DNA of 64,000 nt from Taibaiella sp. (lineage in GTDB: Bacteria; Bacteroidota; Bacteroidia; Chitinophagales; Chitinophagaceae): the NCBI GenBank assembly GCA_019638495.1, contig JAHBTQ010000002.1, positions 682,001-746,000 of the forward strand, written 5' to 3'. The notes beneath the pieces are model-generated. The model did no database searches. It was not told the origin of the DNA and was given only the letters and a program-made list of their open reading frames with translations. Below, in pieces: positions 1 through 64,000 of the stretch (its first letter is position 1; every line of letters starts with the position of its first letter). The translations under genes were made by a program, and so were the position numbers.

Positions 1-103
1 TATTTGACGCAACGGAGTGACAAAGCATGGTAAGAATCACCGCAAAAGCCCTGTACCCGTCAATAAAATGATATCGCTGTTGCCTTTGCCCCGGTAAGCT
101 CAT
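1..103 (-). CDS. Acyltransferase 3 family protein, N-terminus only (cut by window edge)
   Basis: The minus strand opens with an ATG at 101-103 and stays open to the window edge (34 residues visible). The peptide begins MSLPGQRQQRYHFIDGYRAF and continues into a hydrophobic stretch with a His near its end. This matches the start of integral-membrane acyltransferase 3 (OafA/NodX-like) proteins, whose first helix carries an (I/L)DGLRA...LLVVxFH pattern. Such proteins O-acetylate surface polysaccharides or lipids at the inner membrane, which fits the neighbouring sugar aminotransferase and sugar acetyltransferase. A TATCTTTG box lies 42 nt upstream, so this gene has its own promoter after the aminotransferase gene. 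Only the first helix is visible, so substrate and length are unknown. Confidence 0.6.
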   Translation of the reverse strand, partial: MSLPGQRQQRYHFIDGYRAFAVILTMLCHSVASN

Positions 104-145
104 TTACACTAAAATATAAATCTCTGTTTCTATAAAAAGACGCAG

Positions 146-153
146 CAAAGATA
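146..153 (-). promoter_or_regulatory. -7 box of the acyltransferase 3 gene
   Basis: TATCTTTG on the minus strand matches the Bacteroidota TAnnTTTG element exactly. It is 42 nt before the ATG at 103 and 19 nt beyond the aminotransferase stop. No clear -33 TTTG is seen. Confidence 0.45.
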
Positions 154-172
154 ATAATCGATAATGGTCAAG

Positions 173-1303
173 CTATTTAAACATACTGTCAAGCACACGG
201 TAAATCCTGTCGAGATCAGCATCAGACATATTTGACCCTGATGGCAGGCACAGGCCGTTTGCAAACAGCTTGTCACTTACACCATTTCCGTAATAAGGAC
301 TACTACTAAATACCGGTTGCAGGTGCATCGGCTTCCAGAGTGGGCGAGATTCTATATTCTCTGCCTCCAGGGCAAGTCGAAGATCTTCGCGTGTCCTGCC
401 GGCCACATGCGGGTCAATAAGAATTGTCGTAAGCCAGCGATTGCTGAAATATCCCGCCGGTTCGTCACAAAAACTAATACCAGCCTTTCCCGATAGCCTT
501 GTATGGTATTGCTTATATACTTCTCTCCGTTTGGCTACCCTATCGGCAAGCACTTCCATTTGCCCGCGTCCCACTCCTGCACATAAGTTGCTCATTCGAT
601 AGTTGAAACCTATTCGCGAATGCTGATAATGAGGTGCCTCGTCCCGCGCCTGTGTAGCCAGGAAGCGCGCGTCTTTTACCAGTGCATCGTTTTTCGAGAC
701 AAGGGCACCACCACCGGAGGTAGTAATGATCTTATTTCCATTGAAAGACAAAACAGAAACATCTGCCAGAGTACCACATCGGTGGCCATTGATAGATGAA
801 CCGAGGGCTTCTGCAGCATCCTCAATTACAGGAATCCCATATCTATGTGCAATTGCAGTTATCTCAGGCATCTTTGCAGGCATACCATACAGGTGCACTG
901 GTATTATAGCAGCCGGCTTCTTTCCCTTTGCTATCCTGTCCTTAATAGCTTCTTCCAGCAATTCGGGCGACATATTCCAGGTATCTGACTCGCTGTCTAC
1001 GAAAACAGGAGTAGCCCCAACATAAGTTATTGGGTTGGCAGTAGCCGAGAATGTCATGCTTTGGCATATGACCTCATCACCCGGCTTTACGCCCAGTAAA
1101 ACAAGCGCCAGGTGCAGACCGGCAGTACCTGAGCTAAGCGCGGCAGCATGGCAGCCACCACCCAGGAACAGCTCAATATCTTTTTCAAATCCGTTGACAT
1201 TTGGGCCAAGGGGGGCTATCCAATTGGTATCAAACGCTTCCTGAACATATTTTGACTCTGTGCCACCCATGTGAGGCGACGACAACCAAACCTTTTGACT
1301 CAT
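173..1303 (-). CDS. DegT/DnrJ/EryC1/StrS family sugar aminotransferase (PglE-like)
   Basis: A 376-aa PLP-dependent aminotransferase that would transfer an amino group from glutamate to a nucleotide-linked 4-keto sugar, in the cytoplasm, for surface-glycan synthesis. Visible family marks are the N-terminal SSGTAGLHLAL segment (about 57-67), the IEDAAEALGS segment with the PLP-ring Asp near 162, and the Schiff-base Lys near 191 in SFNGNK. The length is normal for the family. Its start overlaps the stop of the upstream acetyltransferase gene by 4 bp, so the two are translationally coupled. An aminotransferase plus a PglD/NeuD-like acetyltransferase is the pair that makes N-acetylated 4-amino sugars such as bacillosamine or N-acetylperosamine; the exact sugar cannot be told from sequence alone. 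Confidence 0.88.
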   Translation of the reverse strand: MSQKVWLSSPHMGGTESKYVQEAFDTNWIAPLGPNVNGFEKDIELFLGGGCHAAALSSGTAGLHLALVLLGVKPGDEVICQSMTFSATANPITYVGATPVFVDSESDTWNMSPELLEEAIKDRIAKGKKPAAIIPVHLYGMPAKMPEITAIAHRYGIPVIEDAAEALGSSINGHRCGTLADVSVLSFNGNKIITTSGGGALVSKNDALVKDARFLATQARDEAPHYQHSRIGFNYRMSNLCAGVGRGQMEVLADRVAKRREVYKQYHTRLSGKAGISFCDEPAGYFSNRWLTTILIDPHVAGRTREDLRLALEAENIESRPLWKPMHLQPVFSSSPYYGNGVSDKLFANGLCLPSGSNMSDADLDRIYRVLDSMFK

Positions 1304-1905
1304 TGTTTTTCGTTGATCTTAATTATCCTGCCGGGATTGCCCACTACGGTTGCAAAATCCGGCACGTCTTTGATAATGACGGCACCTGCTCCAATGGTGC
1401 ACCACTTTCCTATCCTGATACCTTGTATGGCCACAGCACCGGCCCCAAAATGCGTACCTTCTCCAATATGTACATCACCACTCAGCGTAGCATTCGGAGA
1501 CACGTGAGAGAAGTCGCCCAAAACACAGTCATGATCTATAGAAGCTGAGGTGTTTACGATACAGTGTCTACCTATCCTGCTTTCAGCATTGATCATCACG
1601 CCGGCCATTACCACGGTACCCTCTCCTATTGTTGCGCGCGATGAAATATGAGCTGTAGGATGAATTGCAATACCAAATGATAGCTGCGCTTCAAGTTTGG
1701 CAGCCACTTTTTGCCTGGTTGCATTTACACCTATGGCTATAACACATTTTTTGTCGTTATGTGGTTTTGCAAATGGCTTTATTACAGGATATTGCCAGAC
1801 AGGCGGCTTCACTGCATCGTCCCATATTTCGATGCCATCGACCCCCATACTTTCAAGTATCTCGATAATGACTTTTCCGTGTCCGCTGGCGCCGTAAACG
1901 ATCAT
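1300..1905 (-). CDS. PglD/NeuD-like sugar O/N-acyltransferase
   Basis: A 201-aa acetyltransferase of the NeuD/PglD/VioB family. Residues 1-75 form a Rossmann-like nucleotide-sugar binding part (VYGASGHGKV at 3-12). Residues 80-195 are left-handed beta-helix hexapeptide repeats. The SIDHDC motif with His near 125 corresponds to the catalytic-base region of PglD. It would use acetyl-CoA to acetylate the amino sugar made by the overlapping downstream aminotransferase. It is the first gene of the two-gene unit, with a perfect TATATTTG box 19 nt upstream of its ATG. Confidence 0.85.
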   Translation of the reverse strand: MIVYGASGHGKVIIEILESMGVDGIEIWDDAVKPPVWQYPVIKPFAKPHNDKKCVIAIGVNATRQKVAAKLEAQLSFGIAIHPTAHISSRATIGEGTVVMAGVMINAESRIGRHCIVNTSASIDHDCVLGDFSHVSPNATLSGDVHIGEGTHFGAGAVAIQGIRIGKWCTIGAGAVIIKDVPDFATVVGNPGRIIKINEKQ

Positions 1906-1924
1906 AACTGTATGATGAGCCCGG

Positions 1925-1932
1925 CAAATATA
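1925..1932 (-). promoter_or_regulatory. -7 box of the acetyltransferase-aminotransferase unit
   Basis: TATATTTG on the minus strand, 19 nt upstream of the ATG at 1905, an exact match to TAnnTTTG. It lies in the 155-bp divergent space with the gene starting at 2061. Confidence 0.55.
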
Positions 1933-2060
1933 GCTATCGATTCTGAGGAAACCTTGGGAGTCTCAGGCAGTGGACTGCACTGCCGCCGAGATTGCGTGAA
2001 CGAAATGAGACTTCAATGCAAAAATTGAATTAATTTCAATGCTACATTATTAATGTCGGC

Positions 2061-3206
2061 ATGGCAAAACAGTTCTCTTTTCTTATACCGATCTCCTGTT
2101 TACTAGCAGCATCGCAGCAGCCTACCCTGCCACCGGGCAACTGGGCTCAATTGAAGGGAATAGGTATAGAAGGAAAAGTCCAAACGCTTAGGGAAGTGAC
2201 ATTGCAAAAGATGACTGTTCCCCACGGTGCCGAATATGAATACAAATGGGATACCGTCTCACTCAGCCAATACACCTTTGATAACCGTGGCAATCTTTTG
2301 TCGTGGTCGCTAAAAAAGCGCCGCTCAAGAGAACGACTTAACCCGCACACCGATCACTATTCACACCTGGTAACCTATGTGGACGACTCAAGTACGTTTG
2401 ACAAATTCAATCGGTTGATAGGTTCGCGAAGATGGGTTGAAGAAGGATATGCTACTGCAAACTGGATCTACGGCGAATCAACAGGCATCCATACCACCGG
2501 ATACAACGGCAAAAACAGCGACACGGAGCGAATTTCACTGATAACGGATGGCACCTTGCAACTGGCAGAGTATCGCGATATAAGCGGGTGCCTTACGAAA
2601 AGGATTTTCACAGACACAGATTTCGATTCAACAGTATTATACAAGGATTGCGGCAAAGGAACACGGGCAATCACTACTTATCAGAAGTCGATGACAGATA
2701 GCATTGTTGGAATAAGACGAATGGACTATAGTAATGGCATGTCTTCAGGCAGCACTGTAAGAACCTATAAAGACCGAAAGCTGGAAGAAACGATCATCGA
2801 CCACACCGGTAATGTATCTGAGCGCACCATCTATACTTATGACAAACAGGGCTACCTCTCCGAGGAAGCAATATTTGACCGGCGCGACAAGCAACTTAAG
2901 AAAGTTACATATGCCTATGATAGCAGGGGCCATAGAATTTCAGAATGCCTCTATGGCACTGACCCCAAAATGTATGAGTGGAAGAAAGACTATCATTACG
3001 ATTTTGACGAACTATTACGGGTTACAAAACAGGTGATTGGCACCTCATATCCCCGCACACACTATGACACACCGCCATACGTTACGAAACTATTCCGTAA
3101 CCGAGATGGGCACAACAACGTACTGGAAGAGCTTACCATTATTGGCCCGGAAAATGAAGCCGATACTGCCATAATAACAAGGCAAATCACCTATTTCGAG
3201 AAGTAA
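2061..3206 (+). CDS. Secreted protein with YD/RHS-like repeats, function unknown
   Basis: A 381-aa protein. The N-terminus has a short Lys-containing start and a hydrophobic run (FSFLIPISCLLAASQ), so it is probably exported. The body has repeated motifs of the form Y-x-Y-D-x-x-G-x-L-x-E (for example YTYDKQGYLSEE and YAYDSRGHRISE around residues 260-305) that resemble the YD repeats of RHS/teneurin-type beta-strand shells. It is much shorter than RHS toxins and has no core or toxin domain, so it resembles the small YD-repeat proteins common in Bacteroidota. It ends 5 bp from the stop of the convergent gene at 3212. Role unknown. Confidence 0.6.
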   Translation: MAKQFSFLIPISCLLAASQQPTLPPGNWAQLKGIGIEGKVQTLREVTLQKMTVPHGAEYEYKWDTVSLSQYTFDNRGNLLSWSLKKRRSRERLNPHTDHYSHLVTYVDDSSTFDKFNRLIGSRRWVEEGYATANWIYGESTGIHTTGYNGKNSDTERISLITDGTLQLAEYRDISGCLTKRIFTDTDFDSTVLYKDCGKGTRAITTYQKSMTDSIVGIRRMDYSNGMSSGSTVRTYKDRKLEETIIDHTGNVSERTIYTYDKQGYLSEEAIFDRRDKQLKKVTYAYDSRGHRISECLYGTDPKMYEWKKDYHYDFDELLRVTKQVIGTSYPRTHYDTPPYVTKLFRNRDGHNNVLEELTIIGPENEADTAIITRQITYFEK

Positions 3207-3211
3207 CGGGC

Positions 3212-3703
3212 CTAGCGGGTGAGTGCAAACTTCATGCCTTTGCCCATAATAACCGTGCCACCCGGTTCGCCCGGCCGCACTCGCAACACCTCAACCCTGT
3301 TGAAGTAGGCAGTATCTCCGGCTTTCAGCCTGCTATACAAGCTCATGGCAACTCCCGGACTCAATGTATCCCCGGGACAGTACTCTGATAGATAGTCGAA
3401 CATCACCATCGGCCGACCAACAGAATCTTCATACATCTGCCTTTCTCCGTACATGAATTCAAACCCGGTAACCCGATATCTATTCCCCGCAGAGTCGCGG
3501 GCCTGCAGACCCTGCTTAACGAGTTTTGTAAACTCGTCCCTGCTTATCATTCCACCTTTCTTATCTGAATTGCCCAGGAAAGCCTGTGGCATCAGCACTT
3601 TATGCGGTTTTGACCCGGTAGGCGCAGCTTTTTTCTGCGCATTAGCGGGCATTGAAGCAACCAATGAAACACCACAAACCAGCAGTACCGACAATAAACG
3701 CAT
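3212..3703 (-). CDS. Small secreted protein, possibly GldM C-terminal-domain-like
   Basis: A 163-aa protein with a clear signal peptide (MRLLSVLLVCGVSLVASMPA, cleavage after ANA). The ATG at 3703 is preferred over an in-frame TTG three codons upstream because the peptide then starts MRLLSV. The mature part has a beta-rich layout: an F-x-x-L-V-K-Q-G start, GNRYRVTGFEF, and a terminal L-K-A-G-D-T-A-Y-F stretch followed by V-x-P-G. This loosely recalls the last domain of the gliding/T9SS protein GldM, but the similarity is weak and by eye. A TATTTTTG box lies only 6 nt before the ATG. No operon partner; the 3' end nearly touches the convergent gene. Confidence 0.55.
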   Translation of the reverse strand: MRLLSVLLVCGVSLVASMPANAQKKAAPTGSKPHKVLMPQAFLGNSDKKGGMISRDEFTKLVKQGLQARDSAGNRYRVTGFEFMYGERQMYEDSVGRPMVMFDYLSEYCPGDTLSPGVAMSLYSRLKAGDTAYFNRVEVLRVRPGEPGGTVIMGKGMKFALTR

Positions 3704-3709
3704 GATTCT

Positions 3710-3717
3710 CAAAAATA
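3710..3717 (-). promoter_or_regulatory. -7 box very close to the start codon at 3703
   Basis: TATTTTTG on the minus strand matches TAnnTTTG and ends 6 nt before the ATG. If it is the true -7 element, the transcript would have almost no 5' leader. Confidence 0.35.
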
Positions 3718-3795
3718 GCCATTTTCAGTTGTCAATCATCATGCTCCGTTATTTTTTTGAGGTGCCCCCATCCACATGATTGATACTACTCAAAG

Positions 3796-3829
3796 CAAAA
3801 GCCCCGGCGCGAAAACCAGGGCCTTTTTT
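3796..3829 (-). terminator. Rho-independent terminator of the NarL-type regulator gene
   Basis: A GCCC(c)GG / CC(a)GGGC stem with A-rich and T-rich flanks. Read on the minus strand it follows the regulator stop at 3874 and ends in TTTTG. The plus-strand side has a TTTTTT run, so it could work in both directions. Confidence 0.6.
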
Positions 3830-3873
3830 CATTAAAACAACACACATTCTGCGCGCCCAATGGACGCGATTAC

Positions 3874-4521
3874 CTATTTACCGGCAAATACCTTGTTTAT
3901 TGCGTCTGTTCTTGAGTTCACCTGCAGTTTCTCGTAGATATTGTGAATATGCTTCCTTACTGTTTCCACGCTTACGTACAGTGCACCAGCAATCTCTTTA
4001 TATCGAAACCCTTTCGATAGATACTCCAGTATCTCCTGCTCGCGTGCAGATAACTTTTCCAGTTCTGCATTCCTTTGCGGTTTATCACGTTCCGCAAAGT
4101 AGCGGGCAACCTTTCTGGCTATCTGGCTGCTCATTGGAGCACCGCCCATGTGAGCATCCTTTATTGCCTCAATGATCTTTTCAGGCGCGGTGGACTTAGT
4201 GATATAGCCGGTAGCGCCGGCCTGGAGAGCACTAAATATAGAATCACTGTCCTCCAACGACGTGCACATCACAAACTCCGTATCGGGGCATGACTCCCGG
4301 AGCATGCCTACACAGCCAATACCGGATACACCACCCGGCAAATGAATGTCGACAAGAGCCACATCCACACATAGCCCGGGTATCCCCTTGATCGCTGTTT
4401 CAGAATCGTGGTAGACGCCAACACAAGTCAGCTCAGCATCGCCGTCAACCAGCATCGACAGCATCTCACGGGTTTGCTGCTGATCTTCTACAACCACTAC
4501 TCTTATTACGGATTTTTCCAT
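3874..4521 (-). CDS. NarL/FixJ-type response regulator
   Basis: A 215-aa two-component response regulator. The receiver domain covers about residues 5-120, with acidic residues E12/D13, phospho-acceptor Asp58 in ALVDIHLPGG, and the conserved Lys near 109. A LuxR-type helix-turn-helix covers about 149-210 (LSAREQEILEYLSKG, then KEIAGALYVSVETVRKHI). No histidine kinase is adjacent, so it is an orphan here; the TPR protein at 16464 is of the type often linked to such regulators but is 12 kb away. A terminator follows it. Upstream are a TACTTTTG box and an inverted repeat at 4593-4611. Confidence 0.9.
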   Translation of the reverse strand: MEKSVIRVVVVEDQQQTREMLSMLVDGDAELTCVGVYHDSETAIKGIPGLCVDVALVDIHLPGGVSGIGCVGMLRESCPDTEFVMCTSLEDSDSIFSALQAGATGYITKSTAPEKIIEAIKDAHMGGAPMSSQIARKVARYFAERDKPQRNAELEKLSAREQEILEYLSKGFRYKEIAGALYVSVETVRKHIHNIYEKLQVNSRTDAINKVFAGK

Positions 4522-4567
4522 TACAACTACGTAAAAGTAGGTACGCCAACCCCGGAATGCAATTACA

Positions 4568-4575
4568 CAAAAGTA
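4568..4575 (-). promoter_or_regulatory. -7 box of the NarL-type regulator gene
   Basis: TACTTTTG on the minus strand, an exact TAnnTTTG match, 46 nt before the ATG at 4521. Confidence 0.45.
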
Positions 4576-4592
4576 GTATTTTCAGACCATCA

Positions 4593-4611
4593 CATATAGT
4601 CTTTCTATATG
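4593..4611. promoter_or_regulatory. Perfect 7-bp inverted repeat at the regulator promoter
   Basis: CATATAG, 5-nt spacer TCTTT, CTATATG. It sits about where the -33 region would fall relative to the box at 4568-4575, so it could be an operator (perhaps autoregulatory). It is also just after the stop at 4622, but without a T-run it is a poor terminator. Confidence 0.35.
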
Positions 4612-4621
4612 CTTACTCCAC

Positions 4622-5323
4622 CTACCCTAAAGGTATCAGATCTGCAAACCAAAATGCACTCTTTTCACCCGCATTATCATATTCCCTGCAAACAATTTCG
4701 CCCATCTTAAATGCAATTTCCTCACTAAAGAAAGGTGCAGCATAGCAGAACGTATGGAACTCACCGTTTTCACCGCAGGGGTCCACACCTGCAGGCAAAT
4801 CGCTGAAAAAAGAAGCATCCAGGTGCCGGCCTGCAAATGACTTATCCAGGAAAGCGTCATTAACACAAACCACCACCGCACGAAACCCCGACTCAACGAA
4901 GTAAGAAAGCAGATCACGCGTATCCTCGCCCCAAAGCGGGAAAACTGCAGACAAGCCCACCCTTTCGAGTTGTTGTTCCCGGTAGCGCCTTAGGTCTTCA
5001 AGGTAAATATCACCAAAGGCAGCGTGGGTAAATCCATCACCCTTCAATCGCCCCACCTCTCCCATCATCAGTTGCTCATACTCCTCGTTGGTCGGTGATT
5101 GTGGCAGTGAAATTTCCGTGTGCGGAAGCCCGATTGCTTTGATCTGGGCATGAAGAAGCTCTGTGCGTACCCCATGCATGCTTACCCGGTTGTGAAAACC
5201 ATTTACCGTCGTTAGCAAATGACGAACATCATACCGCACATCACTAAACAGGCGATGCAGGGCCATTGCAGAGTCTTTTCCGATGCTCCAGTTGAAAAAG
5301 GTCTTATTGGGTATGTTCACCAT
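4622..5323 (-). CDS. Dph6/DUF71-like PP-loop ATP-binding protein (diphthine--ammonia ligase family)
   Basis: A 233-aa protein of the adenine nucleotide alpha-hydrolase superfamily. The PP-loop is NWSIGKDSAMAL (about residues 11-22), a variant of SGGKDS. Further family features are HxxxxxxEIxLP near 55 and the GDIYLEDLRRYRE segment near 107. Eukaryotic and archaeal members amidate diphthine. Bacteria lack diphthamide, so the bacterial substrate is unknown and could be a cobalamin or peptide amidation step. The ATG at 5321-5323 is chosen over an in-frame TTG 14 codons upstream because homologues start just before the FNWS motif and a promoter-like box falls at 5363-5370. Confidence 0.8.
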   Translation of the reverse strand: MVNIPNKTFFNWSIGKDSAMALHRLFSDVRYDVRHLLTTVNGFHNRVSMHGVRTELLHAQIKAIGLPHTEISLPQSPTNEEYEQLMMGEVGRLKGDGFTHAAFGDIYLEDLRRYREQQLERVGLSAVFPLWGEDTRDLLSYFVESGFRAVVVCVNDAFLDKSFAGRHLDASFFSDLPAGVDPCGENGEFHTFCYAAPFFSEEIAFKMGEIVCREYDNAGEKSAFWFADLIPLG

Positions 5324-5362
5324 TTTTTCCGCCTTAACTATACGCCGACAACTTCGGCAATT

Positions 5363-5370
5363 CAAAGATA
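5363..5370 (-). promoter_or_regulatory. -7 box of the PP-loop protein gene
   Basis: TATCTTTG on the minus strand, 39 nt before the ATG at 5323. Its position overlaps the alternative TTG start, which supports the downstream ATG. Confidence 0.45.
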
Positions 5371-5483
5371 TACAGGCATAGTCATACTGACATCTTCTTC
5401 CGCACTATGGCACTACAATACCTGCGAAACAGACCGGCCATTTTCCATGCCAATCCTCAAATCCGGACCATTCCGGTTAGGAC

Positions 5484-5509
5484 AAAAAAGGGAGCGGAAA
5501 ACCGCCCCC
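5484..5509 (-). terminator. Rho-independent terminator of the padR-pspC operon
   Basis: On the minus strand a GGGGGCGG-TTTT-CCGCTCCC hairpin (one mismatch) is followed by TTTTTT. It lies about 45 nt after the stop of the PspC protein at 5554. Confidence 0.7.
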
Positions 5510-5553
5510 ATGTTTATCAAGCAAACAAAAATCCTTTATCATATGTCGTCCGA

Positions 5554-7464
5554 CTAATCCCAATGCGCTTCCTCTACATCAACATCAATGTCTTCGTCAT
5601 CCTCGTCTTCATTATCAATTTTGCGATGACGGCGTTTCCTTTCAGCTTTTTGCTCGCCACCCACACGCTCCAGGCCAGAGGGGGTCATAATATATTCGCT
5701 GCCCGCGTCATAGCTGCGCTGTTTGTTCCAGTGACGGTAGTGTACACCGTGTCTGCCTGTGTTAATGGTATACCAGCTATAATTGTCCACTGCGTCACTC
5801 ACCGACACCGACTTACCTATGGGGACATCAATAGTCAGCAACACCTGTTGGTTACGGAATTTATCCTGGCGGCTTATCACAAATCCCTTTGCAAGTGTAA
5901 GTACACTATCCTGTTGCACAATATCGAATGCAATATGACCGGCCATATTCCTTGCATCAGCACTATTTCCGGCTCGGCTGGCACGCGCCAGGTATACATG
6001 GAACAGTGAATCTGAACTTTGGGTGATATTCACCCTTACATTATTAAGCCAAAGCGAGTCTGAGCCAACCAGGCGGAATTCATCATTCTCCTCATCCCAT
6101 TCGCCCCACCAACGGCTGTGACGTGCCGTGGTGTGGGGTGCATACTCACTTACGTTTACATATAGCTTACCGTTAGACGGCTGCACTACCTGCATTTCAT
6201 CTTCCAGCACAGCGCGGGTTTTAAAATTATTGACCACAGCACCGATCGTGGCAAGTGCGCAAACCACGCCAACGATCCACAGAGCGGTAAAAACATAACC
6301 CAATACATGCCTGCGGCTACGAACACCCATAATGCGGCGAATAAGCCAAACAGCAAGTGCCAGCAAGGGGATGCCCAGAGTAAGGCTTATGCCCGTCCAT
6401 ACCATAGCGTGCTCTTGCCAGCTACTAAGGAAGAAGCCGGTAAACGGCGTAATGGCAGCACCCGCAAATGAAATCCCGATAAGTGCACTAAACAGACCTA
6501 ATGCCACACATCCCGCCACAAAGAGGAAGAATGCTTTGAACAGCACAGCCAATACGCGACCCAGGCTATGTCCCAGCGATTGGCGTGACTGCGGTGACGC
6601 AGGGGATGTAGCCTTTGCCTGGTTTGCTGCCTTTATAGAATTAATATCTATCTTTTCTCCACGCATTTCCATACGCTCAGTCGATGAGTTTGCATAAGGC
6701 AATGCTATCCACAGGATGAGATAGAGTATAAAGAATGCACTGCCAAATGACCCGAAGAAGAAGCCAGGCGCCAGGCCCATGTGCCATGTGAAGATATCCA
6801 TGCTCCGGAAGATCATGCTGATGATGATAGGCGCAAGGAACACCAGGCGCACTTTCCACACCTCCATGCGGAAGTAGACAGCCAGTCCGCCGCATACCCC
6901 GGCAATAACCTTATCGTCGGGATTGCGGAAGAGACGATGAGTGACCTGGGTAGCAGGGCTGCGCAATGGCACTATTAGCCACAGCAGTATGTATATCCAG
7001 AAAAGTGCTCCGAAAAGCAGCACGAAAAGGACGCGCATGATCACCGGGTCTATGTTCATTCGTGCCGCAAGGCCGCTGCACACCCCGGCTATCATCTTAT
7101 CATCTGCGTTGCGGAATAGTCCGCCCGGGCCTGCCGGGGCCGCATTATAACTGGTGCTGCCTGCTTGCTGCTGACGCTCTTGTTTTTCCTCGTCACCATC
7201 AGCAGCAGAGATATCCTCTACCCTGCCTATGCTGTCTATAACAGCATTAAGATCGTTGATGTTAATGCAAGAGGCTCCCTGCTTCAACCTTGCCGCAAGT
7301 AGCTCGGCTATCCTGCTCTCAATGTCAGCTATTATTTCATCACCACTTTCCTCATTTGCAAAATAGCGGCTCAATGCATCTGAATATTTTTTCAGTGCCT
7401 CGTAAGCAGATTCCTCTATCGGGATTACCCTGCCGCGAAAATTGATATTTATTACCTTTTCCAT
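5554..7464 (-). CDS. Membrane protein with two PspC domains and an acidic tail
   Basis: A 636-aa inner-membrane protein. Residues 1-110 are a soluble head that includes the segment YEALKKYSDALSRYF. Two PspC domains follow at about 113-170 and 178-265, each with LFRN(A/P)DDK(M/V)IAGVC(S/G)GLA and a transmembrane helix. Two or three more helices lie near 300-420. The periplasmic or cytosolic C-terminal half (about 430-600) is beta-rich and recalls the LiaF/DUF4097-like part of Bacteroidota PspC proteins. The last 40 residues are a basic KAERKRRHRK patch followed by a run of Asp/Glu. PspC domains sense envelope stress. The gene is 29 bp downstream of a PadR-family regulator, a common stress-response pairing. 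Confidence 0.85.
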   Translation of the reverse strand: MEKVININFRGRVIPIEESAYEALKKYSDALSRYFANEESGDEIIADIESRIAELLAARLKQGASCININDLNAVIDSIGRVEDISAADGDEEKQERQQQAGSTSYNAAPAGPGGLFRNADDKMIAGVCSGLAARMNIDPVIMRVLFVLLFGALFWIYILLWLIVPLRSPATQVTHRLFRNPDDKVIAGVCGGLAVYFRMEVWKVRLVFLAPIIISMIFRSMDIFTWHMGLAPGFFFGSFGSAFFILYLILWIALPYANSSTERMEMRGEKIDINSIKAANQAKATSPASPQSRQSLGHSLGRVLAVLFKAFFLFVAGCVALGLFSALIGISFAGAAITPFTGFFLSSWQEHAMVWTGISLTLGIPLLALAVWLIRRIMGVRSRRHVLGYVFTALWIVGVVCALATIGAVVNNFKTRAVLEDEMQVVQPSNGKLYVNVSEYAPHTTARHSRWWGEWDEENDEFRLVGSDSLWLNNVRVNITQSSDSLFHVYLARASRAGNSADARNMAGHIAFDIVQQDSVLTLAKGFVISRQDKFRNQQVLLTIDVPIGKSVSVSDAVDNYSWYTINTGRHGVHYRHWNKQRSYDAGSEYIMTPSGLERVGGEQKAERKRRHRKIDNEDEDDEDIDVDVEEAHWD

Positions 7465-7493
7465 TTTAGATGTGTGTTTTGATGTATTGTCCG

Positions 7494-7865
7494 CTATTGA
7501 TTGTCTGTGAGGGGTGGCAATGATTCCTGTTTATCCTTTAATGTATTTACAGCATTCGCCAGTTCGTCCCAGGTCCCTTCAAGTTTCCGGTAAAACTCGA
7601 TACCACTTTCAGTCAGTGAAAAATACTTTCGCGGCGGCCCCGAACTGCTTTCTACCCACCGGTAAGTTAGCAGTCCGGCATTCTTTAGGCGCGTCAGCAA
7701 TGGGTACAGTGTACCCTCCAGCACCTGGAGCTTTGCCTCGCGCATTTCCTCAACTATATCACTGGGATATGCCTCTCCTCTCCTTATCACAGAGAGGATG
7801 CAGAACTCCAGTATGCCTCGCCGCATCTGGCTCTGCGTATTCTCTATATTGAACTTAGTCTCCAT
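7494..7865 (-). CDS. PadR-family transcriptional regulator
   Basis: A 123-aa winged-helix repressor. The core is MRRGILEFCILSVIRRGEAY, then SDIVEEMREAKLQVLEGTLY and PLLTRLKNAGLLTYRWVESS, with GPPRKYFSLTESG as the wing. This is the standard PadR N-terminal domain plus a short C-terminal helix (PadR-s2 type). It is the first gene of a two-gene operon with the PspC protein and probably autoregulates. A perfect -7 box and GTAC-containing palindromes lie upstream. Confidence 0.92.
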   Translation of the reverse strand: METKFNIENTQSQMRRGILEFCILSVIRRGEAYPSDIVEEMREAKLQVLEGTLYPLLTRLKNAGLLTYRWVESSSGPPRKYFSLTESGIEFYRKLEGTWDELANAVNTLKDKQESLPPLTDNQ

Positions 7866-7885
7866 GTACAGAACTATTTACCACA

Positions 7886-7893
7886 CAAATGTA
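7886..7893 (-). promoter_or_regulatory. -7 box of the padR-pspC operon
   Basis: TACATTTG on the minus strand, an exact TAnnTTTG match 20 nt before the ATG at 7865. Confidence 0.6.
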
Positions 7894-7918
7894 TGCACTG
7901 TTTGGTACTTTGCGCCAC

Positions 7919-7928
7919 ATAGTACTAT
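7919..7928. promoter_or_regulatory. Palindrome upstream of padR, possible PadR operator
   Basis: ATAGTACTAT is a perfect 10-bp palindrome about 25 bp upstream of the -7 box. GTAC recurs at 7905-7908 and 7866-7869. PadR repressors bind short dyads in their own promoters, so this is a plausible operator; that role is inferred. Confidence 0.35.
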
Positions 7929-8182
7929 ATATTTTACATACTTATACACATATCATTGTTTATCAGCACACATAATAGTTTGTTGACTACATTTTAACTA
8001 AGAAGATGCTGCTTTACGTGCTAAAATTGTTCAGAATAGAACATTACAAACTGGTCAAAGGCGCAGAAAACGCTACATAAGACATTAAGAAAGCACAAGC
8101 GATTGAAGTGCTACAATGATAAGGGAACCGACTCAAAGACTTTAGGAACCAGATTACATGACCTGGGAGTATCCGGTTTTGA

Positions 8183-9202
8183 CTACTTCTTCTTTTTGTA
8201 CGCAGTGGGGTCAGGCAAGGGAGGTAGAATAAAGTGAAGAGCAAACTCAACCGCGCCACGCCCGGTAGAAGTCGTAACGTTTCCGAATGCATTGTCATAA
8301 GCAATCGAAAAACTGTAACGGGAATATTGTACACCGACTGTCACCGACCCCACATTGCCCGATCGATACCAGGCACCAATAGAAAGTGTAACGCTGGTAT
8401 CTTTTACAGGCACGCGCAGGCACAGATCGGCACCTCCGAAGAACACGTTGAATGCCGGAGCTGATAGAAAATAGGCATTGGGTCGCACGGAAAAATACTC
8501 ATCCAGCAGGATATTGGCAGAAGCCATCACGCTTATTCGCTTATCCATTCCCAATGTAGACGAAAGCTGCCTGCTGGCGTCGTCACGCGGCTGGGTAAGG
8601 TTATCAATGCCAAGCCCGGCGGTATAGGTATAGCGTCGGTTACGGTGCGTAAAAGTAAAACCTGTATTTACTATATAGCGCGAATACTGGTTCCCGATTC
8701 CTAATTGATACAAGCCGGGTGATCCGCCGGGAATAAAGGACGTAGTGTTTGTGCTGCCAAAATAAACGCGAGACAAATCGATGGATGCCTGTCTATAGCC
8801 GCCCTGTACACCCATTGACAGATCGTTCTCTGCTACCATCTTATCATCTATTTCTGTGAGCGGAGCAATGTGGTAAGCCAATGAAAGATCTGCAGCAAAA
8901 TTCTGAAGGCTGCCGGCACCGGCATTACCGCCATTTATCATGGCACCGGCAGCAAAGTACCCGTAATTATCAACTTGTTTCACAGGTGCATCTGCTGAAA
9001 AATAGTAAGACGAAAAGGGAATAATAGGACTTGAATAATTGTTCCTGTAGCCGGCTGCCGCACGCAGCCGACCGTCTAACTGGCCCGTAAGCGCAGGGTT
9101 GATGGCCTGCGGATTGTAGGATATCAACGTGTAATGATTGTCCTGTGCCTGCAACTGCATTGACAACGCAGACAAAACAAGAAATAGGAATGTTCTTTTC
9201 AT
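8183..9202 (-). CDS. PorP/SprF family type IX secretion membrane protein
   Basis: A 339-aa outer-membrane beta-barrel of the PorP/SprF family, linked to T9SS and gliding in Bacteroidota. The mature start YTLISYNPQAINPALTGQLD (about residues 24-43) is the family hallmark (x-NPAxxG), after signal peptide MKRTFLFLVLSALSMQLQAQ. The C-terminus has alternating hydrophobic strands (VTVGVQYSRYSFSIAYDNAF). The ATG at 9202 is chosen over an upstream TTG because the peptide then begins MKRT. It stands alone, without a PKD-domain partner gene as in many SprF loci. Its client may be one of the two giant T9SS substrates at 42514-54045, but that is speculation. Confidence 0.88.
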   Translation of the reverse strand: MKRTFLFLVLSALSMQLQAQDNHYTLISYNPQAINPALTGQLDGRLRAAAGYRNNYSSPIIPFSSYYFSADAPVKQVDNYGYFAAGAMINGGNAGAGSLQNFAADLSLAYHIAPLTEIDDKMVAENDLSMGVQGGYRQASIDLSRVYFGSTNTTSFIPGGSPGLYQLGIGNQYSRYIVNTGFTFTHRNRRYTYTAGLGIDNLTQPRDDASRQLSSTLGMDKRISVMASANILLDEYFSVRPNAYFLSAPAFNVFFGGADLCLRVPVKDTSVTLSIGAWYRSGNVGSVTVGVQYSRYSFSIAYDNAFGNVTTSTGRGAVEFALHFILPPLPDPTAYKKKK

Positions 9203-9355
9203 TAACGTGGATAAAATTCGTCTTAAAACCTGGTACAAACAAGATGCAACGGCTTCATCTACAAATATTACAGCAAAAACAACCTATAAGTATTGAATAT
9301 CCGCCCGATTCCATCCCGACCAATCAGAAAACGAAAAGAAAGCCGACATTATTTT

Positions 9356-11596
9356 CTATCGACCAAACTTATTCTTCAGGGCGCTCAGCGCATCATTCAT
9401 ACTCAGCGGTGCGTCCTTGGCTGCTGGCCTGTTGTCGTGACGCGGTTCATTGCGTGCTCCTTTTGGCCGTTGTGCCGGCGGGTCCTGTGTCTGTTTTATG
9501 GATAGTGCTATCCGCTTGCGCGCCGTATCCACCTCCAGCACCTTCACCATTACTTCCTGGTTTAGCTTCAGGGCCTCGCCGGGATCAGTTATATATTTGT
9601 GTGCTATCTCAGACACGTGTACCAGTCCGTCCTGCTTCACACCAATGTCTACGAAGGCACCAAAGCGGGTGAGGTTAGTGACTATACCGGGCACTATCAT
9701 GCCTACGTGTACGTCGTCAATACTGTAGATGTTGGCAAATTCAAACTGCCGCACCTCGCTACGTGGGTCAAGACCCGGCTTCTTTAGTTCTGCAAGAATG
9801 TCCTGTAACGTATGCATACCAGTTGCCTCAGACACATATTTCTTCAGGTCTATCCCTGCTACCAGCTTATCATTTCCTATCAGCTCGGCAACCTTCACAC
9901 CCATATCGGCCGCCATTTTACTCACAATTGGGTACGCTTCAGGGTGCACAGCGCTGGCGTCCAGGGGGTCGTCGCCTTCCTTGATCCTCAAAAATCCGGC
10001 ACACTGCTCATATGCTTTGGCGCCAAGTCGCGGCACCTTCATTAGCTGGCTACGGGAGGTGAACTTGCCAAGTTCAGAACGATAGGCCACAATATTGCCT
10101 GCTATGGTTGGCCCTATTCCACTCACATATGCCAGCAAGTGCTTGCTTGCTGTGTTCAGGTTCACACCTACCGCATTCACGCAGCTCACCACAGTTTGGT
10201 CCAGTCGCTCCTTCAGTCGCACCTGGTTTACATCGTGCTGATACTGTCCCACTCCGATGCTCTTGGGGTCAATCTTTACGAGCTCCGCAAGCGGGTCCAT
10301 GAGTCGGCGGCCAATGCTGGCAGCGCCACGCACTGTGATGTCCTGGTCGGGAAACTCCTCGCGGGCTATCTCAGATGCAGAATAGATAGACGCGCCATCC
10401 TCGTTGACAAGAAAAACGGGCAATCCCAGGTTCAGTTTCTTGATGAACTGTTCTGTCTCCCGTCCTGCAGTGCCGTCACCTATGGCTATAGACTGAGATG
10501 CATATTGGTGCACAAGACTGCGAATCTTGTGTTCGGCATCTATGAGCCTGCCGGGTTCATGTAAGTAAATGAGGTCGGTTTTCAGCAAGGTGCCGTTCTC
10601 ATCCAGGCACACGATCTTGCAACCTGTACGGTAGCCCGGGTCAATTGCCAGCAAACGTTTGCTACCCAATGGTGCACTCAGCAACAACTGGCGTAGGTTT
10701 TCCGCAAATACATTGATCGCCTCTTCATCAGCCTTATTCTTTAGTGCAGTCCTGAACTCACTTTCAAGGCTCACTTGCAGCAGTCTACGGTAAGCATCGC
10801 GCACAGCGCGCTTCACCTGCTCCCCGGCGGGGTTGCTGTTCTTCACGAAATGCTCTTCTGCGAGTGCAAGGGCTTCTTCCTCATTGGGGGCAATAGTAAG
10901 GCGTAATACACCTTCCATAAATCCACGCATTATGGCGAGCATCCTGTGCGAAGGAATCTTAGAAACCGGTTCTGAAAACTCGTAATAATCTTTGTACTTC
11001 ACTCCTTCCGCTTCCTTGTCTGCGAGCACCTTACTCTGCACAGCAGCCTTGTCTTCAAACAGCTTTCTCATTCCGGCACGTACACGGGCATCCTCATTCA
11101 CCATCTCGGCTATGATGTCGCGCGCGCCCTGCAGCGCTTCGTCAGCCGATTTCACATTGTCATTCAGGTATTTACCCGCCTCATCTACAGGTGCAATGTT
11201 TCCCTGCTCCAGCAACAGCATTGCCAGGGGCTCCAGTCCATTCTCACGCGCCGTCTGCGCTTTGGTTTTGCGCTTAGGTTTGTAGGGCAGGTATAGATCC
11301 TCCAGCTCGGCTATCGTTGCGGCTGCGTTTATTCTGGCCTGCAACTCTTCCGTCATCTTACCTTGCTCGGTGATGGTCTTCTCTATAAAAGCTTTCCTGT
11401 CGGCATACTCCTGCTGCCGGGTTGCCTCATCCTGCACCTGCTGTATCTGCACCTCGTCAAGCGCACCGGTCCTGTCTTTTCGATAGCGAGCTATAAAGGG
11501 AATTGTGGCTCCTTCTGAAAGCAGCTCCAGCACTGCTGATACGTCATTTGTGCGTAGACCTAATACGGCCGCCACACTCTGTGCATAATTCGTCAT
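9356..11596 (-). CDS. tex: Tex-family S1 RNA-binding transcription accessory protein
   Basis: A 746-aa cytoplasmic nucleic-acid-binding protein. In order: N-terminal helical Tex domain (1-190, with IPFIARYRKDRTGALDEVQI near 33-52), a YqgF-like RNase-H fold starting at LLAIDPGYRTG (about 320), helix-hairpin-helix motifs (about 500-560), and a C-terminal S1 domain (about 640-710, GMIVPGIVTNLTRFGAFVDI). A basic low-complexity tail follows. The length is normal for Tex. The ATG at 11596 is used; the frame opens three codons earlier with TTG. A near-consensus -7 box (TACTTTCG) is 21 nt upstream. It is monocistronic. Confidence 0.95.
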   Translation of the reverse strand: MTNYAQSVAAVLGLRTNDVSAVLELLSEGATIPFIARYRKDRTGALDEVQIQQVQDEATRQQEYADRKAFIEKTITEQGKMTEELQARINAAATIAELEDLYLPYKPKRKTKAQTARENGLEPLAMLLLEQGNIAPVDEAGKYLNDNVKSADEALQGARDIIAEMVNEDARVRAGMRKLFEDKAAVQSKVLADKEAEGVKYKDYYEFSEPVSKIPSHRMLAIMRGFMEGVLRLTIAPNEEEALALAEEHFVKNSNPAGEQVKRAVRDAYRRLLQVSLESEFRTALKNKADEEAINVFAENLRQLLLSAPLGSKRLLAIDPGYRTGCKIVCLDENGTLLKTDLIYLHEPGRLIDAEHKIRSLVHQYASQSIAIGDGTAGRETEQFIKKLNLGLPVFLVNEDGASIYSASEIAREEFPDQDITVRGAASIGRRLMDPLAELVKIDPKSIGVGQYQHDVNQVRLKERLDQTVVSCVNAVGVNLNTASKHLLAYVSGIGPTIAGNIVAYRSELGKFTSRSQLMKVPRLGAKAYEQCAGFLRIKEGDDPLDASAVHPEAYPIVSKMAADMGVKVAELIGNDKLVAGIDLKKYVSEATGMHTLQDILAELKKPGLDPRSEVRQFEFANIYSIDDVHVGMIVPGIVTNLTRFGAFVDIGVKQDGLVHVSEIAHKYITDPGEALKLNQEVMVKVLEVDTARKRIALSIKQTQDPPAQRPKGARNEPRHDNRPAAKDAPLSMNDALSALKNKFGR

Positions 11597-11617
11597 GGTT
11601 GGCAATTATTGAGCCTG

Positions 11618-11625
11618 CGAAAGTA
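11618..11625 (-). promoter_or_regulatory. -7 box of tex
   Basis: TACTTTCG on the minus strand, 7 of 8 to TAnnTTTG, 21 nt before the ATG. Confidence 0.4.
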
Positions 11626-11735
11626 AGTGCCGGGTTGGAAACAGAAAAAGAAAACTTTTGGCTATTGGTAATTGAAAATTATTAGTGAAATCACACAATC
11701 AAGCCGCTGTGCATTTAATCAAAACTGCGAGGAAA

Positions 11736-11751
11736 CTATTCAAAAGAATAG
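11736..11751. repeat. Inverted repeat between tex and the M14 peptidase gene
   Basis: CTATTC-AAAA-GAATAG, a perfect 6-bp stem with a 4-nt loop in the divergent space. Possible operator; no T-run. Confidence 0.25.
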
Positions 11752-11774
11752 CTAAGTGTTGACGATACACATAT

Positions 11775-11794
11775 AGTTGCATAATTGCGCAACT
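11775..11794. repeat. Near-palindrome upstream of the M14 peptidase gene
   Basis: AGTTGCATAATTGCGCAACT, a 20-bp dyad with one mismatched position pair on each side, 60 bp before the ATG at 11854. It lies about 46 bp upstream of the -7-like box, where an activator site would sit. Confidence 0.3.
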
Positions 11795-11840
11795 ATTGCC
11801 AGCACGAGGGTCATCGGCGCACCTGTATGCCGCTTGTTGT

Positions 11841-11848
11841 TATCTTTA
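11841..11848 (+). promoter_or_regulatory. -7-like box of the M14 peptidase gene
   Basis: TATCTTTA, 7 of 8 to TAnnTTTG, ending 5 nt before the ATG at 11854. Confidence 0.35.
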
Positions 11849-11853
11849 CGGCA

Positions 11854-13593
11854 ATGAAGAAACTGATTTTATCATTCTTTATTGCTTCCTGTGCTATGAC
11901 ATCACAGGCGGGCAAGATCGACTCTACCTACATTACCCCATTTGAAAAATCAGGGGGTAAACAGACTGCTACATACGACGAAGTAGTGGCTTTCTATAAG
12001 TTGCTACTCGAAAACTTTTCGAACATAGCCAGCGGCGAAATGGGACCGGCAGACAACGGATATCCACTACGCTACTATGCCTACACCAATGATGGCAAGC
12101 TGGAACCAGAGGACATAAAGAGCGGTAGCAAACTGGTAATACTAATAAATAACGGCATTCATGCAGGCGAACCGGACGGCATTGACGCCAGCATGATGCT
12201 GATGCGCGATGCAGCCACCGGCAAGATCAAGATTCCGGACAATATACTGCTGGTTGTAGTGCCCGCATATAATATCGGCGGCATGCTGAATCGGAACAGC
12301 CATAGCCGCGCCAACCAGAATGGACCGGAAAGTTATGGTTTCCGCGGAAACGCGCGGAACCTGGACCTGAATCGCGACTTCATCAAATGCGATGCTGCCG
12401 AGACTCTGGGTCTTGAAGACCTCATAGCACGTATGAACCCCGACATCTTTGTGGATAATCACGTGAGTGATGGCGCCGACTATCAGCATATAATGACGTT
12501 AATAGAAACGCAGCACAATAAGCTGGGCGGAAAAACAGGTGCTTACATGCACGACACACTCACTCCGCGCCTATACGCCGAAATGAAAAAGAAGGGCTAT
12601 GATATGGTGCCTTACGTCAACGATTTCAGCAATACCCCGGATAATGGCTGGCGCGAATTTTATGAGTCACCACGTTATTCCACCGGCTACACAGCTTTGT
12701 TTCAGACCATTGGCTATGTGCCGGAAACCCACATGCTTAAGCCTTTTGATGAGCGCGTAAAGGCTACATATGCATTGATGCAGTGCATCATAAAAGCAGG
12801 CAGCGAAAATGCACAGGCAATTCGTAAGGCCCGAGTTGACGACCGCCAGGCCCTGATGTCTCAAAGAGAATTCGCTCTTGACTGGAGAGTGGATACCACC
12901 AGGGCCGATACTGTTACGTTCAAAGGCTACACTGCAGGTTACAAGCCCAGTGAGGTCAGCGGACTGCCACGCCTGTATTACGATCACAAAAAGCCCTTTA
13001 CAAAAAGGGTCCCCTTCTACGATCAATTCGTACCGGAAAAGATCGTTACCGCTCCACGTGCCTATATCATACCAAAAGCCTGGACGCCGATAATAATTCT
13101 GTTCCGCAACAGCGGTGTAAAGATGCAGCGGGTAAACTATGACAGCACAATGGAGGTCACGGCCTACCACATTGACGACTATCAAACCACATCAAAACCA
13201 TACGAAAAACACTACCTGCATTACAATATCAAAGCCACGCCGTACAAGACCAGCGTACATGTGTCACAAGGCGACTATATTATCTGGCTCGCCCAGCCCG
13301 CAAAACGATATATTATCGAAACGCTGGAGCCAACTGCTCCCGACTGTTTCCTGGCATGGAATTTCTTTGATGGCATCCTGCAGCAAAAAGAAGGCTACAG
13401 CGGATATGTGTTTGAAGATGTGGCGGCTGAAATTCTGAAGAAAAACCCCGAGTTGAAAATAGAACTTGCCGAAAAACGGGAGGCAGATCCCGAATTTGCG
13501 AAGAATGCCGATGCTCAGCTTTACTATATCTACAAGCATTCCCCATACTTCGAGGACGCGTATATGAGATACCCGGTATATCGGCTGGAATAA
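11854..13593 (+). CDS. M14-family zinc carboxypeptidase, secreted
   Basis: A 579-aa exported peptidase. The signal peptide is MKKLILSFFIASCAMTSQAG. Zinc ligands are His103 and Glu106 in GIHAGEPDGID, with the third His203 in VDNHVSDGAD. The substrate-binding Asn/Arg pair is in NLDLNRDFIK (about 173-174). The catalytic Glu probably lies in VPETHMLKPF (about residue 290). The C-terminal 250 residues are a beta-rich extension seen in Bacteroidota M14 proteins. The ATG at 11854 is chosen over a frame opening at 11785 because the signal peptide starts there and a -7-like box sits just upstream. It ends 2 bp before the stop of the convergent pdxH. Confidence 0.9.
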   Translation: MKKLILSFFIASCAMTSQAGKIDSTYITPFEKSGGKQTATYDEVVAFYKLLLENFSNIASGEMGPADNGYPLRYYAYTNDGKLEPEDIKSGSKLVILINNGIHAGEPDGIDASMMLMRDAATGKIKIPDNILLVVVPAYNIGGMLNRNSHSRANQNGPESYGFRGNARNLDLNRDFIKCDAAETLGLEDLIARMNPDIFVDNHVSDGADYQHIMTLIETQHNKLGGKTGAYMHDTLTPRLYAEMKKKGYDMVPYVNDFSNTPDNGWREFYESPRYSTGYTALFQTIGYVPETHMLKPFDERVKATYALMQCIIKAGSENAQAIRKARVDDRQALMSQREFALDWRVDTTRADTVTFKGYTAGYKPSEVSGLPRLYYDHKKPFTKRVPFYDQFVPEKIVTAPRAYIIPKAWTPIIILFRNSGVKMQRVNYDSTMEVTAYHIDDYQTTSKPYEKHYLHYNIKATPYKTSVHVSQGDYIIWLAQPAKRYIIETLEPTAPDCFLAWNFFDGILQQKEGYSGYVFEDVAAEILKKNPELKIELAEKREADPEFAKNADAQLYYIYKHSPYFEDAYMRYPVYRLE

Positions 13594-13595
13594 GA

Positions 13596-14231
13596 TTAGG
13601 GTGCCAGGCGGCTTTTTGCCCAGCCGGCTCCAGTTCTTGTAAAGAGTATCCGGTCGTGCATGCGGCTGGCTCTACCCTGCCAAAACTCCATTCTGTCCGG
13701 CACTACTATATAGCCACCCCAGTGTGGCGGCCGCGGAGTTTCAATTCCGGAAAACTCGTTTTCGTAGTGGGCGTAGTTAAGATCCAGGATATTGCGATGT
13801 GGAATCTCCCGGCTCTGAGGCGATGCCCAGGCACCCAGGCGGCTGCCGGCGGGGCGGGACCGGAAGTAAATATCGCTCTCCTCGGCAGGAACCTTTTCTA
13901 TGCGGCCTTCTATCCGCACCTGGCGCTCCAGTTCCTTCCAGAAGAAAAGCAGGGCCACCTTATCGTTTTCTGCGATTTCTTTCCCTTTGTCGCTGTCGTA
14001 ATTTGTAAAAAAAACAAAGCCCCGATCATCGAGGCCTTTTAATAATACGATCCTTGCATGCGGCACACCATTCCTTCCGGAGGTGGCCAATGTCATAGCA
14101 TTGATCTCTGTTATTTCAGCACGCTCCGCTTCCTTAAACCACTGACTGAAGAAAGTTACCGGATCGTCACCGGCGGTTTGTTCATCTAATTCAGCTAATA
14201 TGTAGTCTTTCCGGATGTCGGCAATGCTCAT
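13596..14231 (-). CDS. pdxH: Pyridoxamine 5'-phosphate oxidase
   Basis: A 211-aa FMN-dependent oxidase that converts pyridoxine/pyridoxamine 5'-phosphate to pyridoxal 5'-phosphate. Family features: MTLATSGRNGVPHARIVLLK (about 46-65), FFTNYDSDKGKEIAENDKVA (FMN/phosphate site), ERQVRIEGRIEKV, and the SRPAGSRLGAWASPQS segment near 129-144. The C-terminal dimerisation part includes EFWQGRASRMHDR. Length is normal. It lies 9 bp downstream of a 50-aa membrane-protein gene, so the two are probably co-transcribed. The 3' end is 2 bp from the convergent M14 peptidase stop, with no terminator in between. Confidence 0.96.
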   Translation of the reverse strand: MSIADIRKDYILAELDEQTAGDDPVTFFSQWFKEAERAEITEINAMTLATSGRNGVPHARIVLLKGLDDRGFVFFTNYDSDKGKEIAENDKVALLFFWKELERQVRIEGRIEKVPAEESDIYFRSRPAGSRLGAWASPQSREIPHRNILDLNYAHYENEFSGIETPRPPHWGGYIVVPDRMEFWQGRASRMHDRILFTRTGAGWAKSRLAP

Positions 14232-14240
14232 AAACAGAAA

Positions 14241-14393
14241 TTACGATTTTTCCTTGTCATCAAATGGGCTCGTGTACTTGAAGCTCACATACAACAGCTC
14301 AATAAGCATAAGGAAGAAGAAAGTATAAGTAAGGGTGGGTCCTACGCTCAGGTTCACCGAATCATAAAACGCTCCGAGAAAAAGTTGGCTCAT
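14241..14393 (-). CDS. 50-aa single-helix membrane protein upstream of pdxH
   Basis: The frame runs from ATG at 14391-14393 to TAA at 14241-14243. The product starts MSQLFLGAFYDSVNLSVGPT, has one predicted transmembrane helix (TYTFFFLMLIELLYVSF, about 22-38), and ends in a charged tail PFDDKEKS. The gap to pdxH is 9 bp. No homologue is recognised. The clean hydrophobic-then-charged layout and the tight spacing support a real gene. It may instead be a leader peptide that couples pdxH translation; that is inference. Confidence 0.55.
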   Translation of the reverse strand: MSQLFLGAFYDSVNLSVGPTLTYTFFFLMLIELLYVSFKYTSPFDDKEKS

Positions 14394-14449
14394 GTTGTTA
14401 ATAATTTGCGGTGCAAGTTAGTGTATATTCATTTGTTTTAAAAGCCCTG

Positions 14450-15313
14450 TTAGTGCTTATCAGAATTAACTTTATCCACGGGCGTGAATAACGGGTTGTT
14501 TTTACCGCGTGGTATGATAACCCCGGCGCTCAAAATAAGCTCATAGCAGCCAAATGACTGTTTCGCCCTGCCTTCATACACCCGCAAATTGCTGTAACGG
14601 GCATAGTCAAATTTCTGCGAGAACTCCAGGTACGCATACTTCATCACCGTTGCGCGTAGTGCTGTCTCAACCCCTGTGTTCCATCCCCCTATCTGGAAGC
14701 CGGGATTGTTGGCTTTTCCATACAGCATGTTTTGAACATGCGGTATTACCGGCCCTATCCCTGCTTTGCCGGTAAAATCGAGGTAGAAGTTGCGGTCATG
14801 CGTATGGTACAGGCCCACCCGCTTCACAATATTAAAAAGCAGAAAGTTGGCGCCATTGTTCAGGAAGTAGTAGAACCCGTTTGCTTGATTGAAGTTCACA
14901 TAATCGTTCACAGGAGCGTTCCCCATCGTGCCCTGCACATTTACCACCTGGTCGCTGATGATATATTTGGTATGGTCGAAATTGATTTCAAAAGCCAGGT
15001 CCTGCTTTTCATTGAAGTAATAACCAAGCCTGTAATTGTACTGAGGTATCGTCAACGCCATATTAAAAATACCCTCATCCCAACCCCTATGGTCCTGCGC
15101 CTTTACATTCACCATTTTGTAATCATTACCCAGAGACGACTGCTTGATTTTAACCGTAGACGGCGTATACCATTCCGTATTATATCCCCAGCTAAAGTAA
15201 AATGCGCCATTTCTATGAGGGCGCTTAGTTTCCTGTCCATCTGCCTTTATCGCAAAAGGAAGTACAAGCATCGCCCCTGCAATTACACGCTTTAATACCA
15301 CTCCAAAATCCAT
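14450..15313 (-). CDS. Secreted outer-membrane beta-barrel protein, function unknown
   Basis: A 287-aa protein. The N-terminus MDFGVVLKRVIAGAMLVLPF then AIKADGQ looks like a signal peptide. The mature part alternates aromatic and polar residues (GAFYFSWGYNTEWYTPSTVK, YRLGYYFNEKQDLAFEINFD, YELILSAGVII), typical of outer-membrane barrels or acyloxyacyl-hydrolase-like folds. No catalytic motif is recognised. A perfect TATCTTTG box lies 17 nt before the ATG. Monocistronic, with 56 bp to the 50-aa gene downstream. Confidence 0.7.
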   Translation of the reverse strand: MDFGVVLKRVIAGAMLVLPFAIKADGQETKRPHRNGAFYFSWGYNTEWYTPSTVKIKQSSLGNDYKMVNVKAQDHRGWDEGIFNMALTIPQYNYRLGYYFNEKQDLAFEINFDHTKYIISDQVVNVQGTMGNAPVNDYVNFNQANGFYYFLNNGANFLLFNIVKRVGLYHTHDRNFYLDFTGKAGIGPVIPHVQNMLYGKANNPGFQIGGWNTGVETALRATVMKYAYLEFSQKFDYARYSNLRVYEGRAKQSFGCYELILSAGVIIPRGKNNPLFTPVDKVNSDKH

Positions 15314-15330
15314 AATAACAATTGAGGGCG

Positions 15331-15338
15331 CAAAGATA
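15331..15338 (-). promoter_or_regulatory. -7 box of the outer-membrane barrel gene
   Basis: TATCTTTG on the minus strand, an exact match, 17 nt before the ATG at 15313. Confidence 0.6.
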
Positions 15339-15417
15339 CGGTCGCCCGGCGAATAGCTAAACTGACAATAATCATCAACAGCCGGGTCGTTTGGAACTGT
15401 GTTTGAGGCAATTAAGC

Positions 15418-15425
15418 TAAATTAG
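15418..15425 (+). promoter_or_regulatory. Weak -7-like box of mltG
   Basis: TAAATTAG, 7 of 8 to TAnnTTTG, ending 4 nt before the ATG at 15430. Confidence 0.25.
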
Positions 15426-15429
15426 CGGC

Positions 15430-16467
15430 ATGTCCCGATCGAAGAAAAAGAAACCTTCACGTATACTTATTGGATTAGTTTTTGGCCTCATCGCAGGCCT
15501 TCTTGCCTGCATTTATTTTCTATTAGCCCCCAATGTTGGCTCGCTCGAATCAGGCGAATACTTGTACATCCGCACTGGATCAACCTATAGCGATGTGACG
15601 ACAGAACTACACGAAAAGCACTTTGTCAGGGACATAAGCAGCTTTAAACTTGTGGCGGGTTTTATGCGGTACGAGGGCCACATCCGCGCCGGACGTTATA
15701 AATTAAAGAAGGGAATGAGCAATTATTCGCTTGTTCGTATGCTGCGTTCCGGCAACCAGTCGCCCGTGAGACTGGTCATTAAGAAAGTCCGTACAAGAAA
15801 CGATCTTGCACATCTGATTGGCAATTCGCTTGAGGCCGATTCTAACCAGGTGCTGGCCTTGCTCAATGACTCCTCCTTCCTTTCAGAATTCGGCATAACA
15901 CCTGCACAGTCGCTCGCACTTATCATACCTGATACCTACGAGTTTTTCTGGAACACATCTGCTGAGAAGACCCTTAGGAAATTGGGGAAACAATGGCAAA
16001 AATTCTGGAATGACGACAGGCGCAAAAAGGTTGCCGCAAAGGGAATAACGCCGGTTCAGGCCATGATCATAGCCTCTGTAGTAGAAGAAGAAACAAACAT
16101 AGCTGCTGATAAGCCCAAAATCGCAAGTGTATACCTGAACCGCGTGAGAATAGGTATGCCTTTACAGGCTGACCCGACAGTAAAGTTTGCTATAGGTGAT
16201 TTTGCTATCAAGCGCATTACGGGTGCCATGTTGCAGTTCAACTCCCCGTACAACACATATATGTATCCCGGACTACCTCCCGGACCTATTTGCACACCGT
16301 CCACCGTATCCATTAATGCGGTAATCGATGCACCGCAGACGACATATGTGTATTTCTGCGCCAAACCTGATTTCAGCGGGTACTCAGTATTTGCAAGCAC
16401 CTATAACGAGCAAATAAACAATGCCAACGCTTATCGCCGCGCGCTTGACAAGCGAGGAATACACTAA
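15430..16467 (+). CDS. mltG: Endolytic murein transglycosylase MltG
   Basis: A 345-aa inner-membrane enzyme that cleaves nascent glycan strands and sets their length. One N-terminal transmembrane helix (about 11-33, after a basic SRSKKKKPS start) anchors it. The YceG/MltG domain fills the rest, with a LysM-like part near 40-115. The catalytic Glu is Glu219 in IIASVVEEETN, followed by ASVYLNRVRIGMPLQADPTV, the family signature. Length agrees with E. coli MltG (340 aa). Its last 4 bp overlap the stop of the convergent TPR gene. Confidence 0.95.
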   Translation: MSRSKKKKPSRILIGLVFGLIAGLLACIYFLLAPNVGSLESGEYLYIRTGSTYSDVTTELHEKHFVRDISSFKLVAGFMRYEGHIRAGRYKLKKGMSNYSLVRMLRSGNQSPVRLVIKKVRTRNDLAHLIGNSLEADSNQVLALLNDSSFLSEFGITPAQSLALIIPDTYEFFWNTSAEKTLRKLGKQWQKFWNDDRRKKVAAKGITPVQAMIIASVVEEETNIAADKPKIASVYLNRVRIGMPLQADPTVKFAIGDFAIKRITGAMLQFNSPYNTYMYPGLPPGPICTPSTVSINAVIDAPQTTYVYFCAKPDFSGYSVFASTYNEQINNANAYRRALDKRGIH

Positions 16468-17969
16468 TCTCGGGTGCGGTTATTGCTGAATCCTCCATGG
16501 TTTACTTGGTTCTCTTTGAGGATCATGTCTTTCACCACTTCGTCAAGTTTCCGTGCCGACTCCGCCACGCCATCCAGCACTACTTTATTATCGGGATCGG
16601 CAAAATTCTCTTCATTGAAGACGGCAACAAGTCCCAGGATGGTAGCTACGTGCGCACTCACTTCATGTGAATGTGTATGGGCAATATCACCCATCACCAT
16701 TTTCTGCTCTTGTATTCGCTGCAAATGACTATTCTTTTCATGGGCTAATTGTCTGTTTCGAGCAAGTTGCTCCCTGAATTTCTGGACGATTATTATAATG
16801 ACAAGTACAGACAAGGCAAGCGCCGCAAAAAGTATGATACGTTCATTCCTCTTTTGTGCCACCTTTAGCCGTTCTATTTCTATCTGCTTGTCTTTCAACA
16901 TTGCCTCACGCTGCGTTTCCAGCTGCACGATCTTCATTCTGTTTTCCTGCGAGTAAACAGAATCCTGGTATTCAATGTGCTCACGAAAAGCGCTGAGTGC
17001 CCCCTTATAATTACCGGAAAGTACATACGCCTCATGCAGGCCACCGGCAAACTCTATAATATTATCAAGCTGTCCTATTCCACGACTTATATCCAGCGAT
17101 TCATTGAGGTGGGAGATCGCCTTGTTCAGCAACTGCGACCGTGTCCCTTCGGTTTGTGCGTGTTTGTTGCCGGACACTCCTGAATCGATTGTCCTCACCA
17201 TTGCTATATACACACCGCCAATATTACCCAGGTTCAGTGCAACACCACCATTGTCGCCCAGTTCACGAAAAAGTGCAAGTGCTTTGTTGTCATATTCAAG
17301 CGCCTTTGTGTAGTCGCCCATTTCTTTATATAGGTTACCTATGTTGCCCAGGTTATGGGCAATCCCGTCCTTGTCACCCAAAACCGTAAAGATTTCCATC
17401 GATTTCAGATCATACTCCAGGGCTTTATCAAAGTTCTTCTGAAGCAGGTAGATAATACCGATGTTGCCGAAATCGCCGGCAATGTTTACGGAATCGCCGA
17501 GTTTTTTATCAAGCTCCAGCGCCTTCAGGTTATATTCCAGCGCCTTTTCCAGGTTACCCATTTCCTGGTACAAAACGCCGATATGGCTAATCAAAGACCC
17601 GTACGCTCCTGTGGTAGGATAGTCGGCAAATATCTGCAGAGCCTTTGTGTAGTAATCCAGCGCCCTCGTATAGTCCGACTTATATTGGTAGTTGATACCG
17701 ATCACGTTATAGGCCGCACCGATCCCCCTCTTGCTGTGATCTAATCTTGTCGCCAGATCCAGCGACTCTTTTCCATAGAAAATACCCTTATCCGGATTTA
17801 TCGTCTTGTAAGCGTCAGAAAGTCTCGTAAGTATCTTTACTTTGAATGTGTCTTCGCCGGCTACGTCAAGCTTTTCCAAAAGCGAATCGACAAGCTGCTG
17901 CCCCTGCAGTTGCGCATAAGCTGCAGACGGAAGAATGAAGAATAATATTATCAGAAGAAGCTTCCGCAT
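16464..17969 (-). CDS. TPR protein with membrane helix and kinase-less, degenerate histidine-kinase dimerisation segment
   Basis: A 501-aa protein. Signal peptide MRKLLLIILFFILPSAAYAQ, then about seven tetratricopeptide repeats (35-330, for example ALEYNLKALELDKKLGDSVN), then a coiled-coil, one transmembrane helix (about 375-395), and a cytoplasmic coiled-coil. It ends with a short segment like the dimerisation helix of Bacteroidota PAS kinases: SHEVSAHVATILGLV, where active proteins have SHxVRxPLxxILGL. The Arg and Pro are changed to Ser and His, and there is no ATP-binding domain. It could bind a partner kinase or act as a scaffold. The ATG at 17969 is used because a signal peptide starts there and a perfect -7 box is 17 nt upstream. 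Confidence 0.85.
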   Translation of the reverse strand: MRKLLLIILFFILPSAAYAQLQGQQLVDSLLEKLDVAGEDTFKVKILTRLSDAYKTINPDKGIFYGKESLDLATRLDHSKRGIGAAYNVIGINYQYKSDYTRALDYYTKALQIFADYPTTGAYGSLISHIGVLYQEMGNLEKALEYNLKALELDKKLGDSVNIAGDFGNIGIIYLLQKNFDKALEYDLKSMEIFTVLGDKDGIAHNLGNIGNLYKEMGDYTKALEYDNKALALFRELGDNGGVALNLGNIGGVYIAMVRTIDSGVSGNKHAQTEGTRSQLLNKAISHLNESLDISRGIGQLDNIIEFAGGLHEAYVLSGNYKGALSAFREHIEYQDSVYSQENRMKIVQLETQREAMLKDKQIEIERLKVAQKRNERIILFAALALSVLVIIIIVQKFREQLARNRQLAHEKNSHLQRIQEQKMVMGDIAHTHSHEVSAHVATILGLVAVFNEENFADPDNKVVLDGVAESARKLDEVVKDMILKENQVNHGGFSNNRTRD

Positions 17970-17986
17970 TTCAAAAGGGGGTCGCC

Positions 17987-17994
17987 CAAAGGTA
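17987..17994 (-). promoter_or_regulatory. -7 box of the TPR gene
   Basis: TACCTTTG on the minus strand, 17 nt before the ATG at 17969. It lies inside the longer frame that opens at 18032, which argues against that upstream start. Confidence 0.6.
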
Positions 17995-18183
17995 AAGATT
18001 GATACAATATCTGCTAACTGTGAAAATACCACAGCGAGGCAATAACACCTCTAATTGCGGAAGTCTATATCTGTGGCTACAATAACTCAAGTCTCTTCCC
18101 GGATCATTCGCAAAGTTGTCATTTTACCATGGTCAGCATTCATGGCGTTCAATATCCGTAACGTAAACAGGTCCATTGTGCAC

Positions 18184-18212
18184 AAAAATGCCACGCACAA
18201 TGGCGTGGCATT
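18184..18212 (-). terminator. Rho-independent terminator of the prolyl oligopeptidase gene
   Basis: On the minus strand AATGCCACGC-loop-GCGTGGCATT, a perfect 10-bp stem with a 6-nt loop, is followed by TTTTT. It lies 23 nt after the stop at 18235. Confidence 0.85.
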
Positions 18213-18234
18213 GAAAAATCTCAAAATCTATAAC

Positions 18235-20349
18235 TTATCCCTTATAGCCCAGTCCCATGTTCCACAGCAGGAATGACCACTTGTCCGCCTGCTCCGCAAT
18301 GATCATGTCTGTTGGCTTACCGGCGCCATGTCCCGCTTTTGTTTCTATACGTATCAGCACCGGCGCCTTACCTGTCTGATTAGCTTGAAGTGCTGCAGCA
18401 AACTTAAAGGAGTGTGCCGGCACTACCCTGTCGTCATGATCTCCGGTAGTTACCATTGTGGCAGGATAAGCCTGCTTGCGCACATTATGCACAGGAGAGT
18501 ACTTGTACAGGTAGTCAAACATATCTTTGTTGTCCTCAGCCGTGCCGTAGTCATAACTCCAGCCCGCTCCGGCAGTAAACTTGTTGTAGCGCAGCATGTC
18601 CATAACGCCTACTGCCGGGAAACACACTTTGTACAGGTCGGGGCGCTGCGTCATGCAGGCGCCTACCAGCAGGCCACCGTTCGACCCACCTGCAATTGCC
18701 AGGTAGTCCTTTGATGTGTATTTCTCTTTGATGAGGTATTCAGCGGCTGCAATGAAGTCATTGAACACGTTTTGCTTATTCATCTTTGTGCCCGCATTGT
18801 GCCATTTGTCGCCATACTCTCCACCTCCGCGCAGGTTGGCTACTGCATAAACACCACCATTCTCCATAAATACCAGGTTGCTCACGCTGAATGATGGTGA
18901 AAGGCTCACATTGAAACCACCATAGCCATACAGCAGAGTAGGATTCTTGCCGGTTAATGCCATACCCTTTTTGTAAGTAATGATCATCGGAATCTTCTCT
19001 CCATCCTTGGAGTTGTAAAATACTTGTTTGCTCTCATATAGCTTAGGATCAAACTTCACACCAGACTCCTTATACACTTCTGATGCTCCTGAGTTAACGT
19101 TGTACCGGAATATTGTTGGCGGAAACACATAGGAAGTGTAAGTATAGTATGTCTCCTGCTCGCTTTCCTTACCCCCAAAACCGCTGGCTGTGCCCAGGCC
19201 CGGCAATACTATTTCTCTCTCCCGCGTGCCATCAAGACTGTGCTGATAGACCTTTGTTACTGCATCCTCAAGGTAGTGAGCAAATATTTTACGACCACAT
19301 GTAGAAACACTCAAAGGGAACCGACCTTCAGAAATTATCGTTTTCCAGTTCGACGGTACGGGGTTGGATGCTTCAGTAACGATAAGTTTGCGATTGGGCG
19401 CTCCCTGGTTGGTCACAATGTAAAGCATACCGGCTTCGGCATAAACCACATCCTGTTCGTAATCAAATCCCGTCACTATCGGCACTATTGGTGCGTTCTT
19501 AACTCTCAGGTCCTGAATATATAGCTCATTGCCGTAGGTAGCGTTAGCAGCAGATATTACCAGGAAGTTCTCATCTTCGGTAACACCCCCACCGATATAC
19601 CTGCGTGGTGTAGCATCTCCACCAAAAACTAGCTTATCGTCCTTCTGGGCAGTTCCCAACTTATGATAGTATAGCTTGTGTATTTGTGTCTTTTCAGATA
19701 GCTGGCTTCCTTTAGGTTTATCATAGCTGCTATAGTAGAAGCCCTCATTCTTATACCAGGAAGTGCCGCTAAACTTTACGTCCATCAGGGTGTCGTCCAC
19801 TTTACGGCCGGTTTTAGTGTCAATAACAATTACCTTCCTCCAGTCCGATCCACCCTCACTTACCTGGTAAGCCGCCAGGCTGCCATCCTTCGTGAAGCTT
19901 ATACCCTGCAAAGAACTGGTACCGTCTTCAGAGAACTTATTAGGATCAAGAAACACCTCCGGAGCGGCATCGCCTTTTTGGCGGTAAAGCACGCTTTGAT
20001 TCTGCAGACCATTATTCTTGTAGAAGTAGGTGTATTCACCTTCCTTAAATGGTGCGCTATACTTCTCATAGTTCCATAGCTCAGTAAGACGCCTTTTTAT
20101 CGCATCGCGAAATGGGATCTTCGAAAGGTAGTCGTTGGTTACCTTATTCTCCTCCACCACCCACTGCTTCGTATCACTGGCCATGTCGTTTTCCAGCCAG
20201 CGGTATGGGTCCTGCACCGTCGTGCCAAAATATGTATCTGTCTGCGTTACCTTTTTGGTTGCAGGATACTTACCTGTAAATGCTGCTTGTTGCGCATTTG
20301 CCATAAATCCTGTCATGAGAATTGAAGTGCAAATAGTAGTTAATTTCAT
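18235..20349 (-). CDS. Prolyl oligopeptidase (S9A), exported
   Basis: A 704-aa serine peptidase that cleaves after proline in short peptides. Signal peptide MKLTTICTSILMTGFMANAQ, then a beta-propeller (about 70-430) and an alpha/beta-hydrolase domain. The catalytic Ser is Ser556 in AGGSNGGLLVGA, the Asp is in GDHDDRVVPAHS, and the His is His674 in KAGHGAGKPT. GGGEYGDKWHNAG near 520 is the family hinge motif. Length matches the family (about 700 aa). Perfect TAACTTTG box 22 nt before the ATG and a strong terminator make it monocistronic. Confidence 0.96.
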   Translation of the reverse strand: MKLTTICTSILMTGFMANAQQAAFTGKYPATKKVTQTDTYFGTTVQDPYRWLENDMASDTKQWVVEENKVTNDYLSKIPFRDAIKRRLTELWNYEKYSAPFKEGEYTYFYKNNGLQNQSVLYRQKGDAAPEVFLDPNKFSEDGTSSLQGISFTKDGSLAAYQVSEGGSDWRKVIVIDTKTGRKVDDTLMDVKFSGTSWYKNEGFYYSSYDKPKGSQLSEKTQIHKLYYHKLGTAQKDDKLVFGGDATPRRYIGGGVTEDENFLVISAANATYGNELYIQDLRVKNAPIVPIVTGFDYEQDVVYAEAGMLYIVTNQGAPNRKLIVTEASNPVPSNWKTIISEGRFPLSVSTCGRKIFAHYLEDAVTKVYQHSLDGTREREIVLPGLGTASGFGGKESEQETYYTYTSYVFPPTIFRYNVNSGASEVYKESGVKFDPKLYESKQVFYNSKDGEKIPMIITYKKGMALTGKNPTLLYGYGGFNVSLSPSFSVSNLVFMENGGVYAVANLRGGGEYGDKWHNAGTKMNKQNVFNDFIAAAEYLIKEKYTSKDYLAIAGGSNGGLLVGACMTQRPDLYKVCFPAVGVMDMLRYNKFTAGAGWSYDYGTAEDNKDMFDYLYKYSPVHNVRKQAYPATMVTTGDHDDRVVPAHSFKFAAALQANQTGKAPVLIRIETKAGHGAGKPTDMIIAEQADKWSFLLWNMGLGYKG

Positions 20350-20371
20350 AATTCAATAGTAAGAATTCAGC

Positions 20372-20379
20372 CAAAGTTA
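20372..20379 (-). promoter_or_regulatory. -7 box of the prolyl oligopeptidase gene
   Basis: TAACTTTG on the minus strand, an exact match, 22 nt before the ATG at 20349. Confidence 0.6.
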
Positions 20380-20449
20380 ACTGCTTTACGATAGATGAAC
20401 TATCCGCAACAAGGAATTGCCACCAATGGGGTGAAAGTAGCCAAATGGC

Positions 20450-21415
20450 TTACGGATAATACTGGATCAATGTCCAGTATAATGGCAGACCCATAGTAAT
20501 ATTGAACGGGAACGTAATACCAAGAGCCATTGGCACATACAGCCCGGGATCAGCACCGGGCACAGCCTGTTTCATGGCAGCGGGCACAGCAATGTAGGAT
20601 GCACTGGCGCAAAGGATGGCAACCAACAAGCGATCGCCGGCAGCCAGGCCAAGCAGGTGGGTGACAAAAATACTAGCGATAGCGTTCACCAGCGGGACCG
20701 CAACTGCAAATGCGGTCATGCTAAGTCCATATCGTGAAAAGGACTTGAACCGTCTTGCAGCCACCATGCCCATTTCAAGTAAGAAAATCGACAAGAATCC
20801 TTTAAAAATGTCTGTAGTAAACGGTCTGATTCCTTCTGCTCCTTTAGAGTTGGCAAGCAATCCTATCACAAGGCTGCCGGAAATAATAAACACCGAACCA
20901 TTAGTTACAGACTCGTGTAGTAGTTTCCCGAATTTGGTATTTGATGTGCCATCTCCGAAGTGTCTTATCAGCACCACTCCAATTATGATGGCTGGCGCCT
21001 CCATCAAAGCCATGGCAGCAACCATATGCCCGCCGTAAGCAGCACCTGCAGTATCCAGAAACAGTGTTGCGGTTACAAAGGTAACAGCACTAACAGAGCC
21101 ATAAGTAGCGGCTATAGCACCTGCATTCTCTACTCCTACTTTCCGCTTCAGTATAAAGAAAGCATATAGTGGCACCAATGCAGCAAAGGAAATACAAACC
21201 AGAAGCGTACTAACGATCTCAGTGGTAAATCCACTGCACCGTAGCTCCTGTCCGCCTTTAAAACCAATGGCAAAAAGCAGGTAAAGGGAAATGAATTTGG
21301 ACGTAGTCGGAGGAATTTCGAGGTCACTTTTCACCAATGTCGCCACCACACCCAATACAAAAAACAAGAGCGTAGGATTGGTTGCATTCTCAACCAGCAG
21401 ATTATTTACTGTCAT
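20450..21415 (-). CDS. sbtA: SbtA-type sodium-dependent bicarbonate permease
   Basis: A 321-aa inner-membrane protein with about ten helices in two inverted halves. Recognisable SbtA/DUF897 segments are TLLFFVLGVVATLVKSDLEI, FISLYLLFAIGFKGGQEL, AATYGSVSAVTFVTA and MEAPAIIIGVVLI (first half), and SGSLVIGLLAN and YIAVPAAMKQAVPGADPGLY (second half). Cyanobacterial SbtA imports Na+ and HCO3-. No SbtB-like PII gene is seen beside it. It is the last gene of a six-gene minus-strand unit and overlaps the end of tsaC by 14 bp, so the two are probably coupled. Transport of bicarbonate is inferred from the family. Confidence 0.88.
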   Translation of the reverse strand: MTVNNLLVENATNPTLLFFVLGVVATLVKSDLEIPPTTSKFISLYLLFAIGFKGGQELRCSGFTTEIVSTLLVCISFAALVPLYAFFILKRKVGVENAGAIAATYGSVSAVTFVTATLFLDTAGAAYGGHMVAAMALMEAPAIIIGVVLIRHFGDGTSNTKFGKLLHESVTNGSVFIISGSLVIGLLANSKGAEGIRPFTTDIFKGFLSIFLLEMGMVAARRFKSFSRYGLSMTAFAVAVPLVNAIASIFVTHLLGLAAGDRLLVAILCASASYIAVPAAMKQAVPGADPGLYVPMALGITFPFNITMGLPLYWTLIQYYP

Positions 21416-22409
21416 TATGAGTGTTGTTTCTTTTTAGGAAGTTGTCGTATTTGTGCCCGTATGCCGCACGCTCCAATCTATCGTTTAATGCTACCCCTAC
21501 TCCTTTATCCGGAAATAGCTTTACAATTATCAATTCATACCCGCGCACATCCATGTCGTGCATGGCTGCATAAAGGTGCTTTGCAGCCGTCTCATCATCT
21601 CCGGTAGCGCTGAGAACTATCTGCTGTTCGCGTGGCAACGTTCCACAATAACCATCAAAGGTTATTATACCGACACGCACCGGGAGCAGGGCTGCCATTT
21701 CCTGGTCGGGATCATCAACAAGTTTAAGAGGCGTGCGCGGGCTATAATGACTTAATGCCATGCCCGGTGCCAATATCTTGGTGCCGGAGTGGATCCTAAC
21801 ATTGCCGGCAACCTGCAATATCTGCTCACGGGTAACAACTCCATGTCTCAGTATTACCGGTACTTCACCATCAAACCCCACGATTGTGGACTCTATCCCT
21901 GCGCTACACGGACCACCATCCAGTATATAGCTTACCTTATTGCCAAGTGTCTCCCAGACATGTGCTGCAGTAGTTGGGCTAATATACCCCGACGGATTGG
22001 CGCTCGGTGCGGCGAGCGGTAATCCCGCTTCCTGAAGCAACTGCCGCGCCATGGAATGTGCCGGCACCCTTATAGCTACTGTATCTCTGCCTGCGGTTAC
22101 AACGTCAGGTACCCCAACAGCCCTGGGTAAAACAACCGTAAGAGGCCCGGGACAAAATGCAGCTATAAGTCGTTCGGCCGTCAGTGGCATTTCAGCAACA
22201 TACCGCCCTATTTGCTCTGTATCTGCTACGTGTACAATAAGCGGATTATTAGAGGGCCTGCCTTTTACCTCGTAGATACGCCGCACCGCACCGGCATCAA
22301 GTGCATTTGCTGCTAGTCCATAAACCGTTTCTGTGGGCATTGCCACGAGTTTCCCTTCTTGCAACAGTCTGGCAGCAATACTCACATCTGCCCCAATTCT
22401 ATCATTCAT
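21402..22409 (-). CDS. tsaC: L-threonylcarbamoyladenylate synthase (Sua5/TsaC type with C-terminal Sua5 domain)
   Basis: A 335-aa enzyme that makes threonylcarbamoyl-AMP from threonine, ATP and bicarbonate for the tRNA t6A37 modification. The YrdC domain (about 5-200) shows MPTETVYGLAANA, IVHVADTEQI, and APSANPSGYISPTTAAHV. The Sua5 C-terminal domain (about 230-320) follows a linker with LAPGMALSHYSPRTPL. The ATG at 22409 is chosen over a GTG 13 codons upstream because it gives the usual start just before the YrdC domain and avoids overlap with the gene upstream. It sits 19 bp after the DUF6671 gene and overlaps sbtA by 14 bp. Confidence 0.93.
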   Translation of the reverse strand: MNDRIGADVSIAARLLQEGKLVAMPTETVYGLAANALDAGAVRRIYEVKGRPSNNPLIVHVADTEQIGRYVAEMPLTAERLIAAFCPGPLTVVLPRAVGVPDVVTAGRDTVAIRVPAHSMARQLLQEAGLPLAAPSANPSGYISPTTAAHVWETLGNKVSYILDGGPCSAGIESTIVGFDGEVPVILRHGVVTREQILQVAGNVRIHSGTKILAPGMALSHYSPRTPLKLVDDPDQEMAALLPVRVGIITFDGYCGTLPREQQIVLSATGDDETAAKHLYAAMHDMDVRGYELIIVKLFPDKGVGVALNDRLERAAYGHKYDNFLKRNNTHNDSK

Positions 22410-22428
22410 TTCCAAACCGCTTTTTAAT

Positions 22429-23277
22429 TCAGGGATTGCACCTGTCACAATACATTGCCGATTCTACAGTCTTATGGTGAGGGAAGTACTCTTCTTCTTC
22501 ATATCCGCATTCCATACAGCCCCACAGATACGAGAGGGTACTCCTTGTCGGTGCTTTACACAGTTCGCAGGGAAGTCCGGGTTTGGCCTCTTTCACTTCA
22601 TAGCCCGGCGCTGCGCACATTGGGCATAGTTGGTTCATAGTAATAGTGAGACGCTCCGTAGCAGAAGCGATCGCCGCCATCCTGGTCGGATTATACATTG
22701 CCCTCATATCCGTCTCTACAAATACCTGCCCGTACCGGCTCAGAAGATTTTTTGCAGCGAGTGCCAGCTGCGACCAGTCACAAATACCCTTTACCATTTC
22801 ATCGTTTGCGCCAGCCGCCTTTCTTACGATCAATGCATGAGACGGGAATAGCGCTTGGGCTGCAAAATCTTGTACCTCCTCCCAGGTATGCAACAATGTA
22901 CCTCTGAAATTTGTTTTTGTAGTAAGCTCTCTTGCTTTGTACTCACGTCCTCGCTCAAAGTCTATCAACACTACCAGCTCATCATCGGACGGGATAAAGA
23001 AAACCCCGGGATGTGGTCCGAAGGAACCTTCGCTCGCTACGATCAGAGAACAACCTGTATGTTCGGCTGCTGCACTGCATTTCATTCTCGCAGTTTCCAA
23101 AGGGTCCTTCGGACGTAACACCTCCCCGCTAAATGTTCCAAACCTATCCGTATCAAATCCCGCGGGCAGAATGATACGCACGCCTAGTTCACGCTCCAGA
23201 ACGGGGGCCATAACCGTTTCTTTTCCGTGCATGGTGGCGATAACGAGATCGCGGCCTGCAAATATGGATGGATTCAC
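22429..23277 (-). CDS. DUF6671 family protein with four CxxC motifs
   Basis: A 282-aa cytoplasmic protein of unknown function. The N-terminal half contains GRDLVIATMHGKETVMAPVL and later IVASEGSFGPHPGVFFIPSD and TNFRGTLLHTWEEVQDFAAQ, conserved features of DUF6671 proteins. The C-terminal 60 residues hold four CxxC pairs (CPMC, CELC, CMEC, CDRC) that look like two zinc ribbons. The start is a GTG at 23277; no good ATG fits. The gene is 15 bp after the 90-aa gene and 19 bp before tsaC. The family call is from memory of its N-terminal pattern; the function is not known. Confidence 0.75.
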   Translation of the reverse strand: MNPSIFAGRDLVIATMHGKETVMAPVLERELGVRIILPAGFDTDRFGTFSGEVLRPKDPLETARMKCSAAAEHTGCSLIVASEGSFGPHPGVFFIPSDDELVVLIDFERGREYKARELTTKTNFRGTLLHTWEEVQDFAAQALFPSHALIVRKAAGANDEMVKGICDWSQLALAAKNLLSRYGQVFVETDMRAMYNPTRMAAIASATERLTITMNQLCPMCAAPGYEVKEAKPGLPCELCKAPTRSTLSYLWGCMECGYEEEEYFPHHKTVESAMYCDRCNP

Positions 23278-23292
23278 AAAGAGTCTTTCCTG

Positions 23293-23565
23293 CTAATTGT
23301 GGTCCTGCGGTTCGCAATATTCCAGAGAGAGGCTGGCCACCAGCTTTACCCTCCCATTGCCTCCCCGCCTCAGTAACTGACTCATGCCTCGTAGCTGCCC
23401 ACTGATATCAGAAAGCGTTCTCTCAGATTGTTCTATGTCTTCTTCCGAATCGCTGGCCTTGTCGATCTTGCCTATCTGAAACTCAGTTGGCACATCAAAA
23501 AGTCTTGAAAGTAGTTGCTCAGCTTCTGTAACAGAGTACTGTCCGCTTAATAGTGTAGATTCCAT
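23293..23565 (-). CDS. 90-aa cytoplasmic protein, function unknown
   Basis: A small soluble protein, start MESTLLSGQYSVTEAEQLLS, with a charged helical middle (about 35-60, many Ser/Asp/Glu) and a C-terminal beta part KLVASLSLEYCE. The ATG at 23565 is used; the frame opens 18 codons upstream inside the icd 3' end. It lies 16 bp after icd and 15 bp before the DUF6671 gene. It resembles short helical hypotheticals common in Bacteroidota, but I cannot name a family. It is not a PII-like (SbtB) protein: no T-loop or PII core motif is seen. Confidence 0.65.
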   Translation of the reverse strand: MESTLLSGQYSVTEAEQLLSRLFDVPTEFQIGKIDKASDSEEDIEQSERTLSDISGQLRGMSQLLRRGGNGRVKLVASLSLEYCEPQDHN

Positions 23566-23581
23566 GATTGCTTTTTTTTGG

Positions 23582-25078
23582 TTATTGACCCTGGCCCGCG
23601 CTGAATGTCTGTTTACCATCCATCAGGTAGAGATTCTCTGTTTTTATCACTTCCAGCGACCGGTTGTGAATGCGCTGCAGCAGGTCCACAACAGCCTGGT
23701 AGCTTACTCCTTGCTGAGGATCGTTCGTAAAGCGGCAGCGCCAGTGATCTGTGCAGAAAGTCTCTGGGAACCCGTTTGGCCACACTTTTGTCCCCCGGTT
23801 TGTGATCATCTTCAGGCGCATCCCGGCCGATTCTATTCCGGCTAGCTTAGCGGCCAGTTGTTCCGGGTCACGCTCGCTGAAGTGCAGGAAAACATCTACA
23901 CCAACCAGTTCCTTGACCGCTTGCTTTGTCGGTGTGATTGTTACATTAATACTCTTGTTGCCTTTGGAATAGTCCACTGCTGGAAGATTTTCCGGTTTCA
24001 ACCCCAGGCGATCAATCACAGAGTCTGCAAATTCTTGCGTACCAACACGCGCTTTCGATACTCCTGCATCATAGATGTCTGCAGTATGGATTCCATCCTC
24101 CATCGTGCGCAACCATGCGTTGTGTATCTTCTCGGCAATGTCTGCCTGCTTTATATGAACCAGCATCTGCACAGCCGCAAGCAGTAGACCTGAGGGGTTA
24201 GCTTTTCCCTTACCTGCCAGGTCAGGTGCAGAGCCATGAATTGCCTCAAACATCGCAAAACCATCTCCTATGTTCGCACTTCCACCAAGGCCCACCGACC
24301 CTGTGATCTGCGCAGCTACATCGCTTAGGATATCACCATACAGGTTGGGCATTACTATTACATCAAACGCCTCGGGAGTCTCCGCCAGGCGGGCAGCACC
24401 TATATCTACTATGCAGTGTTCCTTTTCTATCTCCGGGTACTCAGTTCCTACCTCGTCAAACACTTTGTGAAAAAGACCATCGGTCATCTTCATGATGTTG
24501 TCCTTTGTAAAGCATGTTACCTTCTTTCGGCCATATACCTTTGCATATTCAAAGGCATACCTGATTATCCGCTCTGTGCCGGGTCTGGATATCAGCTTCA
24601 GGCATTGAATTACTTCGTCAGTTTGCTGATGTTCTATCCCCGCATACAGGTCTTCCTCATTTTCCCTCACTATTACCACATCCATCACCGGGTGTTTTGT
24701 AGATACGTATGGATAATAGGATACGCAAGGCCTTACATTGGCAAAAAGACCAAGCACTTTGCGCGTAGTTACATTCAGACTCTTGTAACCACCACCTTGC
24801 GGCGTAGTGATAGGTGCTTTCAGGAACACGCGGGTCCTCCTTAATGAATCCCACGCTTCCTGGCCAATACCCGACGTGTTGCCCGACAGGTAAACAGACT
24901 CTCCGATACTGATCTCCTCAATATCCAGGCGCGCCCCGGCCGCTTCCAGCACCTTCAATGTTGCTTTCATTATTTCCGGACCTATCCCATCACCATAGGC
25001 CACCGTAATTGCTGTCGACGCCGACTGCCTGATCTTTACTTCGGGCTCTTGCCCGTAACTTACAATTGTGTTTGTCAT
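23582..25078 (-). CDS. icd: NADP-type isocitrate dehydrogenase (long Thermus-like form)
   Basis: A 498-aa TCA-cycle enzyme that oxidises isocitrate to 2-oxoglutarate and CO2. The dehydrogenase core (about 22-350) has TVAYGDGIGPEIMKATLKVL, ENEEDLYAGIEH, and the metal-binding DVIVMPNLYGDILSDVAAQI segment, plus EAIHGSAPDLAGKGKANPSG near the NADP site. A C-terminal extension of about 140 residues follows. That length and extension match the Thermus thermophilus form (496 aa) used in many Bacteroidota, rather than the 416-aa E. coli form. It sits 76 bp downstream of the PurK-like gene and 16 bp upstream of the 90-aa gene. Confidence 0.93.
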   Translation of the reverse strand: MTNTIVSYGQEPEVKIRQSASTAITVAYGDGIGPEIMKATLKVLEAAGARLDIEEISIGESVYLSGNTSGIGQEAWDSLRRTRVFLKAPITTPQGGGYKSLNVTTRKVLGLFANVRPCVSYYPYVSTKHPVMDVVIVRENEEDLYAGIEHQQTDEVIQCLKLISRPGTERIIRYAFEYAKVYGRKKVTCFTKDNIMKMTDGLFHKVFDEVGTEYPEIEKEHCIVDIGAARLAETPEAFDVIVMPNLYGDILSDVAAQITGSVGLGGSANIGDGFAMFEAIHGSAPDLAGKGKANPSGLLLAAVQMLVHIKQADIAEKIHNAWLRTMEDGIHTADIYDAGVSKARVGTQEFADSVIDRLGLKPENLPAVDYSKGNKSINVTITPTKQAVKELVGVDVFLHFSERDPEQLAAKLAGIESAGMRLKMITNRGTKVWPNGFPETFCTDHWRCRFTNDPQQGVSYQAVVDLLQRIHNRSLEVIKTENLYLMDGKQTFSAGQGQ

Positions 25079-25154
25079 ATTTATTTGGTTTTATTTTATT
25101 ATACGTTACTTGATCTTTCAGTGCACTCTTGTCGCCATTTGTCCCGCTAGAGTG

Positions 25155-26270
25155 CTAATCGTGACCTAAAAGGTATTTTATCACTACTGTCTTCGAAACG
25201 TGCTCCTCTATCTCCAGTTCAGTTGCTGGGAATGGCGGATTCCTCCGGCCTGATTTCGCCACTCCGCCCGGACTGAAACCACTTGTACAAAGCAATTCCT
25301 TCAAGGCCTCATTTACCACATACTTTTTGTGCGCCATCAATTCCGGAATGTCCAATACAGCCTGCTGCCTGTTTTGCTGCTCATTCATTTTGTCAATCCC
25401 CAACACGTTACGAAGCTGTCGTTCCAGCCTGGTGTTCGTGCCTTCGTTTTGTGTGGGTAGGCTGAGCTGGTTAGCGCGCAAGCCTATCTCGTTCACATAC
25501 AGCTTTTCATTACCGGCAACTATCACTTCAACGCATATCGTACCCACCAGTCTTAATGCTCCTGCAACCCTCGAGGCCAGCATCATTGCGCTCATAGCTA
25601 CTTCCCGGGCTATCCGTCCGGGGCACAACCGGAAGTCTGTCAACATCCTGTCTCTCTGTGCTATCAGCAGCCCGGGTCCATAGCATTCCACAAAGCCGGA
25701 TTCGTTCCTTGATACCGTGATAAGCAACTCCTTTTTCATTTCCAGCGTTGCTTCCTGTTGCAGAAAATTTCCTCCCTCCGTTCCTATCGCCTCAACTGTG
25801 TGAAGCTTGAGGCAACCATTTTTGCTATCCATTGTATCGACACGACTACGTGCATCATCATGTTCCTCATCAAGAGCGGTCAGTTCCTGGGGATTTGTAA
25901 CAACCAATCCTTTTACCACGGGTAACCTCAAGGCCTCCATCTGATCTTTCTGAAGAAATTTATCTTGAATGAGTGCAACCGTTTCGGGGTCCGGGTATGT
26001 CTTTACACCCATTTCACAAAGCCTATTCAAGCCCTCCAAGTTCGTCGCTTCCTCTGCTATGGCTACAACGTCCATCTGCCTTCCGAACGCCACAACATCA
26101 TCAAAACTTGATGGATCCCCCTTAACGTACTGTTCTCTGCCTGCGGCTATTCCTGCAGGTTCTTGAACACCCATCACAGTGACGTCTAGTCCCGCCTCAA
26201 CAGACATTTTCATCAAACGGCATACAACCTCACTACTGCCTATTATTCCGATTCTGAGATTGTCAAGCAT
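25155..26270 (-). CDS. PurK-like ATP-grasp paralogue with lost active-site motifs
   Basis: A 371-aa protein aligned by eye along its whole length with the true PurK at 27949-29076. Shared backbone: LDNLRIGIIG, KGDPSSFDDVVAFGRQMDVV, YPDPETVALIQDKFLQK, then FRLCPGRI, and EKLYVNEIGLRANQ. Key motifs are changed: GGGQLGAML is [19 protein letters not shown] is VDTMDSKNGC, and [13 protein letters not shown] is EIGLRANQLSLPT. The terminal GHITV element is missing. It is therefore unlikely to carboxylate AIR. It may be a sensor or scaffold that still binds a ligand. It is the first gene of the six-gene unit and diverges from lysR, with 236 bp between. Confidence 0.85.
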   Translation of the reverse strand: MLDNLRIGIIGSSEVVCRLMKMSVEAGLDVTVMGVQEPAGIAAGREQYVKGDPSSFDDVVAFGRQMDVVAIAEEATNLEGLNRLCEMGVKTYPDPETVALIQDKFLQKDQMEALRLPVVKGLVVTNPQELTALDEEHDDARSRVDTMDSKNGCLKLHTVEAIGTEGGNFLQQEATLEMKKELLITVSRNESGFVECYGPGLLIAQRDRMLTDFRLCPGRIAREVAMSAMMLASRVAGALRLVGTICVEVIVAGNEKLYVNEIGLRANQLSLPTQNEGTNTRLERQLRNVLGIDKMNEQQNRQQAVLDIPELMAHKKYVVNEALKELLCTSGFSPGGVAKSGRRNPPFPATELEIEEHVSKTVVIKYLLGHD

Positions 26271-26293
26271 GTGATCGCCTTTGTTTTACGGTG

Positions 26294-26301
26294 CAAATAT
26301 G
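26294..26301 (-). promoter_or_regulatory. -7-like box of the PurK-like/icd/sbtA unit
   Basis: CATATTTG on the minus strand, 7 of 8 to TAnnTTTG, 23 nt before the ATG at 26270. The inverted-repeat operator begins 4 bp upstream of it. Confidence 0.4.
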
Positions 26302-26304
26302 AGT

Positions 26305-26372
26305 CGCTAAATACATAATCTAACATTTAACTTTGCAATGTTTTCCATAAACATAGTTTATGTATTTTAGCG
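26305..26372. promoter_or_regulatory. Nested inverted repeats with LysR T-N11-A box between lysR and the PurK-like gene
   Basis: Two nested dyads fill the divergent space. The inner one is CATAAAC-ATA-GTTTATG at 26346-26362 and contains TAAACATAGTTTA, a T-N11-A LysR-type core (26348-26360). The outer arms are CGCTAAATACATA (26305-26317) and TATGTATTTTAGCG (26359-26372), complementary with one extra T. The layout fits a LysR tetramer contacting two sites upstream of the -7 box at 26294-26301. The role is inferred from layout. Confidence 0.55.
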
Positions 26373-26468
26373 AATCTATCACCAGTAAAGGGTTTCACTT
26401 ACAGCGCGCAACTGAAAAAATTTGTCAAAAAGCTGTCTTGAGAACGCCAAGATCGAGAAACATCAGCT

Positions 26469-26476
26469 TAACTTTA
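26469..26476 (+). promoter_or_regulatory. -7-like box of lysR
   Basis: TAACTTTA, 7 of 8 to TAnnTTTG, 30 nt before the ATG at 26507. Confidence 0.3.
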
Positions 26477-26506
26477 TGCCTGACAGCATATTCATAACCC
26501 TTTTTT

Positions 26507-27430
26507 ATGAATTACACACTCAATCAACTCAAGGTATTTTTAAAGGTTACACAGCTCGGCAGTGTCACCAAAGCGGCAGACGAACTGCACCTTACGCAGC
26601 CCGCAGTGTCAATTCAACTTCGGAATTTTCAGGAGCAATTCGATATACCATTAACAGAGGTAGTAGGTCGGCAGCTTTTCGTTACTGACTTTGGCAGAGA
26701 AGTTGCAACTGCTGCCGAGCAAATACTGGAAGGAGTGAACGCGCTCAACTTTAAGACACACGCTCATAAAGGCCAGCTCACAGGCCGGCTTAAGATCTCA
26801 ATTGTTTCTACCGGGAAATATGTGATGCCTCACTTCCTCACAGACTTCATGCGCGAGAACCCGGGCGTTGAACTTTCGATGGATGTAACAAACAAGGCCA
26901 AGGTGCTCGAAAGCCTGGAAAATAATGAAGTAGACTTCTCACTTGTGTCTCTGCTGCCCGACGCCATGGCACTGGAACACGTAAAACTGATGCAAAACAA
27001 GCTTTTTCTGGTTGCAAGCCGCGACTTTGAGTTGACAAAACCCGCCTATAACATATCCATATTAGAGAAGCTGCCGGTCATATTCCGGGAGCAGGGTTCC
27101 GGCACCAGGGTCGTTATGGAGCATTTCCTCAGGGAGCATAAAATTGCCGTCCAGAAAAAGCTGGAGCTAACGTCTAATGAAGCTGTGAAACAAGCTGTGG
27201 TAGCCGGGCTCGGCGTGTCCATCATGCCGTTGATAGGCATAAAAAATGAGCTCGGCAACGGCGAGCTCCAAATAATCCCTGTTAAGAAATTACCGCTAAA
27301 AACAAATTGGCACCTTATATGGCAAAAAGGCAAAAAGTTCTCCGCCGCCGCCGCTACATACCTCGCCTTCATCAGGAAAGAGAAGGATAATATTATCCAC
27401 AACCGCTTCCAGTGGTTCGAGGGGTATTAG
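26507..27430 (+). CDS. LysR-type transcriptional regulator (CbbR/CmpR-like)
   Basis: A 307-aa regulator. Residues 1-62 are the winged helix (LNQLKVFLKVTQLGSVTKAA, LTQPAVSIQLRNFQEQF). Residues 92-300 are the periplasmic-binding-protein-like effector domain, with LKISIVSTGKYVMPHFLTDF and VVAGLGVSIMPLIGI. By eye it is closest to the CbbR/CmpR branch, whose members control CO2 fixation and bicarbonate uptake genes. It diverges from the PurK-like/icd/sbtA unit across a 236-bp region with a LysR box, so it very likely regulates that unit. It converges on purE with a 27-bp gap. Confidence 0.92.
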   Translation: MNYTLNQLKVFLKVTQLGSVTKAADELHLTQPAVSIQLRNFQEQFDIPLTEVVGRQLFVTDFGREVATAAEQILEGVNALNFKTHAHKGQLTGRLKISIVSTGKYVMPHFLTDFMRENPGVELSMDVTNKAKVLESLENNEVDFSLVSLLPDAMALEHVKLMQNKLFLVASRDFELTKPAYNISILEKLPVIFREQGSGTRVVMEHFLREHKIAVQKKLELTSNEAVKQAVVAGLGVSIMPLIGIKNELGNGELQIIPVKKLPLKTNWHLIWQKGKKFSAAAATYLAFIRKEKDNIIHNRFQWFEGY

Positions 27431-27457
27431 GCAGCAATACAGCCCTTATCAGGAGAT

Positions 27458-27949
27458 CTACATATCCTTCAGCAGTCCTTCATTCTGCTTGTTCACCTTC
27501 TCCCTGTTGGCAGCCTTGAGCGCTTTCAGCTTTTCGCGGAGGCTTTCGTCACCCACAGATAATATCTGGGCAGCCAGTACACCGGCATTGTGAGCGCCGT
27601 CTATAGCCACCGTAGCCACAGGCACATCAGACGGCATCTGCACTATAGACAGGAGCGAATCAAGCCCGTTCATAGAGTGTGTAGACTTAATAGGCACACC
27701 TATCACAGGCACCTCACTCAGTGCTGCCATCATGCCCGGCAAGTGTGCAGCCCCACCGGCACCGGCTATTACCACCGCTATCTGGCGCTCAGCCAGAGAC
27801 GCCGCATATTCATACATCCATTGCGGACTGCGATGTGCAGACACTACCATAAACTCATAAGGTATGCCAAACGACGCCAGCACCTTTGCTGCCGCCTGCA
27901 TGGTGGGCGCGTCAGATGAGCTACCCATTATTATTCCTACTTTCTTCAT
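27458..27949 (-). CDS. purE: N5-carboxyaminoimidazole ribonucleotide mutase
   Basis: A 163-aa class I PurE that converts N5-CAIR to CAIR in purine synthesis. It shows [20 protein letters not shown] (5-24), the catalytic [15 protein letters not shown] loop with its His (about 43), [16 protein letters not shown] (about 70-85), and [20 protein letters not shown]. Its ATG shares one base with the purK stop (TAATG), so the pair is coupled. Confidence 0.97.
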
Positions 27950-29076
27950 TAGTGTTCGTTTAATGCCTTCTTGATAATTAATGACCTTGCAATGGCATCT
28001 TCGCGCCGGGCATCAGTCACCGTTATATGGCCCATCTTCCTGCCCGGCTTGCCTCCTTGCTTGCCATACCAGTGCATGTGCACATCGCCCGCCCGCACCA
28101 TTTCCTTAAGCGCGTGCGTATATGCGGCTTTGTGTTGCGCAGCAGGCTCTATCAGGTTCAGCATCACCGATGCGCGCGTTGTTTGTGCGCTGCCCGGTGG
28201 CAGCCCTAGTATCAGGCGCGCCTGCTGCTCAAATTGGGAGGTAGCCGCCGCTTCTATAGTGTGGTGGCCGCTATTATGGGCACGTGGCGCCAGCTCGTTC
28301 ACATATATTTTTCCGGCCTGGTCTATAAACATCTCCACAGCCATTATACCGGTAAGGTTCATTGCAGTGGCCACCTTCCTGGCCAGGTCACTTGCCTCCG
28401 CTACCGCCGCATCATTCAGTCCCGCAGGACATACCTGGAAGTCGAGCAGGTTCAGGGCCGGGTCAAACTCCATCAGCACAGGATCATACACTTCCATATT
28501 TCCTGCAGCATCGCGCGCTACTATCACAGATATTTCCTTTTCCAGTTTTATCTTCTCCTCCAGCACACTGGGCTCGTCAAATGCTGTTTCCATATCAGCT
28601 ACGCTATTCAGCATCTGCACGCCCTTGCCATCATATCCGGCTCTGCACTTCTTCAGGCACGCAGGCAGCCTGTCTGCATATTGTCTCAGTTCGGCACGGT
28701 TGTTTACCAGCACACCACTTACCACCGGTATGCCGTGCGCCTGCATAAACTGCTTCTGCACATATTTGTCCTGTATTGTCTCTATCGTGTGTGGCGAGGG
28801 ATATACCTTCTTCCCCATTTCGGCCAGCGCCTTCAGGGCATCGGTATTTACAGCTTCCATTTCTATGGTCACCACATCCAGTTCCTTGCCAAAGGCCATA
28901 ACATCATCATAGCTCATGGGGTCGCCCACCTTAAATGACGCAGTATAGCGTGCGCAGGGGGCATTCTTGTCCTTGTCCAGCACCGCCACATCCAGGCCAT
29001 AGTCTATCGCATACCGCAGCAGCATGGCGCCAAGCTGGCCGCCGCCCAGTATCCCTATTTTCACGTTATCAAACAT
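27949..29076 (-). CDS. purK: N5-carboxyaminoimidazole ribonucleotide synthase
   Basis: A 375-aa ATP-grasp enzyme that makes N5-CAIR from AIR, ATP and bicarbonate. Active-site motifs are intact: [12 protein letters not shown] (about 7-18), [14 protein letters not shown] (about 141-154), [17 protein letters not shown], and [19 protein letters not shown] (about 266-284), followed by the C-terminal KMGHITV element. The ATG at 29076 is used; the frame opens two codons upstream with TTG. It is coupled to purE and is the functional counterpart of the degenerate paralogue at 25155. Confidence 0.97.
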
Positions 29077-29200
29077 TTGCAACTATTGTTTTGCGCCACA
29101 AAATTGCCAAAATAACCCCACAACAGCAATTTACGTTACCCACGCCTGCCAATATCATGCAACAGTGAGCCATTTCAGCGCTAAATCCTAACTTCATACC

Positions 29201-29728
29201 ATGCACCCTTTCTCACCATTGTCCACCAAGCGCCTCCATCTTCGTGAGCTTACCGATCACGACCTCCATACCATTTACGCGCTACGGACGAACGACGAAG
29301 TGCGGCGCTACATTGGCCGGCCGCCGCTGAAAGACGTGAGCGAAGCGCAAGCCTTTATTGACCGGATCAAAGCAGGCTACGCCGGCAAGAACACCTGTTA
29401 CTGGGTAATTACCCTAAAGGACACGGGCGAACTCATTGGCACAATCTGCCTCTGGAACATATCTGCTGACGAAACTACTGCCGAGATAGGATATGAAATG
29501 TTGCCACAGCATCATGGAAACGGCTATATGCACGAAGCCATGTCTGCAGTTTTAGCTTTCAGCTTCGGCACATTACACCTGCAAGCCATTGAGGCATTCA
29601 CCCACAGCAGCAACGCCCGCTCCCGACACTTGTTGCAAAAGCATGGCTTCACATTGTGTGAAGGCCGCAAGGACCCCGATGTCCCCACAAATGTGGTGTA
29701 CCGGAAGGAAATGCTCGCGGCCTCCTGA
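29201..29728 (+). CDS. GNAT acetyltransferase, RimJ/RimL-like
   Basis: A 175-aa acetyltransferase. The N-terminus STKRLHLRELTDHDLHTIYA and the body (GELIGTICLWNISADETTAE, GYEMLPQHHGNGYMHEAMSA) carry GNAT motif A, with the acetyl-CoA loop in QHHGNGYM. The C-terminus ARSRHLLQKHGFTL is motif B. The nearest families acetylate ribosomal-protein or other N-termini, or small amines; the substrate cannot be told. It diverges from purK, 124 bp away. Confidence 0.9.
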   Translation: MHPFSPLSTKRLHLRELTDHDLHTIYALRTNDEVRRYIGRPPLKDVSEAQAFIDRIKAGYAGKNTCYWVITLKDTGELIGTICLWNISADETTAEIGYEMLPQHHGNGYMHEAMSAVLAFSFGTLHLQAIEAFTHSSNARSRHLLQKHGFTLCEGRKDPDVPTNVVYRKEMLAAS

Positions 29729-29773
29729 CGAGCTGAAACACAAGGTAAAACACCTCTCAAATGAACATTTATT

Positions 29774-29781
29774 TATCTTTA
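29774..29781 (+). promoter_or_regulatory. -7-like box just before the gene at 29786
   Basis: TATCTTTA, 7 of 8 to TAnnTTTG, ending 4 nt before the ATG at 29786. Confidence 0.3.
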
Positions 29782-29785
29782 TAGT

Positions 29786-30202
29786 ATGAAAAAGCTCTCC
29801 CTTGTCCTTTTATTTGCACCAATCGTTGCCTTCTGTCAATCTCAGAAAGATTATGAACGTACTTTCACCAGGTTTGTAGAATTCTATAATAAGAAGCAAG
29901 CTGACAGCATTGCTCATATGTGGTTTGGTGAGGACGGAATAGAAAGCATGTGGAATTCAGAACTGGTAGCAAAACTACACACCGACTACGGAAAGCTACA
30001 GTCCTACTCATACCTGGGTATTGACAAGGAAGACCCCAATTCGGGATTGGCCGTTTTCAAAACCAAATTCTCCAAAGCTGGCTGGAAGACAACAAGCTTC
30101 ACTATTGAGTCCAACGGGTCCCTCGGCACATTCAGGTTTATAACTTCTTCTGATGGCATCGACAAACTGCTAAAGGAAGAAAAACAGAAGGGAAAGAAGT
30201 AA
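29786..30202 (+). CDS. Small secreted protein, NTF2/DUF3887-like
   Basis: A 138-aa protein with signal peptide MKKLSLVLLFAPIVAFCQ. The mature start (FTRFVEFYNKKQADSIAHMW) is a helix like the first helix of NTF2-like DUF3887 proteins. A strand-rich part follows (AVFKTKFSKAGWKTTSFTIE, GTFRFITSS). The tail is Lys/Glu rich. No active-site residues stand out, and the domain call is by eye. It converges on the 86-aa gene (57-bp gap). Confidence 0.55.
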   Translation: MKKLSLVLLFAPIVAFCQSQKDYERTFTRFVEFYNKKQADSIAHMWFGEDGIESMWNSELVAKLHTDYGKLQSYSYLGIDKEDPNSGLAVFKTKFSKAGWKTTSFTIESNGSLGTFRFITSSDGIDKLLKEEKQKGKK

Positions 30203-30259
30203 CTGACGTACACGTACAGGTCGTGCAATAGTACCAGGTCACATCGCCCGCATGGATCA

Positions 30260-30520
30260 TTAAACCATAGCAGCCTCTAATCGTGCCGCAAACACATCGG
30301 TACTATCAGCGATTTTGAACATTAACTGAGTGCCGTCAAAATCATTGGCATTTACGACTACAAAGGTTTTGGGGAACCTATTTTCATCGTTCCCATTTTC
30401 TGCTTCCGCTACAATATCCATTTCAATTGCGTAGAAGTATACAATTGCCGACGTGTTTACATAATAAGTATTGGTGTCCGCCTCTGCTTGTGCATTCTTT
30501 ATCTCAATAAAACCTTTCAT
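30260..30520 (-). CDS. 86-aa protein, function unknown
   Basis: A small protein starting MKGFIEIKNAQAEADTNTYY, predicted mainly beta, with hydrophobic alternation (TSAIVYFYAIEM, FPKTFVVVNANDFDG) and a helical end. No signal peptide or cysteines. No family is recognised. It lies downstream of the DUF4249 gene, beyond a strong hairpin. Confidence 0.5.
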   Translation of the reverse strand: MKGFIEIKNAQAEADTNTYYVNTSAIVYFYAIEMDIVAEAENGNDENRFPKTFVVVNANDFDGTQLMFKIADSTDVFAARLEAAMV

Positions 30521-30561
30521 CGTTTATTCTTTTCGGCCTTTCTAACAGTCCTTTTTGTAAA

Positions 30562-30590
30562 GGGGAGCTGCTAAGACTAGCAGACTCCCC
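30562..30590 (-). terminator. Hairpin after the Spy-like/TonB/DUF4249 operon
   Basis: GGGGAG-CTGCTA-loop-TAGCAG-(a)-CTCCCC, a 12-bp stem with one bulge, 19 bp beyond the DUF4249 stop on the minus strand. The T-run after it is weak (TTTACAAAAAG). It is probably the operon terminator. Confidence 0.55.
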
Positions 30591-30608
30591 ACTCTACATC
30601 CCCTATCC

Positions 30609-31409
30609 TCAATTTATTGTTAGCGACTTTTTAGTCGACGTGTGAGCGCTGAAATATCCAAGCGCACCGCCTCGCATATTCGTTTCCGGGTTGGCGGGGG
30701 TGGCACTTTGCACTCCTCCGGGAGTATTGGTACTCAGTCCGTATAGATATTTGTACATCTCTGCGCTTATACACTGCATGTCCACCGTCACGTTATCTCC
30801 CACTTGCAGCTGTTCTTCATCGCCTGCCATATATCGCAAGGGCAGCGTGATCTTGTTGCCATTTGTTCGTTCGTCGTTTCTGGTAAATATGTCATCTATT
30901 CTCTCGCCATTTCTGTATTGAACAAAACGATACTGGTTTTTTTCAGTCGCCGGATCTTGAAACACTATGTTCACCAGCCTCCGTTCCTCACCAAAGGTGT
31001 TATCGATCCTTGCAAACAGGCTGTCAGGCTCTACCTCTGATGGCATGGTTGACACCGCTGTAAACTCTTGCCCATTTACCGACACACTAAGGGTATATGT
31101 ATGTCCGGGTATGCCCTGCAACATTGGCGACTCAAAATAGCCGGTACTGGTTTCACCAAACATTGTGATGTTTCCTTCATCGTCGGTTATCGATACTACG
31201 GCACCGCTTATGCCCTCAAAGTCATTTGTTTGCTCAAAAGTGCGGGTATTACTTACGACTACAAGAGCCTCGCCCGCATGATTGGTTATTATGGCCTCTA
31301 CAACAGGTTGTGTGGGTGCCGCGTCTGGTTTTATTGTCAGTACCTTTTCACATGAGGTCATTAGGCACGGTATGGCTATTAAAGCTATGGCACGAAGAGT
31401 ACGGTACAT
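30609..31409 (-). CDS. DUF4249 lipoprotein, TonB-receptor partner
   Basis: A 266-aa outer-membrane lipoprotein with lipobox LMTSC (Cys20). The mature part (VVEAIITNHAGEALVVVSNT, AVVSITDDEGNITMFGETST, YTLSVSVNGQEFTAVSTMPS) is the DUF4249 beta-sandwich. The family is nearly always encoded next to a TonB-dependent receptor and may cap it as a SusD-like lid. It begins 3 bp after the receptor stop and is last in the operon. Confidence 0.9.
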   Translation of the reverse strand: MYRTLRAIALIAIPCLMTSCEKVLTIKPDAAPTQPVVEAIITNHAGEALVVVSNTRTFEQTNDFEGISGAVVSITDDEGNITMFGETSTGYFESPMLQGIPGHTYTLSVSVNGQEFTAVSTMPSEVEPDSLFARIDNTFGEERRLVNIVFQDPATEKNQYRFVQYRNGERIDDIFTRNDERTNGNKITLPLRYMAGDEEQLQVGDNVTVDMQCISAEMYKYLYGLSTNTPGGVQSATPANPETNMRGGALGYFSAHTSTKKSLTIN

Positions 31410-31412
31410 GAG

Positions 31413-33728
31413 TTAGAATTTGAAATTGTAGGTTATAGATGGGATGTACTTAAATAGTGCCGTCTGCACCACTTCAGTCTGTCCTGGTTGTGTCTCGCTA
31501 TCCCTGAAGTCTATTACATAGGCGTTCTCTCTGCCATATAAGTTATACACGCCCATCATCAGTTCGTGCAGTTTTCTTTCTCCCCGGGCCATAGTCCAGG
31601 TAGCACCTATGTCCAGCCTGTGATAATTGGGCATGCGATATCCATTCCTGTCTGTGTAGTAATAAACAGTTCGTCCGTCTACCCTATACTTGCCCGTTGG
31701 GAAGGTTATGGCATCACCGGTATAGTATATCCAGTTAGCCGAGAAACTCCATTTTTTATTCAGTTCATACATACCCACTACGGCAATGTCGTGTGTACGA
31801 TCCTGGCGGGCATTGTACCATTTGTTGTCGTTAATACCATTTATCTTCCGCTCGGTCTTCGAGAGGGTGTAGCCTACCCACCCGGTAAATGCACCTACCT
31901 TTTTCTTTATAAGGAATTCTATACCATACGCGCGCCCTACACCATACAATAGTTGCGCATCGATCGGCACACTACTGCTGAACACGTTGGCACCGTTTCT
32001 GTAGTCTATCTGGTTTTGCATCGCTTTGTAGTAAGACTCAATTGTCAGTTCATATGCGCCTTCTTTCAGGTCCTTATACCAGCCCAGTGACACCTGGTCG
32101 GAAATTTCAGGCTTTATATTATTGGTGCTAGCCACCCACTTATCAGTTGGGTTAGATGAGGTCGAGTTCGATATAAGGTGCAGATTCTGTATGTTTCTTG
32201 CATACGAGGTTTTTATCGATGAATTCTCGGTGATGGAATAGCTCAGCGCCACTCGCGGCTCCGGATTGATATAGGTCTTCACCGCTTGCCCACTTTGGTA
32301 ACTCAGCGTGTCTGCTACCTGGCCGGCATTGTCTATCTCATAGAAATCTCCGGCTCCCAGTACGGTAAATGCCGTCAGCCTCACGCCATAGGTCACAGAT
32401 ATTCTTGGTGAAGCCTTCCATGTGTTGGTCGCAAAGATTGCGTTCTCCAGCGAATGTCTCTTTTGCTGAATGAGGTCATTTATTGCAGATTCGTCTGAGG
32501 CGGTTATCTCCCCCGGCCTTATGGTGTGGTAAATACTACTGAACCCCACCTTTACGCTATTGGCATTGTTGGGATACCAGCTTAGGTCCTCTTTTATATT
32601 GTAGTCGCGTATCTGGGAGAATATGTTGAAATTATTTCCACCGTTCTGAATAGATATTGTGTAGTCGTAATTGCTGTAGATGAGCGACGTGTTAGAGAAC
32701 AGCTTGTTGTTAAATATGTGATTCCACCTTGCTGTTCCGGTGCTGTTTCCCCAGGCCAGTCCAAATGTCTCACCTACCCCCAGCTTATCTTTGCCAAAGT
32801 AGCCGGAGAGGTATATCCTGTCCTTCGCACCCAGCGAATAGTTCATTTTGGCGTTCAGATCATAGAAATACAGGGTATTATTGTTTAACCTCGGATCGTC
32901 CGATAGTGCAAGGAACATGTCCGCATAGGTTCGCCTTCCACTTACCAGGAAAGATGATTTGTCCTTTTGTATAGGTCCTTCTATGTTCAGCCTGGACGAT
33001 ATCAGGCCAATGCCTCCACTTACGTTGTAGTCCTTATTATTACCGTCATTCATACGCACATCCATTACAGACGACAACCGCCCTCCATATTGTGCCGGCA
33101 TGCCCGACTTGTAAATTGTCACATCCTTGATAGCATCAGAGTTGAAGGTGGAGAAAAAACCCAGCAGATGCGACGCATTATATACCGTTGCTTCATCTAG
33201 CTGAATGAGGTTCTGGTCACCTGAGCCGCCACGCACGTAAAATCCGCTATTGCCGTCGCCCGCCGATTTTATGCCCGGCAGCAACTGTGCTACCTTTATT
33301 ACGTCCTTCTCTCCCAGCAACACCGGTATTGTCTTAATGTCGTTGACCGATAGCTTTTCTACACCCGTTTGCGGCATCGCCAGGTCCCGCCCTTTCGATT
33401 TGCTTGTTATCACCACTTCCTTCAGGTCCTTTGGCTGTCTGCCCAGCTCCACATTTATAGTAGTGTCATGAGATAAGTTGATGGAAAACGATACAGGCTG
33501 TAAGCCTATTGCACTCACATCTATGTTGCGCGGACCGGCTTTCAGCGTTAGCGAGTAAAAGCCATACTCATTACTTACGGTCCCCACGCTCCCATCAGCG
33601 AGTTTCACTACAGTGCCCGGTAGCGTCTCCCCTGTTGTTGCGGAAGATATACGTCCGCTAATAGTATATTGCTGTGCCTGCGCCATGATGGGGAGCAGAA
33701 AGGCCAGGAGGCCAAATAGTCTGATCAT
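31413..33728 (-). CDS. TonB-dependent receptor with carboxypeptidase-like N-terminal domain
   Basis: A 771-aa outer-membrane receptor. Signal peptide MIRLFGLLAFLLPIMAQAQ, then a CarboxypepD_reg-like domain (about 22-105), a plug domain (about 115-235: KVAQLLPGIKSAGDGNSGFY, GGRLSSVMDVRMNDG), and a 22-strand barrel ending with FKYIPSITYNFKF, where the final Phe is typical. Ligand unknown. It lies 24 bp after the Spy-like gene and 3 bp before the DUF4249 gene, one operon under the LytTR-like promoter site. Confidence 0.94.
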   Translation of the reverse strand: MIRLFGLLAFLLPIMAQAQQYTISGRISSATTGETLPGTVVKLADGSVGTVSNEYGFYSLTLKAGPRNIDVSAIGLQPVSFSINLSHDTTINVELGRQPKDLKEVVITSKSKGRDLAMPQTGVEKLSVNDIKTIPVLLGEKDVIKVAQLLPGIKSAGDGNSGFYVRGGSGDQNLIQLDEATVYNASHLLGFFSTFNSDAIKDVTIYKSGMPAQYGGRLSSVMDVRMNDGNNKDYNVSGGIGLISSRLNIEGPIQKDKSSFLVSGRRTYADMFLALSDDPRLNNNTLYFYDLNAKMNYSLGAKDRIYLSGYFGKDKLGVGETFGLAWGNSTGTARWNHIFNNKLFSNTSLIYSNYDYTISIQNGGNNFNIFSQIRDYNIKEDLSWYPNNANSVKVGFSSIYHTIRPGEITASDESAINDLIQQKRHSLENAIFATNTWKASPRISVTYGVRLTAFTVLGAGDFYEIDNAGQVADTLSYQSGQAVKTYINPEPRVALSYSITENSSIKTSYARNIQNLHLISNSTSSNPTDKWVASTNNIKPEISDQVSLGWYKDLKEGAYELTIESYYKAMQNQIDYRNGANVFSSSVPIDAQLLYGVGRAYGIEFLIKKKVGAFTGWVGYTLSKTERKINGINDNKWYNARQDRTHDIAVVGMYELNKKWSFSANWIYYTGDAITFPTGKYRVDGRTVYYYTDRNGYRMPNYHRLDIGATWTMARGERKLHELMMGVYNLYGRENAYVIDFRDSETQPGQTEVVQTALFKYIPSITYNFKF

Positions 33729-33752
33729 TTTATGTGTTTATGGTTGGGCTTC

Positions 33753-34133
33753 TTATTGCATACGCTGCTGCCTCATCCTGGCGGCATTTTGTTCCTGTAG
33801 CTCCAGGTACTTTTCATACTGGTCAGGAGTTAGTACCTCTTTCATCTCTCCGTTCTTCCGGTTTCTATTGGCCTTGACAGCATTCATTTTCGCCATGCGG
33901 CCACCACCATTGTTAGCAACGCCTTCGTTTTTGCGTGCATATCTCAGGTTGATCTCAGCAACCTTTTGCTCCTGTTCATCGGTCAGCACAAGAACCTCGC
34001 GCATTGTTGTCGTTTGCTTTCGGGCGCGTTCTTCCGGCGTTGCACGCGATGTGTTTTGCGCATAGGTTACAGTCTTCATCCCAAAGCATAGTACCAAAAG
34101 ACCCACACGATGGAATTGCATTCTTTTTGCCAT
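33753..34133 (-). CDS. Small Spy/CpxP-like periplasmic protein
   Basis: A 126-aa protein. The N-terminus MAKRMQFHRVGLLVLCFGMK is a signal peptide. The mature part is helical, rich in Arg/Lys/Asn/Glu, with two similar helical units: MREVLVLTDEQEQKVAEINL and MKEVLTPDQYEKYLELQEQN. This is the LTxxQ-repeat layout of CpxP/Spy family chaperones. The frame opens at 34235, but the ATG at 34133 starts the signal peptide and lies downstream of a 21-bp-spaced direct repeat, so it is preferred. First gene of the receptor operon. Confidence 0.75.
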   Translation of the reverse strand: MAKRMQFHRVGLLVLCFGMKTVTYAQNTSRATPEERARKQTTTMREVLVLTDEQEQKVAEINLRYARKNEGVANNGGGRMAKMNAVKANRNRKNGEMKEVLTPDQYEKYLELQEQNAARMRQQRMQ

Positions 34134-34202
34134 TTTATTCTTAGTAGTTGAGATGGCAAATTTGCAACCTTGTTTTCGCCTTCTTTCGTTCTTGCATGCA
34201 AG

Positions 34203-34232
34203 ATGGACATCTTCGTTACTGGAATGGACAAA
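34203..34232 (-). promoter_or_regulatory. 21-bp-spaced direct repeat upstream of the Spy-like/TonB operon (putative LytTR site)
   Basis: ATGGACA occurs at 34203-34209 and 34224-34230, exactly 21 bp apart. LytTR regulators such as AlgR and ComE bind two direct repeats on the same face, about two helical turns apart. The second copy is within GGAATGGACAAA (34221-34232), which recurs exactly at 36092-36103 before the kinase-regulator operon. The site lies 70-100 bp before the ATG at 34133. Confidence 0.5.
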
Positions 34233-34254
34233 CAACGGAAGGAAACGACGCTGG

Positions 34255-35022
34255 TCAACTGTTTTCCCACCATTTCAGGAAGTCGCCCGTGCGGATCTTG
34301 CTTATCACCACATGCTCGGGAGTTTCCCTTGACAGCTTTACCAGTAGCCGGCGATTGAAGTAGTGCTCCGCCTCCTTTATGGCTTTCCTGCCTATTATAA
34401 ACTGCCTGTTTGCCCGGAAGAACATATTACTGTCCAGTTGCTTTTCCGTGTCGTCCAGCGTACCGTTCATACGATAAACCGCTCCGCTATCGCTATATAT
34501 CTTCAAGCCATCTGGCGAAAGGTAGATGAACGAAATGTCCCGCAGGTTCACCGGTATTATCTTATCACCCTCATACACCAGCAGTACACTTTTTGTAGGC
34601 CGGTCCATTGTGGCCAGAAGTGCGTTTATTTTGTCGGAAAAGCCAGGTGTCTCCGGCGCTACATGCGCCTTTATCTTCAGGTACTTATCTACCGCTTGCT
34701 TTAGTCTCGCCTCGTCAACCGGTTTCAATATATAGTCTATGCCGTTTGTTTCAAACGCTCTGATAGCATATTCATCAAACGCCGTGCAGAAGATGATCGG
34801 CGAGTTCACCTGCACACCGGAGAAAATATCAAAACAGATGCCGTCCGCAAGCTGAATGTCAGACACAATAAGGTCAGGAGCATCATTTTCCTGAAGCCAT
34901 TTTATGCTGCGCTTCACCGTTGGCAGAATATCAAGCACATCCATATCTGCGGCTGTGTTCTCCAGCAACCGTTGTAGCTCCCTGCCCGTTTTTACTTCGT
35001 CTTCTATTATCAGTACTCTCAT
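34255..35022 (-). CDS. LytTR-family response regulator
   Basis: A 255-aa regulator. Receiver domain about 1-120 with Asp55 in LIVSDIQLADG as phospho-acceptor, plus E7/D8 and Lys near 107. LytTR DNA-binding domain about 150-250 (RDISFIYLSPDGLKIYSD, then MNGTLDDTEKQLDSNMFFRA and NRQFIIGRKAIKE, the family signature). It overlaps the kinase gene by 4 bp (ATGA). Confidence 0.95.
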   Translation of the reverse strand: MRVLIIEDEVKTGRELQRLLENTAADMDVLDILPTVKRSIKWLQENDAPDLIVSDIQLADGICFDIFSGVQVNSPIIFCTAFDEYAIRAFETNGIDYILKPVDEARLKQAVDKYLKIKAHVAPETPGFSDKINALLATMDRPTKSVLLVYEGDKIIPVNLRDISFIYLSPDGLKIYSDSGAVYRMNGTLDDTEKQLDSNMFFRANRQFIIGRKAIKEAEHYFNRRLLVKLSRETPEHVVISKIRTGDFLKWWENS

Positions 35023-36035
35023 GGTTCTATTAGTGGTAGTCGAACAATGAAATTGCTGCTACTGATGTGTGTTTCCGGCGTTTCACGGCTCAATAGTCGG
35101 TAACGTTCCATAATATTCTGCAGCCCGGTCCCCGTTTGCTCAGATACAGATATCCTTCTATTCAGGTTATTGGCCACTTCCAGTTTATTGCCGTTGTAAG
35201 TTATGTTAATTGTCAGTGGTTCTTCCTCAGAAACTACATTGTGCTTTATCGCATTCTCTATTAGTATTTGCAGCGCCAGGGGAGGCAACTGTGCAGAGAG
35301 CGCATGTTCCGGAATGGTCGTATTCACAATAAGCGCAGCCTCAAAGCGCTCTTTTAGGATGGCAAGGTAAGAGTCGGTAAATTCTATTTCATCCTTTAGC
35401 GATGCCAGGCTGTTGTCATTATGATTTAAAAGGTACCGGTACACGTGAGACAACTGTACTATGTATTGTCTCGCGTCAGTTTCAGCTACCATAGTCTTTA
35501 GTGTGTTCAGCGAGTTGAAAAGAAAATGTGGACTTAGCTGTTGTTTCAGCAGGTGCAAACGGGTTTCAAGATGTTCCTTTTTCAGTTGTTCTATTTCAAT
35601 TTTTGCCTTTTGCACGCGTTGCGTCATAGCCAGGTAGTAGATAACGAAATACTGAAAAATACCCGTTGCCATCCCCTTTACTGCAGGCAGGAGCATCACT
35701 CGCTTCCTCGCCAATTCCAGGTCTTCTGCTATATAGGAATGTGGGGCTATGATTTGGTACAAGTCCTCACGCGCATACGAAAGCAAAATCGCGCCCACTA
35801 TCCCCACCAGCCCACGCCACCACTGGCGCACCAGGCTTTCCTTCCCATGATTCCAGGCATGAAACACCGCCTGCAGAAATATCCAGGACAGAACAAGGTG
35901 AGTGAACATGACGCCGGCAAAAAGGAATAATTCACTGGCTGGCTGGTCTCCCAGCCGCACCAGCCTGCCAATGGATAACAGTAGCGTGATGAGGCCCGAC
36001 AAAAGAAGCCCCTGTAGAATATAATATTTTTTCAT
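35019..36035 (-). CDS. LytS/YehU-type sensor histidine kinase
   Basis: A 338-aa membrane kinase. Four transmembrane helices lie in 1-150. The His_kinase domain begins LLKQQLSPHFLFNSLNTLKT, with the phospho-His in SPHFLFNS. The N-box is LQILIENAIKHN and the G-box GTGLQNIMERYR. It forms an operon with the LytTR regulator 4 bp downstream. The sensed signal is unknown; the short periplasmic loops suggest a membrane or cell-surface cue. Confidence 0.94.
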   Translation of the reverse strand: MKKYYILQGLLLSGLITLLLSIGRLVRLGDQPASELFLFAGVMFTHLVLSWIFLQAVFHAWNHGKESLVRQWWRGLVGIVGAILLSYAREDLYQIIAPHSYIAEDLELARKRVMLLPAVKGMATGIFQYFVIYYLAMTQRVQKAKIEIEQLKKEHLETRLHLLKQQLSPHFLFNSLNTLKTMVAETDARQYIVQLSHVYRYLLNHNDNSLASLKDEIEFTDSYLAILKERFEAALIVNTTIPEHALSAQLPPLALQILIENAIKHNVVSEEEPLTINITYNGNKLEVANNLNRRISVSEQTGTGLQNIMERYRLLSRETPETHISSSNFIVRLPLIEP

Positions 36036-36058
36036 CTGAATGACATCGTAAAATTAGG

Positions 36059-36103
36059 TCTGTTCTTAATAGGACAGACAAGCGTACCTACGGAATGGAC
36101 AAA
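36059..36103 (-). promoter_or_regulatory. Direct and inverted repeats upstream of the kinase-regulator operon
   Basis: GACAA occurs at 36077-36081 and 36098-36102, 21 bp apart. The second lies in GGAATGGACAAA (36092-36103), identical to 34221-34232. An inverted repeat TCTGTTCT-TAAT-AGGACAGA (36059-36078) overlaps the first copy. This looks like an autoregulatory site for the LytTR regulator, 40-70 bp before the ATG at 36035. Confidence 0.45.
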
Positions 36104-36659
36104 AATGCCCGCGAAAAGGAAAATAGCGATGTTGAGATACGCCACCTGGACCCGGTGAAAGCTATTCAGTTACAGAAAACGCAAAATATATGCCTCATCG
36201 GACGACCGTTTTGGCAGTAGGTTATACCTACGGCGGGTATGGTAGCCGGATTCCGTCCGGCGATAAAGTTTTATGAAACCCCATTTTCGTTCTATCACAG
36301 ATCGCCAGTGTTCTATTATAGAAATCGGTTTTGCTGCTTTGCGATGATTGATCCACCTTTATGCTGAATAGCACCAGTAGTGATATTGTCTGCTGCACCA
36401 CATTGGAATTTGGTTTTGGGTCCCAATAGCAATCGGGATGTATTTTTATACCTCTTTAGCAATTCTTAGAAGCTCGTAGCAGGTTTTACGCAACATTTAG
36501 CAAATCTTAGCAATTTTCAGAAGCCGATAGAAGCGTTTAGAAATTAAAATTAAAACGCATAATCAATACAGGAGCGCATTTCAGCCATACATGTTATCTC
36601 ACCGCCACAAAAAAATCGCTTTCAAGTATAAATACCCTGCAACCCATAATTCATAGCTC

Positions 36660-36697
36660 AAAAAAAACGGGAGCACGATGTAAACACCGCACCCCCG
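36660..36697 (-). terminator. Rho-independent terminator of the second TonB receptor
   Basis: On the minus strand CGGGGGTGCG-loop-CGTGCTCCCG (10 bp with GU pairs) is followed by eight T residues. It lies 21 nt after the stop at 36719. Confidence 0.7.
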
Positions 36698-36718
36698 CTA
36701 CCGGATAACACACACGCA

Positions 36719-39091
36719 CTAAAATGTGTACCTTATTGTTGGAATCGGGAAGAAGCTCTGTTGGTAAACGATCACTTCCTTGTCGTTTCTTGAGTCGTAA
36801 AACTTCTCAAATGTGTTCTGGTGATTGGTAATGTTTTGTAGATCTACAGCCAGTTCCAGTGTGCTCTTTTTGTACTCCTTGCGGTAGGCGATTTTTACAT
36901 CCGTGCGGAAGTAGTCCGGCTGGCGCTCAGAATAGGCCAGGTTGTCTTTATACACACTGTGGCCAGCTGCACGAGAAGCCGCCAGGTCCAGCGGTGTCAT
37001 GTAGCGGCCTCCCACACTGCTCATCTTCACATTCACGGCCAGCACGCTACCCTTGTGCCCCACACGAAATTCTTTGCCTGCAAGCACATTCAGCACGCGG
37101 CCGGTATTGAAGGTTGTATTGCGTTCTATACCATCACTCCCGCTGTACCGGGAATTGAACACCGATGCCGTTACGAGAAAGTAATAGTCTTTGTCGAAAA
37201 AACGCTCCACTGTTAGCTCAGCGCCATAGTTGTGCCCCTTTCCCTTGTTCACCAGGCTGTCCACATCCACCACACCAAAGTCGGCACCCATGTTCAGTAC
37301 AGAAAAGGATGTAGCGCGCTGTTCCACAGGCACATTACCCAGTAACTGGTAGTAGGTTTCCGCCTTCATGCGCAGGTGCTCTGTTACGTTCCAGTCATAG
37401 GTTAGCACCATATGATGGGCGCGGGTAAAGTCCAGGTTCTTGTTGGTTAGTGCGGGGCCGGTTGGCGTATTGGTCTGTGAAAAGTAGGTATATACGTTCT
37501 GTGCCTGGTGGTGCATGCCATAGCCTACACTCACTGCCTGGCGGGTGCCCAGTGCATAGCGCAGGCTGGCACGTGGTTCTACAGCCATACGTTCATTCAG
37601 CGTTATGTATTGGCCATGTGCCCCCACTACAGACGACAGCTTTTCGCTATAGCGATGCTTCCACTGTGCATATGCCTGGGCCAGGCCAAAGGAGCCCGTC
37701 TTGTTGATGTATACGAACTCGGCACCGGTAGGCTCTATGTCCTTATTCAGCAGGTTAAAGGTGGTATTGTCATAAGTCACCCCGGCCTGTATATTGTTCC
37801 GGGCGTTCATCTTGTGGGTCATGCTCCACATGCCGGTTATCTTGCCATTGGTCAGTTTGCCGTAGGCATCAGGCACCGGGTGACGGTCAATATGGCTCAG
37901 GGAGTCAGCTTTATATTCCTGCATTATTCCGCTATAGCCGGCGGTAAAGCGCATGGATGTTTTATCACTCAACTGGTATTCATAGTACGCACCTGTAACC
38001 GTTGTGCCAAATTTGTTGCGCTCATCGGCATATGGATCTGCACTGTAGAGTTCCACCTTTGAGGTGTCTACCTCGTTCCCGAGAAAGTCGATCTTGCTTT
38101 TGCCACTCACGCCAAAGAGGCACAGCTTCGACTTCTTACTCACCTGCGAGCTCAGCTTAAAGTTCAGGTCCTGGTATAGCGGCGTAGCAGAGCCAGATCC
38201 GAAGTCGATACCCATCTTCTGAAACACACCCAATGTAGAGTAGCGATAGTTGATAACGTAAGATGTGCGCTTGTTTTTACCTAGCGGCCCCTCTGCGCCC
38301 AGCTCAAAACCATTGAAGCCCACCTGTGCCAGAAATTCGCTTTTATTGCGGTTGCCATCACGCAGGCGAATATCGAATACACCGGACAGTGCATTACCAT
38401 ACTGTGCCGGAAAGGCGCTGGTAAAGAAGTCCGACTTGTCAATGTTGTTATTATTCAGCATACTAATCGGGCCACCTGTTGTCACCAGGGAACCGTAGTG
38501 GTTGGGATTAGGGATGTTCAGGCCCTCCAGTTGCCACAGCATACCTGTGGGTGAGTTACCGCGCACTACTATGTCGTTGCGCGAGTCGTTGCCGGAAATA
38601 ACACCTGCAAAGTTGGCAGCCATGCGAGATGGGTCGCCCAGCGCACCGGCGTAGCGCTTGGTCTCGTCTACGTTGAAGGAGCGGGCACTTACCTGTGCCA
38701 TCTCATTATTGGTGCGGGTCTTATCTTTAGACCTGCTATAGCTTACCGTTACTTCGTCCAGCTTATGCAGTCTTTCCTGCATGCTCACACCAATGTGCAC
38801 TTCCTTGCCTGCGGTAACGAGTATGTCATTCATCAGGCGGTCTTCATAGCCGGTGTAGGATACCTTTACCGACTGCCGGCCTATCGGCACCCCGGAAAGG
38901 GAAAAGTTGCCGTCGATGTCTGTAACAGTTCCGGTAGAGGCAGCGCCGGTAAGTACTATAACTGCGCCGGTAAGCGGTGCGCGAGATGCCTCGTCAAAGA
39001 CCTTGCCACTGATGGTTTGTGTGCTTTGCGCCACTGCCGTGGTGGTGGCCAGCGTAAGCAAAAGGATGAAAATGTGTTTTAGAAGATTCAT
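36719..39091 (-). CDS. TonB-dependent receptor
   Basis: A 790-aa outer-membrane receptor. The ATG at 39091 starts a clean signal peptide (MNLLKHIFILLLTLATTTAV), so the upstream opening frame is ignored. A CarbopepD_reg_2 domain (about 24-105: TISGKVFDEASRAPLTGAVI), a plug (about 130-245), and a barrel follow. The C-terminus ends FPIPTIRYTF. No SusD or DUF4249 gene is adjacent, so the ligand is probably small (siderophore, peptide or metal). A terminator follows. Confidence 0.92.
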   Translation of the reverse strand: MNLLKHIFILLLTLATTTAVAQSTQTISGKVFDEASRAPLTGAVIVLTGAASTGTVTDIDGNFSLSGVPIGRQSVKVSYTGYEDRLMNDILVTAGKEVHIGVSMQERLHKLDEVTVSYSRSKDKTRTNNEMAQVSARSFNVDETKRYAGALGDPSRMAANFAGVISGNDSRNDIVVRGNSPTGMLWQLEGLNIPNPNHYGSLVTTGGPISMLNNNNIDKSDFFTSAFPAQYGNALSGVFDIRLRDGNRNKSEFLAQVGFNGFELGAEGPLGKNKRTSYVINYRYSTLGVFQKMGIDFGSGSATPLYQDLNFKLSSQVSKKSKLCLFGVSGKSKIDFLGNEVDTSKVELYSADPYADERNKFGTTVTGAYYEYQLSDKTSMRFTAGYSGIMQEYKADSLSHIDRHPVPDAYGKLTNGKITGMWSMTHKMNARNNIQAGVTYDNTTFNLLNKDIEPTGAEFVYINKTGSFGLAQAYAQWKHRYSEKLSSVVGAHGQYITLNERMAVEPRASLRYALGTRQAVSVGYGMHHQAQNVYTYFSQTNTPTGPALTNKNLDFTRAHHMVLTYDWNVTEHLRMKAETYYQLLGNVPVEQRATSFSVLNMGADFGVVDVDSLVNKGKGHNYGAELTVERFFDKDYYFLVTASVFNSRYSGSDGIERNTTFNTGRVLNVLAGKEFRVGHKGSVLAVNVKMSSVGGRYMTPLDLAASRAAGHSVYKDNLAYSERQPDYFRTDVKIAYRKEYKKSTLELAVDLQNITNHQNTFEKFYDSRNDKEVIVYQQSFFPIPTIRYTF

Positions 39092-39242
39092 GATTTGGTG
39101 TGTTTGGAGATGAGGTTCCCCTGTACGGAGCCGCCAGTTTGTTCTGACAGCTCCGCGCGAAGAGGATTTGACAATAAATAAGAGTTGGTGTGGTGCGCTT
39201 GAGTGTAGAGAATTTTTCTGCACCTATAGAGAGGAGGTCAGC

Positions 39243-39959
39243 TTAGTTGTGACGAACCTTGCCTGAACCTGAAATGCTTGTGGTAACAACCGGGTTACCA
39301 CTGTAGTAAACATCGCCGCTGCCGCTGATGCGTACGTCGAGTGTATTGGTAGCCCAGATGCGCACGTTGCCGGAGCCACTTGTATTCACGGTAGCGTTTT
39401 CAGCCTGCATACCTGCTATATCGACATCTCCGCTACCACTTATCCGGGTGCTTGCTGTCTGCACCTTGCCACCATTCACGGTTATGCGACCGGAACCACT
39501 TATCTGTGAGGTAAAGTCGCTGCCCGTGTAGCTCGACATAGTAACATTACCGGAGCCGTTAACCTTTACATTCATATTCGCTGAGTTTACTGGCTGGTTA
39601 GCATAGAGGTTTCCGGAGCCGTTCACGCCCAGGCCGGTCATTGCTGGCGCAGAGATGCGAACGATGACCTTATTATGCCAGCCAATACGCTCAAACTTGC
39701 GGAACTGCAGGCGAAGCTCACCGTTCTCGATCGGTGTTTCGATCTTATCCAGAATGTTCGACTGACCATATATCTCCACATGATAGGTGCTGTCCTGTGT
39801 GTAGTAAACGTCACCGTCTATGCCAGAGTTAATGGAAGAGAATCCGCTGAGGCTGTAGGTTTTCGTGATAGATGGGCCGTCGCCGACAATACGCCTGCAA
39901 GATGATGTAGAAAGGGCGGCTGTTGCCAGAAGTGCGATTGCTGTGATACTGTGTTTCAT
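39243..39959 (-). CDS. Head-GIN domain (DUF2807) lipoprotein
   Basis: A 238-aa lipoprotein with lipobox cysteine at 21 (LSTSSCRR). The mature part is the DUF2807 right-handed beta-helix, with repeated N/SGSG turns at roughly 20-residue spacing (VNGSGNLYANQP, VNGSGNVTMSSY, ISGSGRITVNGG, ISGSGDVDIAGM, TSGSGNVRIWAT, ISGSGDVYYSGN). Cellular role unknown, probably an outer-membrane or surface structural protein. It has its own 67-bp upstream gap. Confidence 0.88.
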   Translation of the reverse strand: MKHSITAIALLATAALSTSSCRRIVGDGPSITKTYSLSGFSSINSGIDGDVYYTQDSTYHVEIYGQSNILDKIETPIENGELRLQFRKFERIGWHNKVIVRISAPAMTGLGVNGSGNLYANQPVNSANMNVKVNGSGNVTMSSYTGSDFTSQISGSGRITVNGGKVQTASTRISGSGDVDIAGMQAENATVNTSGSGNVRIWATNTLDVRISGSGDVYYSGNPVVTTSISGSGKVRHN

Positions 39960-40026
39960 AAACTAATTCTTTGTGTATGTTATTAATGGTTATTTAGAAA
40001 GAAGACAATTCAGTGGTATTAAACCC

Positions 40027-41196
40027 CTATTCTGCCGAAATATTTTTTTGTGTTGTGAGGCTATTCAGTATGCGCTTGCTATTAAAATGATATTGAATAC
40101 CGACTACACCCCCAATTGCAAAATTGTGCGTGTATCCCCAGGACTGGTAATCCCATAAAGTATAGCCAACTCTACCTACACCCTGTATGTCGTTGGTACC
40201 GGTATAGCTGAAAGTAGGTCCTGCGAATATCTCAACATTACCCAGTCTTACAGCCGGCATAAACCGCAGGTCGGTACGTATGTCGGTATTCATCCACAGA
40301 TCTGAGAGAGAGGTAACAGAGACTTCTGTATTGAATCTAAAGTGTGGTGCTACTGGTATGTGCATACCCAGGCCAGCCTCCAGGCCAAAGGCCCTGTAGC
40401 CGTCAACATAATTGCCACCTATACCAATAATGCCGTAAAGTTTCCTGCCGCCCGAGCGTAGGGTGAGCATAGTTGTTCCTATCTCGTTAACAGTCAGGCC
40501 CAGCGCCTGCTCTCCATTGCCTATTATATTGATGATACCGATAGGGCAATCACTGCTATCCGCAATATTTATGAACCCTGCTATTTGCGCGCCTTTTACT
40601 TTGCGGGCCACATTTATGAATCCTGCTATCTGCGTACCGTCTACGTCGTCGGCCACATTCACGAAGCCCGCTACCTGCGCCTTGGAGCGGCGCGCTACGT
40701 TTATAAAACCGGCAACCTGGCCCGTTGCGGTATCTGCTGTATTGATAAAACCTGCTATCTGCGCCCCCTTTACTTCATGCATTGCCACGTTGGCAAACCC
40801 ACCCAATTGTGCGCCATTTACACTGCCAGAAAGATTAATGAACCCACCAAGTTGTGTCCCACGGGTGTGGCCGCCAGTCAGGTTGATAAAGCCAGCCGCC
40901 TGGCAACCATCTGCGTTGCCACCTATGATGTTTGCAGTGCCTGCAGCAATAAAACCATGCACGCTGTCTTTGACTACGTTTGCCACACCGGCGGCACAGA
41001 ATGCCTCCTCTGCCCTGGAAACGCCCGCAAGCGCGTGAATTGAGAATCGGTTGCTATACTCCAGCGCTTTTACGCCGTTTGTACTTAAAGGATAAACAAA
41101 GCCAATATGAGCATTACTCCTTAATTGTTCCTGCGCTGTCGCCGCCCCTGTAACAGATAATAGAAGTGCTGTCGCGACCTTTTTGATTGTTGTCAT
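40027..41196 (-). CDS. Secreted AGFIN-repeat protein
   Basis: A 389-aa exported protein (signal peptide MTTIKKVATALLLSVTGAAT, cleaved near AQE). Residues about 80-240 carry eight or more repeats of about 16-18 residues, core G-x-Q-(I/V/L)-(A/G)-G-F-I/V-N-(I/V/T)-A, e.g. GTQLGGFINLSG, GAQLGGFANVAM, GAQIAGFINTAD, TGQVAGFINVAR. This looks like a beta-solenoid, and resembles the LA_2272-type surface repeat proteins of Leptospira. The C-terminal 130 residues are outer-membrane barrel-like. Role unknown. Confidence 0.7.
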   Translation of the reverse strand: MTTIKKVATALLLSVTGAATAQEQLRSNAHIGFVYPLSTNGVKALEYSNRFSIHALAGVSRAEEAFCAAGVANVVKDSVHGFIAAGTANIIGGNADGCQAAGFINLTGGHTRGTQLGGFINLSGSVNGAQLGGFANVAMHEVKGAQIAGFINTADTATGQVAGFINVARRSKAQVAGFVNVADDVDGTQIAGFINVARKVKGAQIAGFINIADSSDCPIGIINIIGNGEQALGLTVNEIGTTMLTLRSGGRKLYGIIGIGGNYVDGYRAFGLEAGLGMHIPVAPHFRFNTEVSVTSLSDLWMNTDIRTDLRFMPAVRLGNVEIFAGPTFSYTGTNDIQGVGRVGYTLWDYQSWGYTHNFAIGGVVGIQYHFNSKRILNSLTTQKNISAE

Positions 41197-41264
41197 TTTC
41201 TCTGGTATTTGAGAAGATGACAACGAAGCAAGTACTTACCCCTATCGTGTCGATCAAAAAATCT

Positions 41265-42377
41265 TTAGTCTAACCAGTCACAAATAAAAACATTGGTGTC
41301 ATGAGTGCCACCATTATTGCGGTTAGAGCTGAAAATGAGCTTCTTTCCGTCTGGTGAGAACATGGGGAACGCATCAAATCCATTATCATGCGAAATGCGT
41401 TCAAGACCTGTACCGTCAAAGTTTACCAGATAGAGATTAAAAGGGAATCCACGCTCATGCTCATGGTTCGAAGCAAATATCAGGCGCTTGCTGTCGGGGG
41501 TAAATGCCGGTGCCCAGTTGGCACGACCCAGCTTTGTTACCTGGCGTGCGTTGCTACCATCGGCATTAGCTACGAATAGCTCCATGCGCGTAGGCATCAC
41601 AAGTCCCTGTGCCAGCAGGTCTTTATATTCCTTGATCTCTTCGTCTGTTTGCGGACGGGAAGCACGCCAGGTGATCATCTTACCATCAGGGGAAAAGCAC
41701 GCCCCCCCATCATACCCCAGGGTATTGGTGATCTGCTTTACGTCGGTCCCGTCAATATTCATTGTATACAGGTCTATATCGCCATTGCGGGAACTCGTAA
41801 ATATTATCTTCTTTCCGTCAGGAGAAATAGTGCCTTCCGCATCATAGCCCGGACTTTTTGTAAGCTGCTTGGTAATATGCCCTTTGAAATCCGCAACAAA
41901 TATATCATAGCCATCATAGATAGGCCATACGTACTTCTTTATCTTACTGCGATCAGGTACAGGCGGGCAGGTATCAGCAGCAAGGTGGGTAGACGCATAC
42001 AGAAAGTGTTTCTTATCGGGCATCAGGTAGGCGCAGGTAGTGCGTCCTTTGCCGGTGCTTACCAGCTTGTAGTCAAACTTCTTCTTGTCTGACGACGGCA
42101 GTGTACCATAGAATATTTGGTCACAGTCCACACCTTCTTTAGGATTCGTACGCTGAAAGGTAACATGCTCGTTGTCAAAGCCAAAATAGGCTTCTGCGTT
42201 GTCTCCTCCAAAGGTTAGCTGACGCATATTGGTAAAATGCTTCTCTTCAGGATATGAGAGAGAAGAATTCTTCTTCTCTCCTTCACCTGTAGGGGCCGAC
42301 TGCTGACCCAAACAATCTCCGGAAAATACCAATGCTGCAGCGAGTGCGATTATACTGACATTGCTCAAAATCGTCAT
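41265..42377 (-). CDS. TolB/WD40-like beta-propeller protein (PD40)
   Basis: A 370-aa exported protein. The ATG at 42377 begins a signal sequence (MTILSNVSIIALAAALVF). The body has at least four PD40 units, e.g. GTISPDGKKIIFTSSRNGDI, GACFSPDGKMITWRASR, APAFTPDSKRLIFASNHE, PMFSPDGKKLIFSSNRNN, each in a propeller blade. No catalytic domain is present. A TAGATTTG box lies 6 nt before the ATG. Confidence 0.88.
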   Translation of the reverse strand: MTILSNVSIIALAAALVFSGDCLGQQSAPTGEGEKKNSSLSYPEEKHFTNMRQLTFGGDNAEAYFGFDNEHVTFQRTNPKEGVDCDQIFYGTLPSSDKKKFDYKLVSTGKGRTTCAYLMPDKKHFLYASTHLAADTCPPVPDRSKIKKYVWPIYDGYDIFVADFKGHITKQLTKSPGYDAEGTISPDGKKIIFTSSRNGDIDLYTMNIDGTDVKQITNTLGYDGGACFSPDGKMITWRASRPQTDEEIKEYKDLLAQGLVMPTRMELFVANADGSNARQVTKLGRANWAPAFTPDSKRLIFASNHEHERGFPFNLYLVNFDGTGLERISHDNGFDAFPMFSPDGKKLIFSSNRNNGGTHDTNVFICDWLD

Positions 42378-42383
42378 AGCCGG

Positions 42384-42391
42384 CAAATCTA
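42384..42391 (-). promoter_or_regulatory. -7 box close to the propeller gene start
   Basis: TAGATTTG on the minus strand, an exact TAnnTTTG match, ending 6 nt before the ATG at 42377. Confidence 0.45.
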
Positions 42392-42463
42392 CAATGCAGC
42401 GGAAATAAGACACATGACCACATCGCTAAAATTGTCAGATGTTTGTAAAAATGACCATAAAGT

Positions 42464-42491
42464 AAAAGGCCCTGCATATGCAGGGCCTTTT
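42464..42491 (-). terminator. Symmetric rho-independent terminator of the giant T9SS gene
   Basis: AAAAGGCCCTGCA-TA-TGCAGGGCCTTTT is a perfect palindrome of 28 bp with T-runs on both sides. It follows the 42514 stop by 22 nt and would terminate in either direction. Confidence 0.9.
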
Positions 42492-42513
42492 CTATTTCTC
42501 GCAAACAATTCTA

Positions 42514-45500
42514 TTATTGCTTCACTACGAAGTGCAGTGCTGCGTGGCTGGTAGCCGTGTGCAGGTTCAGCATATACATGCCGTTAGCAAGGTTGCTGCC
42601 AAGGCTGATGCCTGCGTTCAGCTTGCCACCCTGTACCTGTGCTGTACCACGGTATACTACCTGGCCCAACATGTCCGTTACCTCAAGGCTCACTTCTTCG
42701 CTACCCTCACCTATTGTGCCACTTACTGTGAACACACCATTGTTCGGGTTTGGTATCAGTTTCACCTCGGCAGCTATATTCGCTGTCTGCGCTACGCCTG
42801 TAGATGGTACTACTGTCAGCATCACTGAGTTGATCGTCTCTTCGCCGCATGCGCCGCTTCCCTTCACTACACAGGTTACTGAGTCTCCATTCACAAAGTT
42901 GCTGCCTACATAAGTTGCTCCGTTCGCGCCGGCTATTGCCTGGCCATTCTTCAACCAGCGATACTGTGGTGTAGGCCCTGCATTGATAACGTTCGTAGTA
43001 AACGTAACCTGGTCGCCCTCCTGTATCGTTGTGCCCGGTGTAGCTATAACCTGTACCTCAGGTATGTATACCTTGTCTACATTCATCGTGATGTTGTTGC
43101 TCATCACGTTGTTCACAGATACGCAACGGTAGCTGCTGTTCAGCCTTACGCTGATCACGTCATTGTCTGCCGGTGTGTAAGTCAGGGTTGCACCACCGCC
43201 CATCGGGATAGTACCATTCTTCATCCATGTGTACGTAGGTGTGCTGCCACCATTCACTGCTGTAGCTGTGAACATCACTACTGTACCCTCGCATACGCTT
43301 GCTGATGGTGACACACCAATATTCGCTGATGGTGTTTCTACACTCATTACCATCGGTGCATTAACCGCTGTTGCTGTTCCAGGTACTGCGCACTCTGCAT
43401 TGCTCGTCATCTTCACAGAGATGACATCTCCCATTGCGGGGCTGTGTGTGAAGCTGCTGCCTGTGCCGCTCATCGTCACGCCGTTCACCTTCCACTCATA
43501 AGTCGGAGCTGTACCGCCATTGCTGATCATTGTACCGAACGTTACGGCCTGGCCTGCACATACTGTATCGCCAAGGTCTGAGCTGATGCTCACCATCGGT
43601 ACTACCACCGGTGTGATAGCTACGGTAGCGCTGCCCGCCATTGCTGATGAACAGCCTGATGCGTTCGTTGCCATTACTGTATACATACCCGCTGTTGTCA
43701 TCATACCGAAGAACATTGGGGTGCCTGTACCACTATAGCTGCCTGCAAGGCCTGTGCCTGCGCGGTATAGCTTGTACGTAGTCGATGTCTGTGATGCATC
43801 AAGTCCGATGCTAACACCTGAGCCACCTGCGCAGTAGCTGCCGCCGCCTGTTACATTCTTCATGTCAGGAAGTGCATTTACTGCTACTGATGCTGTGCGG
43901 TAGCAAGTTGTACCCAGCATATACGTTACTGTTGTGTTGCCTGCTGCAACTCCGGTCAGTACGCCTGCGCCGCTTACCGTTGCTACTGCATCGTCTGCTG
44001 AGCTCCATACACCACCAAGTGTTGCATTTGTCAGCACGCTGCTGCTGCCTGCGCAGATGTTCGTTGCGCCGCTGATCGAAGCCGGGTTGTTGCGGACAGT
44101 TACCGTTGTGCTTGTCTTACAACCTGTAGAAAGTACGTAGTTGATCGTAGTTGAACCCGGCATCATGCCTGTGATGATACCACCTGCTATATCTGCCAGC
44201 GCTACTGATGTGTTGTCGCTTGTCCAGATACCACCCGGCGTTGTGTTGTTCAGAACCGTTGTTGTGCCTTCGCACAGTTCAGTCATGCCGCCTATAGCTG
44301 CAGGTGTTGTATTTACAGTCATATTCTTAACTGTCTGGCAGCCGGTTGGCAATACGTAGCTCATCAGTACGATACCGCCTGATACGCCCGTTACCATACC
44401 GCTCATGTTATCAACTGTTGCATGCGCAGGGCTGTTGCTCAGCCATGTTCCGCCTGCACTGCTGTTTGTCAACGTCGTCATGCTGCCTACGCATACTGCA
44501 TTGTCGCCTGCGCTTACCGCAGGTAGCGGGTTCACTGTCATTGTCTTCATACGTGCACAGCCTGAACCGTACATGTAGGTAACTACTACTGTGCCTGCTG
44601 CATGGCCGCTTACTTCTCCAAGGAAGCTCACTGATGCATTTGGTGATGCGCTGCTCCAGAAGCCTCCGCTGCTCAGCGTGCTCTGCATTGCGCTGCCACC
44701 CACACATACTGTGTTTGGTCCTTCGATCGGCAGTGGCAGACCGTCGATGTTGATCGTCATTGTCTGTGCGCAGCCTGTATTCAGGGTATAGCTTACTGCT
44801 GCTACACCCGGTGCAATACCCGTTGCTGTACCTGTGCCGCTTACCGTCAGGATCGCTGGGTTGCTGCTGCTCCATGAGCCGCCGCCTGTTGTATTGTTCA
44901 ATGTAATTGTATTACCCTGGCATACACTGCTTGTGCCTGTGATAGCACCCGGAAGTGCATTCACTGTCATCAGCTGTGTGCTGTAGCAACCTGTAGGAAG
45001 CGTGTACGTGATGCGAGCAGTGCCTGCATTCATACCCGTTACTACGCCGCTGCCGTCTACCATCGCTACGCCTGTAGAACTGCTGCTCCATGAGCCGCCA
45101 GGTGTGCTGTTGCTCACGCTGATGCTGCTGTTCTTACATACTGCAGTTGCTCCTGCTATTGCTGCAGGGTTGCTGTTCACCACTACTGATGATACCGTGC
45201 GGCATGATGTAGGAAGTGTGTACGTAATGTTTGTGCTGCCTGCGCTCACACCTGTCACAACACCGCTTGTCGGGTTGATAGTGGCTACGCCCGGTGTGCT
45301 GCTTGTCCAGATACCACCTGGTGTATTGTTGCCCAGTGCTGTTGTCATACCTACACATACGTTCAGGTTGCCGGTAGCCGGGTTTGGAAGTGCGTTTACT
45401 GTTACTGTAGAAAGACGCATACAGCCCGTAGGAAGTGTGTAGGTAATGCGGGATGTACCTGCACCCATGCCTGTTACCACACCACCTGATGTGATAGACG

Positions 45501-48500
45501 CTACTGAGGTGTTACCGCTTTCCCATGTACCACCTGCGCTGCTGTTGCTCAGTGTTACTGTGTTGCCCTGGCATACTACCAATGGTCCTGCAGTATTGTT
45601 TGGTAGTGGGTTCACTACCACTGTCGCGCTGCGGCGGCAGCCTGTAGATATGGTATACGTAATGTCTGCATTACCTGCTGACAAACCGCTCACTTCGCCT
45701 GTTGCGTTCACACCTGCTGTGCCCGGCGCTCCGCTGCTCCATACACCTCCCGGTGTTGCGCTCTCCAGTTGTGTAGTACCGTTAACACATACCTGGGTGC
45801 TGCCGCTGATAGATGCCGGTAGTGGGTTCACCACGATCGACTTCGTGCGGTAACAACCGGTACCCAGTGTGTAGCTGATGTTTACATTTCCTGCCATTAC
45901 ACCTGTTACTGATCCGCTGCCGCTTACTGTTGCCAGTGCGTCTGACTCAGAGCTCCATGCGCCACCCGGGGTGCTGTTGTTCAGGCTGATGCTGCTGTTC
46001 TCACACACAGTACCTGCTCCGGTAATATTATTAGGAAGTCCGTTCACGGTAAGAAGGGCTGTTGTATAGCAACCATTGCCCAGTGTATAAGTAACTACGG
46101 TATTGCCTGCTGCCACACCTGTTACTGTACCCATACCATCGATCGTAGCTACACCCGGTGCGCTGCTGCTCCAGGTACCGCCACCCATGCTGTTGCTCAG
46201 GTACGTGTTCTGGCCTACGCACACCTGCTGTGTGCCTGCTATTGCTGATGGAAGTGCGTTCACTGTCACTACCTGTGTGCGTGCGCAACCTGTAGGCAGT
46301 GTATAAGTGATGTTCGCAAGACCTGCGCTCACACCTGTTACATCTCCTGTGCCGCTTACGCTAGCTGTGCCTGGTGCGCCTGATTCCCAGGTACCACCGC
46401 TGCTGAAGTTATACAGTGTAGTCATTGAACCTTCGCATACGCTTGCTGTTCCGCTGATCGGTATTGGCAGTGCATTTACGGTTACTGTCGCTGTGCGGCG
46501 GCAACCTGTACCCAATGTGTAAGTAATGGTAGCATTTCCTGCTGCCATACCTGTAACAACGCCTGCACTATTGATAGTAGCAGTACCGGTAGCACTGCTG
46601 CTCCATGTGCCGCCTGCGTCTGTATTGCTCAGTGTTGTCTCGCCGTTCACACACACGCTCTTCGTACCATCGATAACAGCAGGAAGTGCGTTAACTGTGT
46701 ATGGAAGTGTGCGGTAGCAACCTGTACCCATTGTATAGGATACGGTTACTGCGCCAGGTGTGATACCTGTAACTACGCCTGATGGATCAACAAATGCAAC
46801 ACCTGTGTTGCTGCTGCCCCATGTACCACCTGGTGTAGCATCTGTAAGATAATCTACACTGTTGTGGCATACATTGTTGTTTCCGCTGATTGCCGCAGGC
46901 AATGCATTTACCGTCATCGCCTTTGTGCGGTAACAACCGGTAGGCAGTGTGTAGGACATTACCACATTACCTGCGCTAACTCCGTTCACTATACCTGAGA
47001 AGGTATTTATCGTTGCGTTCGCTGAGCTGCTGCTCCATGTACCGCCTGATGTCGCATCTGTAAGTGTTGTACTAGCTGACTCACACACTGTGCTTGCGCC
47101 ATTGATGGCAGCAGGCAGTGCGTTAACCGTAGCAACAACCGTTACGATACAGCCGCTTGGAAGCGTGTAAGAAATAGTAGTGTTACCAGCTGTACCGCCT
47201 GTAACGACACCCGATGGATTAACGGATGCAGTTGCAGAGCTGCTGCTGCTCCATACACCGCCACCTGTTGTATGCGTCAGGTTGGTTGTCATACCCTCGC
47301 ACACCGTAGCTGTGCCACCGATAGATGCAGGAGTAGACAGTACCATCATATTGTATGTCTTGTAACAAGAGTTTGGCAGTGTGTAGCTGATCGTTACAGC
47401 ACCAGCAAATGAACCGGTAACAAGACCAGATGTAGCACCGATAGAAGCATTACCATTGCTTGCGCTCCAGATACCTCCTGTACCGCTGCTAAGGGTAGTT
47501 GATGTACCAATACAAATATTGGTGCTGCTACCTGTGATGTCTGTAGGTAATGGATTTACTGAAACGGTAACACCACCGGTGGTAATACAGCCCGCACCGC
47601 TCGTAGCCGTGACACTGTACATATTGCTACCGGTAGCAAGTGGGGTGATCGATGGAGATGCACAAGTTGTGCAAGACAAACCGCCCGCACCCGCCAGGCC
47701 ATTCCAGGTGAATGTAGCGCCAGGGGCAATTGCCGTAAAGTTGGCCGCATCATTCAAACAAACTGTTGCACTATTAGAAGGAGATATATTAAGGACAGGC
47801 AGCGCATTAACTGTGATCTGCTTCACAGAAGCACAACCTGAAGACAATGTGTAAGAAATATCAGAAGTACCTGCCATTACGCCTGTAACGATTCCTGATG
47901 TGCTGATCGTAGCAACAGAAGCGTTTGAGCTTGTCCATGTTCCGGCCGGAACACTATTTGAAAGTGCTAGTGTAGAGCCCTCGCATACCTGCGATCCGCC
48001 ACCGATTGCGGCAGGTGCGGCACGTACTGTAACCGACGTGGTATATACGATATCGCAACCGAGTCCTGTACCGTTACTTACAGTTAGAGAATAAGTACCT
48101 GATCCGGATGTAGCAACGTTCGCAACACTTGCTGACGCTGTAGATGCACCGACAATTGAAGCCGGACCTTCCCATAGATAAGTTGCCACATTTGCCGGGC
48201 TATTACCTACAAGTGTCAGTGTATTGTTTGCGCAAAGTGGCGCGTTTGTAGATAAACTTGTAACCGATGGTGCCGCGTTGACAGTGATCGTCTTTAAAGC
48301 ATAACAACCGCCGGGAACGACATAAGATATATTAGCAGTACCCGTGCCAACACCTGTAACCAAGCCACCAGCACTTACTGATGCCACAAGCGCATTGCTT
48401 GAAACCCAGCTACCACCGGCAGTTGCATCTGTAAATGTTGTGCTACCGGCAATACAGAAAGCAGAAGAGCCTGATACAGCTGCAGGATTATTACACAGTT

Positions 48501-49335
48501 CCGTAATTATCACTCTACCATTGCTTGATGCTCCAGAATATCCTTGCGTATGCGTAACGTTTGAACAACGTGTGGGGTCTGTGTAAGACGAACCACCGGC
48601 ACCGGCACCATCACCTCCTGACCCACATGCACCGCTATTACCGCCCCACCAGCCGCCGCCGCCGCCGCCTAGTGAATACTGGTTAGGAGCTCCGCCCTGA
48701 CCTGGGGTGCCCAATACCAATCCACCAGTACATGATGGACCGGTTTGCCCACCACCACAAGCTGCTGTTGAGCATCCACTTGCATAAGTCGCCCCATTTG
48801 CGCCAGTCAGGCCACCGCCAGCTCCACCTACCGGTCCAAAGTCACCGCCACCGCCACCGGCACCAGCTACTACGAGAACGGTGGAAGCATATGCGCCGGA
48901 AGTGGAAGTTCTGATGTCGCTGGCACCGCCGCCGCTTGCGCAGAAAGCACTACCAGAAGTGCCACCTGCAGCACCTCCGTTCCACCCGCCGGGTCCTTGA
49001 GTACCTGTATTATAGTTATCCCCTCCCTGACCGCCTACATAAATATAAAGCGTCTCACCGGGTGTAACATTCATCGTACATTGAACGCGACCACCATTGG
49101 CGCGCGGCCCGCCTGAGCCAGCCGACGACCAGGAACAACATGGCCAGCCACCCGCACCACCATACATATCAACTCCGATGGACGTTACGCCAGCGGGCAC
49201 CACGTAACTTTGAGGTGTACCGCTAATCCCGGCATTACCCTGCCCGGTGGTACCATTGAAGTTGAATGTTGTTACTTGGGCTCCTGCTAAAATGCTTGTG
49301 AGGCAAAGTGCCAGAACTAGGTAAAGACTCTTCAT
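42514..49335 (-). CDS. Giant secreted repeat protein with T9SS sorting domain (2273 aa)
   Basis: A 2273-aa exported surface protein. Signal peptide MKSLYLVLALCLTSILAGAQ. Residues about 25-280 are a Gly-rich domain, with many cysteines (GGGAS, GGGGGWWGGN). From about 284 come 19 Big_2/BID_2-like repeats of about 72 aa with core (V/I)C-x-G...GG-x-W-x-S...VTG-(V/M)-x-AG-x-x-x-I-x-Y-x-L-x-x-GC-x-x-x-x-x-VxVN. Two are separated by Ig/PKD-like insertions; 17 are consecutive (about 590-1815). Each has two cysteines about 50 residues apart. Four PKD-like domains follow, then a T9SS type A sorting domain (VKLIPNPNNGVFTVSG, residues about 2190-2273). It probably extends from the cell surface as an adhesin. 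A terminator follows. Confidence 0.9.
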   Translation of the reverse strand: MKSLYLVLALCLTSILAGAQVTTFNFNGTTGQGNAGISGTPQSYVVPAGVTSIGVDMYGGAGGWPCCSWSSAGSGGPRANGGRVQCTMNVTPGETLYIYVGGQGGDNYNTGTQGPGGWNGGAAGGTSGSAFCASGGGASDIRTSTSGAYASTVLVVAGAGGGGGDFGPVGGAGGGLTGANGATYASGCSTAACGGGQTGPSCTGGLVLGTPGQGGAPNQYSLGGGGGGWWGGNSGACGSGGDGAGAGGSSYTDPTRCSNVTHTQGYSGASSNGRVIITELCNNPAAVSGSSAFCIAGSTTFTDATAGGSWVSSNALVASVSAGGLVTGVGTGTANISYVVPGGCYALKTITVNAAPSVTSLSTNAPLCANNTLTLVGNSPANVATYLWEGPASIVGASTASASVANVATSGSGTYSLTVSNGTGLGCDIVYTTSVTVRAAPAAIGGGSQVCEGSTLALSNSVPAGTWTSSNASVATISTSGIVTGVMAGTSDISYTLSSGCASVKQITVNALPVLNISPSNSATVCLNDAANFTAIAPGATFTWNGLAGAGGLSCTTCASPSITPLATGSNMYSVTATSGAGCITTGGVTVSVNPLPTDITGSSTNICIGTSTTLSSGTGGIWSASNGNASIGATSGLVTGSFAGAVTISYTLPNSCYKTYNMMVLSTPASIGGTATVCEGMTTNLTHTTGGGVWSSSSSATASVNPSGVVTGGTAGNTTISYTLPSGCIVTVVATVNALPAAINGASTVCESASTTLTDATSGGTWSSSSANATINTFSGIVNGVSAGNVVMSYTLPTGCYRTKAMTVNALPAAISGNNNVCHNSVDYLTDATPGGTWGSSNTGVAFVDPSGVVTGITPGAVTVSYTMGTGCYRTLPYTVNALPAVIDGTKSVCVNGETTLSNTDAGGTWSSSATGTATINSAGVVTGMAAGNATITYTLGTGCRRTATVTVNALPIPISGTASVCEGSMTTLYNFSSGGTWESGAPGTASVSGTGDVTGVSAGLANITYTLPTGCARTQVVTVNALPSAIAGTQQVCVGQNTYLSNSMGGGTWSSSAPGVATIDGMGTVTGVAAGNTVVTYTLGNGCYTTALLTVNGLPNNITGAGTVCENSSISLNNSTPGGAWSSESDALATVSGSGSVTGVMAGNVNISYTLGTGCYRTKSIVVNPLPASISGSTQVCVNGTTQLESATPGGVWSSGAPGTAGVNATGEVSGLSAGNADITYTISTGCRRSATVVVNPLPNNTAGPLVVCQGNTVTLSNSSAGGTWESGNTSVASITSGGVVTGMGAGTSRITYTLPTGCMRLSTVTVNALPNPATGNLNVCVGMTTALGNNTPGGIWTSSTPGVATINPTSGVVTGVSAGSTNITYTLPTSCRTVSSVVVNSNPAAIAGATAVCKNSSISVSNSTPGGSWSSSSTGVAMVDGSGVVTGMNAGTARITYTLPTGCYSTQLMTVNALPGAITGTSSVCQGNTITLNNTTGGGSWSSSNPAILTVSGTGTATGIAPGVAAVSYTLNTGCAQTMTINIDGLPLPIEGPNTVCVGGSAMQSTLSSGGFWSSASPNASVSFLGEVSGHAAGTVVVTYMYGSGCARMKTMTVNPLPAVSAGDNAVCVGSMTTLTNSSAGGTWLSNSPAHATVDNMSGMVTGVSGGIVLMSYVLPTGCQTVKNMTVNTTPAAIGGMTELCEGTTTVLNNTTPGGIWTSDNTSVALADIAGGIITGMMPGSTTINYVLSTGCKTSTTVTVRNNPASISGATNICAGSSSVLTNATLGGVWSSADDAVATVSGAGVLTGVAAGNTTVTYMLGTTCYRTASVAVNALPDMKNVTGGGSYCAGGSGVSIGLDASQTSTTYKLYRAGTGLAGSYSGTGTPMFFGMMTTAGMYTVMATNASGCSSAMAGSATVAITPVVVPMVSISSDLGDTVCAGQAVTFGTMISNGGTAPTYEWKVNGVTMSGTGSSFTHSPAMGDVISVKMTSNAECAVPGTATAVNAPMVMSVETPSANIGVSPSASVCEGTVVMFTATAVNGGSTPTYTWMKNGTIPMGGGATLTYTPADNDVISVRLNSSYRCVSVNNVMSNNITMNVDKVYIPEVQVIATPGTTIQEGDQVTFTTNVINAGPTPQYRWLKNGQAIAGANGATYVGSNFVNGDSVTCVVKGSGACGEETINSVMLTVVPSTGVAQTANIAAEVKLIPNPNNGVFTVSGTIGEGSEEVSLEVTDMLGQVVYRGTAQVQGGKLNAGISLGSNLANGMYMLNLHTATSHAALHFVVKQ
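43880..47552. repeat. Array of about 17 tandem 216-bp units inside the giant gene
   Basis: The consecutive Big_2-like repeats give a DNA period of about 216 bp. Protein motifs such as TGCYRTK and PGGTWSS recur in nearly all units, so recombination between copies could change repeat number. Short-read assemblies could also miscount the copies. Confidence 0.8.
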
Positions 49336-49725
49336 TACAGAAAGGTTTTAAATGAAATAAACAAGTACGTAAATCACAATTTCAGACCTGAAAAGCCTGT
49401 AGAATTGCGAACTTCAAATTTAACAAAGGTTTTAGCAAAAACAAACAGTATGGTAAAAAATACAAATCTTCGATATAAATAACTAACTGTCAATATTATA
49501 CATAATTCAATAAACAACACACCGCTCGAATAATACATACCCTTATATACCGTAAGTTAATATTGAAAATCAAATCAATTTAGAATATGTAGCCATGCTA
49601 CCCGAAGTTTTGGTTTGTCCAAATAGTGTGATGCCATAGCGATCTTACCAATCCAAATTAAAAAGAGGTGGAATCCAAGGCAATATCCCTGTCCAAGATA
49701 ACCTGATTATCTAAATCGAAAATAA
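49336..49725. other. 390-bp AT-rich intergenic region between the two giant genes
   Basis: The right half next to 49335 holds the promoter for the upstream giant gene. The rest is AT-rich with no convincing small gene. A weak AGATAA-loop-TTATCT dyad (49698-49714) lies just after the stop at 49726, without a good T-run. Confidence 0.5.
49415..49422 (-). promoter_or_regulatory. -7 box of the giant T9SS gene
   Basis: TAAATTTG on the minus strand, an exact match, 79 nt before the ATG at 49335. CAAA runs at about 49436-49446 would give TTTG at a -33-like spacing. Confidence 0.5.
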
Positions 49726-52700
49726 TCAAGGCTTGTAAACCAACCTTACCGCCTGCACGCTTTCATCGACACCTACAAACCGGCACAAGTAAGAACCACT
49801 TGCAAGACCCACTGGTAGTTCAACCGAGTTCGCTCCCTCAGTAAGTTTGCTTACATATACAGCACGCCCATCAACAGCATAGATCGTAAACATTCCTGCA
49901 ACATCTGTGCTAATGGATATCGCTCCTTTAGTAGGATTAGGAAAGACATTGAACTTTCTTTCGCCCTCAACTCTTGTACCTGCCGGGCGCATCAGCGATC
50001 CACCGGTTACCGTCATAGCATGCGTATTTATACATCCTGCAGATGTATACGTTATCGTTGTGGCACCCGCTGCCATTCCTGCAACTACTCCATATCCACT
50101 GATGTATGCTGTAGCTGTTGATGCCGACGACCACTCGCCTCCTGTAGGACTTCCGCTCAAAGTCGTTGTTGCCCCTACGGCAACATCACCTACGCCACTG
50201 ATAATCGGTTGCGGCTTTATCAGGATCGCCTTGCTCTTGCTGCAACCGGCACTCGTAGCATACGTGATGTACACATAAGTATTGCTTCCGCCAAGAAGCA
50301 CACCTGTAACCTCTCCTGTAGATGCATCGACTGTCGCTACTGATGTATTGGAACTGCTCCATGTACCACCGCCTACACTATTCGTGAAGGTCACTACACC
50401 CACAGGACCCGAGCATGTGTACGTAGCGCCAACTATGTTCGGCAACGCTACATTGTTCGTCATCGTCTTCGTTGCATAACATCCCGCCGCTGTCCGGTAA
50501 GTGATGATCGCTGTACCGGTTGCCGAACCTCCTGTCGCAATGCCGGTATAGGTTCCTATTCCTACTCTACCTGTTGCATTACTACTCCATGTACCACCAC
50601 CCGATGCGTTTGTCAGAGTAACGGTTCCTCCTGAGCATACTATATCATCTCCGCCTATCGCTGCTACTGCTGCGTTTACAGTCATTGTGTACACCCTGCT
50701 GCAGCCCGCTGCATTCGTGTAGCTGACTTCACCGGTGCCTGTTGACACTCCTGATACAGTTGCCGTGTTTGATCCCAGCGGCGATACACTTATGCTACCT
50801 CCCGAAGAACTCCACGTAGAACCAGTCGTCGCTGCGCTGACCAATACACTATTGCCCACACACAATACCGATGGCCCACTTATACCCCCGGGCAGTACTG
50901 TTACCGTCACTGCCTTCGCCACCTGGCAGCCGGTACTCAGTGTGTACCTGAGCGTTGTACCGCCTCCGGCTCGTCCTGTTGCAATGCCTGTTGATGACTG
51001 GATAGAACCCACTGCAGGTGCAGTGCTGCTCCATACCCCACCTGATGGACTGCTTACATAGGTCGCATCCGATCCTACACAAATAGTCGTTGCTCCTGTG
51101 ATCGGTGATGGCGTCTCGTTCACCGTAATGCTCTTTGTAACATAACAGCCCGTAGCTGTCTTCGTGTATGTGATTTCTGTTACTCCTGCGCCTACACCAG
51201 TTACTACTCCAGTACTTCCTATCGTTGCTACACCTACATCACTGCTAGTCCATGCAGATGCTCCGCCTGATGAATTTGACAATGTTATCGTACTGCCGGA
51301 ACAAAGTGATGATGCACCGCTTATAGCAGGCGGGTTTGCATATACCGTTATGCTCTTCACCGCGTAGCAACCAGTGCCTATGTAGTAGGTGATAACTGCA
51401 GAACCGGAACTAACGCCCGTTATCTCCCCCGTAGAAGCATCTACCGATGCCACCCCACCGTTACTGCTTACCCATGTACCACCACCTGTTGCATGGCTCC
51501 ATGTAGTCGTTAACCCTACACACACGGAACTACTTCCGGTGATATCAGATGCAACTCCTACTGTAGCAACGGCTGTTGTGTAGCACGCTGCGCCACTAGA
51601 ATATGTTATTATCGCTGTGCCTGTAGAAACACCGGTAATTACTCCGGTAGTAGCATTTACAGATACCCTAGCATAATCACTACTGCTCCATGCACCTCCG
51701 CCCGGCGTTGCGCTCAATGCGCTGCTTCCTCCAGTGCAGATATCCAATGTGCCACTGATACCGGCAGGTGCTGGTGTCACCGTCACATTTGTCGTTTGCT
51801 CACAACCACCTGCATGGTGGAAAGTGATCGTACTTGTACCTGATGACACGCCATTCAAAACTGCAGATGTGCCGGTTGATGACACAATGTTTGCTACAGT
51901 TGTTGCAGAGCTGCTCCATGTACCACTTGCTGTGCCACAGTACAGCGTTGTGCTGCTGCCTGTGCAAACTGTTGTTGTGCCACTTATTGCTGATGGCACA
52001 GGGCCTACTGTAACTATATGAGTCGAAGAACACCCAAGACCATTTGTATAAACGATCGTTGATACTCCCGCTGACACACCCGTAACAACTCCTGAACTGT
52101 TCACTGTAGCCCGCGTGGGACTGCTGCTTGTCCAAACACCTCCACTTGTCGCACACGACAAGCTAATCGTACTACCTACACACACTGCACTATCAGCCGT
52201 TATCACCGCCGGAACACCATTCACAGTTGCAACAGCAGTCTTTGTACAATAGGCATACGTATAGGTTAATGTTGTTGTGCCGGGCGACATTCCCGTCATG
52301 CCACCATACGTGGGATGTATCGTTGCAACAGAAGTATTGCTGCTCGTCCAGGAACCACCGGGATAACCCGGAACACTTAGTGATGTACCACTACCCGGAC
52401 ATAAACTCAGAGCTCCCGTAATGTTCAGCGCAATATTTGGCACATAGATCATAGCAGTGACATAACAACCACCACCGGTGCTGTACGTGACCATGGTAGT
52501 GCCCACATGCACGCCGGTCACTACTCCCGTAGATGCGTCTACCGTAGCATAGTAAGGCACAGCGGTGCTCCATACGCCGCCTGTTGCTGTATTGGATAAT
52601 GCTGTCGTTGAACCCATGCAAACATTCGTAGTGCCCATGATAGCAGGAAGACCTACTGTAATAGTCTGGGTAACAAAGCAACCCGCTGAAGCGGTATAGG

Positions 52701-54045
52701 TGATCGTCGCTGTGCCATTGGAAACACCTGTGACAACGCCTGTACTGCCCACCGAAGCTACACCGCCATTGCTGCTGCTCCAGGTGCCCCCGCTAACAGG
52801 GTGCGTCATGGTCACTGTTGAACCGATACACAAGCCTGTTGCACCGGATATACCAGGTGTCAACGCACCCACTGACATCGCATACGTTGCTACACTCGTA
52901 CCACATGTCCCAGTCACTGAATACGAAATTGTCGTTGTACCCGTTGAAACACCAGTTACTATTCCCGTGGCACTACCTACCGTTGCAACCGACGGATCGC
53001 TGCTGCTCCACAGGCCGCCGGATTGTGTACTTGACAGTGGTGTCGTTGCCGATGTACACACAGACGTCCCACCGGATATCGTACCCGCTGATGGCGCACT
53101 ATTTACTGTAACAACAACCGCATCAAACAAAGAGCCGCATCCGGCCGAAAGTGTGTAGGAAATTGTCGTAGTACCAGCCGACACTGCAGTCACTACTCCG
53201 TTGGTCCCAACAGTGGCAACAGAAGGATCAGAACTACTCCAGCTTCCACCAACACCAGAGGTTGACAAGGAAGTCGTAGCCCCCTCGCATACATTGAGAC
53301 CCCCACTGATAGTAGGGCTACCACTAAGAACAGTCACATTGGTTGTGGTCGTTGCAGAGCATCCGATAGTTGTAGTCGTCACGGAATAAACCCCGGAGAC
53401 AGCAGCACTCGCTGATGGTATCGTTGGACTATTTGATGTGGAACTGAAACCAGAAGGCCCAGCCCAGGAATAACTACCAAAGTCAAGCGGTGTTGTACTT
53501 AGGTTCACGGTGCTGCCTGCGCAGTAAGGTCCTGTGTTAGTGGTGGGCGGCAAATACACGCCCGGAGAGTATACATCGAAGCCGCCACCCCAGCCAGGAG
53601 CTGAGGGAGGAGGAGCTGAAGCGCTAAAAAGAATGTATGCGCCCCAAGAGCCCGAATAGGGCGTGCTTGGTGCTACGAAACGGTAATATAACATGGTGTC
53701 AAAATTGTAGGTAGGCGGTGAGGCCATTCCAAATTCGATGTGGTTGGTCCAGTGTATTTTATCTACGGAAATCTCCAAATCAATTGCGTGTGCAGATATA
53801 TAGTACCCGGGCTCCGAAGCCGTGCCCATGATAAAACTATCTATCCTCACTTCACAGGTATATGGACGTCCGGCGGGAAACGTAAAACTGGACGACGGCG
53901 TGGTCCAAAAGTGCCCCCCATAGCTGTTCATAGAATTTGCAATCAACAAGAATACAAGAAGGCAAGTAGGCATCTTGCTGAGGCATATCAACTCGGACTT
54001 GATGCTATTAATGTACATCAGCAATCGTTTTTTCATATTGCGCAT
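49726..54045 (-). CDS. Second giant T9SS repeat protein (1439 aa)
   Basis: A 1439-aa exported surface protein, paralogue of the neighbour. The N-terminus is long before its hydrophobic signal part (MPTCLLVFLLIANSMNSYGG, residues 25-44), so translation may start at the ATG at 53973 instead of 54045. Residues 45-240 are a unique beta-rich region with one Ig-like unit. About 15 Big_2-like repeats follow (243-1345), most with the paired cysteines; the last begins VGDVAVGATTTL and lacks the first Cys. The end has a T9SS sorting domain (KFNVFPNPTKGAISIS; about residues 1360-1439). It was probably formed by duplication of the other giant gene and then diverged. Confidence 0.88.
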   Translation of the reverse strand: MRNMKKRLLMYINSIKSELICLSKMPTCLLVFLLIANSMNSYGGHFWTTPSSSFTFPAGRPYTCEVRIDSFIMGTASEPGYYISAHAIDLEISVDKIHWTNHIEFGMASPPTYNFDTMLYYRFVAPSTPYSGSWGAYILFSASAPPPSAPGWGGGFDVYSPGVYLPPTTNTGPYCAGSTVNLSTTPLDFGSYSWAGPSGFSSTSNSPTIPSASAAVSGVYSVTTTTIGCSATTTTNVTVLSGSPTISGGLNVCEGATTSLSTSGVGGSWSSSDPSVATVGTNGVVTAVSAGTTTISYTLSAGCGSLFDAVVVTVNSAPSAGTISGGTSVCTSATTPLSSTQSGGLWSSSDPSVATVGSATGIVTGVSTGTTTISYSVTGTCGTSVATYAMSVGALTPGISGATGLCIGSTVTMTHPVSGGTWSSSNGGVASVGSTGVVTGVSNGTATITYTASAGCFVTQTITVGLPAIMGTTNVCMGSTTALSNTATGGVWSTAVPYYATVDASTGVVTGVHVGTTMVTYSTGGGCYVTAMIYVPNIALNITGALSLCPGSGTSLSVPGYPGGSWTSSNTSVATIHPTYGGMTGMSPGTTTLTYTYAYCTKTAVATVNGVPAVITADSAVCVGSTISLSCATSGGVWTSSSPTRATVNSSGVVTGVSAGVSTIVYTNGLGCSSTHIVTVGPVPSAISGTTTVCTGSSTTLYCGTASGTWSSSATTVANIVSSTGTSAVLNGVSSGTSTITFHHAGGCEQTTNVTVTPAPAGISGTLDICTGGSSALSATPGGGAWSSSDYARVSVNATTGVITGVSTGTAIITYSSGAACYTTAVATVGVASDITGSSSVCVGLTTTWSHATGGGTWVSSNGGVASVDASTGEITGVSSGSAVITYYIGTGCYAVKSITVYANPPAISGASSLCSGSTITLSNSSGGASAWTSSDVGVATIGSTGVVTGVGAGVTEITYTKTATGCYVTKSITVNETPSPITGATTICVGSDATYVSSPSGGVWSSTAPAVGSIQSSTGIATGRAGGGTTLRYTLSTGCQVAKAVTVTVLPGGISGPSVLCVGNSVLVSAATTGSTWSSSGGSISVSPLGSNTATVSGVSTGTGEVSYTNAAGCSRVYTMTVNAAVAAIGGDDIVCSGGTVTLTNASGGGTWSSNATGRVGIGTYTGIATGGSATGTAIITYRTAAGCYATKTMTNNVALPNIVGATYTCSGPVGVVTFTNSVGGGTWSSSNTSVATVDASTGEVTGVLLGGSNTYVYITYATSAGCSKSKAILIKPQPIISGVGDVAVGATTTLSGSPTGGEWSSASTATAYISGYGVVAGMAAGATTITYTSAGCINTHAMTVTGGSLMRPAGTRVEGERKFNVFPNPTKGAISISTDVAGMFTIYAVDGRAVYVSKLTEGANSVELPVGLASGSYLCRFVGVDESVQAVRLVYKP
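50005..53319. repeat. Array of about 15 tandem ~216-bp units in the second giant gene
   Basis: Repeats share the GG-x-W-S-S...VTGVS(A/T)GT...ITYT core with the array at 43880-47552, but the units are less regular in length (about 70-78 aa). The two arrays run in the same direction, 2.5 kb apart. Confidence 0.75.
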
Positions 54046-54191
54046 TTTTGATAGTATACATTTAAGAAAAAAGGGAATCTTGACAAATAACGATAACCAT
54101 TTTACACAAAATCATATATCCACCCCCACTATTTGTGCGAAACTAACTATGCAAAACACAGTCCACTGTTAACTGCCTGCTAAGGCACATG

Positions 54192-54228
54192 AAAAGTTTA
54201 TTAACGGTCGAAAAAGTTTATTAACGGT
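54192..54228. promoter_or_regulatory. Two 17-bp direct repeats, 20 bp apart, upstream of the flavoprotein gene
   Basis: AAAAGTTTATTAACGGT occurs at 54192-54208 and 54212-54228, two helical turns apart. Each copy contains GTTTATTAAC, a short dyad. The pair lies 40 bp upstream of the -7 box at 54268-54275, where an activator would bind. Confidence 0.45.
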
Positions 54229-54267
54229 AAATAACCAGCGATTTCGGCGTTTTTATCTCGACCACCC

Positions 54268-54275
54268 TATATTTG
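54268..54275 (+). promoter_or_regulatory. -7 box of the flavoprotein gene
   Basis: TATATTTG, an exact TAnnTTTG match, ending 8 nt before the ATG at 54284. Confidence 0.5.
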
Positions 54276-54283
54276 AACCATCA

Positions 54284-55540
54284 ATGTCAGCGGTACAGAA
54301 GCAAACAAAAGTCATAATAGTAGGTGCCGGCCCGGCAGGAGCTGGTGCATCTTTTTTCCTTTCCAAATACGAAATACCAAATATCGTAATAGATAAGGCA
54401 ACATTTCCACGGGATAAGGTATGTGGCGATGCCTGTAGCGGCAAAACAGCACTTGTGATAAACCGGGCTAATGAGGAATGGCTCAAGGAAATTCTCGGCA
54501 AACCGGCCGACTTTCTGCCATCGTGGGGCATAAAGTTTGTGGCGCCTAATGGAAAGGATCTGGACATACCATTTTCGCCAAATCGCACACCGGAAACCAA
54601 GGCACCGGGCTTCACCCTACCACGGCTCGACTTTGACAATTTCCTTTTCAGCAAAATGCCATCGCCGTTTTGCACCATCTACCAGGGAGCAACTATTTCC
54701 GCTATCGAAAAGAGTAACTCTGACGTTAGTGTAAAATTCTCACACCAGGGAATGGAACATGAAGTTACAGCACCCATTATTATTGGCGCTGATGGAGACA
54801 AAGGGATCGTTCGCAAAAAGTTCATGAACGATAGCGGTTCTCCCAAAGCCTATGCTGTTGGTCTTCGTGCTTACTACGAGGGCATTACCGGCATGCACCC
54901 CGACAACTTTATAGAATTGCATTTTCTTCCGGAGATGCTCCCCGGCTATCTATGGATATTCCCGCTTCCGCACGGCCGTGCTAATGTGGGTGTAGGCATT
55001 TTATCAGAGGTGGTAAGAGACAAAAAGATAAACCTTCGCGAGCAGATGCTGGCCGCGATCAAGAATAACCCGAGCATTGCTCCACGCTTTGCAAATGCTA
55101 AATTGATAGACAAGATTCAGGGATGGGGACTGCCGCTGGCCATGGAGCGACAATCGCTTTCCGGCGACAACTACATTCTTTGCGGCGACGCGGCATCGCT
55201 GGTAGACCCATTCAGTGGCGAGGGCATCGGCAATGCGCTTTATAGTGGCATGCTTGCTGCAATGGCACTGAAAGATGCTATACCCGCAAACGACTTCTCT
55301 GCAAGGAACCTCAAAGAGAAATACGACGATGTACTCTACAAGCGTCTCGGCGATGAGTTCAAAATAAGTGCTACCCTTCAGCGTCTATGCCGCTTTCCAT
55401 GGCTATTCAACTTTGTAGTAAACAAAGCCTACAAAAGCAAATCCCTCCGCGACACCATCAGTTGCATGTTCACAGACATGGATCTGCGGGAACAACTAAG
55501 TAAGCCTTCCTTCTACTTCAAGATATTGTTTAACAAGTAG
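54284..55540 (+). CDS. Geranylgeranyl-reductase-family FAD oxidoreductase
   Basis: A 418-aa flavoprotein. The Rossmann FAD motif is IIVGAGPAGAG (about 11-21), then the DKATFPRDKVCGDACSGK segment (about 39-56) with Cys, typical of geranylgeranyl reductases. CGDAASLVDPFSGEGIGNAL (about 300) is the second FAD contact. Members reduce isoprenoid chains (BchP, archaeal lipids) or halogenate or oxidise aromatic rings. In this phylum a role in quinone or carotenoid-like lipid modification is likely, but not shown here. It ends 4 bp from the convergent 92-aa gene. Confidence 0.85.
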   Translation: MSAVQKQTKVIIVGAGPAGAGASFFLSKYEIPNIVIDKATFPRDKVCGDACSGKTALVINRANEEWLKEILGKPADFLPSWGIKFVAPNGKDLDIPFSPNRTPETKAPGFTLPRLDFDNFLFSKMPSPFCTIYQGATISAIEKSNSDVSVKFSHQGMEHEVTAPIIIGADGDKGIVRKKFMNDSGSPKAYAVGLRAYYEGITGMHPDNFIELHFLPEMLPGYLWIFPLPHGRANVGVGILSEVVRDKKINLREQMLAAIKNNPSIAPRFANAKLIDKIQGWGLPLAMERQSLSGDNYILCGDAASLVDPFSGEGIGNALYSGMLAAMALKDAIPANDFSARNLKEKYDDVLYKRLGDEFKISATLQRLCRFPWLFNFVVNKAYKSKSLRDTISCMFTDMDLREQLSKPSFYFKILFNK

Positions 55541-55544
55541 TCTC

Positions 55545-55823
55545 TCAAATCACTTGCTTTATCAGCAAGTAGAACACACCTGCCAACATACAATTTGCAA
55601 GTAGTCTATATCTTTGATTTCGTATTACCCTTAAAAGAACAAAACTTGCGAGTAGAGGAAGAAAGAAAAATAGCAGTAGCACAAGAATACTGCACTCTTC
55701 CGACAGGAACTCTCTTTCACCAAACATACCAATCCCAATATAAAAGGCATAACAGGCAAAGACCGTGAGCGGATTGAAAAAGTCAGACACCTTTACCATA
55801 AACCTTCCTATAACATTCAACAA
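55545..55823 (-). CDS. 92-aa membrane protein, function unknown
   Basis: A small hydrophobic protein with about three predicted helices (PLTVFACYAFYIGIGMF; SILVLLLFFFLPLLASFVL; LANCMLAGVFYLLI). It lies 34 bp after the stop of the amidohydrolase-fusion gene on the same strand, so the two may be co-transcribed. No family is recognised. Confidence 0.55.
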   Translation of the reverse strand: MLNVIGRFMVKVSDFFNPLTVFACYAFYIGIGMFGEREFLSEECSILVLLLFFFLPLLASFVLLRVIRNQRYRLLANCMLAGVFYLLIKQVI

Positions 55824-55857
55824 GCTGTTTTAAGTTTTGAATTTTTAGGTGTGATTT

Positions 55858-58800
55858 TTAATCCCCATCTCCATGCTCCAGCGTTTCATCGTGCCAAGGG
55901 AATGATTCAGCGTTTTTACTTACCTCCCAGAAGAACTTGCCTCTCTTCGTGTCATAGTTGCCAACTTCATTCATTGTCTCCGCATCATAGAGTCTGCCGT
56001 TGACCATGGTATAACGGATGCTCTCTGTATTGCGGATGTTTTCCAATGGGTTCTTATCCATCACCAGCAGGTCAGCCAGTTTTCCAGCTTCAAGAGAGCC
56101 TATCCATTTATCAAATCCAAGGCTCTTTGCCGGATTCATGGTGGCCGTGCGCAGCGCCTCCATCGGCGTCATGCCGCCTTGCTCCATCATCCATATTTCC
56201 CAGTGGGCGCCTATACCTTGTATCTGCCCGTGCGCCCCCATGTTTATGAGTACGCCCGCATCGCTCAATTTCTTCAGGCTGCGCGATACCAGCATGTGGC
56301 CATTTTCATACTCCTCCTCGGGTGCCATTGTTCTGTGCCTTGCGCGGGTGTCTATTACCGAGCGTGGCGTGAAACGAAGTAGTCGCTCTTTCTCCCATAC
56401 ATTGGTGTGCTGATACCAGTAATATTCACCGGACAAAGCGCCATAGCTCACAATAAGTGTCGGAGTATTTGCAGTACCGGAACGTTTCCAGAATTGTATC
56501 ACGTCGTCAAACAACGGAGCTACTGGTATGTTATGTTCAATGGTCGTGTGCCCATCCATCACCATACTCATGTTGTGGTAAAAGAATGAACCACCTTCGG
56601 GCACAACCTCCATTTTCAATTCACGTGCAGCTTCGATTACCATCTGCCTCTGTTCCCTGCGTGGCTGGTTGTAACTCTTGACGCTGAAAGCGCCAAATGC
56701 AGCCGTGCGACGCAATGCACTCTTCGCGTCATCCAGCGAATTAATGACCGCTTTAAAATCACCATCAGCACCATATAGAATAGTGCCCGTTGAGAAAACA
56801 CGTGGCCCCACCATCAGGCCAGCCTTTACCAATTCACTTTGCGCAAAGACCATCTCACTGTTCGCAGACGGGTCGTGCATGGTTGTGACGCCATAAGCCA
56901 GGTTGGTATAATATGGCCAGTGCTTATCTGGTGTGAGGCCATAACGGAAGTGGCTACCGTGCGCATGCGCATCTATGAATCCCGGCGTAATGGTCTTTCC
57001 GGCACAAACAATTTCTTTAGCTCCGGCAGGCACCTTCACGTCTTTGCCTACGGCAGTAATGATATTTCCATCAACCAGGACAGTAGCATCCTCTAGTACC
57101 TCATCGCCATGCATAGTCACTACACGCGCATGCGTAAATGCGATGACACCCTGAGGCTTATCCATCTTTGCCTCAAGCCCAACAGAAATGCCAGTTTCAG
57201 GAGCCTTGTATAAAGAGTCCGGCTTACCGGCCAGGAACTCAAACCTGTCTTCAAGTTTAATAGTGAAATACTGATCTCCAAGCGTATAATGCAGTTTCCG
57301 GCTGTCTGCACTCCAATGCAGGTTCAGCCCTGCATCTTTAGACACCTTCTTTACCGGAAAGTCTGTGACATCATCTCCAAGTGTTATCGGCTTACCGATA
57401 CCTGGAAACGCAGCAACATACACGTTGTGCAAATGCACAAATGCAACCCATGCCCCATCAGGTGATACGGTAAACTGTCCACCATACTTACTCTTGAAGT
57501 GCACGCGCTCATCCTCACCATCCAGCAGGCAGCTACTGAACGTTTTATCCAGCCCACCTGTTGGGTACCCCCCGGTGTGGTAATAAATTCGTTTACCATC
57601 TGGACTGAATCTTGGCGCTTCACCCTTATTTGTTACACATACTTCCTTACCGCCATCGGCAGGCATCATATATATCCCTGGCTTCACAGTGTAGGCATTG
57701 CCCATGTGCCCATTGCTGCCTTCTCGCTCATATACCAGCCACTTACCGTCCGGCGAATAGGACGGCGTGCGGAACATTCCCTTTGTAGAAGTCAATTTCA
57801 CAGACTTTGGCGTACCTTCTAATGGAATCTTACAAATACTTCCGGTAAGGCTATCGCTCCAGGTAACGTAAACGATCCACTTACCGTCCGGCGAAAACGA
57901 TGGTTCAAATTTCTGCACCGGCTCTGCTGTTAGCCGCTCGGGCTTACCATCGGGTAATCGCTTTTTATAAAGGTGTCCAAGTGCATTGAACACAAGCCAC
58001 TTCCCATCCGGCGAGGTAGTAGCGTGACGGATAACCTTTACTGTAAAAGCGTCGGGGTTAAGGTCCTGCGGAAAACGCACAACATCCGTCATGTGTTGCT
58101 TGACATTGCAGGTAAACGGTATCTCCGTGGCCTGGTTCACGCCCGCGATATCTACCTTCATTATTTTGCCACCCGTCCAGATAACGAGGTATCTGTCATC
58201 GGGTGTCCATGCAAACCCTGTATAGATGCCAAATATGGTCCACGCCTCCTGCTGGTCTTTTGTGAGTTTGTCATAAACAGGCCATTCTTCCCCGGTTTCC
58301 AGGTTTCGTAGATATAACACCGTTTTTGTGCGTACGCGTTTCACGAACGCAAGCGTCTTTCCACTATGCGACACCTGTGGACGCGCTGCACCACCCGGGC
58401 CGCCCGTCACCGTTTCTATCTCACCAGTTTCACGGTCAAAGCGCTTTATTACGAATATCTGGTTGTTGGGGTCTTTGTTATACTGGAAAAAACCACCCGG
58501 GTACATATCCTCACTGTAGTACACATACCTGCCGTCAGGTGAAACACATGGTTCATTCAGGTCCTGCTGGTCATTCTTGCGCGACGTAAGCTGTACGCCT
58601 CCCCCACCCGAGCGGTGGTATATCCACAACTCACCGGCACCAAGCGACCTGCCCGATGTGAAGTGCTTACGGGCTATGATGTAGTCATTGCCTGCCCAAA
58701 CGCCATTATTCAGCAGGCGAAAGCTCTCTTTGGTTATCTGTTTCGCATTGCTGCCATCAGCATCCATCGTCCAGATGTTATCGCCACCACCGGCATCGCT

Positions 58801-59127
58801 GGTAAATAAGATGTGCTTACCGTCCGGGCTCCACCGGGGCTGCACCTCCCAGGCCATGCCCTCGCGCAACACCTTAGCAGTGCCACCGGTAGCAGGGATT
58901 ACATAAATATCGCCCAGCAGGTCAAAGGCTATTTGCTTGCCATCCGGCGATAGATCAATATTCATCCACGTGCCCTCAGTAACCGTGAAAGAAACGTCCT
59001 TTCCGGGACCGCCAGGATTATTTACATCCCACTTTTTCTTATCTTCTTTCTTGTCCTGTGCAAACGTCACAAGACTGCTGCAGGCAAGCATGCCTGCAGC
59101 AATTACCACCCCAAACTTTATTGACAT
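55858..59127 (-). CDS. TolB-like propeller fused to an amidohydrolase domain (exported)
   Basis: A 1089-aa exported protein. Signal peptide MSIKFGVVIAAGMLACSSLV. Residues about 40-640 carry many PD40/WD40-like SPDGK blades (for example SWSPDGKHILFTSDA-type units). Residues about 660-1075 are an amidohydrolase: TPGFIDAHAHGSHFR (metal HxH), VTTMHDPSA, DGHTTIEHNIPVAPLF (third His), and MNPAKSLGFDKWIGSLEAGK near the C-terminus. This fusion is typical of imidazolonepropionase-related periplasmic proteins in Bacteroidota. Substrate unknown. A TATCTTTA box ends 4 nt before the ATG. Confidence 0.9.
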   Translation of the reverse strand: MSIKFGVVIAAGMLACSSLVTFAQDKKEDKKKWDVNNPGGPGKDVSFTVTEGTWMNIDLSPDGKQIAFDLLGDIYVIPATGGTAKVLREGMAWEVQPRWSPDGKHILFTSDAGGGDNIWTMDADGSNAKQITKESFRLLNNGVWAGNDYIIARKHFTSGRSLGAGELWIYHRSGGGGVQLTSRKNDQQDLNEPCVSPDGRYVYYSEDMYPGGFFQYNKDPNNQIFVIKRFDRETGEIETVTGGPGGAARPQVSHSGKTLAFVKRVRTKTVLYLRNLETGEEWPVYDKLTKDQQEAWTIFGIYTGFAWTPDDRYLVIWTGGKIMKVDIAGVNQATEIPFTCNVKQHMTDVVRFPQDLNPDAFTVKVIRHATTSPDGKWLVFNALGHLYKKRLPDGKPERLTAEPVQKFEPSFSPDGKWIVYVTWSDSLTGSICKIPLEGTPKSVKLTSTKGMFRTPSYSPDGKWLVYEREGSNGHMGNAYTVKPGIYMMPADGGKEVCVTNKGEAPRFSPDGKRIYYHTGGYPTGGLDKTFSSCLLDGEDERVHFKSKYGGQFTVSPDGAWVAFVHLHNVYVAAFPGIGKPITLGDDVTDFPVKKVSKDAGLNLHWSADSRKLHYTLGDQYFTIKLEDRFEFLAGKPDSLYKAPETGISVGLEAKMDKPQGVIAFTHARVVTMHGDEVLEDATVLVDGNIITAVGKDVKVPAGAKEIVCAGKTITPGFIDAHAHGSHFRYGLTPDKHWPYYTNLAYGVTTMHDPSANSEMVFAQSELVKAGLMVGPRVFSTGTILYGADGDFKAVINSLDDAKSALRRTAAFGAFSVKSYNQPRREQRQMVIEAARELKMEVVPEGGSFFYHNMSMVMDGHTTIEHNIPVAPLFDDVIQFWKRSGTANTPTLIVSYGALSGEYYWYQHTNVWEKERLLRFTPRSVIDTRARHRTMAPEEEYENGHMLVSRSLKKLSDAGVLINMGAHGQIQGIGAHWEIWMMEQGGMTPMEALRTATMNPAKSLGFDKWIGSLEAGKLADLLVMDKNPLENIRNTESIRYTMVNGRLYDAETMNEVGNYDTKRGKFFWEVSKNAESFPWHDETLEHGDGD

Positions 59128-59131
59128 GGGC

Positions 59132-59139
59132 TAAAGATA
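59132..59139 (-). promoter_or_regulatory. -7-like box just before the amidohydrolase-fusion gene
   Basis: TATCTTTA on the minus strand, 7 of 8 to TAnnTTTG, 4 nt before the ATG at 59127. Confidence 0.35.
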
Positions 59140-59284
59140 CTGTGACAAGCCCAATATTCTAGGGTGACAAGAGGGTGATGACTCAGTTGTTATTGCAGAA
59201 TATAGCGGCCACATGTGCATAAAATGTGCATTAATATTCCCTTCAATCGCGTCAACCTTCACATTTCCTTACCCATTTTATTGG

Positions 59285-59292
59285 TAATTTTA
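59285..59292 (+). promoter_or_regulatory. -7-like box just before the transglycosylase gene
   Basis: TAATTTTA, 7 of 8 to TAnnTTTG, 5 nt before the ATG at 59298. Confidence 0.3.
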
Positions 59293-59297
59293 GAACT

Positions 59298-60224
59298 ATG
59301 AGTATTAAGCTAAAATATGCTGCTTACCTCTTCACAGGAATTGCCATAGGCGCCGGTGTCGTTTTCAGCGTAGCATCTAACAAGATAAACCCCGAGACAA
59401 CCCCTATTGAAATGTCGCAGGAGGGCCGGCCACAATATAAATGGTATGCCCCACGCGTACCAGCCCATGCTGATTTCTGCGGAGAGGCTGTGCCTATGGA
59501 CAGATGGGATGTGCGCGAGAAACTGGACCGTGAGCTTACCGTGAACAACTACCTGCATGGTACTCAGCTTTATACTTTGAAGCTTGCCGGCAGATACCTG
59601 CCGATAATAGAAGAACATCTGCGTGCTAACGGCATGCCAGACGACCTGAAGTATGTGTGTATCGCAGAGAGCGCGCTCCACCAGAATGCCTGGTCGCCGG
59701 TAGGAGCTGCAAGCTTCTGGCAATTTATGAAAGATACAGGGCCAGCTTACGGTCTTGAAATAAACAGCGAAGTAGACGAACGCTTCAATGTAGAAAAGGC
59801 AACAGACGCAGCTTGCAAATATTTCCGCACGGCTCACGACAGATTTGGCTCCTGGACGGCAGCAGCAGCATCGTACAACTGTGGTATGGGCGGATTTAGT
59901 AAACAAGCAGAATTCCAGGGTAGCAACAACTACTACGACCTTATCTTCCCCGAAGAAACAAACCGCTACGTCTTCAGAATAATAGCCTTAAAACAACTAC
60001 TGTCCAATCCGAAGAAGTATGGGCTGATCATTGAAGACAATGACGAATACAAACCGCTCAATTACCGCACGGTAACTGTTGACAAAACGATTCCCAACCT
60101 GGCACAGTTTGCCCTTGACAACGGTACTAACTACAAAATGCTGAAGATCTACAATCCGTGGCTACGCGAACACAAGCTGACCGTGCGTGCAGGAAAGACT
60201 TACGAAATTCAGCTGCCACAGTAG
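59298..60224 (+). CDS. Lytic transglycosylase with C-terminal LysM-like domain
   Basis: A 308-aa murein lyase. N-terminal helix (about 8-28) acts as signal anchor. The SLT domain (about 105-230) has the catalytic Glu124 in VCIAESALHQNAWSPVGAAS, then FWQFMKDTGPAYGLEI and AAAASYNCGMGGFSKQA, the MltD/SLT signature. The last 55 residues look like a LysM module (NGTNYKMLKIYNPWLREHKL). It cleaves peptidoglycan glycan strands to 1,6-anhydro products in the periplasm. A GC-rich terminator begins 41 nt after the stop. Confidence 0.94.
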   Translation: MSIKLKYAAYLFTGIAIGAGVVFSVASNKINPETTPIEMSQEGRPQYKWYAPRVPAHADFCGEAVPMDRWDVREKLDRELTVNNYLHGTQLYTLKLAGRYLPIIEEHLRANGMPDDLKYVCIAESALHQNAWSPVGAASFWQFMKDTGPAYGLEINSEVDERFNVEKATDAACKYFRTAHDRFGSWTAAAASYNCGMGGFSKQAEFQGSNNYYDLIFPEETNRYVFRIIALKQLLSNPKKYGLIIEDNDEYKPLNYRTVTVDKTIPNLAQFALDNGTNYKMLKIYNPWLREHKLTVRAGKTYEIQLPQ

Positions 60225-60265
60225 TATCGTTTTCACAATACCGTCATTGTTATATAACTTCACAG

Positions 60266-60290
60266 GCACAGCATAAAGCTGTGCTTTTTT
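60266..60290 (+). terminator. Rho-independent terminator that touches the next start codon
   Basis: GCACAGC-ATAAA-GCTGTGC-TTTTTT, a perfect 7-bp stem. The T-run ends at 60290 and the ATG of the penicillin acylase gene is 60291-60293. It either ends transglycosylase transcription, leaving the acylase gene with a promoter inside or upstream of the hairpin, or acts as an attenuator that masks the ribosome site. Confidence 0.75.
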
Positions 60291-62738
60291 ATGGCATGGA
60301 ACACAACTAACGGAAAAAGAAAACGCCCAAACAAAATCTGGGGTTACATCCTTGTTGTGTTTACTACCGCACTCGTGTATATACTTGACCATCCGTTAGG
60401 CGCTTTGCCGGCACTGGGGCCACTACTTGACCCCGTTCACGGTTGTTGGGCCAATGCCGAGCCGGCCTCTTTCGACTATAATCTGAATGAAGACCTTCCT
60501 GCCCTTACCGGCAAAGCCATCGTCAACTTTGACGATCAGTTTGTACCACACATCAATGCTACCAACGACCACGACCTCTATTATATCCAGGGATACCTGC
60601 ACGCATGGTTTCGCCTGTGGCAAATGGAAATGCAGACGCGAGCGGCAGCGGGACGCATCAGTGAGATAGCAGGCGAAAAAGCACTTCCGTTTGACCGGAA
60701 ACAACGACGCAAGGGAATGGTATACGCCGCCGAAAATTCCTTGCGAGCTGCAGAAGCAAACCCGGTTACAAAGGCTATGCTGGACGCATATACAGCGGGG
60801 GTTAATCAGTTCATCGCTACTCGCGGCAAGCACCAATTGCCTCTCGAGTATAAGCTCATGGGCTTCAAGCCGGAGCCATGGACCAACCTCAAGTGCATAC
60901 TATTGTTGAAGTATATGGCGGATGACTTATCGGGCGAGTCGGATGACATTGCGCATTCTTACCTGCGCACACTGATGTCTGAAGCAGAGTTCAATTTACT
61001 ATACCCTGATAAGATACCCGGTAGCAGCCCGGTAGTACCAGCAGGAACGCCATTTGCACCAGCAACTATTTCTGTATCAGCCCCACCGGCAGATAGCAGT
61101 TCATTCGTGCCCATTAGTGCAACTGACTTTGAGTCGCTGCCTCAGCACGGCAAGGGCAGTAATAGCTGGGCACTCAGCGGATCCCGCACCGCCTCGGGAG
61201 ACCCAATACTTTGTAACGACCCACATCTGGGGCTCAATCTGCCCTCACTTTGGTTCCAGGTACAGCTTTCGGCTCCCGGCATCAATGTATGTGGCGCCTC
61301 ATTGCCCGGTGCTCCCGGCGTCGTCATAGGCTTTAATGATCACATCTCCTGGGGCCTCACAAACAACTACCGGGATGTAAAAGACTTCTACGAGATAAAG
61401 CCTGTGGAAGGTGACGCGGGCAAATATTGGTTCAACGGGCAGCAGGTTCCATATACCACACGCATGGAGCGTATTGCAGTAAAGGGCAAACCGGACTACG
61501 TTGACACCGTTCAATACACGATACATGGCGTGCTGCTATATGATGGTCGCTACCATGAGAAATTCAGCACCCGCAAGCTACTGGCAGTGAAATGGATGGG
61601 CTACGAAGCGAGCAACGAATATATGGCCATCTACAAGCTGAACCGCGCTGGCAATTACGACGAATACGTCGATGCTATTCAGCACTTTGAATGTCCTGCA
61701 CAAAACATGATCTATGCCGACAGGCAGGGACACATTGCTATCTGGGGCCAGGGTAAATTCCCGGCTAAATGGCGTGGACAAGGCAAGTATGTTATGCAGG
61801 GACTGGACAGCAGTACGCTCTGGGGACCTGTAATACCGATGGCTGAGAACCCCCATGCACTGGACCCCGCACAGGGCTACCTGGCCTCTGCCAACGAAAA
61901 CACCACAGACACAGCATATCCCTATCCATATACCGGCGACTTTGTGGAGCTGCGTGCATGGCGCATAAACGAACTGCTGGCAAAGACCGCAGAGGTCACG
62001 GTTCCCGATATGCAGGCCATGCAAGGCGATGACTATTCCATACTTGCAGCCAATGTGCTACCCATGATGCTTGATGCCTGCAAAGTCTACAAAGGCAAAT
62101 ACCTTGATAGCCTGAGGGCCTGGGACTATCAACTTCGCCCCTACAGCATGTGTGGCACCGTTTTCCAGCACTGGTGGAAGATACTCTACTCCAGCATATG
62201 GATGGACGACCTGCCAAATGTGCCGGGAGAAACGCTGCCACTAGCAGAGCGCACCATGCAGCTAATGCTCACAGACAGCACTTTGCGTTTCTATGACGAC
62301 CCAAGAACTGCCAAACGGGAAACCCTCGCCGACATCATTCGCCGCAGCTACTACCAAACCTCCCAGGCACTGGCAGAAAAAGAAAAGAAAGGGTCGCTTG
62401 ACTGGTACAAGGTGAAGAACACCGGCGTAAGGCACCTCGCTAAGCTGGACGCGTTCAGCTATACAGGTTTGGAGACGGGCGGCTGGGGTAATACCATAAA
62501 CGCCATGAAAGAAGACCACGGCCCATCATGGCGAATGGTGGTGCAGATGGGTAAAGAAATAGAAGCCTATGGCATCTATCCCGGCGGCCAGTCTGGCAAC
62601 CCCGGCAGTAAGTACTATGCCAACTACCTACCTATGTGGGTAAAAGGACAGTACAACAAGTTGCACTTCTACCCGGCAGGCAAAGCAGAAAACAGTGCTG
62701 CAAAATATGTGTGGACCCTAAAACCGGCAAGCAAATGA
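60291..62738 (+). CDS. Penicillin acylase family Ntn hydrolase
   Basis: An 815-aa periplasmic or membrane-anchored N-terminal-nucleophile hydrolase. A basic start (NGKRKRPNKIW) and one transmembrane helix (about 17-36) anchor it. The precursor auto-cleaves before Ser290 in GKGSNSWALSGSRTASG. Oxyanion-hole and beta-chain marks follow: GDPILCNDPHLGLNLPSLWF and GAPGVVIGFNDHISWGLTNN. Family members split penicillin, acyl-homoserine lactones or other N-acyl amides; the natural substrate is unknown. It overlaps the next membrane-protein gene by 4 bp, so the two are coupled. The start lies directly after a terminator hairpin. Confidence 0.93.
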   Translation: MAWNTTNGKRKRPNKIWGYILVVFTTALVYILDHPLGALPALGPLLDPVHGCWANAEPASFDYNLNEDLPALTGKAIVNFDDQFVPHINATNDHDLYYIQGYLHAWFRLWQMEMQTRAAAGRISEIAGEKALPFDRKQRRKGMVYAAENSLRAAEANPVTKAMLDAYTAGVNQFIATRGKHQLPLEYKLMGFKPEPWTNLKCILLLKYMADDLSGESDDIAHSYLRTLMSEAEFNLLYPDKIPGSSPVVPAGTPFAPATISVSAPPADSSSFVPISATDFESLPQHGKGSNSWALSGSRTASGDPILCNDPHLGLNLPSLWFQVQLSAPGINVCGASLPGAPGVVIGFNDHISWGLTNNYRDVKDFYEIKPVEGDAGKYWFNGQQVPYTTRMERIAVKGKPDYVDTVQYTIHGVLLYDGRYHEKFSTRKLLAVKWMGYEASNEYMAIYKLNRAGNYDEYVDAIQHFECPAQNMIYADRQGHIAIWGQGKFPAKWRGQGKYVMQGLDSSTLWGPVIPMAENPHALDPAQGYLASANENTTDTAYPYPYTGDFVELRAWRINELLAKTAEVTVPDMQAMQGDDYSILAANVLPMMLDACKVYKGKYLDSLRAWDYQLRPYSMCGTVFQHWWKILYSSIWMDDLPNVPGETLPLAERTMQLMLTDSTLRFYDDPRTAKRETLADIIRRSYYQTSQALAEKEKKGSLDWYKVKNTGVRHLAKLDAFSYTGLETGGWGNTINAMKEDHGPSWRMVVQMGKEIEAYGIYPGGQSGNPGSKYYANYLPMWVKGQYNKLHFYPAGKAENSAAKYVWTLKPASK

Positions 62739-63079
62739 GGATGCCCGTAACCATAATAGCGATAATAGTCATTGCTTTCATAGTCGGCACCATCACGCCG
62801 TGGTGGTCGGTGGCTGTGGTGGCATTCCTGGTAGGATTACTCGCGGGTCATAAACCCGGGCTTGGCTTCCTGGCCGGCTTCCTGGCTGTGGGACTCTACT
62901 GGCTGTGCCTGGCATTGTATCGCGATGCTGCTAATGAACATATCCTGGCTGGCCGCATGGCTGCCTTGTTCCACCTGCCCGGCTCTTATACCTTTGCAGG
63001 CGTCACCGCTATCATTGGTGCGCTGGTCGGCGGATTGGCTGCCTGGGCCGGATCGCTACTGTCTACACGCAAAAGATAA
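62735..63079 (+). CDS. Small membrane protein coupled to the penicillin acylase gene
   Basis: A 114-aa hydrophobic protein with about four predicted helices (PVTIIAIIVIAFIVGTITPW; VAVVAFLVGLLAG; LGFLAGFLAVGLYWLCLALY; FAGVTAIIGALVGGLAAWAG). The ATG shares ATGA with the acylase stop, so it is translated right after it. No family is recognised. It may help place or stabilise the acylase. Confidence 0.7.
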   Translation: MRMPVTIIAIIVIAFIVGTITPWWSVAVVAFLVGLLAGHKPGLGFLAGFLAVGLYWLCLALYRDAANEHILAGRMAALFHLPGSYTFAGVTAIIGALVGGLAAWAGSLLSTRKR

Positions 63080-63154
63080 TATTGTAGTAACTTTGCCGCG
63101 GTGCCAAACCTCGAGGCTGCAAAGGGTAAGCAATTACCTGTTTTGCAGCAACAA

Positions 63155-63182
63155 CAATGCCCCGGCGAAAGTTGGGGCATTG
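63155..63182 (+). terminator. Hairpin after the acylase unit
   Basis: CAATGCCCC-loop-GGGGCATTG, a perfect 9-bp stem with a 10-nt loop, 76 bp after the stop at 63079. There is no T-run, so it is a weak terminator or an mRNA-stabilising hairpin. Confidence 0.45.
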
Positions 63183-63215
63183 CCATTTGGAGTACCAATG
63201 CGGTAAAACTTAACA

Positions 63216-63231
63216 CCTGCCTGGCGGCAGG
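63216..63231. repeat. GC-rich palindrome CCTGCC-tggc-GGCAGG
   Basis: A small dyad followed by another CAGG, just before the lipoprotein gene. Similar CCTGCC/GGCAGG palindromes occur as dispersed repeats in some Bacteroidota genomes, but only one copy is seen here. Confidence 0.3.
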
Positions 63232-63249
63232 CAGGCAAAGGGCACAAAG

Positions 63250-63699
63250 ATGGAGTTAAGAGACAGAACACAAAGCATATTTACGGCAGGGTTGGTAGCG
63301 ACTCTACTCATCACCTTGCTCGCCGCATGTAGTGACCGCAGCAACACACCCACCGCCACGGACGATACCATGGTGGCAGTGAGCCGGACAGAGTGCCCCT
63401 CAACCGATATAAACGGGACATGGCGGCTGCTCTACACCACAAAGGATGGCAAAACCACCATGGCGGCAGAGCCGACCACTCTCACTATTACTGATTGCAG
63501 CAACAGCATAACGCACACCGACGCCCACACATGCTCTGAATCTTTCACCGTCTACCGCATGAAGCGCTACTGCGCCGACTACCAGCTCACCTACCCTAAT
63601 GATTCCATTGCCTGCATCACTCTGCACGGGGACACCCTAGCCATGGGCGAGTGCAACAACTTTGGGGAAACGAGGTGGTATTATGGGAGGGTGAAGTAG
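63250..63699 (+). CDS. Small lipoprotein, function unknown
   Basis: A 149-aa protein with lipobox LLAACSD (Cys27). The mature part contains six further cysteines (in TECPST, TDCSNS, HTCSES, RYCADY, IACITL and GECNNF), which could form disulfides, and beta-like segments such as GTWRLLYTTKDGKTTMAAEP. The layout (intro GTWRLLYTT, end RWYYGRVK) recalls lipocalin-like heat-shock/META-type proteins, but no family is certain. Confidence 0.65.
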   Translation: MELRDRTQSIFTAGLVATLLITLLAACSDRSNTPTATDDTMVAVSRTECPSTDINGTWRLLYTTKDGKTTMAAEPTTLTITDCSNSITHTDAHTCSESFTVYRMKRYCADYQLTYPNDSIACITLHGDTLAMGECNNFGETRWYYGRVK

Positions 63700-63764
63700 C
63701 AATGATTCCTGACACATGACCTGCAAACAAAGGTTTTATACCGTTTATTCGTCTTTTAAAAGAG

Positions 63765-63772
63765 TAATTTAG
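63765..63772 (+). promoter_or_regulatory. -7-like box of the gene at 63785
   Basis: TAATTTAG, 7 of 8 to TAnnTTTG, 12 nt before the ATG at 63785. Confidence 0.3.
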
Positions 63773-63784
63773 AACACACCCGCA

Positions 63785-64000
63785 ATGAAAAAACCTCTAT
63801 TTCCTCTAATTGCTATCATTTGCCTTTCATTATCGGCAAGCGCACAACCATGGACACTCATTCCCAATGACCTGGTAATGACCTACCTGGGCTCAGTGTC
63901 CATTGGCGATGCCCATACTGTTTACGTCACAGGTAATAACGCCTGGGCAGACAGCTCCTCGTTTTTGAAGAGCACCGATGGCGGTTTGTCATTTCATCAT
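63785..64000 (+). CDS. Start of a secreted protein with a BNR/Ycf48-like sequence (cut by window edge)
   Basis: 72 codons are visible and the frame stays open to the window end. Signal peptide MKKPLFPLIAIICLSLSASA, then WTLIPNDLVMTYLGSVSIGD, AHTVYVTGNN, and FLKSTDGGLSFHH. The KSTDGG segment is typical of BNR/sortilin or Ycf48-like propeller repeats, so this is probably a large secreted T9SS-type protein. The rest is outside the window. Confidence 0.6.
   Translation, partial: MKKPLFPLIAIICLSLSASAQPWTLIPNDLVMTYLGSVSIGDAHTVYVTGNNAWADSSSFLKSTDGGLSFHH

Follow-up and report, generated by a model that had tools for sequence, protein, structure and literature searches.

A LysR-type regulator and its predicted operator probably control a bicarbonate-securing operon in Taibaiella sp., in whose genome no RuBisCO was detected

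Bicarbonate is needed for purines, pyrimidines and fatty acids, for anaplerosis and for the t6A modification of tRNA. To our knowledge, dedicated regulation of its supply has been described mainly in autotrophs. CcmR/NdhR of Synechocystis, which belongs to the same LysR subfamily as the regulator considered here, has been reported in the available parts of PMC3401165 and PMC13249358 to control high-affinity inorganic-carbon uptake genes with 2-oxoglutarate as the effector. The available part of PMC13249358 also describes CmpR, a divergent LysR adjoining a bicarbonate transport operon. Among non-autotrophs, Staphylococcus aureus needs inorganic-carbon transport by MpsABC/DabAB for growth in air, and no dedicated regulator is described in the available part of that report (PMC6689103). 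Proteorhodopsin-containing Bacteroidetes (Polaribacter MED152, Schleiferia) have a putative Na+-dependent bicarbonate transporter together with carbonic anhydrase; a regulator or an icd/tsaC operon is not described in the available part of PMC4148732. Our search, which took in few subscription papers, found no literature on SbtA/LysR bicarbonate regulation in Bacteroidetes or Flavobacteri*, and no such regulon was described in the titles and abstract openings of the matches listed.

We have analysed a stretch of 64,000 nucleotides (the window) from Taibaiella sp. (contig JAHBTQ010000002.1, positions 682,001 to 746,000), in which a lysR gene (26507-27430, plus strand) faces six minus-strand genes. 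No match to PF00016 was found in the genome that holds the window, i.e., RuBisCO as the client of a CO2-concentrating mechanism was not detected there. This differs from CcmR/NdhR, which is cyanobacterial and coupled to RuBisCO and 2-PG, and from the CmpR/CbbR systems of autotrophs. The genes also differ: SbtA, DabAB or SulP take the place of CmpABCD, and the set holds icd, tsaC, purKE and DUF6671, unlike the CcmR/NdhR regulon. Unlike MpsABC/DabAB, the set has a LysR and a DNA element that join icd and other genes to DabAB or SbtA. The order purK-like, icd, small ORF, DUF6671, tsaC, sbtA and the gaps of 76, 16, 15, 19 and -14 bp, both given in an earlier note on this DNA, agree with the open reading frames and with the starts chosen here; for tsaC a longer GTG start at 22448 is listed and the ATG at 22409 fits the gap, and for the small ORF a longer start than 23565 is also listed.

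The sbtA gene (20450-21415, minus strand) encodes a predicted Na+-dependent bicarbonate transporter with a full-length Sbt_1 domain (PF05982, E 4.9e-114; residues 14-318, profile 1-308 of 308), whose sole solved relative is Synechocystis SbtA (7cye). The product of tsaC/Sua5 (21402-22409, minus strand) is a predicted threonylcarbamoyl-AMP synthase using HCO3-, with PF01300 (Sua5_yciO_yrdC, 2.2e-60) and PF03481 (Sua5_C) domains and 214.6 against a cut-off of 123.2 for TIGR00057. For human mitochondrial t6A and TC-AMP synthesis, HCO3- Km values of 31 and 13 mM are given in the available part of PMC5951830. The predicted isocitrate dehydrogenase Icd (23582-25078, minus strand; Iso_dh 8.7e-96 and a bacterial ICDH C-domain; NF006673 782.7 bits against a cut-off of 509; solved relative 2d1c) would release CO2 and make 2-oxoglutarate. 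The DUF6671 protein (22429-23277, minus strand; PF20376, E 1.2e-76) is predicted to have an ITPase/YjjX-like fold, since its modelled structure (pLDDT 90.5) has YjjX (1u14, E 6.6e-5) as its best Foldseek match; four invariant, zinc-ribbon-like CxxC pairs lie near its C-terminus, and no publication on it was found in a search covering few subscription papers. The small protein of 90 aa (23293-23565, minus strand) has, like its relatives, nothing over the Pfam and NCBIfam cut-offs. It is predicted to fold as beta-alpha-alpha-alpha-beta (pLDDT 89), with no PDB match at E<=0.001. Clustering found its homologs at 25 of 50 loci, and three more remote members (L029, L041, L095) were aligned.

The regulator has the LysR fold with HTH_1 and a substrate domain (9.2e-45), and its proposed CbbR/CmpR type holds: the closest solved relatives are 5y2v ('Rubisco operon transcriptional regulator', NdhR/CcmR subfamily; 200 bits) and CmpR (5z49). 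Its top NCBIfam match, CbbR (NF045990), reaches 197.6 bits and not the cut-off of 450, so the protein is a relative of CbbR and not CbbR proper. The residues K104, Y105, S224 and N225 of the NdhR 2-oxoglutarate/RuBP interface are kept in 36, 36, 35 and 36 of 37 orthologs, a count excluding the paralog L090_6 and short LysR pieces removed earlier. Y105, S224 and N225 are taken from the available part of PMC13249358, where the lysine appears as 'Lys10'; we read it as K104, which corresponds to Lys106 of CmpR. The same part of that source states that CmpR binds RuBP through residues matching these, and their presence in a RuBP binder counts against 2-oxoglutarate as the signal. In the 2-PG cleft, T102, N164, R195 and T201 (NdhR numbering) are kept in 37/37 orthologs; T101 is S throughout, H130 gives way to K in 36 and to R in one, and R267 to T (21), S (15) or N (1). 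The orthologs thus lack the full set (T101, T102, H130, N164, R195, T201, R267), and K and T/S in place of H130 and R267 set them apart from NdhR. Because the 2-oxoglutarate residues of NdhR are kept and two that bind 2-PG are replaced, 2-oxoglutarate, the product of Icd, is the best candidate for the effector, and we infer that the signal is a central metabolite reporting carboxylation or TCA state.

A LysR ortholog (E<=1e-80) was found in 30 of 395 genomes of the phylum. Within fetched stretches of up to 20 kb, at least one gene of the set lies near it in 27 of these, a transporter in 20 (SbtA 12, DabA 7, SulP 1), the small protein, the commonest partner, in 19, icd in 10, DUF6671 in seven and tsaC in five, all being counts from related and not independent genomes. 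DabA and LysR share a genome 12 times against 2.2 expected (p 8e-8). SbtA, DabAB and SulP, which are unrelated, swap in one slot, and beta-carbonic anhydrase occurs at L043 and L050. SbtA was found in 24 other genomes, and leaving aside a 3-kb contig (L107, genome G131), 8 of the 23 neighbourhoods have neither lysR nor the element described below, some of them being short contigs (L030, L032, L034, L036, L037, L041, L042, L045). The co-occurrence check suggested earlier thus came out in favour, lysR, sbtA, icd, tsaC, DUF6671 and the small ORF recurring together in relatives. With this recurrence and a conserved element in the divergent region, the gene order is beyond chance. The small protein is probably a regulatory partner that many variants of the set share. 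Beside sbtA or icd there is also a group of small Cys-containing proteins (g16) with a weak Pfam Pro_CA match (E 0.065; hhalign probability 15%).

The element of 50 bp (26312-26361, plus strand) fills the divergent region, within the stretch 26305-26372 earlier proposed for a footprint, and is likely bound by LysR; it scores 43, and 38.1 when excluded from training. LysR recognition sites typically follow the T-N11-A rule, and a CATAAA-N5-TTTATG dyad of this form (26346-26362, no strand assigned) is the likely recognition half. We take TAnnTTTG to be the -7 promoter consensus, and on that basis a putative lysR -7 box (TAACTTTG, 26328-26335, plus strand) fits it within the operator, and the operon has a similar putative box (CATATTTG, 26294-26301, minus strand) whose CAAAnnT is in register at 27 of 30 training sites. 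For NdhR the motif is ATAG-N8-CTAT in the available part of PMC13249358, as against CATAAA-N5-TTTATG here. The distal half of the operator, directly upstream of the operon's putative box, would serve activation, and the proximal dyad half, which in most relatives overlaps the start of lysR, would serve autocontrol.

Training of the matrix used lysR-adjacent sites, of which L081 and L083 are almost identical, after L090_6 (the paralog), L101, L102, L104 and L106 had been dropped from 35 seed-matched upstream sites; L049, L089, L099 and L105 did not reach the seed threshold, and the L094 sequence stops at lysR. Scores of at least 12 were obtained at 34 of 39 lysR loci, and 28 of the 30 training sites stay above 25 when excluded from training. 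First-order Markov sequence (962 kb) gave one match of at least 8 (8.8), and 30 whole genomes gave 45 matches in 25 genomes against 13 for the reversed pattern. Eighteen matches lie outside the fetched loci. Seven of them score at least 34, and each of these adjoins icd (five) or a further lysR (three, including one that also has icd), four of the seven having no adjoining lysR; the 11 weak ones, of which L147 and L148 were scanned at threshold 12 and the other nine at 0 (best 5.5), lie beside no gene of the set. That LysR regulates its own divergent operon alone, the element being shared promoter architecture, would agree with the single match (<=2 mismatches) in the Taibaiella genome, the putative -7 boxes inside the element, the commonness of divergent LysR layouts and the many dabA and sbtA genes without it: 16 of 20 further DabA loci lack it, including four (L190, L195, L196, L199) from genomes that have lysR, and just one of the 20 has a strong one. 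We consider this unlikely, as the element also occurs without adjoining lysR before icd (L038, L046, L140, L143, L145, L146, L206), sbtA (L039), dabBA (L085, L186) and beta-carbonic anhydrase (L050), and the Markov and reversed-pattern controls speak against it. The two beta-carbonic anhydrase genes of the window's own genome (L108, L109) have no element at their loci and were rejected as members.

The element precedes 11 of 25 icd genes in lysR-positive genomes and 0 of 10 in lysR-negative ones, a comparison weaker than it appears, as 7 of the 11 sites are lysR-adjacent training sites (4/18 against 0/10 without them, p 0.15) and 8 of the 10 lysR-negative genes belong to an icd type that scores lower. 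A regulon centred on icd, serving primarily TCA/2-oxoglutarate or citrate (carbon/nitrogen) balance with bicarbonate transport as a secondary anaplerotic arm, is a possible but doubtful reading. It draws on the icd genes that directly face lysR (L033, L044, L082, L084, L088-L091, L098), on the five of seven strong sites outside the fetched loci that precede icd and on the 2-oxoglutarate-contacting residues kept in LysR. It is at odds with seven dab loci and six sbtA loci (L029, L035, L040, L086, L101, L102) without icd in the fetched stretch, and with tsaC and purK-purE, which have no direct TCA logic yet use HCO3-. The icd of the L029 genome (G008) carries its own element elsewhere (L143). 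A role of SbtA, SulP and DabAB in Na+, pH or membrane-potential homeostasis, with LysR answering pH or sodium, is the most improbable of the alternatives. The available parts of PMC12628692 and PMC6689103 describe SbtA and BicA/SulP transport as Na+-coupled and dependent on membrane potential, and the latter notes that MpsAB was at first linked to membrane potential. Against such a role, the same paper reports complementation of an E. coli carbonic anhydrase mutant by mpsAB. The role would also leave tsaC, purK-purE and beta-carbonic anhydrase unexplained, and inorganic-carbon regulators are the closest relatives of LysR.

The first gene of the operon, the PurK-like ORF (25155-26270, minus strand), had been counted as a bicarbonate enzyme, which is not borne out. 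It matches PurK models weakly (77 bits against a cut-off of 326, and 76.1 against 318.4 for NCBIfam purK). Of the 62 columns that do not vary among 13 true PurKs it keeps 30, and most of the GYDGKG loop and of HNSGH has disappeared (G149, Y150, D151, G152, H269, N270, G272, H273, K341 and H352 lost). The protein probably does not use bicarbonate and, judged by these residues, is a decayed paralog of the purK heading the operon in relatives. Besides its own copy, two close relatives (72%, 46%) came out of 6726 candidates scored in a set of 5.8 billion proteins, and no related loci were found with the gene as neighbourhood anchor; it was too rare for this, and therefore SbtA and LysR were used. 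The true purE (27458-27949; AIRC; TIGR01162 over its cut-off) and purK (27949-29076; ATP-grasp and PurK_C; TIGR01161 over its cut-off), both on the minus strand, are convergent to lysR, tail-to-tail, as had been claimed. Since the element is single genome-wide and purE has no operator of its own, the pair was rejected as a member in this genome; in relatives L028 and L047, purK-purE stand at the head of the operon.

Overall, it is quite probable from the genomic evidence that a CmpR/CbbR/NdhR-type LysR controls, through the predicted operator, an operon that secures bicarbonate with no detected RuBisCO. The CO2/HCO3- regulon of the earlier note is thus well supported by genomics, through conserved co-occurrence of the set, the CbbR/CmpR type of the LysR, the shared element and transporter swapping, except for the PurK-like ORF and the true purE-purK. 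SbtA would import HCO3- and Icd would release CO2; TsaC is probably included because few reactions would fail sooner than its own as bicarbonate falls. Other lineages have this regulator and element beside DabAB or SulP instead of SbtA, or beside beta-carbonic anhydrase, icd alone or purK-purE. As the regulator and its site stand beside unrelated predicted transporters in relatives, the set likely maintains the bicarbonate supply of the cell under CO2 scarcity. More tentatively, a phylum-wide, RuBisCO-independent CO2-homeostasis regulon may exist, in which a 2-oxoglutarate-reading LysR drives interchangeable SbtA, DabAB and SulP, the housekeeping steps that a shortage of bicarbonate would hit most readily (TsaC, PurK/PurE) and CO2-releasing Icd, with the new small protein family as common regulatory subunit of the transporters and the PurK pseudoenzyme kept here as an extra sensor or subunit. 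A regulator, a predicted operator and a gene set are now defined by sequence in an organism with no detected RuBisCO; they point to TsaC and Icd as parts of a low-CO2 response and would tie DUF6671 and the small protein family to CO2 physiology.

The earlier note had placed six packed minus-strand genes opposite a divergent lysR, with a tail-to-tail purE-purK pair on its other side, and this layout and the gaps between genes all match the ORFs found. Domain searches named SbtA, TsaC/Sua5, DUF6671, Icd, LysR, PurE and PurK; the ORF third from the promoter (23293-23565, minus strand; 90 aa) is without a Pfam or NCBIfam match. The host genome (12 contigs, 4.42 Mb), which to judge by the names of homologs would belong to Bacteroidota, gave no match to the RuBisCO large subunit and has two beta-carbonic anhydrases, both away from the operon.

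SbtA is present in 25 of 195 family genomes, and its neighbourhoods in 23 of the 24 genomes other than the host contain the LysR ortholog (12), icd (8), purK and purE (5), tsaC (5) and DUF6671 (3). At E<=1e-80 the LysR ortholog was found in 30 of the 395 genomes of the phylum. Its surroundings, read over at most 20 kb and in some cases truncated by the end of a contig, hold the transporters SbtA (12), DabA (7) and SulP (1), accompanied by icd (10), DUF6671 (7), tsaC (5) and, as the commonest partner, the 90-aa small protein (19/30). A transporter lies in 20 of the 30 stretches and at least one gene of the set in 27, the exceptions being L094 (contig end), L104 and L105. Assuming 0.5% per gene per 20-kb window and ignoring kinship, the chance of such counts is 2e-20 for SbtA, 3e-16 for icd and 1e-10 for DabA. 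Genomes with both DabA and LysR number 12 vs 2.2 expected (p 8e-8). The strongest sign that inorganic carbon is the common theme is that unrelated transporters occupy the same slot. In locus L047 lysR faces purK-purE-icd-small-DUF6671-tsaC-sbtA, which is probably the older arrangement, and in L028 from the same genus it faces purK-purE-icd-sbtA. In L043 and L050 a gene for a beta-carbonic anhydrase separates lysR from sbtA; the set in L038, L046 and L087 includes an amidohydrolase, which we read as dihydroorotase-like. Export-cluster parts (ABC transporter, HlyD, TolC, sometimes TetR) occur near sbtA or dabBA in L030, L036, L041, L042, L045, L046, L048, L085 and L092. Two-piece genes, from either assembly error or decay, are lysR in L049 (7686-8605) and sbtA in L046 (9356-10301) and L107.

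Most relatives carry an element upstream of lysR at fixed spacing, CAAAnnT, 10 nt, then ATTcATAaATTTTTATTTATATTTntaATgnnnnnCATAAAnnnnnTTTATG, whose last ATG is usually the lysR start. CAAAnnT, the reverse complement of AnnTTTG, keeps its register in 27 of the 30 sites used for training. The predicted operator core of the window (26312-26361) scores 43, or 38.1 when left out of training, and the lysR ORF starts ~145 bp beyond it; the offset is similar in L047, where a second, weak site (10.4) lies at the lysR start. A longer inverted repeat, TCGCTAAATACATAA / TTATGTATTTTAGCGA (26304-26318 / 26358-26373), frames the operator in the host genome. The element scores at least 12 in 34 of 39 lysR loci, all but L089, L094 (contig end), L099, L104 and L105. 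When loci were left out one at a time from the 30-site matrix, 28 training sites scored >25 and the remaining two 9.6 and 6.8; a first-order Markov control (one simulation, 962 kb) gave one match of at least 8 (8.8). Sites outside training precede the small gene (L029), icd (L038, L046), sbtA without lysR (L039), beta-carbonic anhydrase (L050) and dabBA with the small gene (L085).

When 30 whole genomes, selected mostly because they carry lysR or sbtA, were scanned with the pattern, 25 of them yielded a total of 45 matches (reversed pattern, 13), the host exactly one. All 18 matches outside the fetched loci were examined. Seven are strong (score of at least 34): in L140, L143, L145 and L146 the match stands before icd and no such lysR adjoins it, in L141 it is flanked by another lysR and icd, and in L142 and L144 (the latter ~5 kb from L046) by lysR and a short ORF resembling the small protein. 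Export-cluster parts of the same kind lie beyond the element facing lysR in L142 and L144. The 11 weak matches (nine at <=5.5, two under the threshold of 12) adjoin no set gene, except for a tsaC-like stretch (30% identity) 3.3 kb off in L241. Of the icd genes, 11 of 25 in lysR-positive genomes and 0 of 10 in lysR-negative genomes have the element upstream (p 0.01); 7 of the 11 are lysR-adjacent training sites and only 2 of the 10 controls are of the high-scoring icd type; without those training sites the comparison is 4/18 vs 0/10 (p 0.15). Among 20 further dabA upstream stretches, L186 scores 41.3 and comes from a lysR-positive genome whose lysR lies elsewhere, L187-L189 have weak variants (13.7-18.5) beside a LysR of 37-39%, and the element was not found in 16, four of them in lysR-positive genomes. 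Since 8 of the 23 SbtA neighbourhoods lack both lysR and the element, and many dabA genes are without the element, not every sbtA or dabA is under this regulator. L041 (genome G089) clusters icd-purK-purE-small-tsaC-sbtA in a stretch without lysR or element, its icd being of a different kind (40% identity); the gene set therefore holds together without this regulator. The proposed CO2/bicarbonate regulon is well supported as genome organisation, and its cis-regulation less completely.

The PurK-like protein heading the operon (25155-26270, minus strand) had been listed as a bicarbonate user and is not to be counted as one. It keeps 30 of 62 columns invariant among 13 true PurKs (27 each in its relatives P0002 and P0003), with the Gly-rich loop, HNSGH and C-terminal MGH largely lost. 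The group has only three members, the other two at 72% and 46% identity, on a long branch joining the family purKs without strong support. Most probably the protein is a pseudoenzyme that has been kept, and its gene would have replaced purK at the operon head once purK-purE lay across lysR. For TsaC, the excerpt of PMC5951830 gives bicarbonate Km values of 13 mM (TC-AMP) and 31 mM (t6A) in human mitochondrial synthesis, and because of these values TsaC may reasonably be viewed, by analogy with the human enzyme, as a first casualty of low bicarbonate.

The small protein is modelled as beta-alpha-alpha-alpha-beta (pLDDT 89), and no PDB structure matches this fold at E<=0.001. Two divergent copies per operon occur in L038 (1960-2493), L098 (12024-12544) and L141 (7473-8237), and could point to a heteromer. 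A second small ORF of 60-94 aa, by eye a short membrane protein, is a recurrent neighbour of the small regulon protein (L081 8958-9206, L087 8963-9178, L092 10860-11084, L095 9002-9286, L106 8877-9125, L141 7729-7914, L145 7569-7751); the one tested, from L106, has no Pfam match. DUF6671 adjoins tsaC in the window, L038, L046, L047, L081, L083, L084 and L087, and occurs without it in L085, L093 and L145. Because its model (pLDDT 90.5) resembles YjjX/ITPases (E 6.6e-5, TM 0.34 by query length), our guess is a nucleotide-cleaving role near TC-AMP. Group g16 proteins (168-195 aa) lie beside sbtA, icd or lysR (L033 9356-9916, L049 6980-7486, L090 12207-12755, L104 452-1039, L145 8018-8575); a weak profile alignment puts their invariant residues C13 and C70 close to the zinc cysteines of beta-carbonic anhydrase, and a degenerate carbonic anhydrase is possible.

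Among solved structures, the window LysR comes closest to 5y2v and 5y2w, both entitled 'Rubisco operon transcriptional regulator', and to CmpR. The first two are presumably NdhR. Their residues agree with the NdhR numbering in the excerpt of PMC13249358, from which effector residues were mapped onto 37 LysR orthologs. The 2-oxoglutarate interface is kept (K104, Y105 and N225 in 36, S224 in 35), T101 is S in all 37, and at the 2-PG site H130 is K in 36 and R267 is T, S or N in 37. According to the same excerpt CmpR binds RuBP at the interface used by 2-oxoglutarate, and that of PMC3401165 describes 2-oxoglutarate as co-repressor for CcmR. We prefer 2-oxoglutarate as the signal that LysR would read, because no RuBisCO that could form 2-PG was found and icd often lies nearby. 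Overall, the proposed regulon belongs with the CbbR/CmpR/NdhR systems, as an apparently novel variant.
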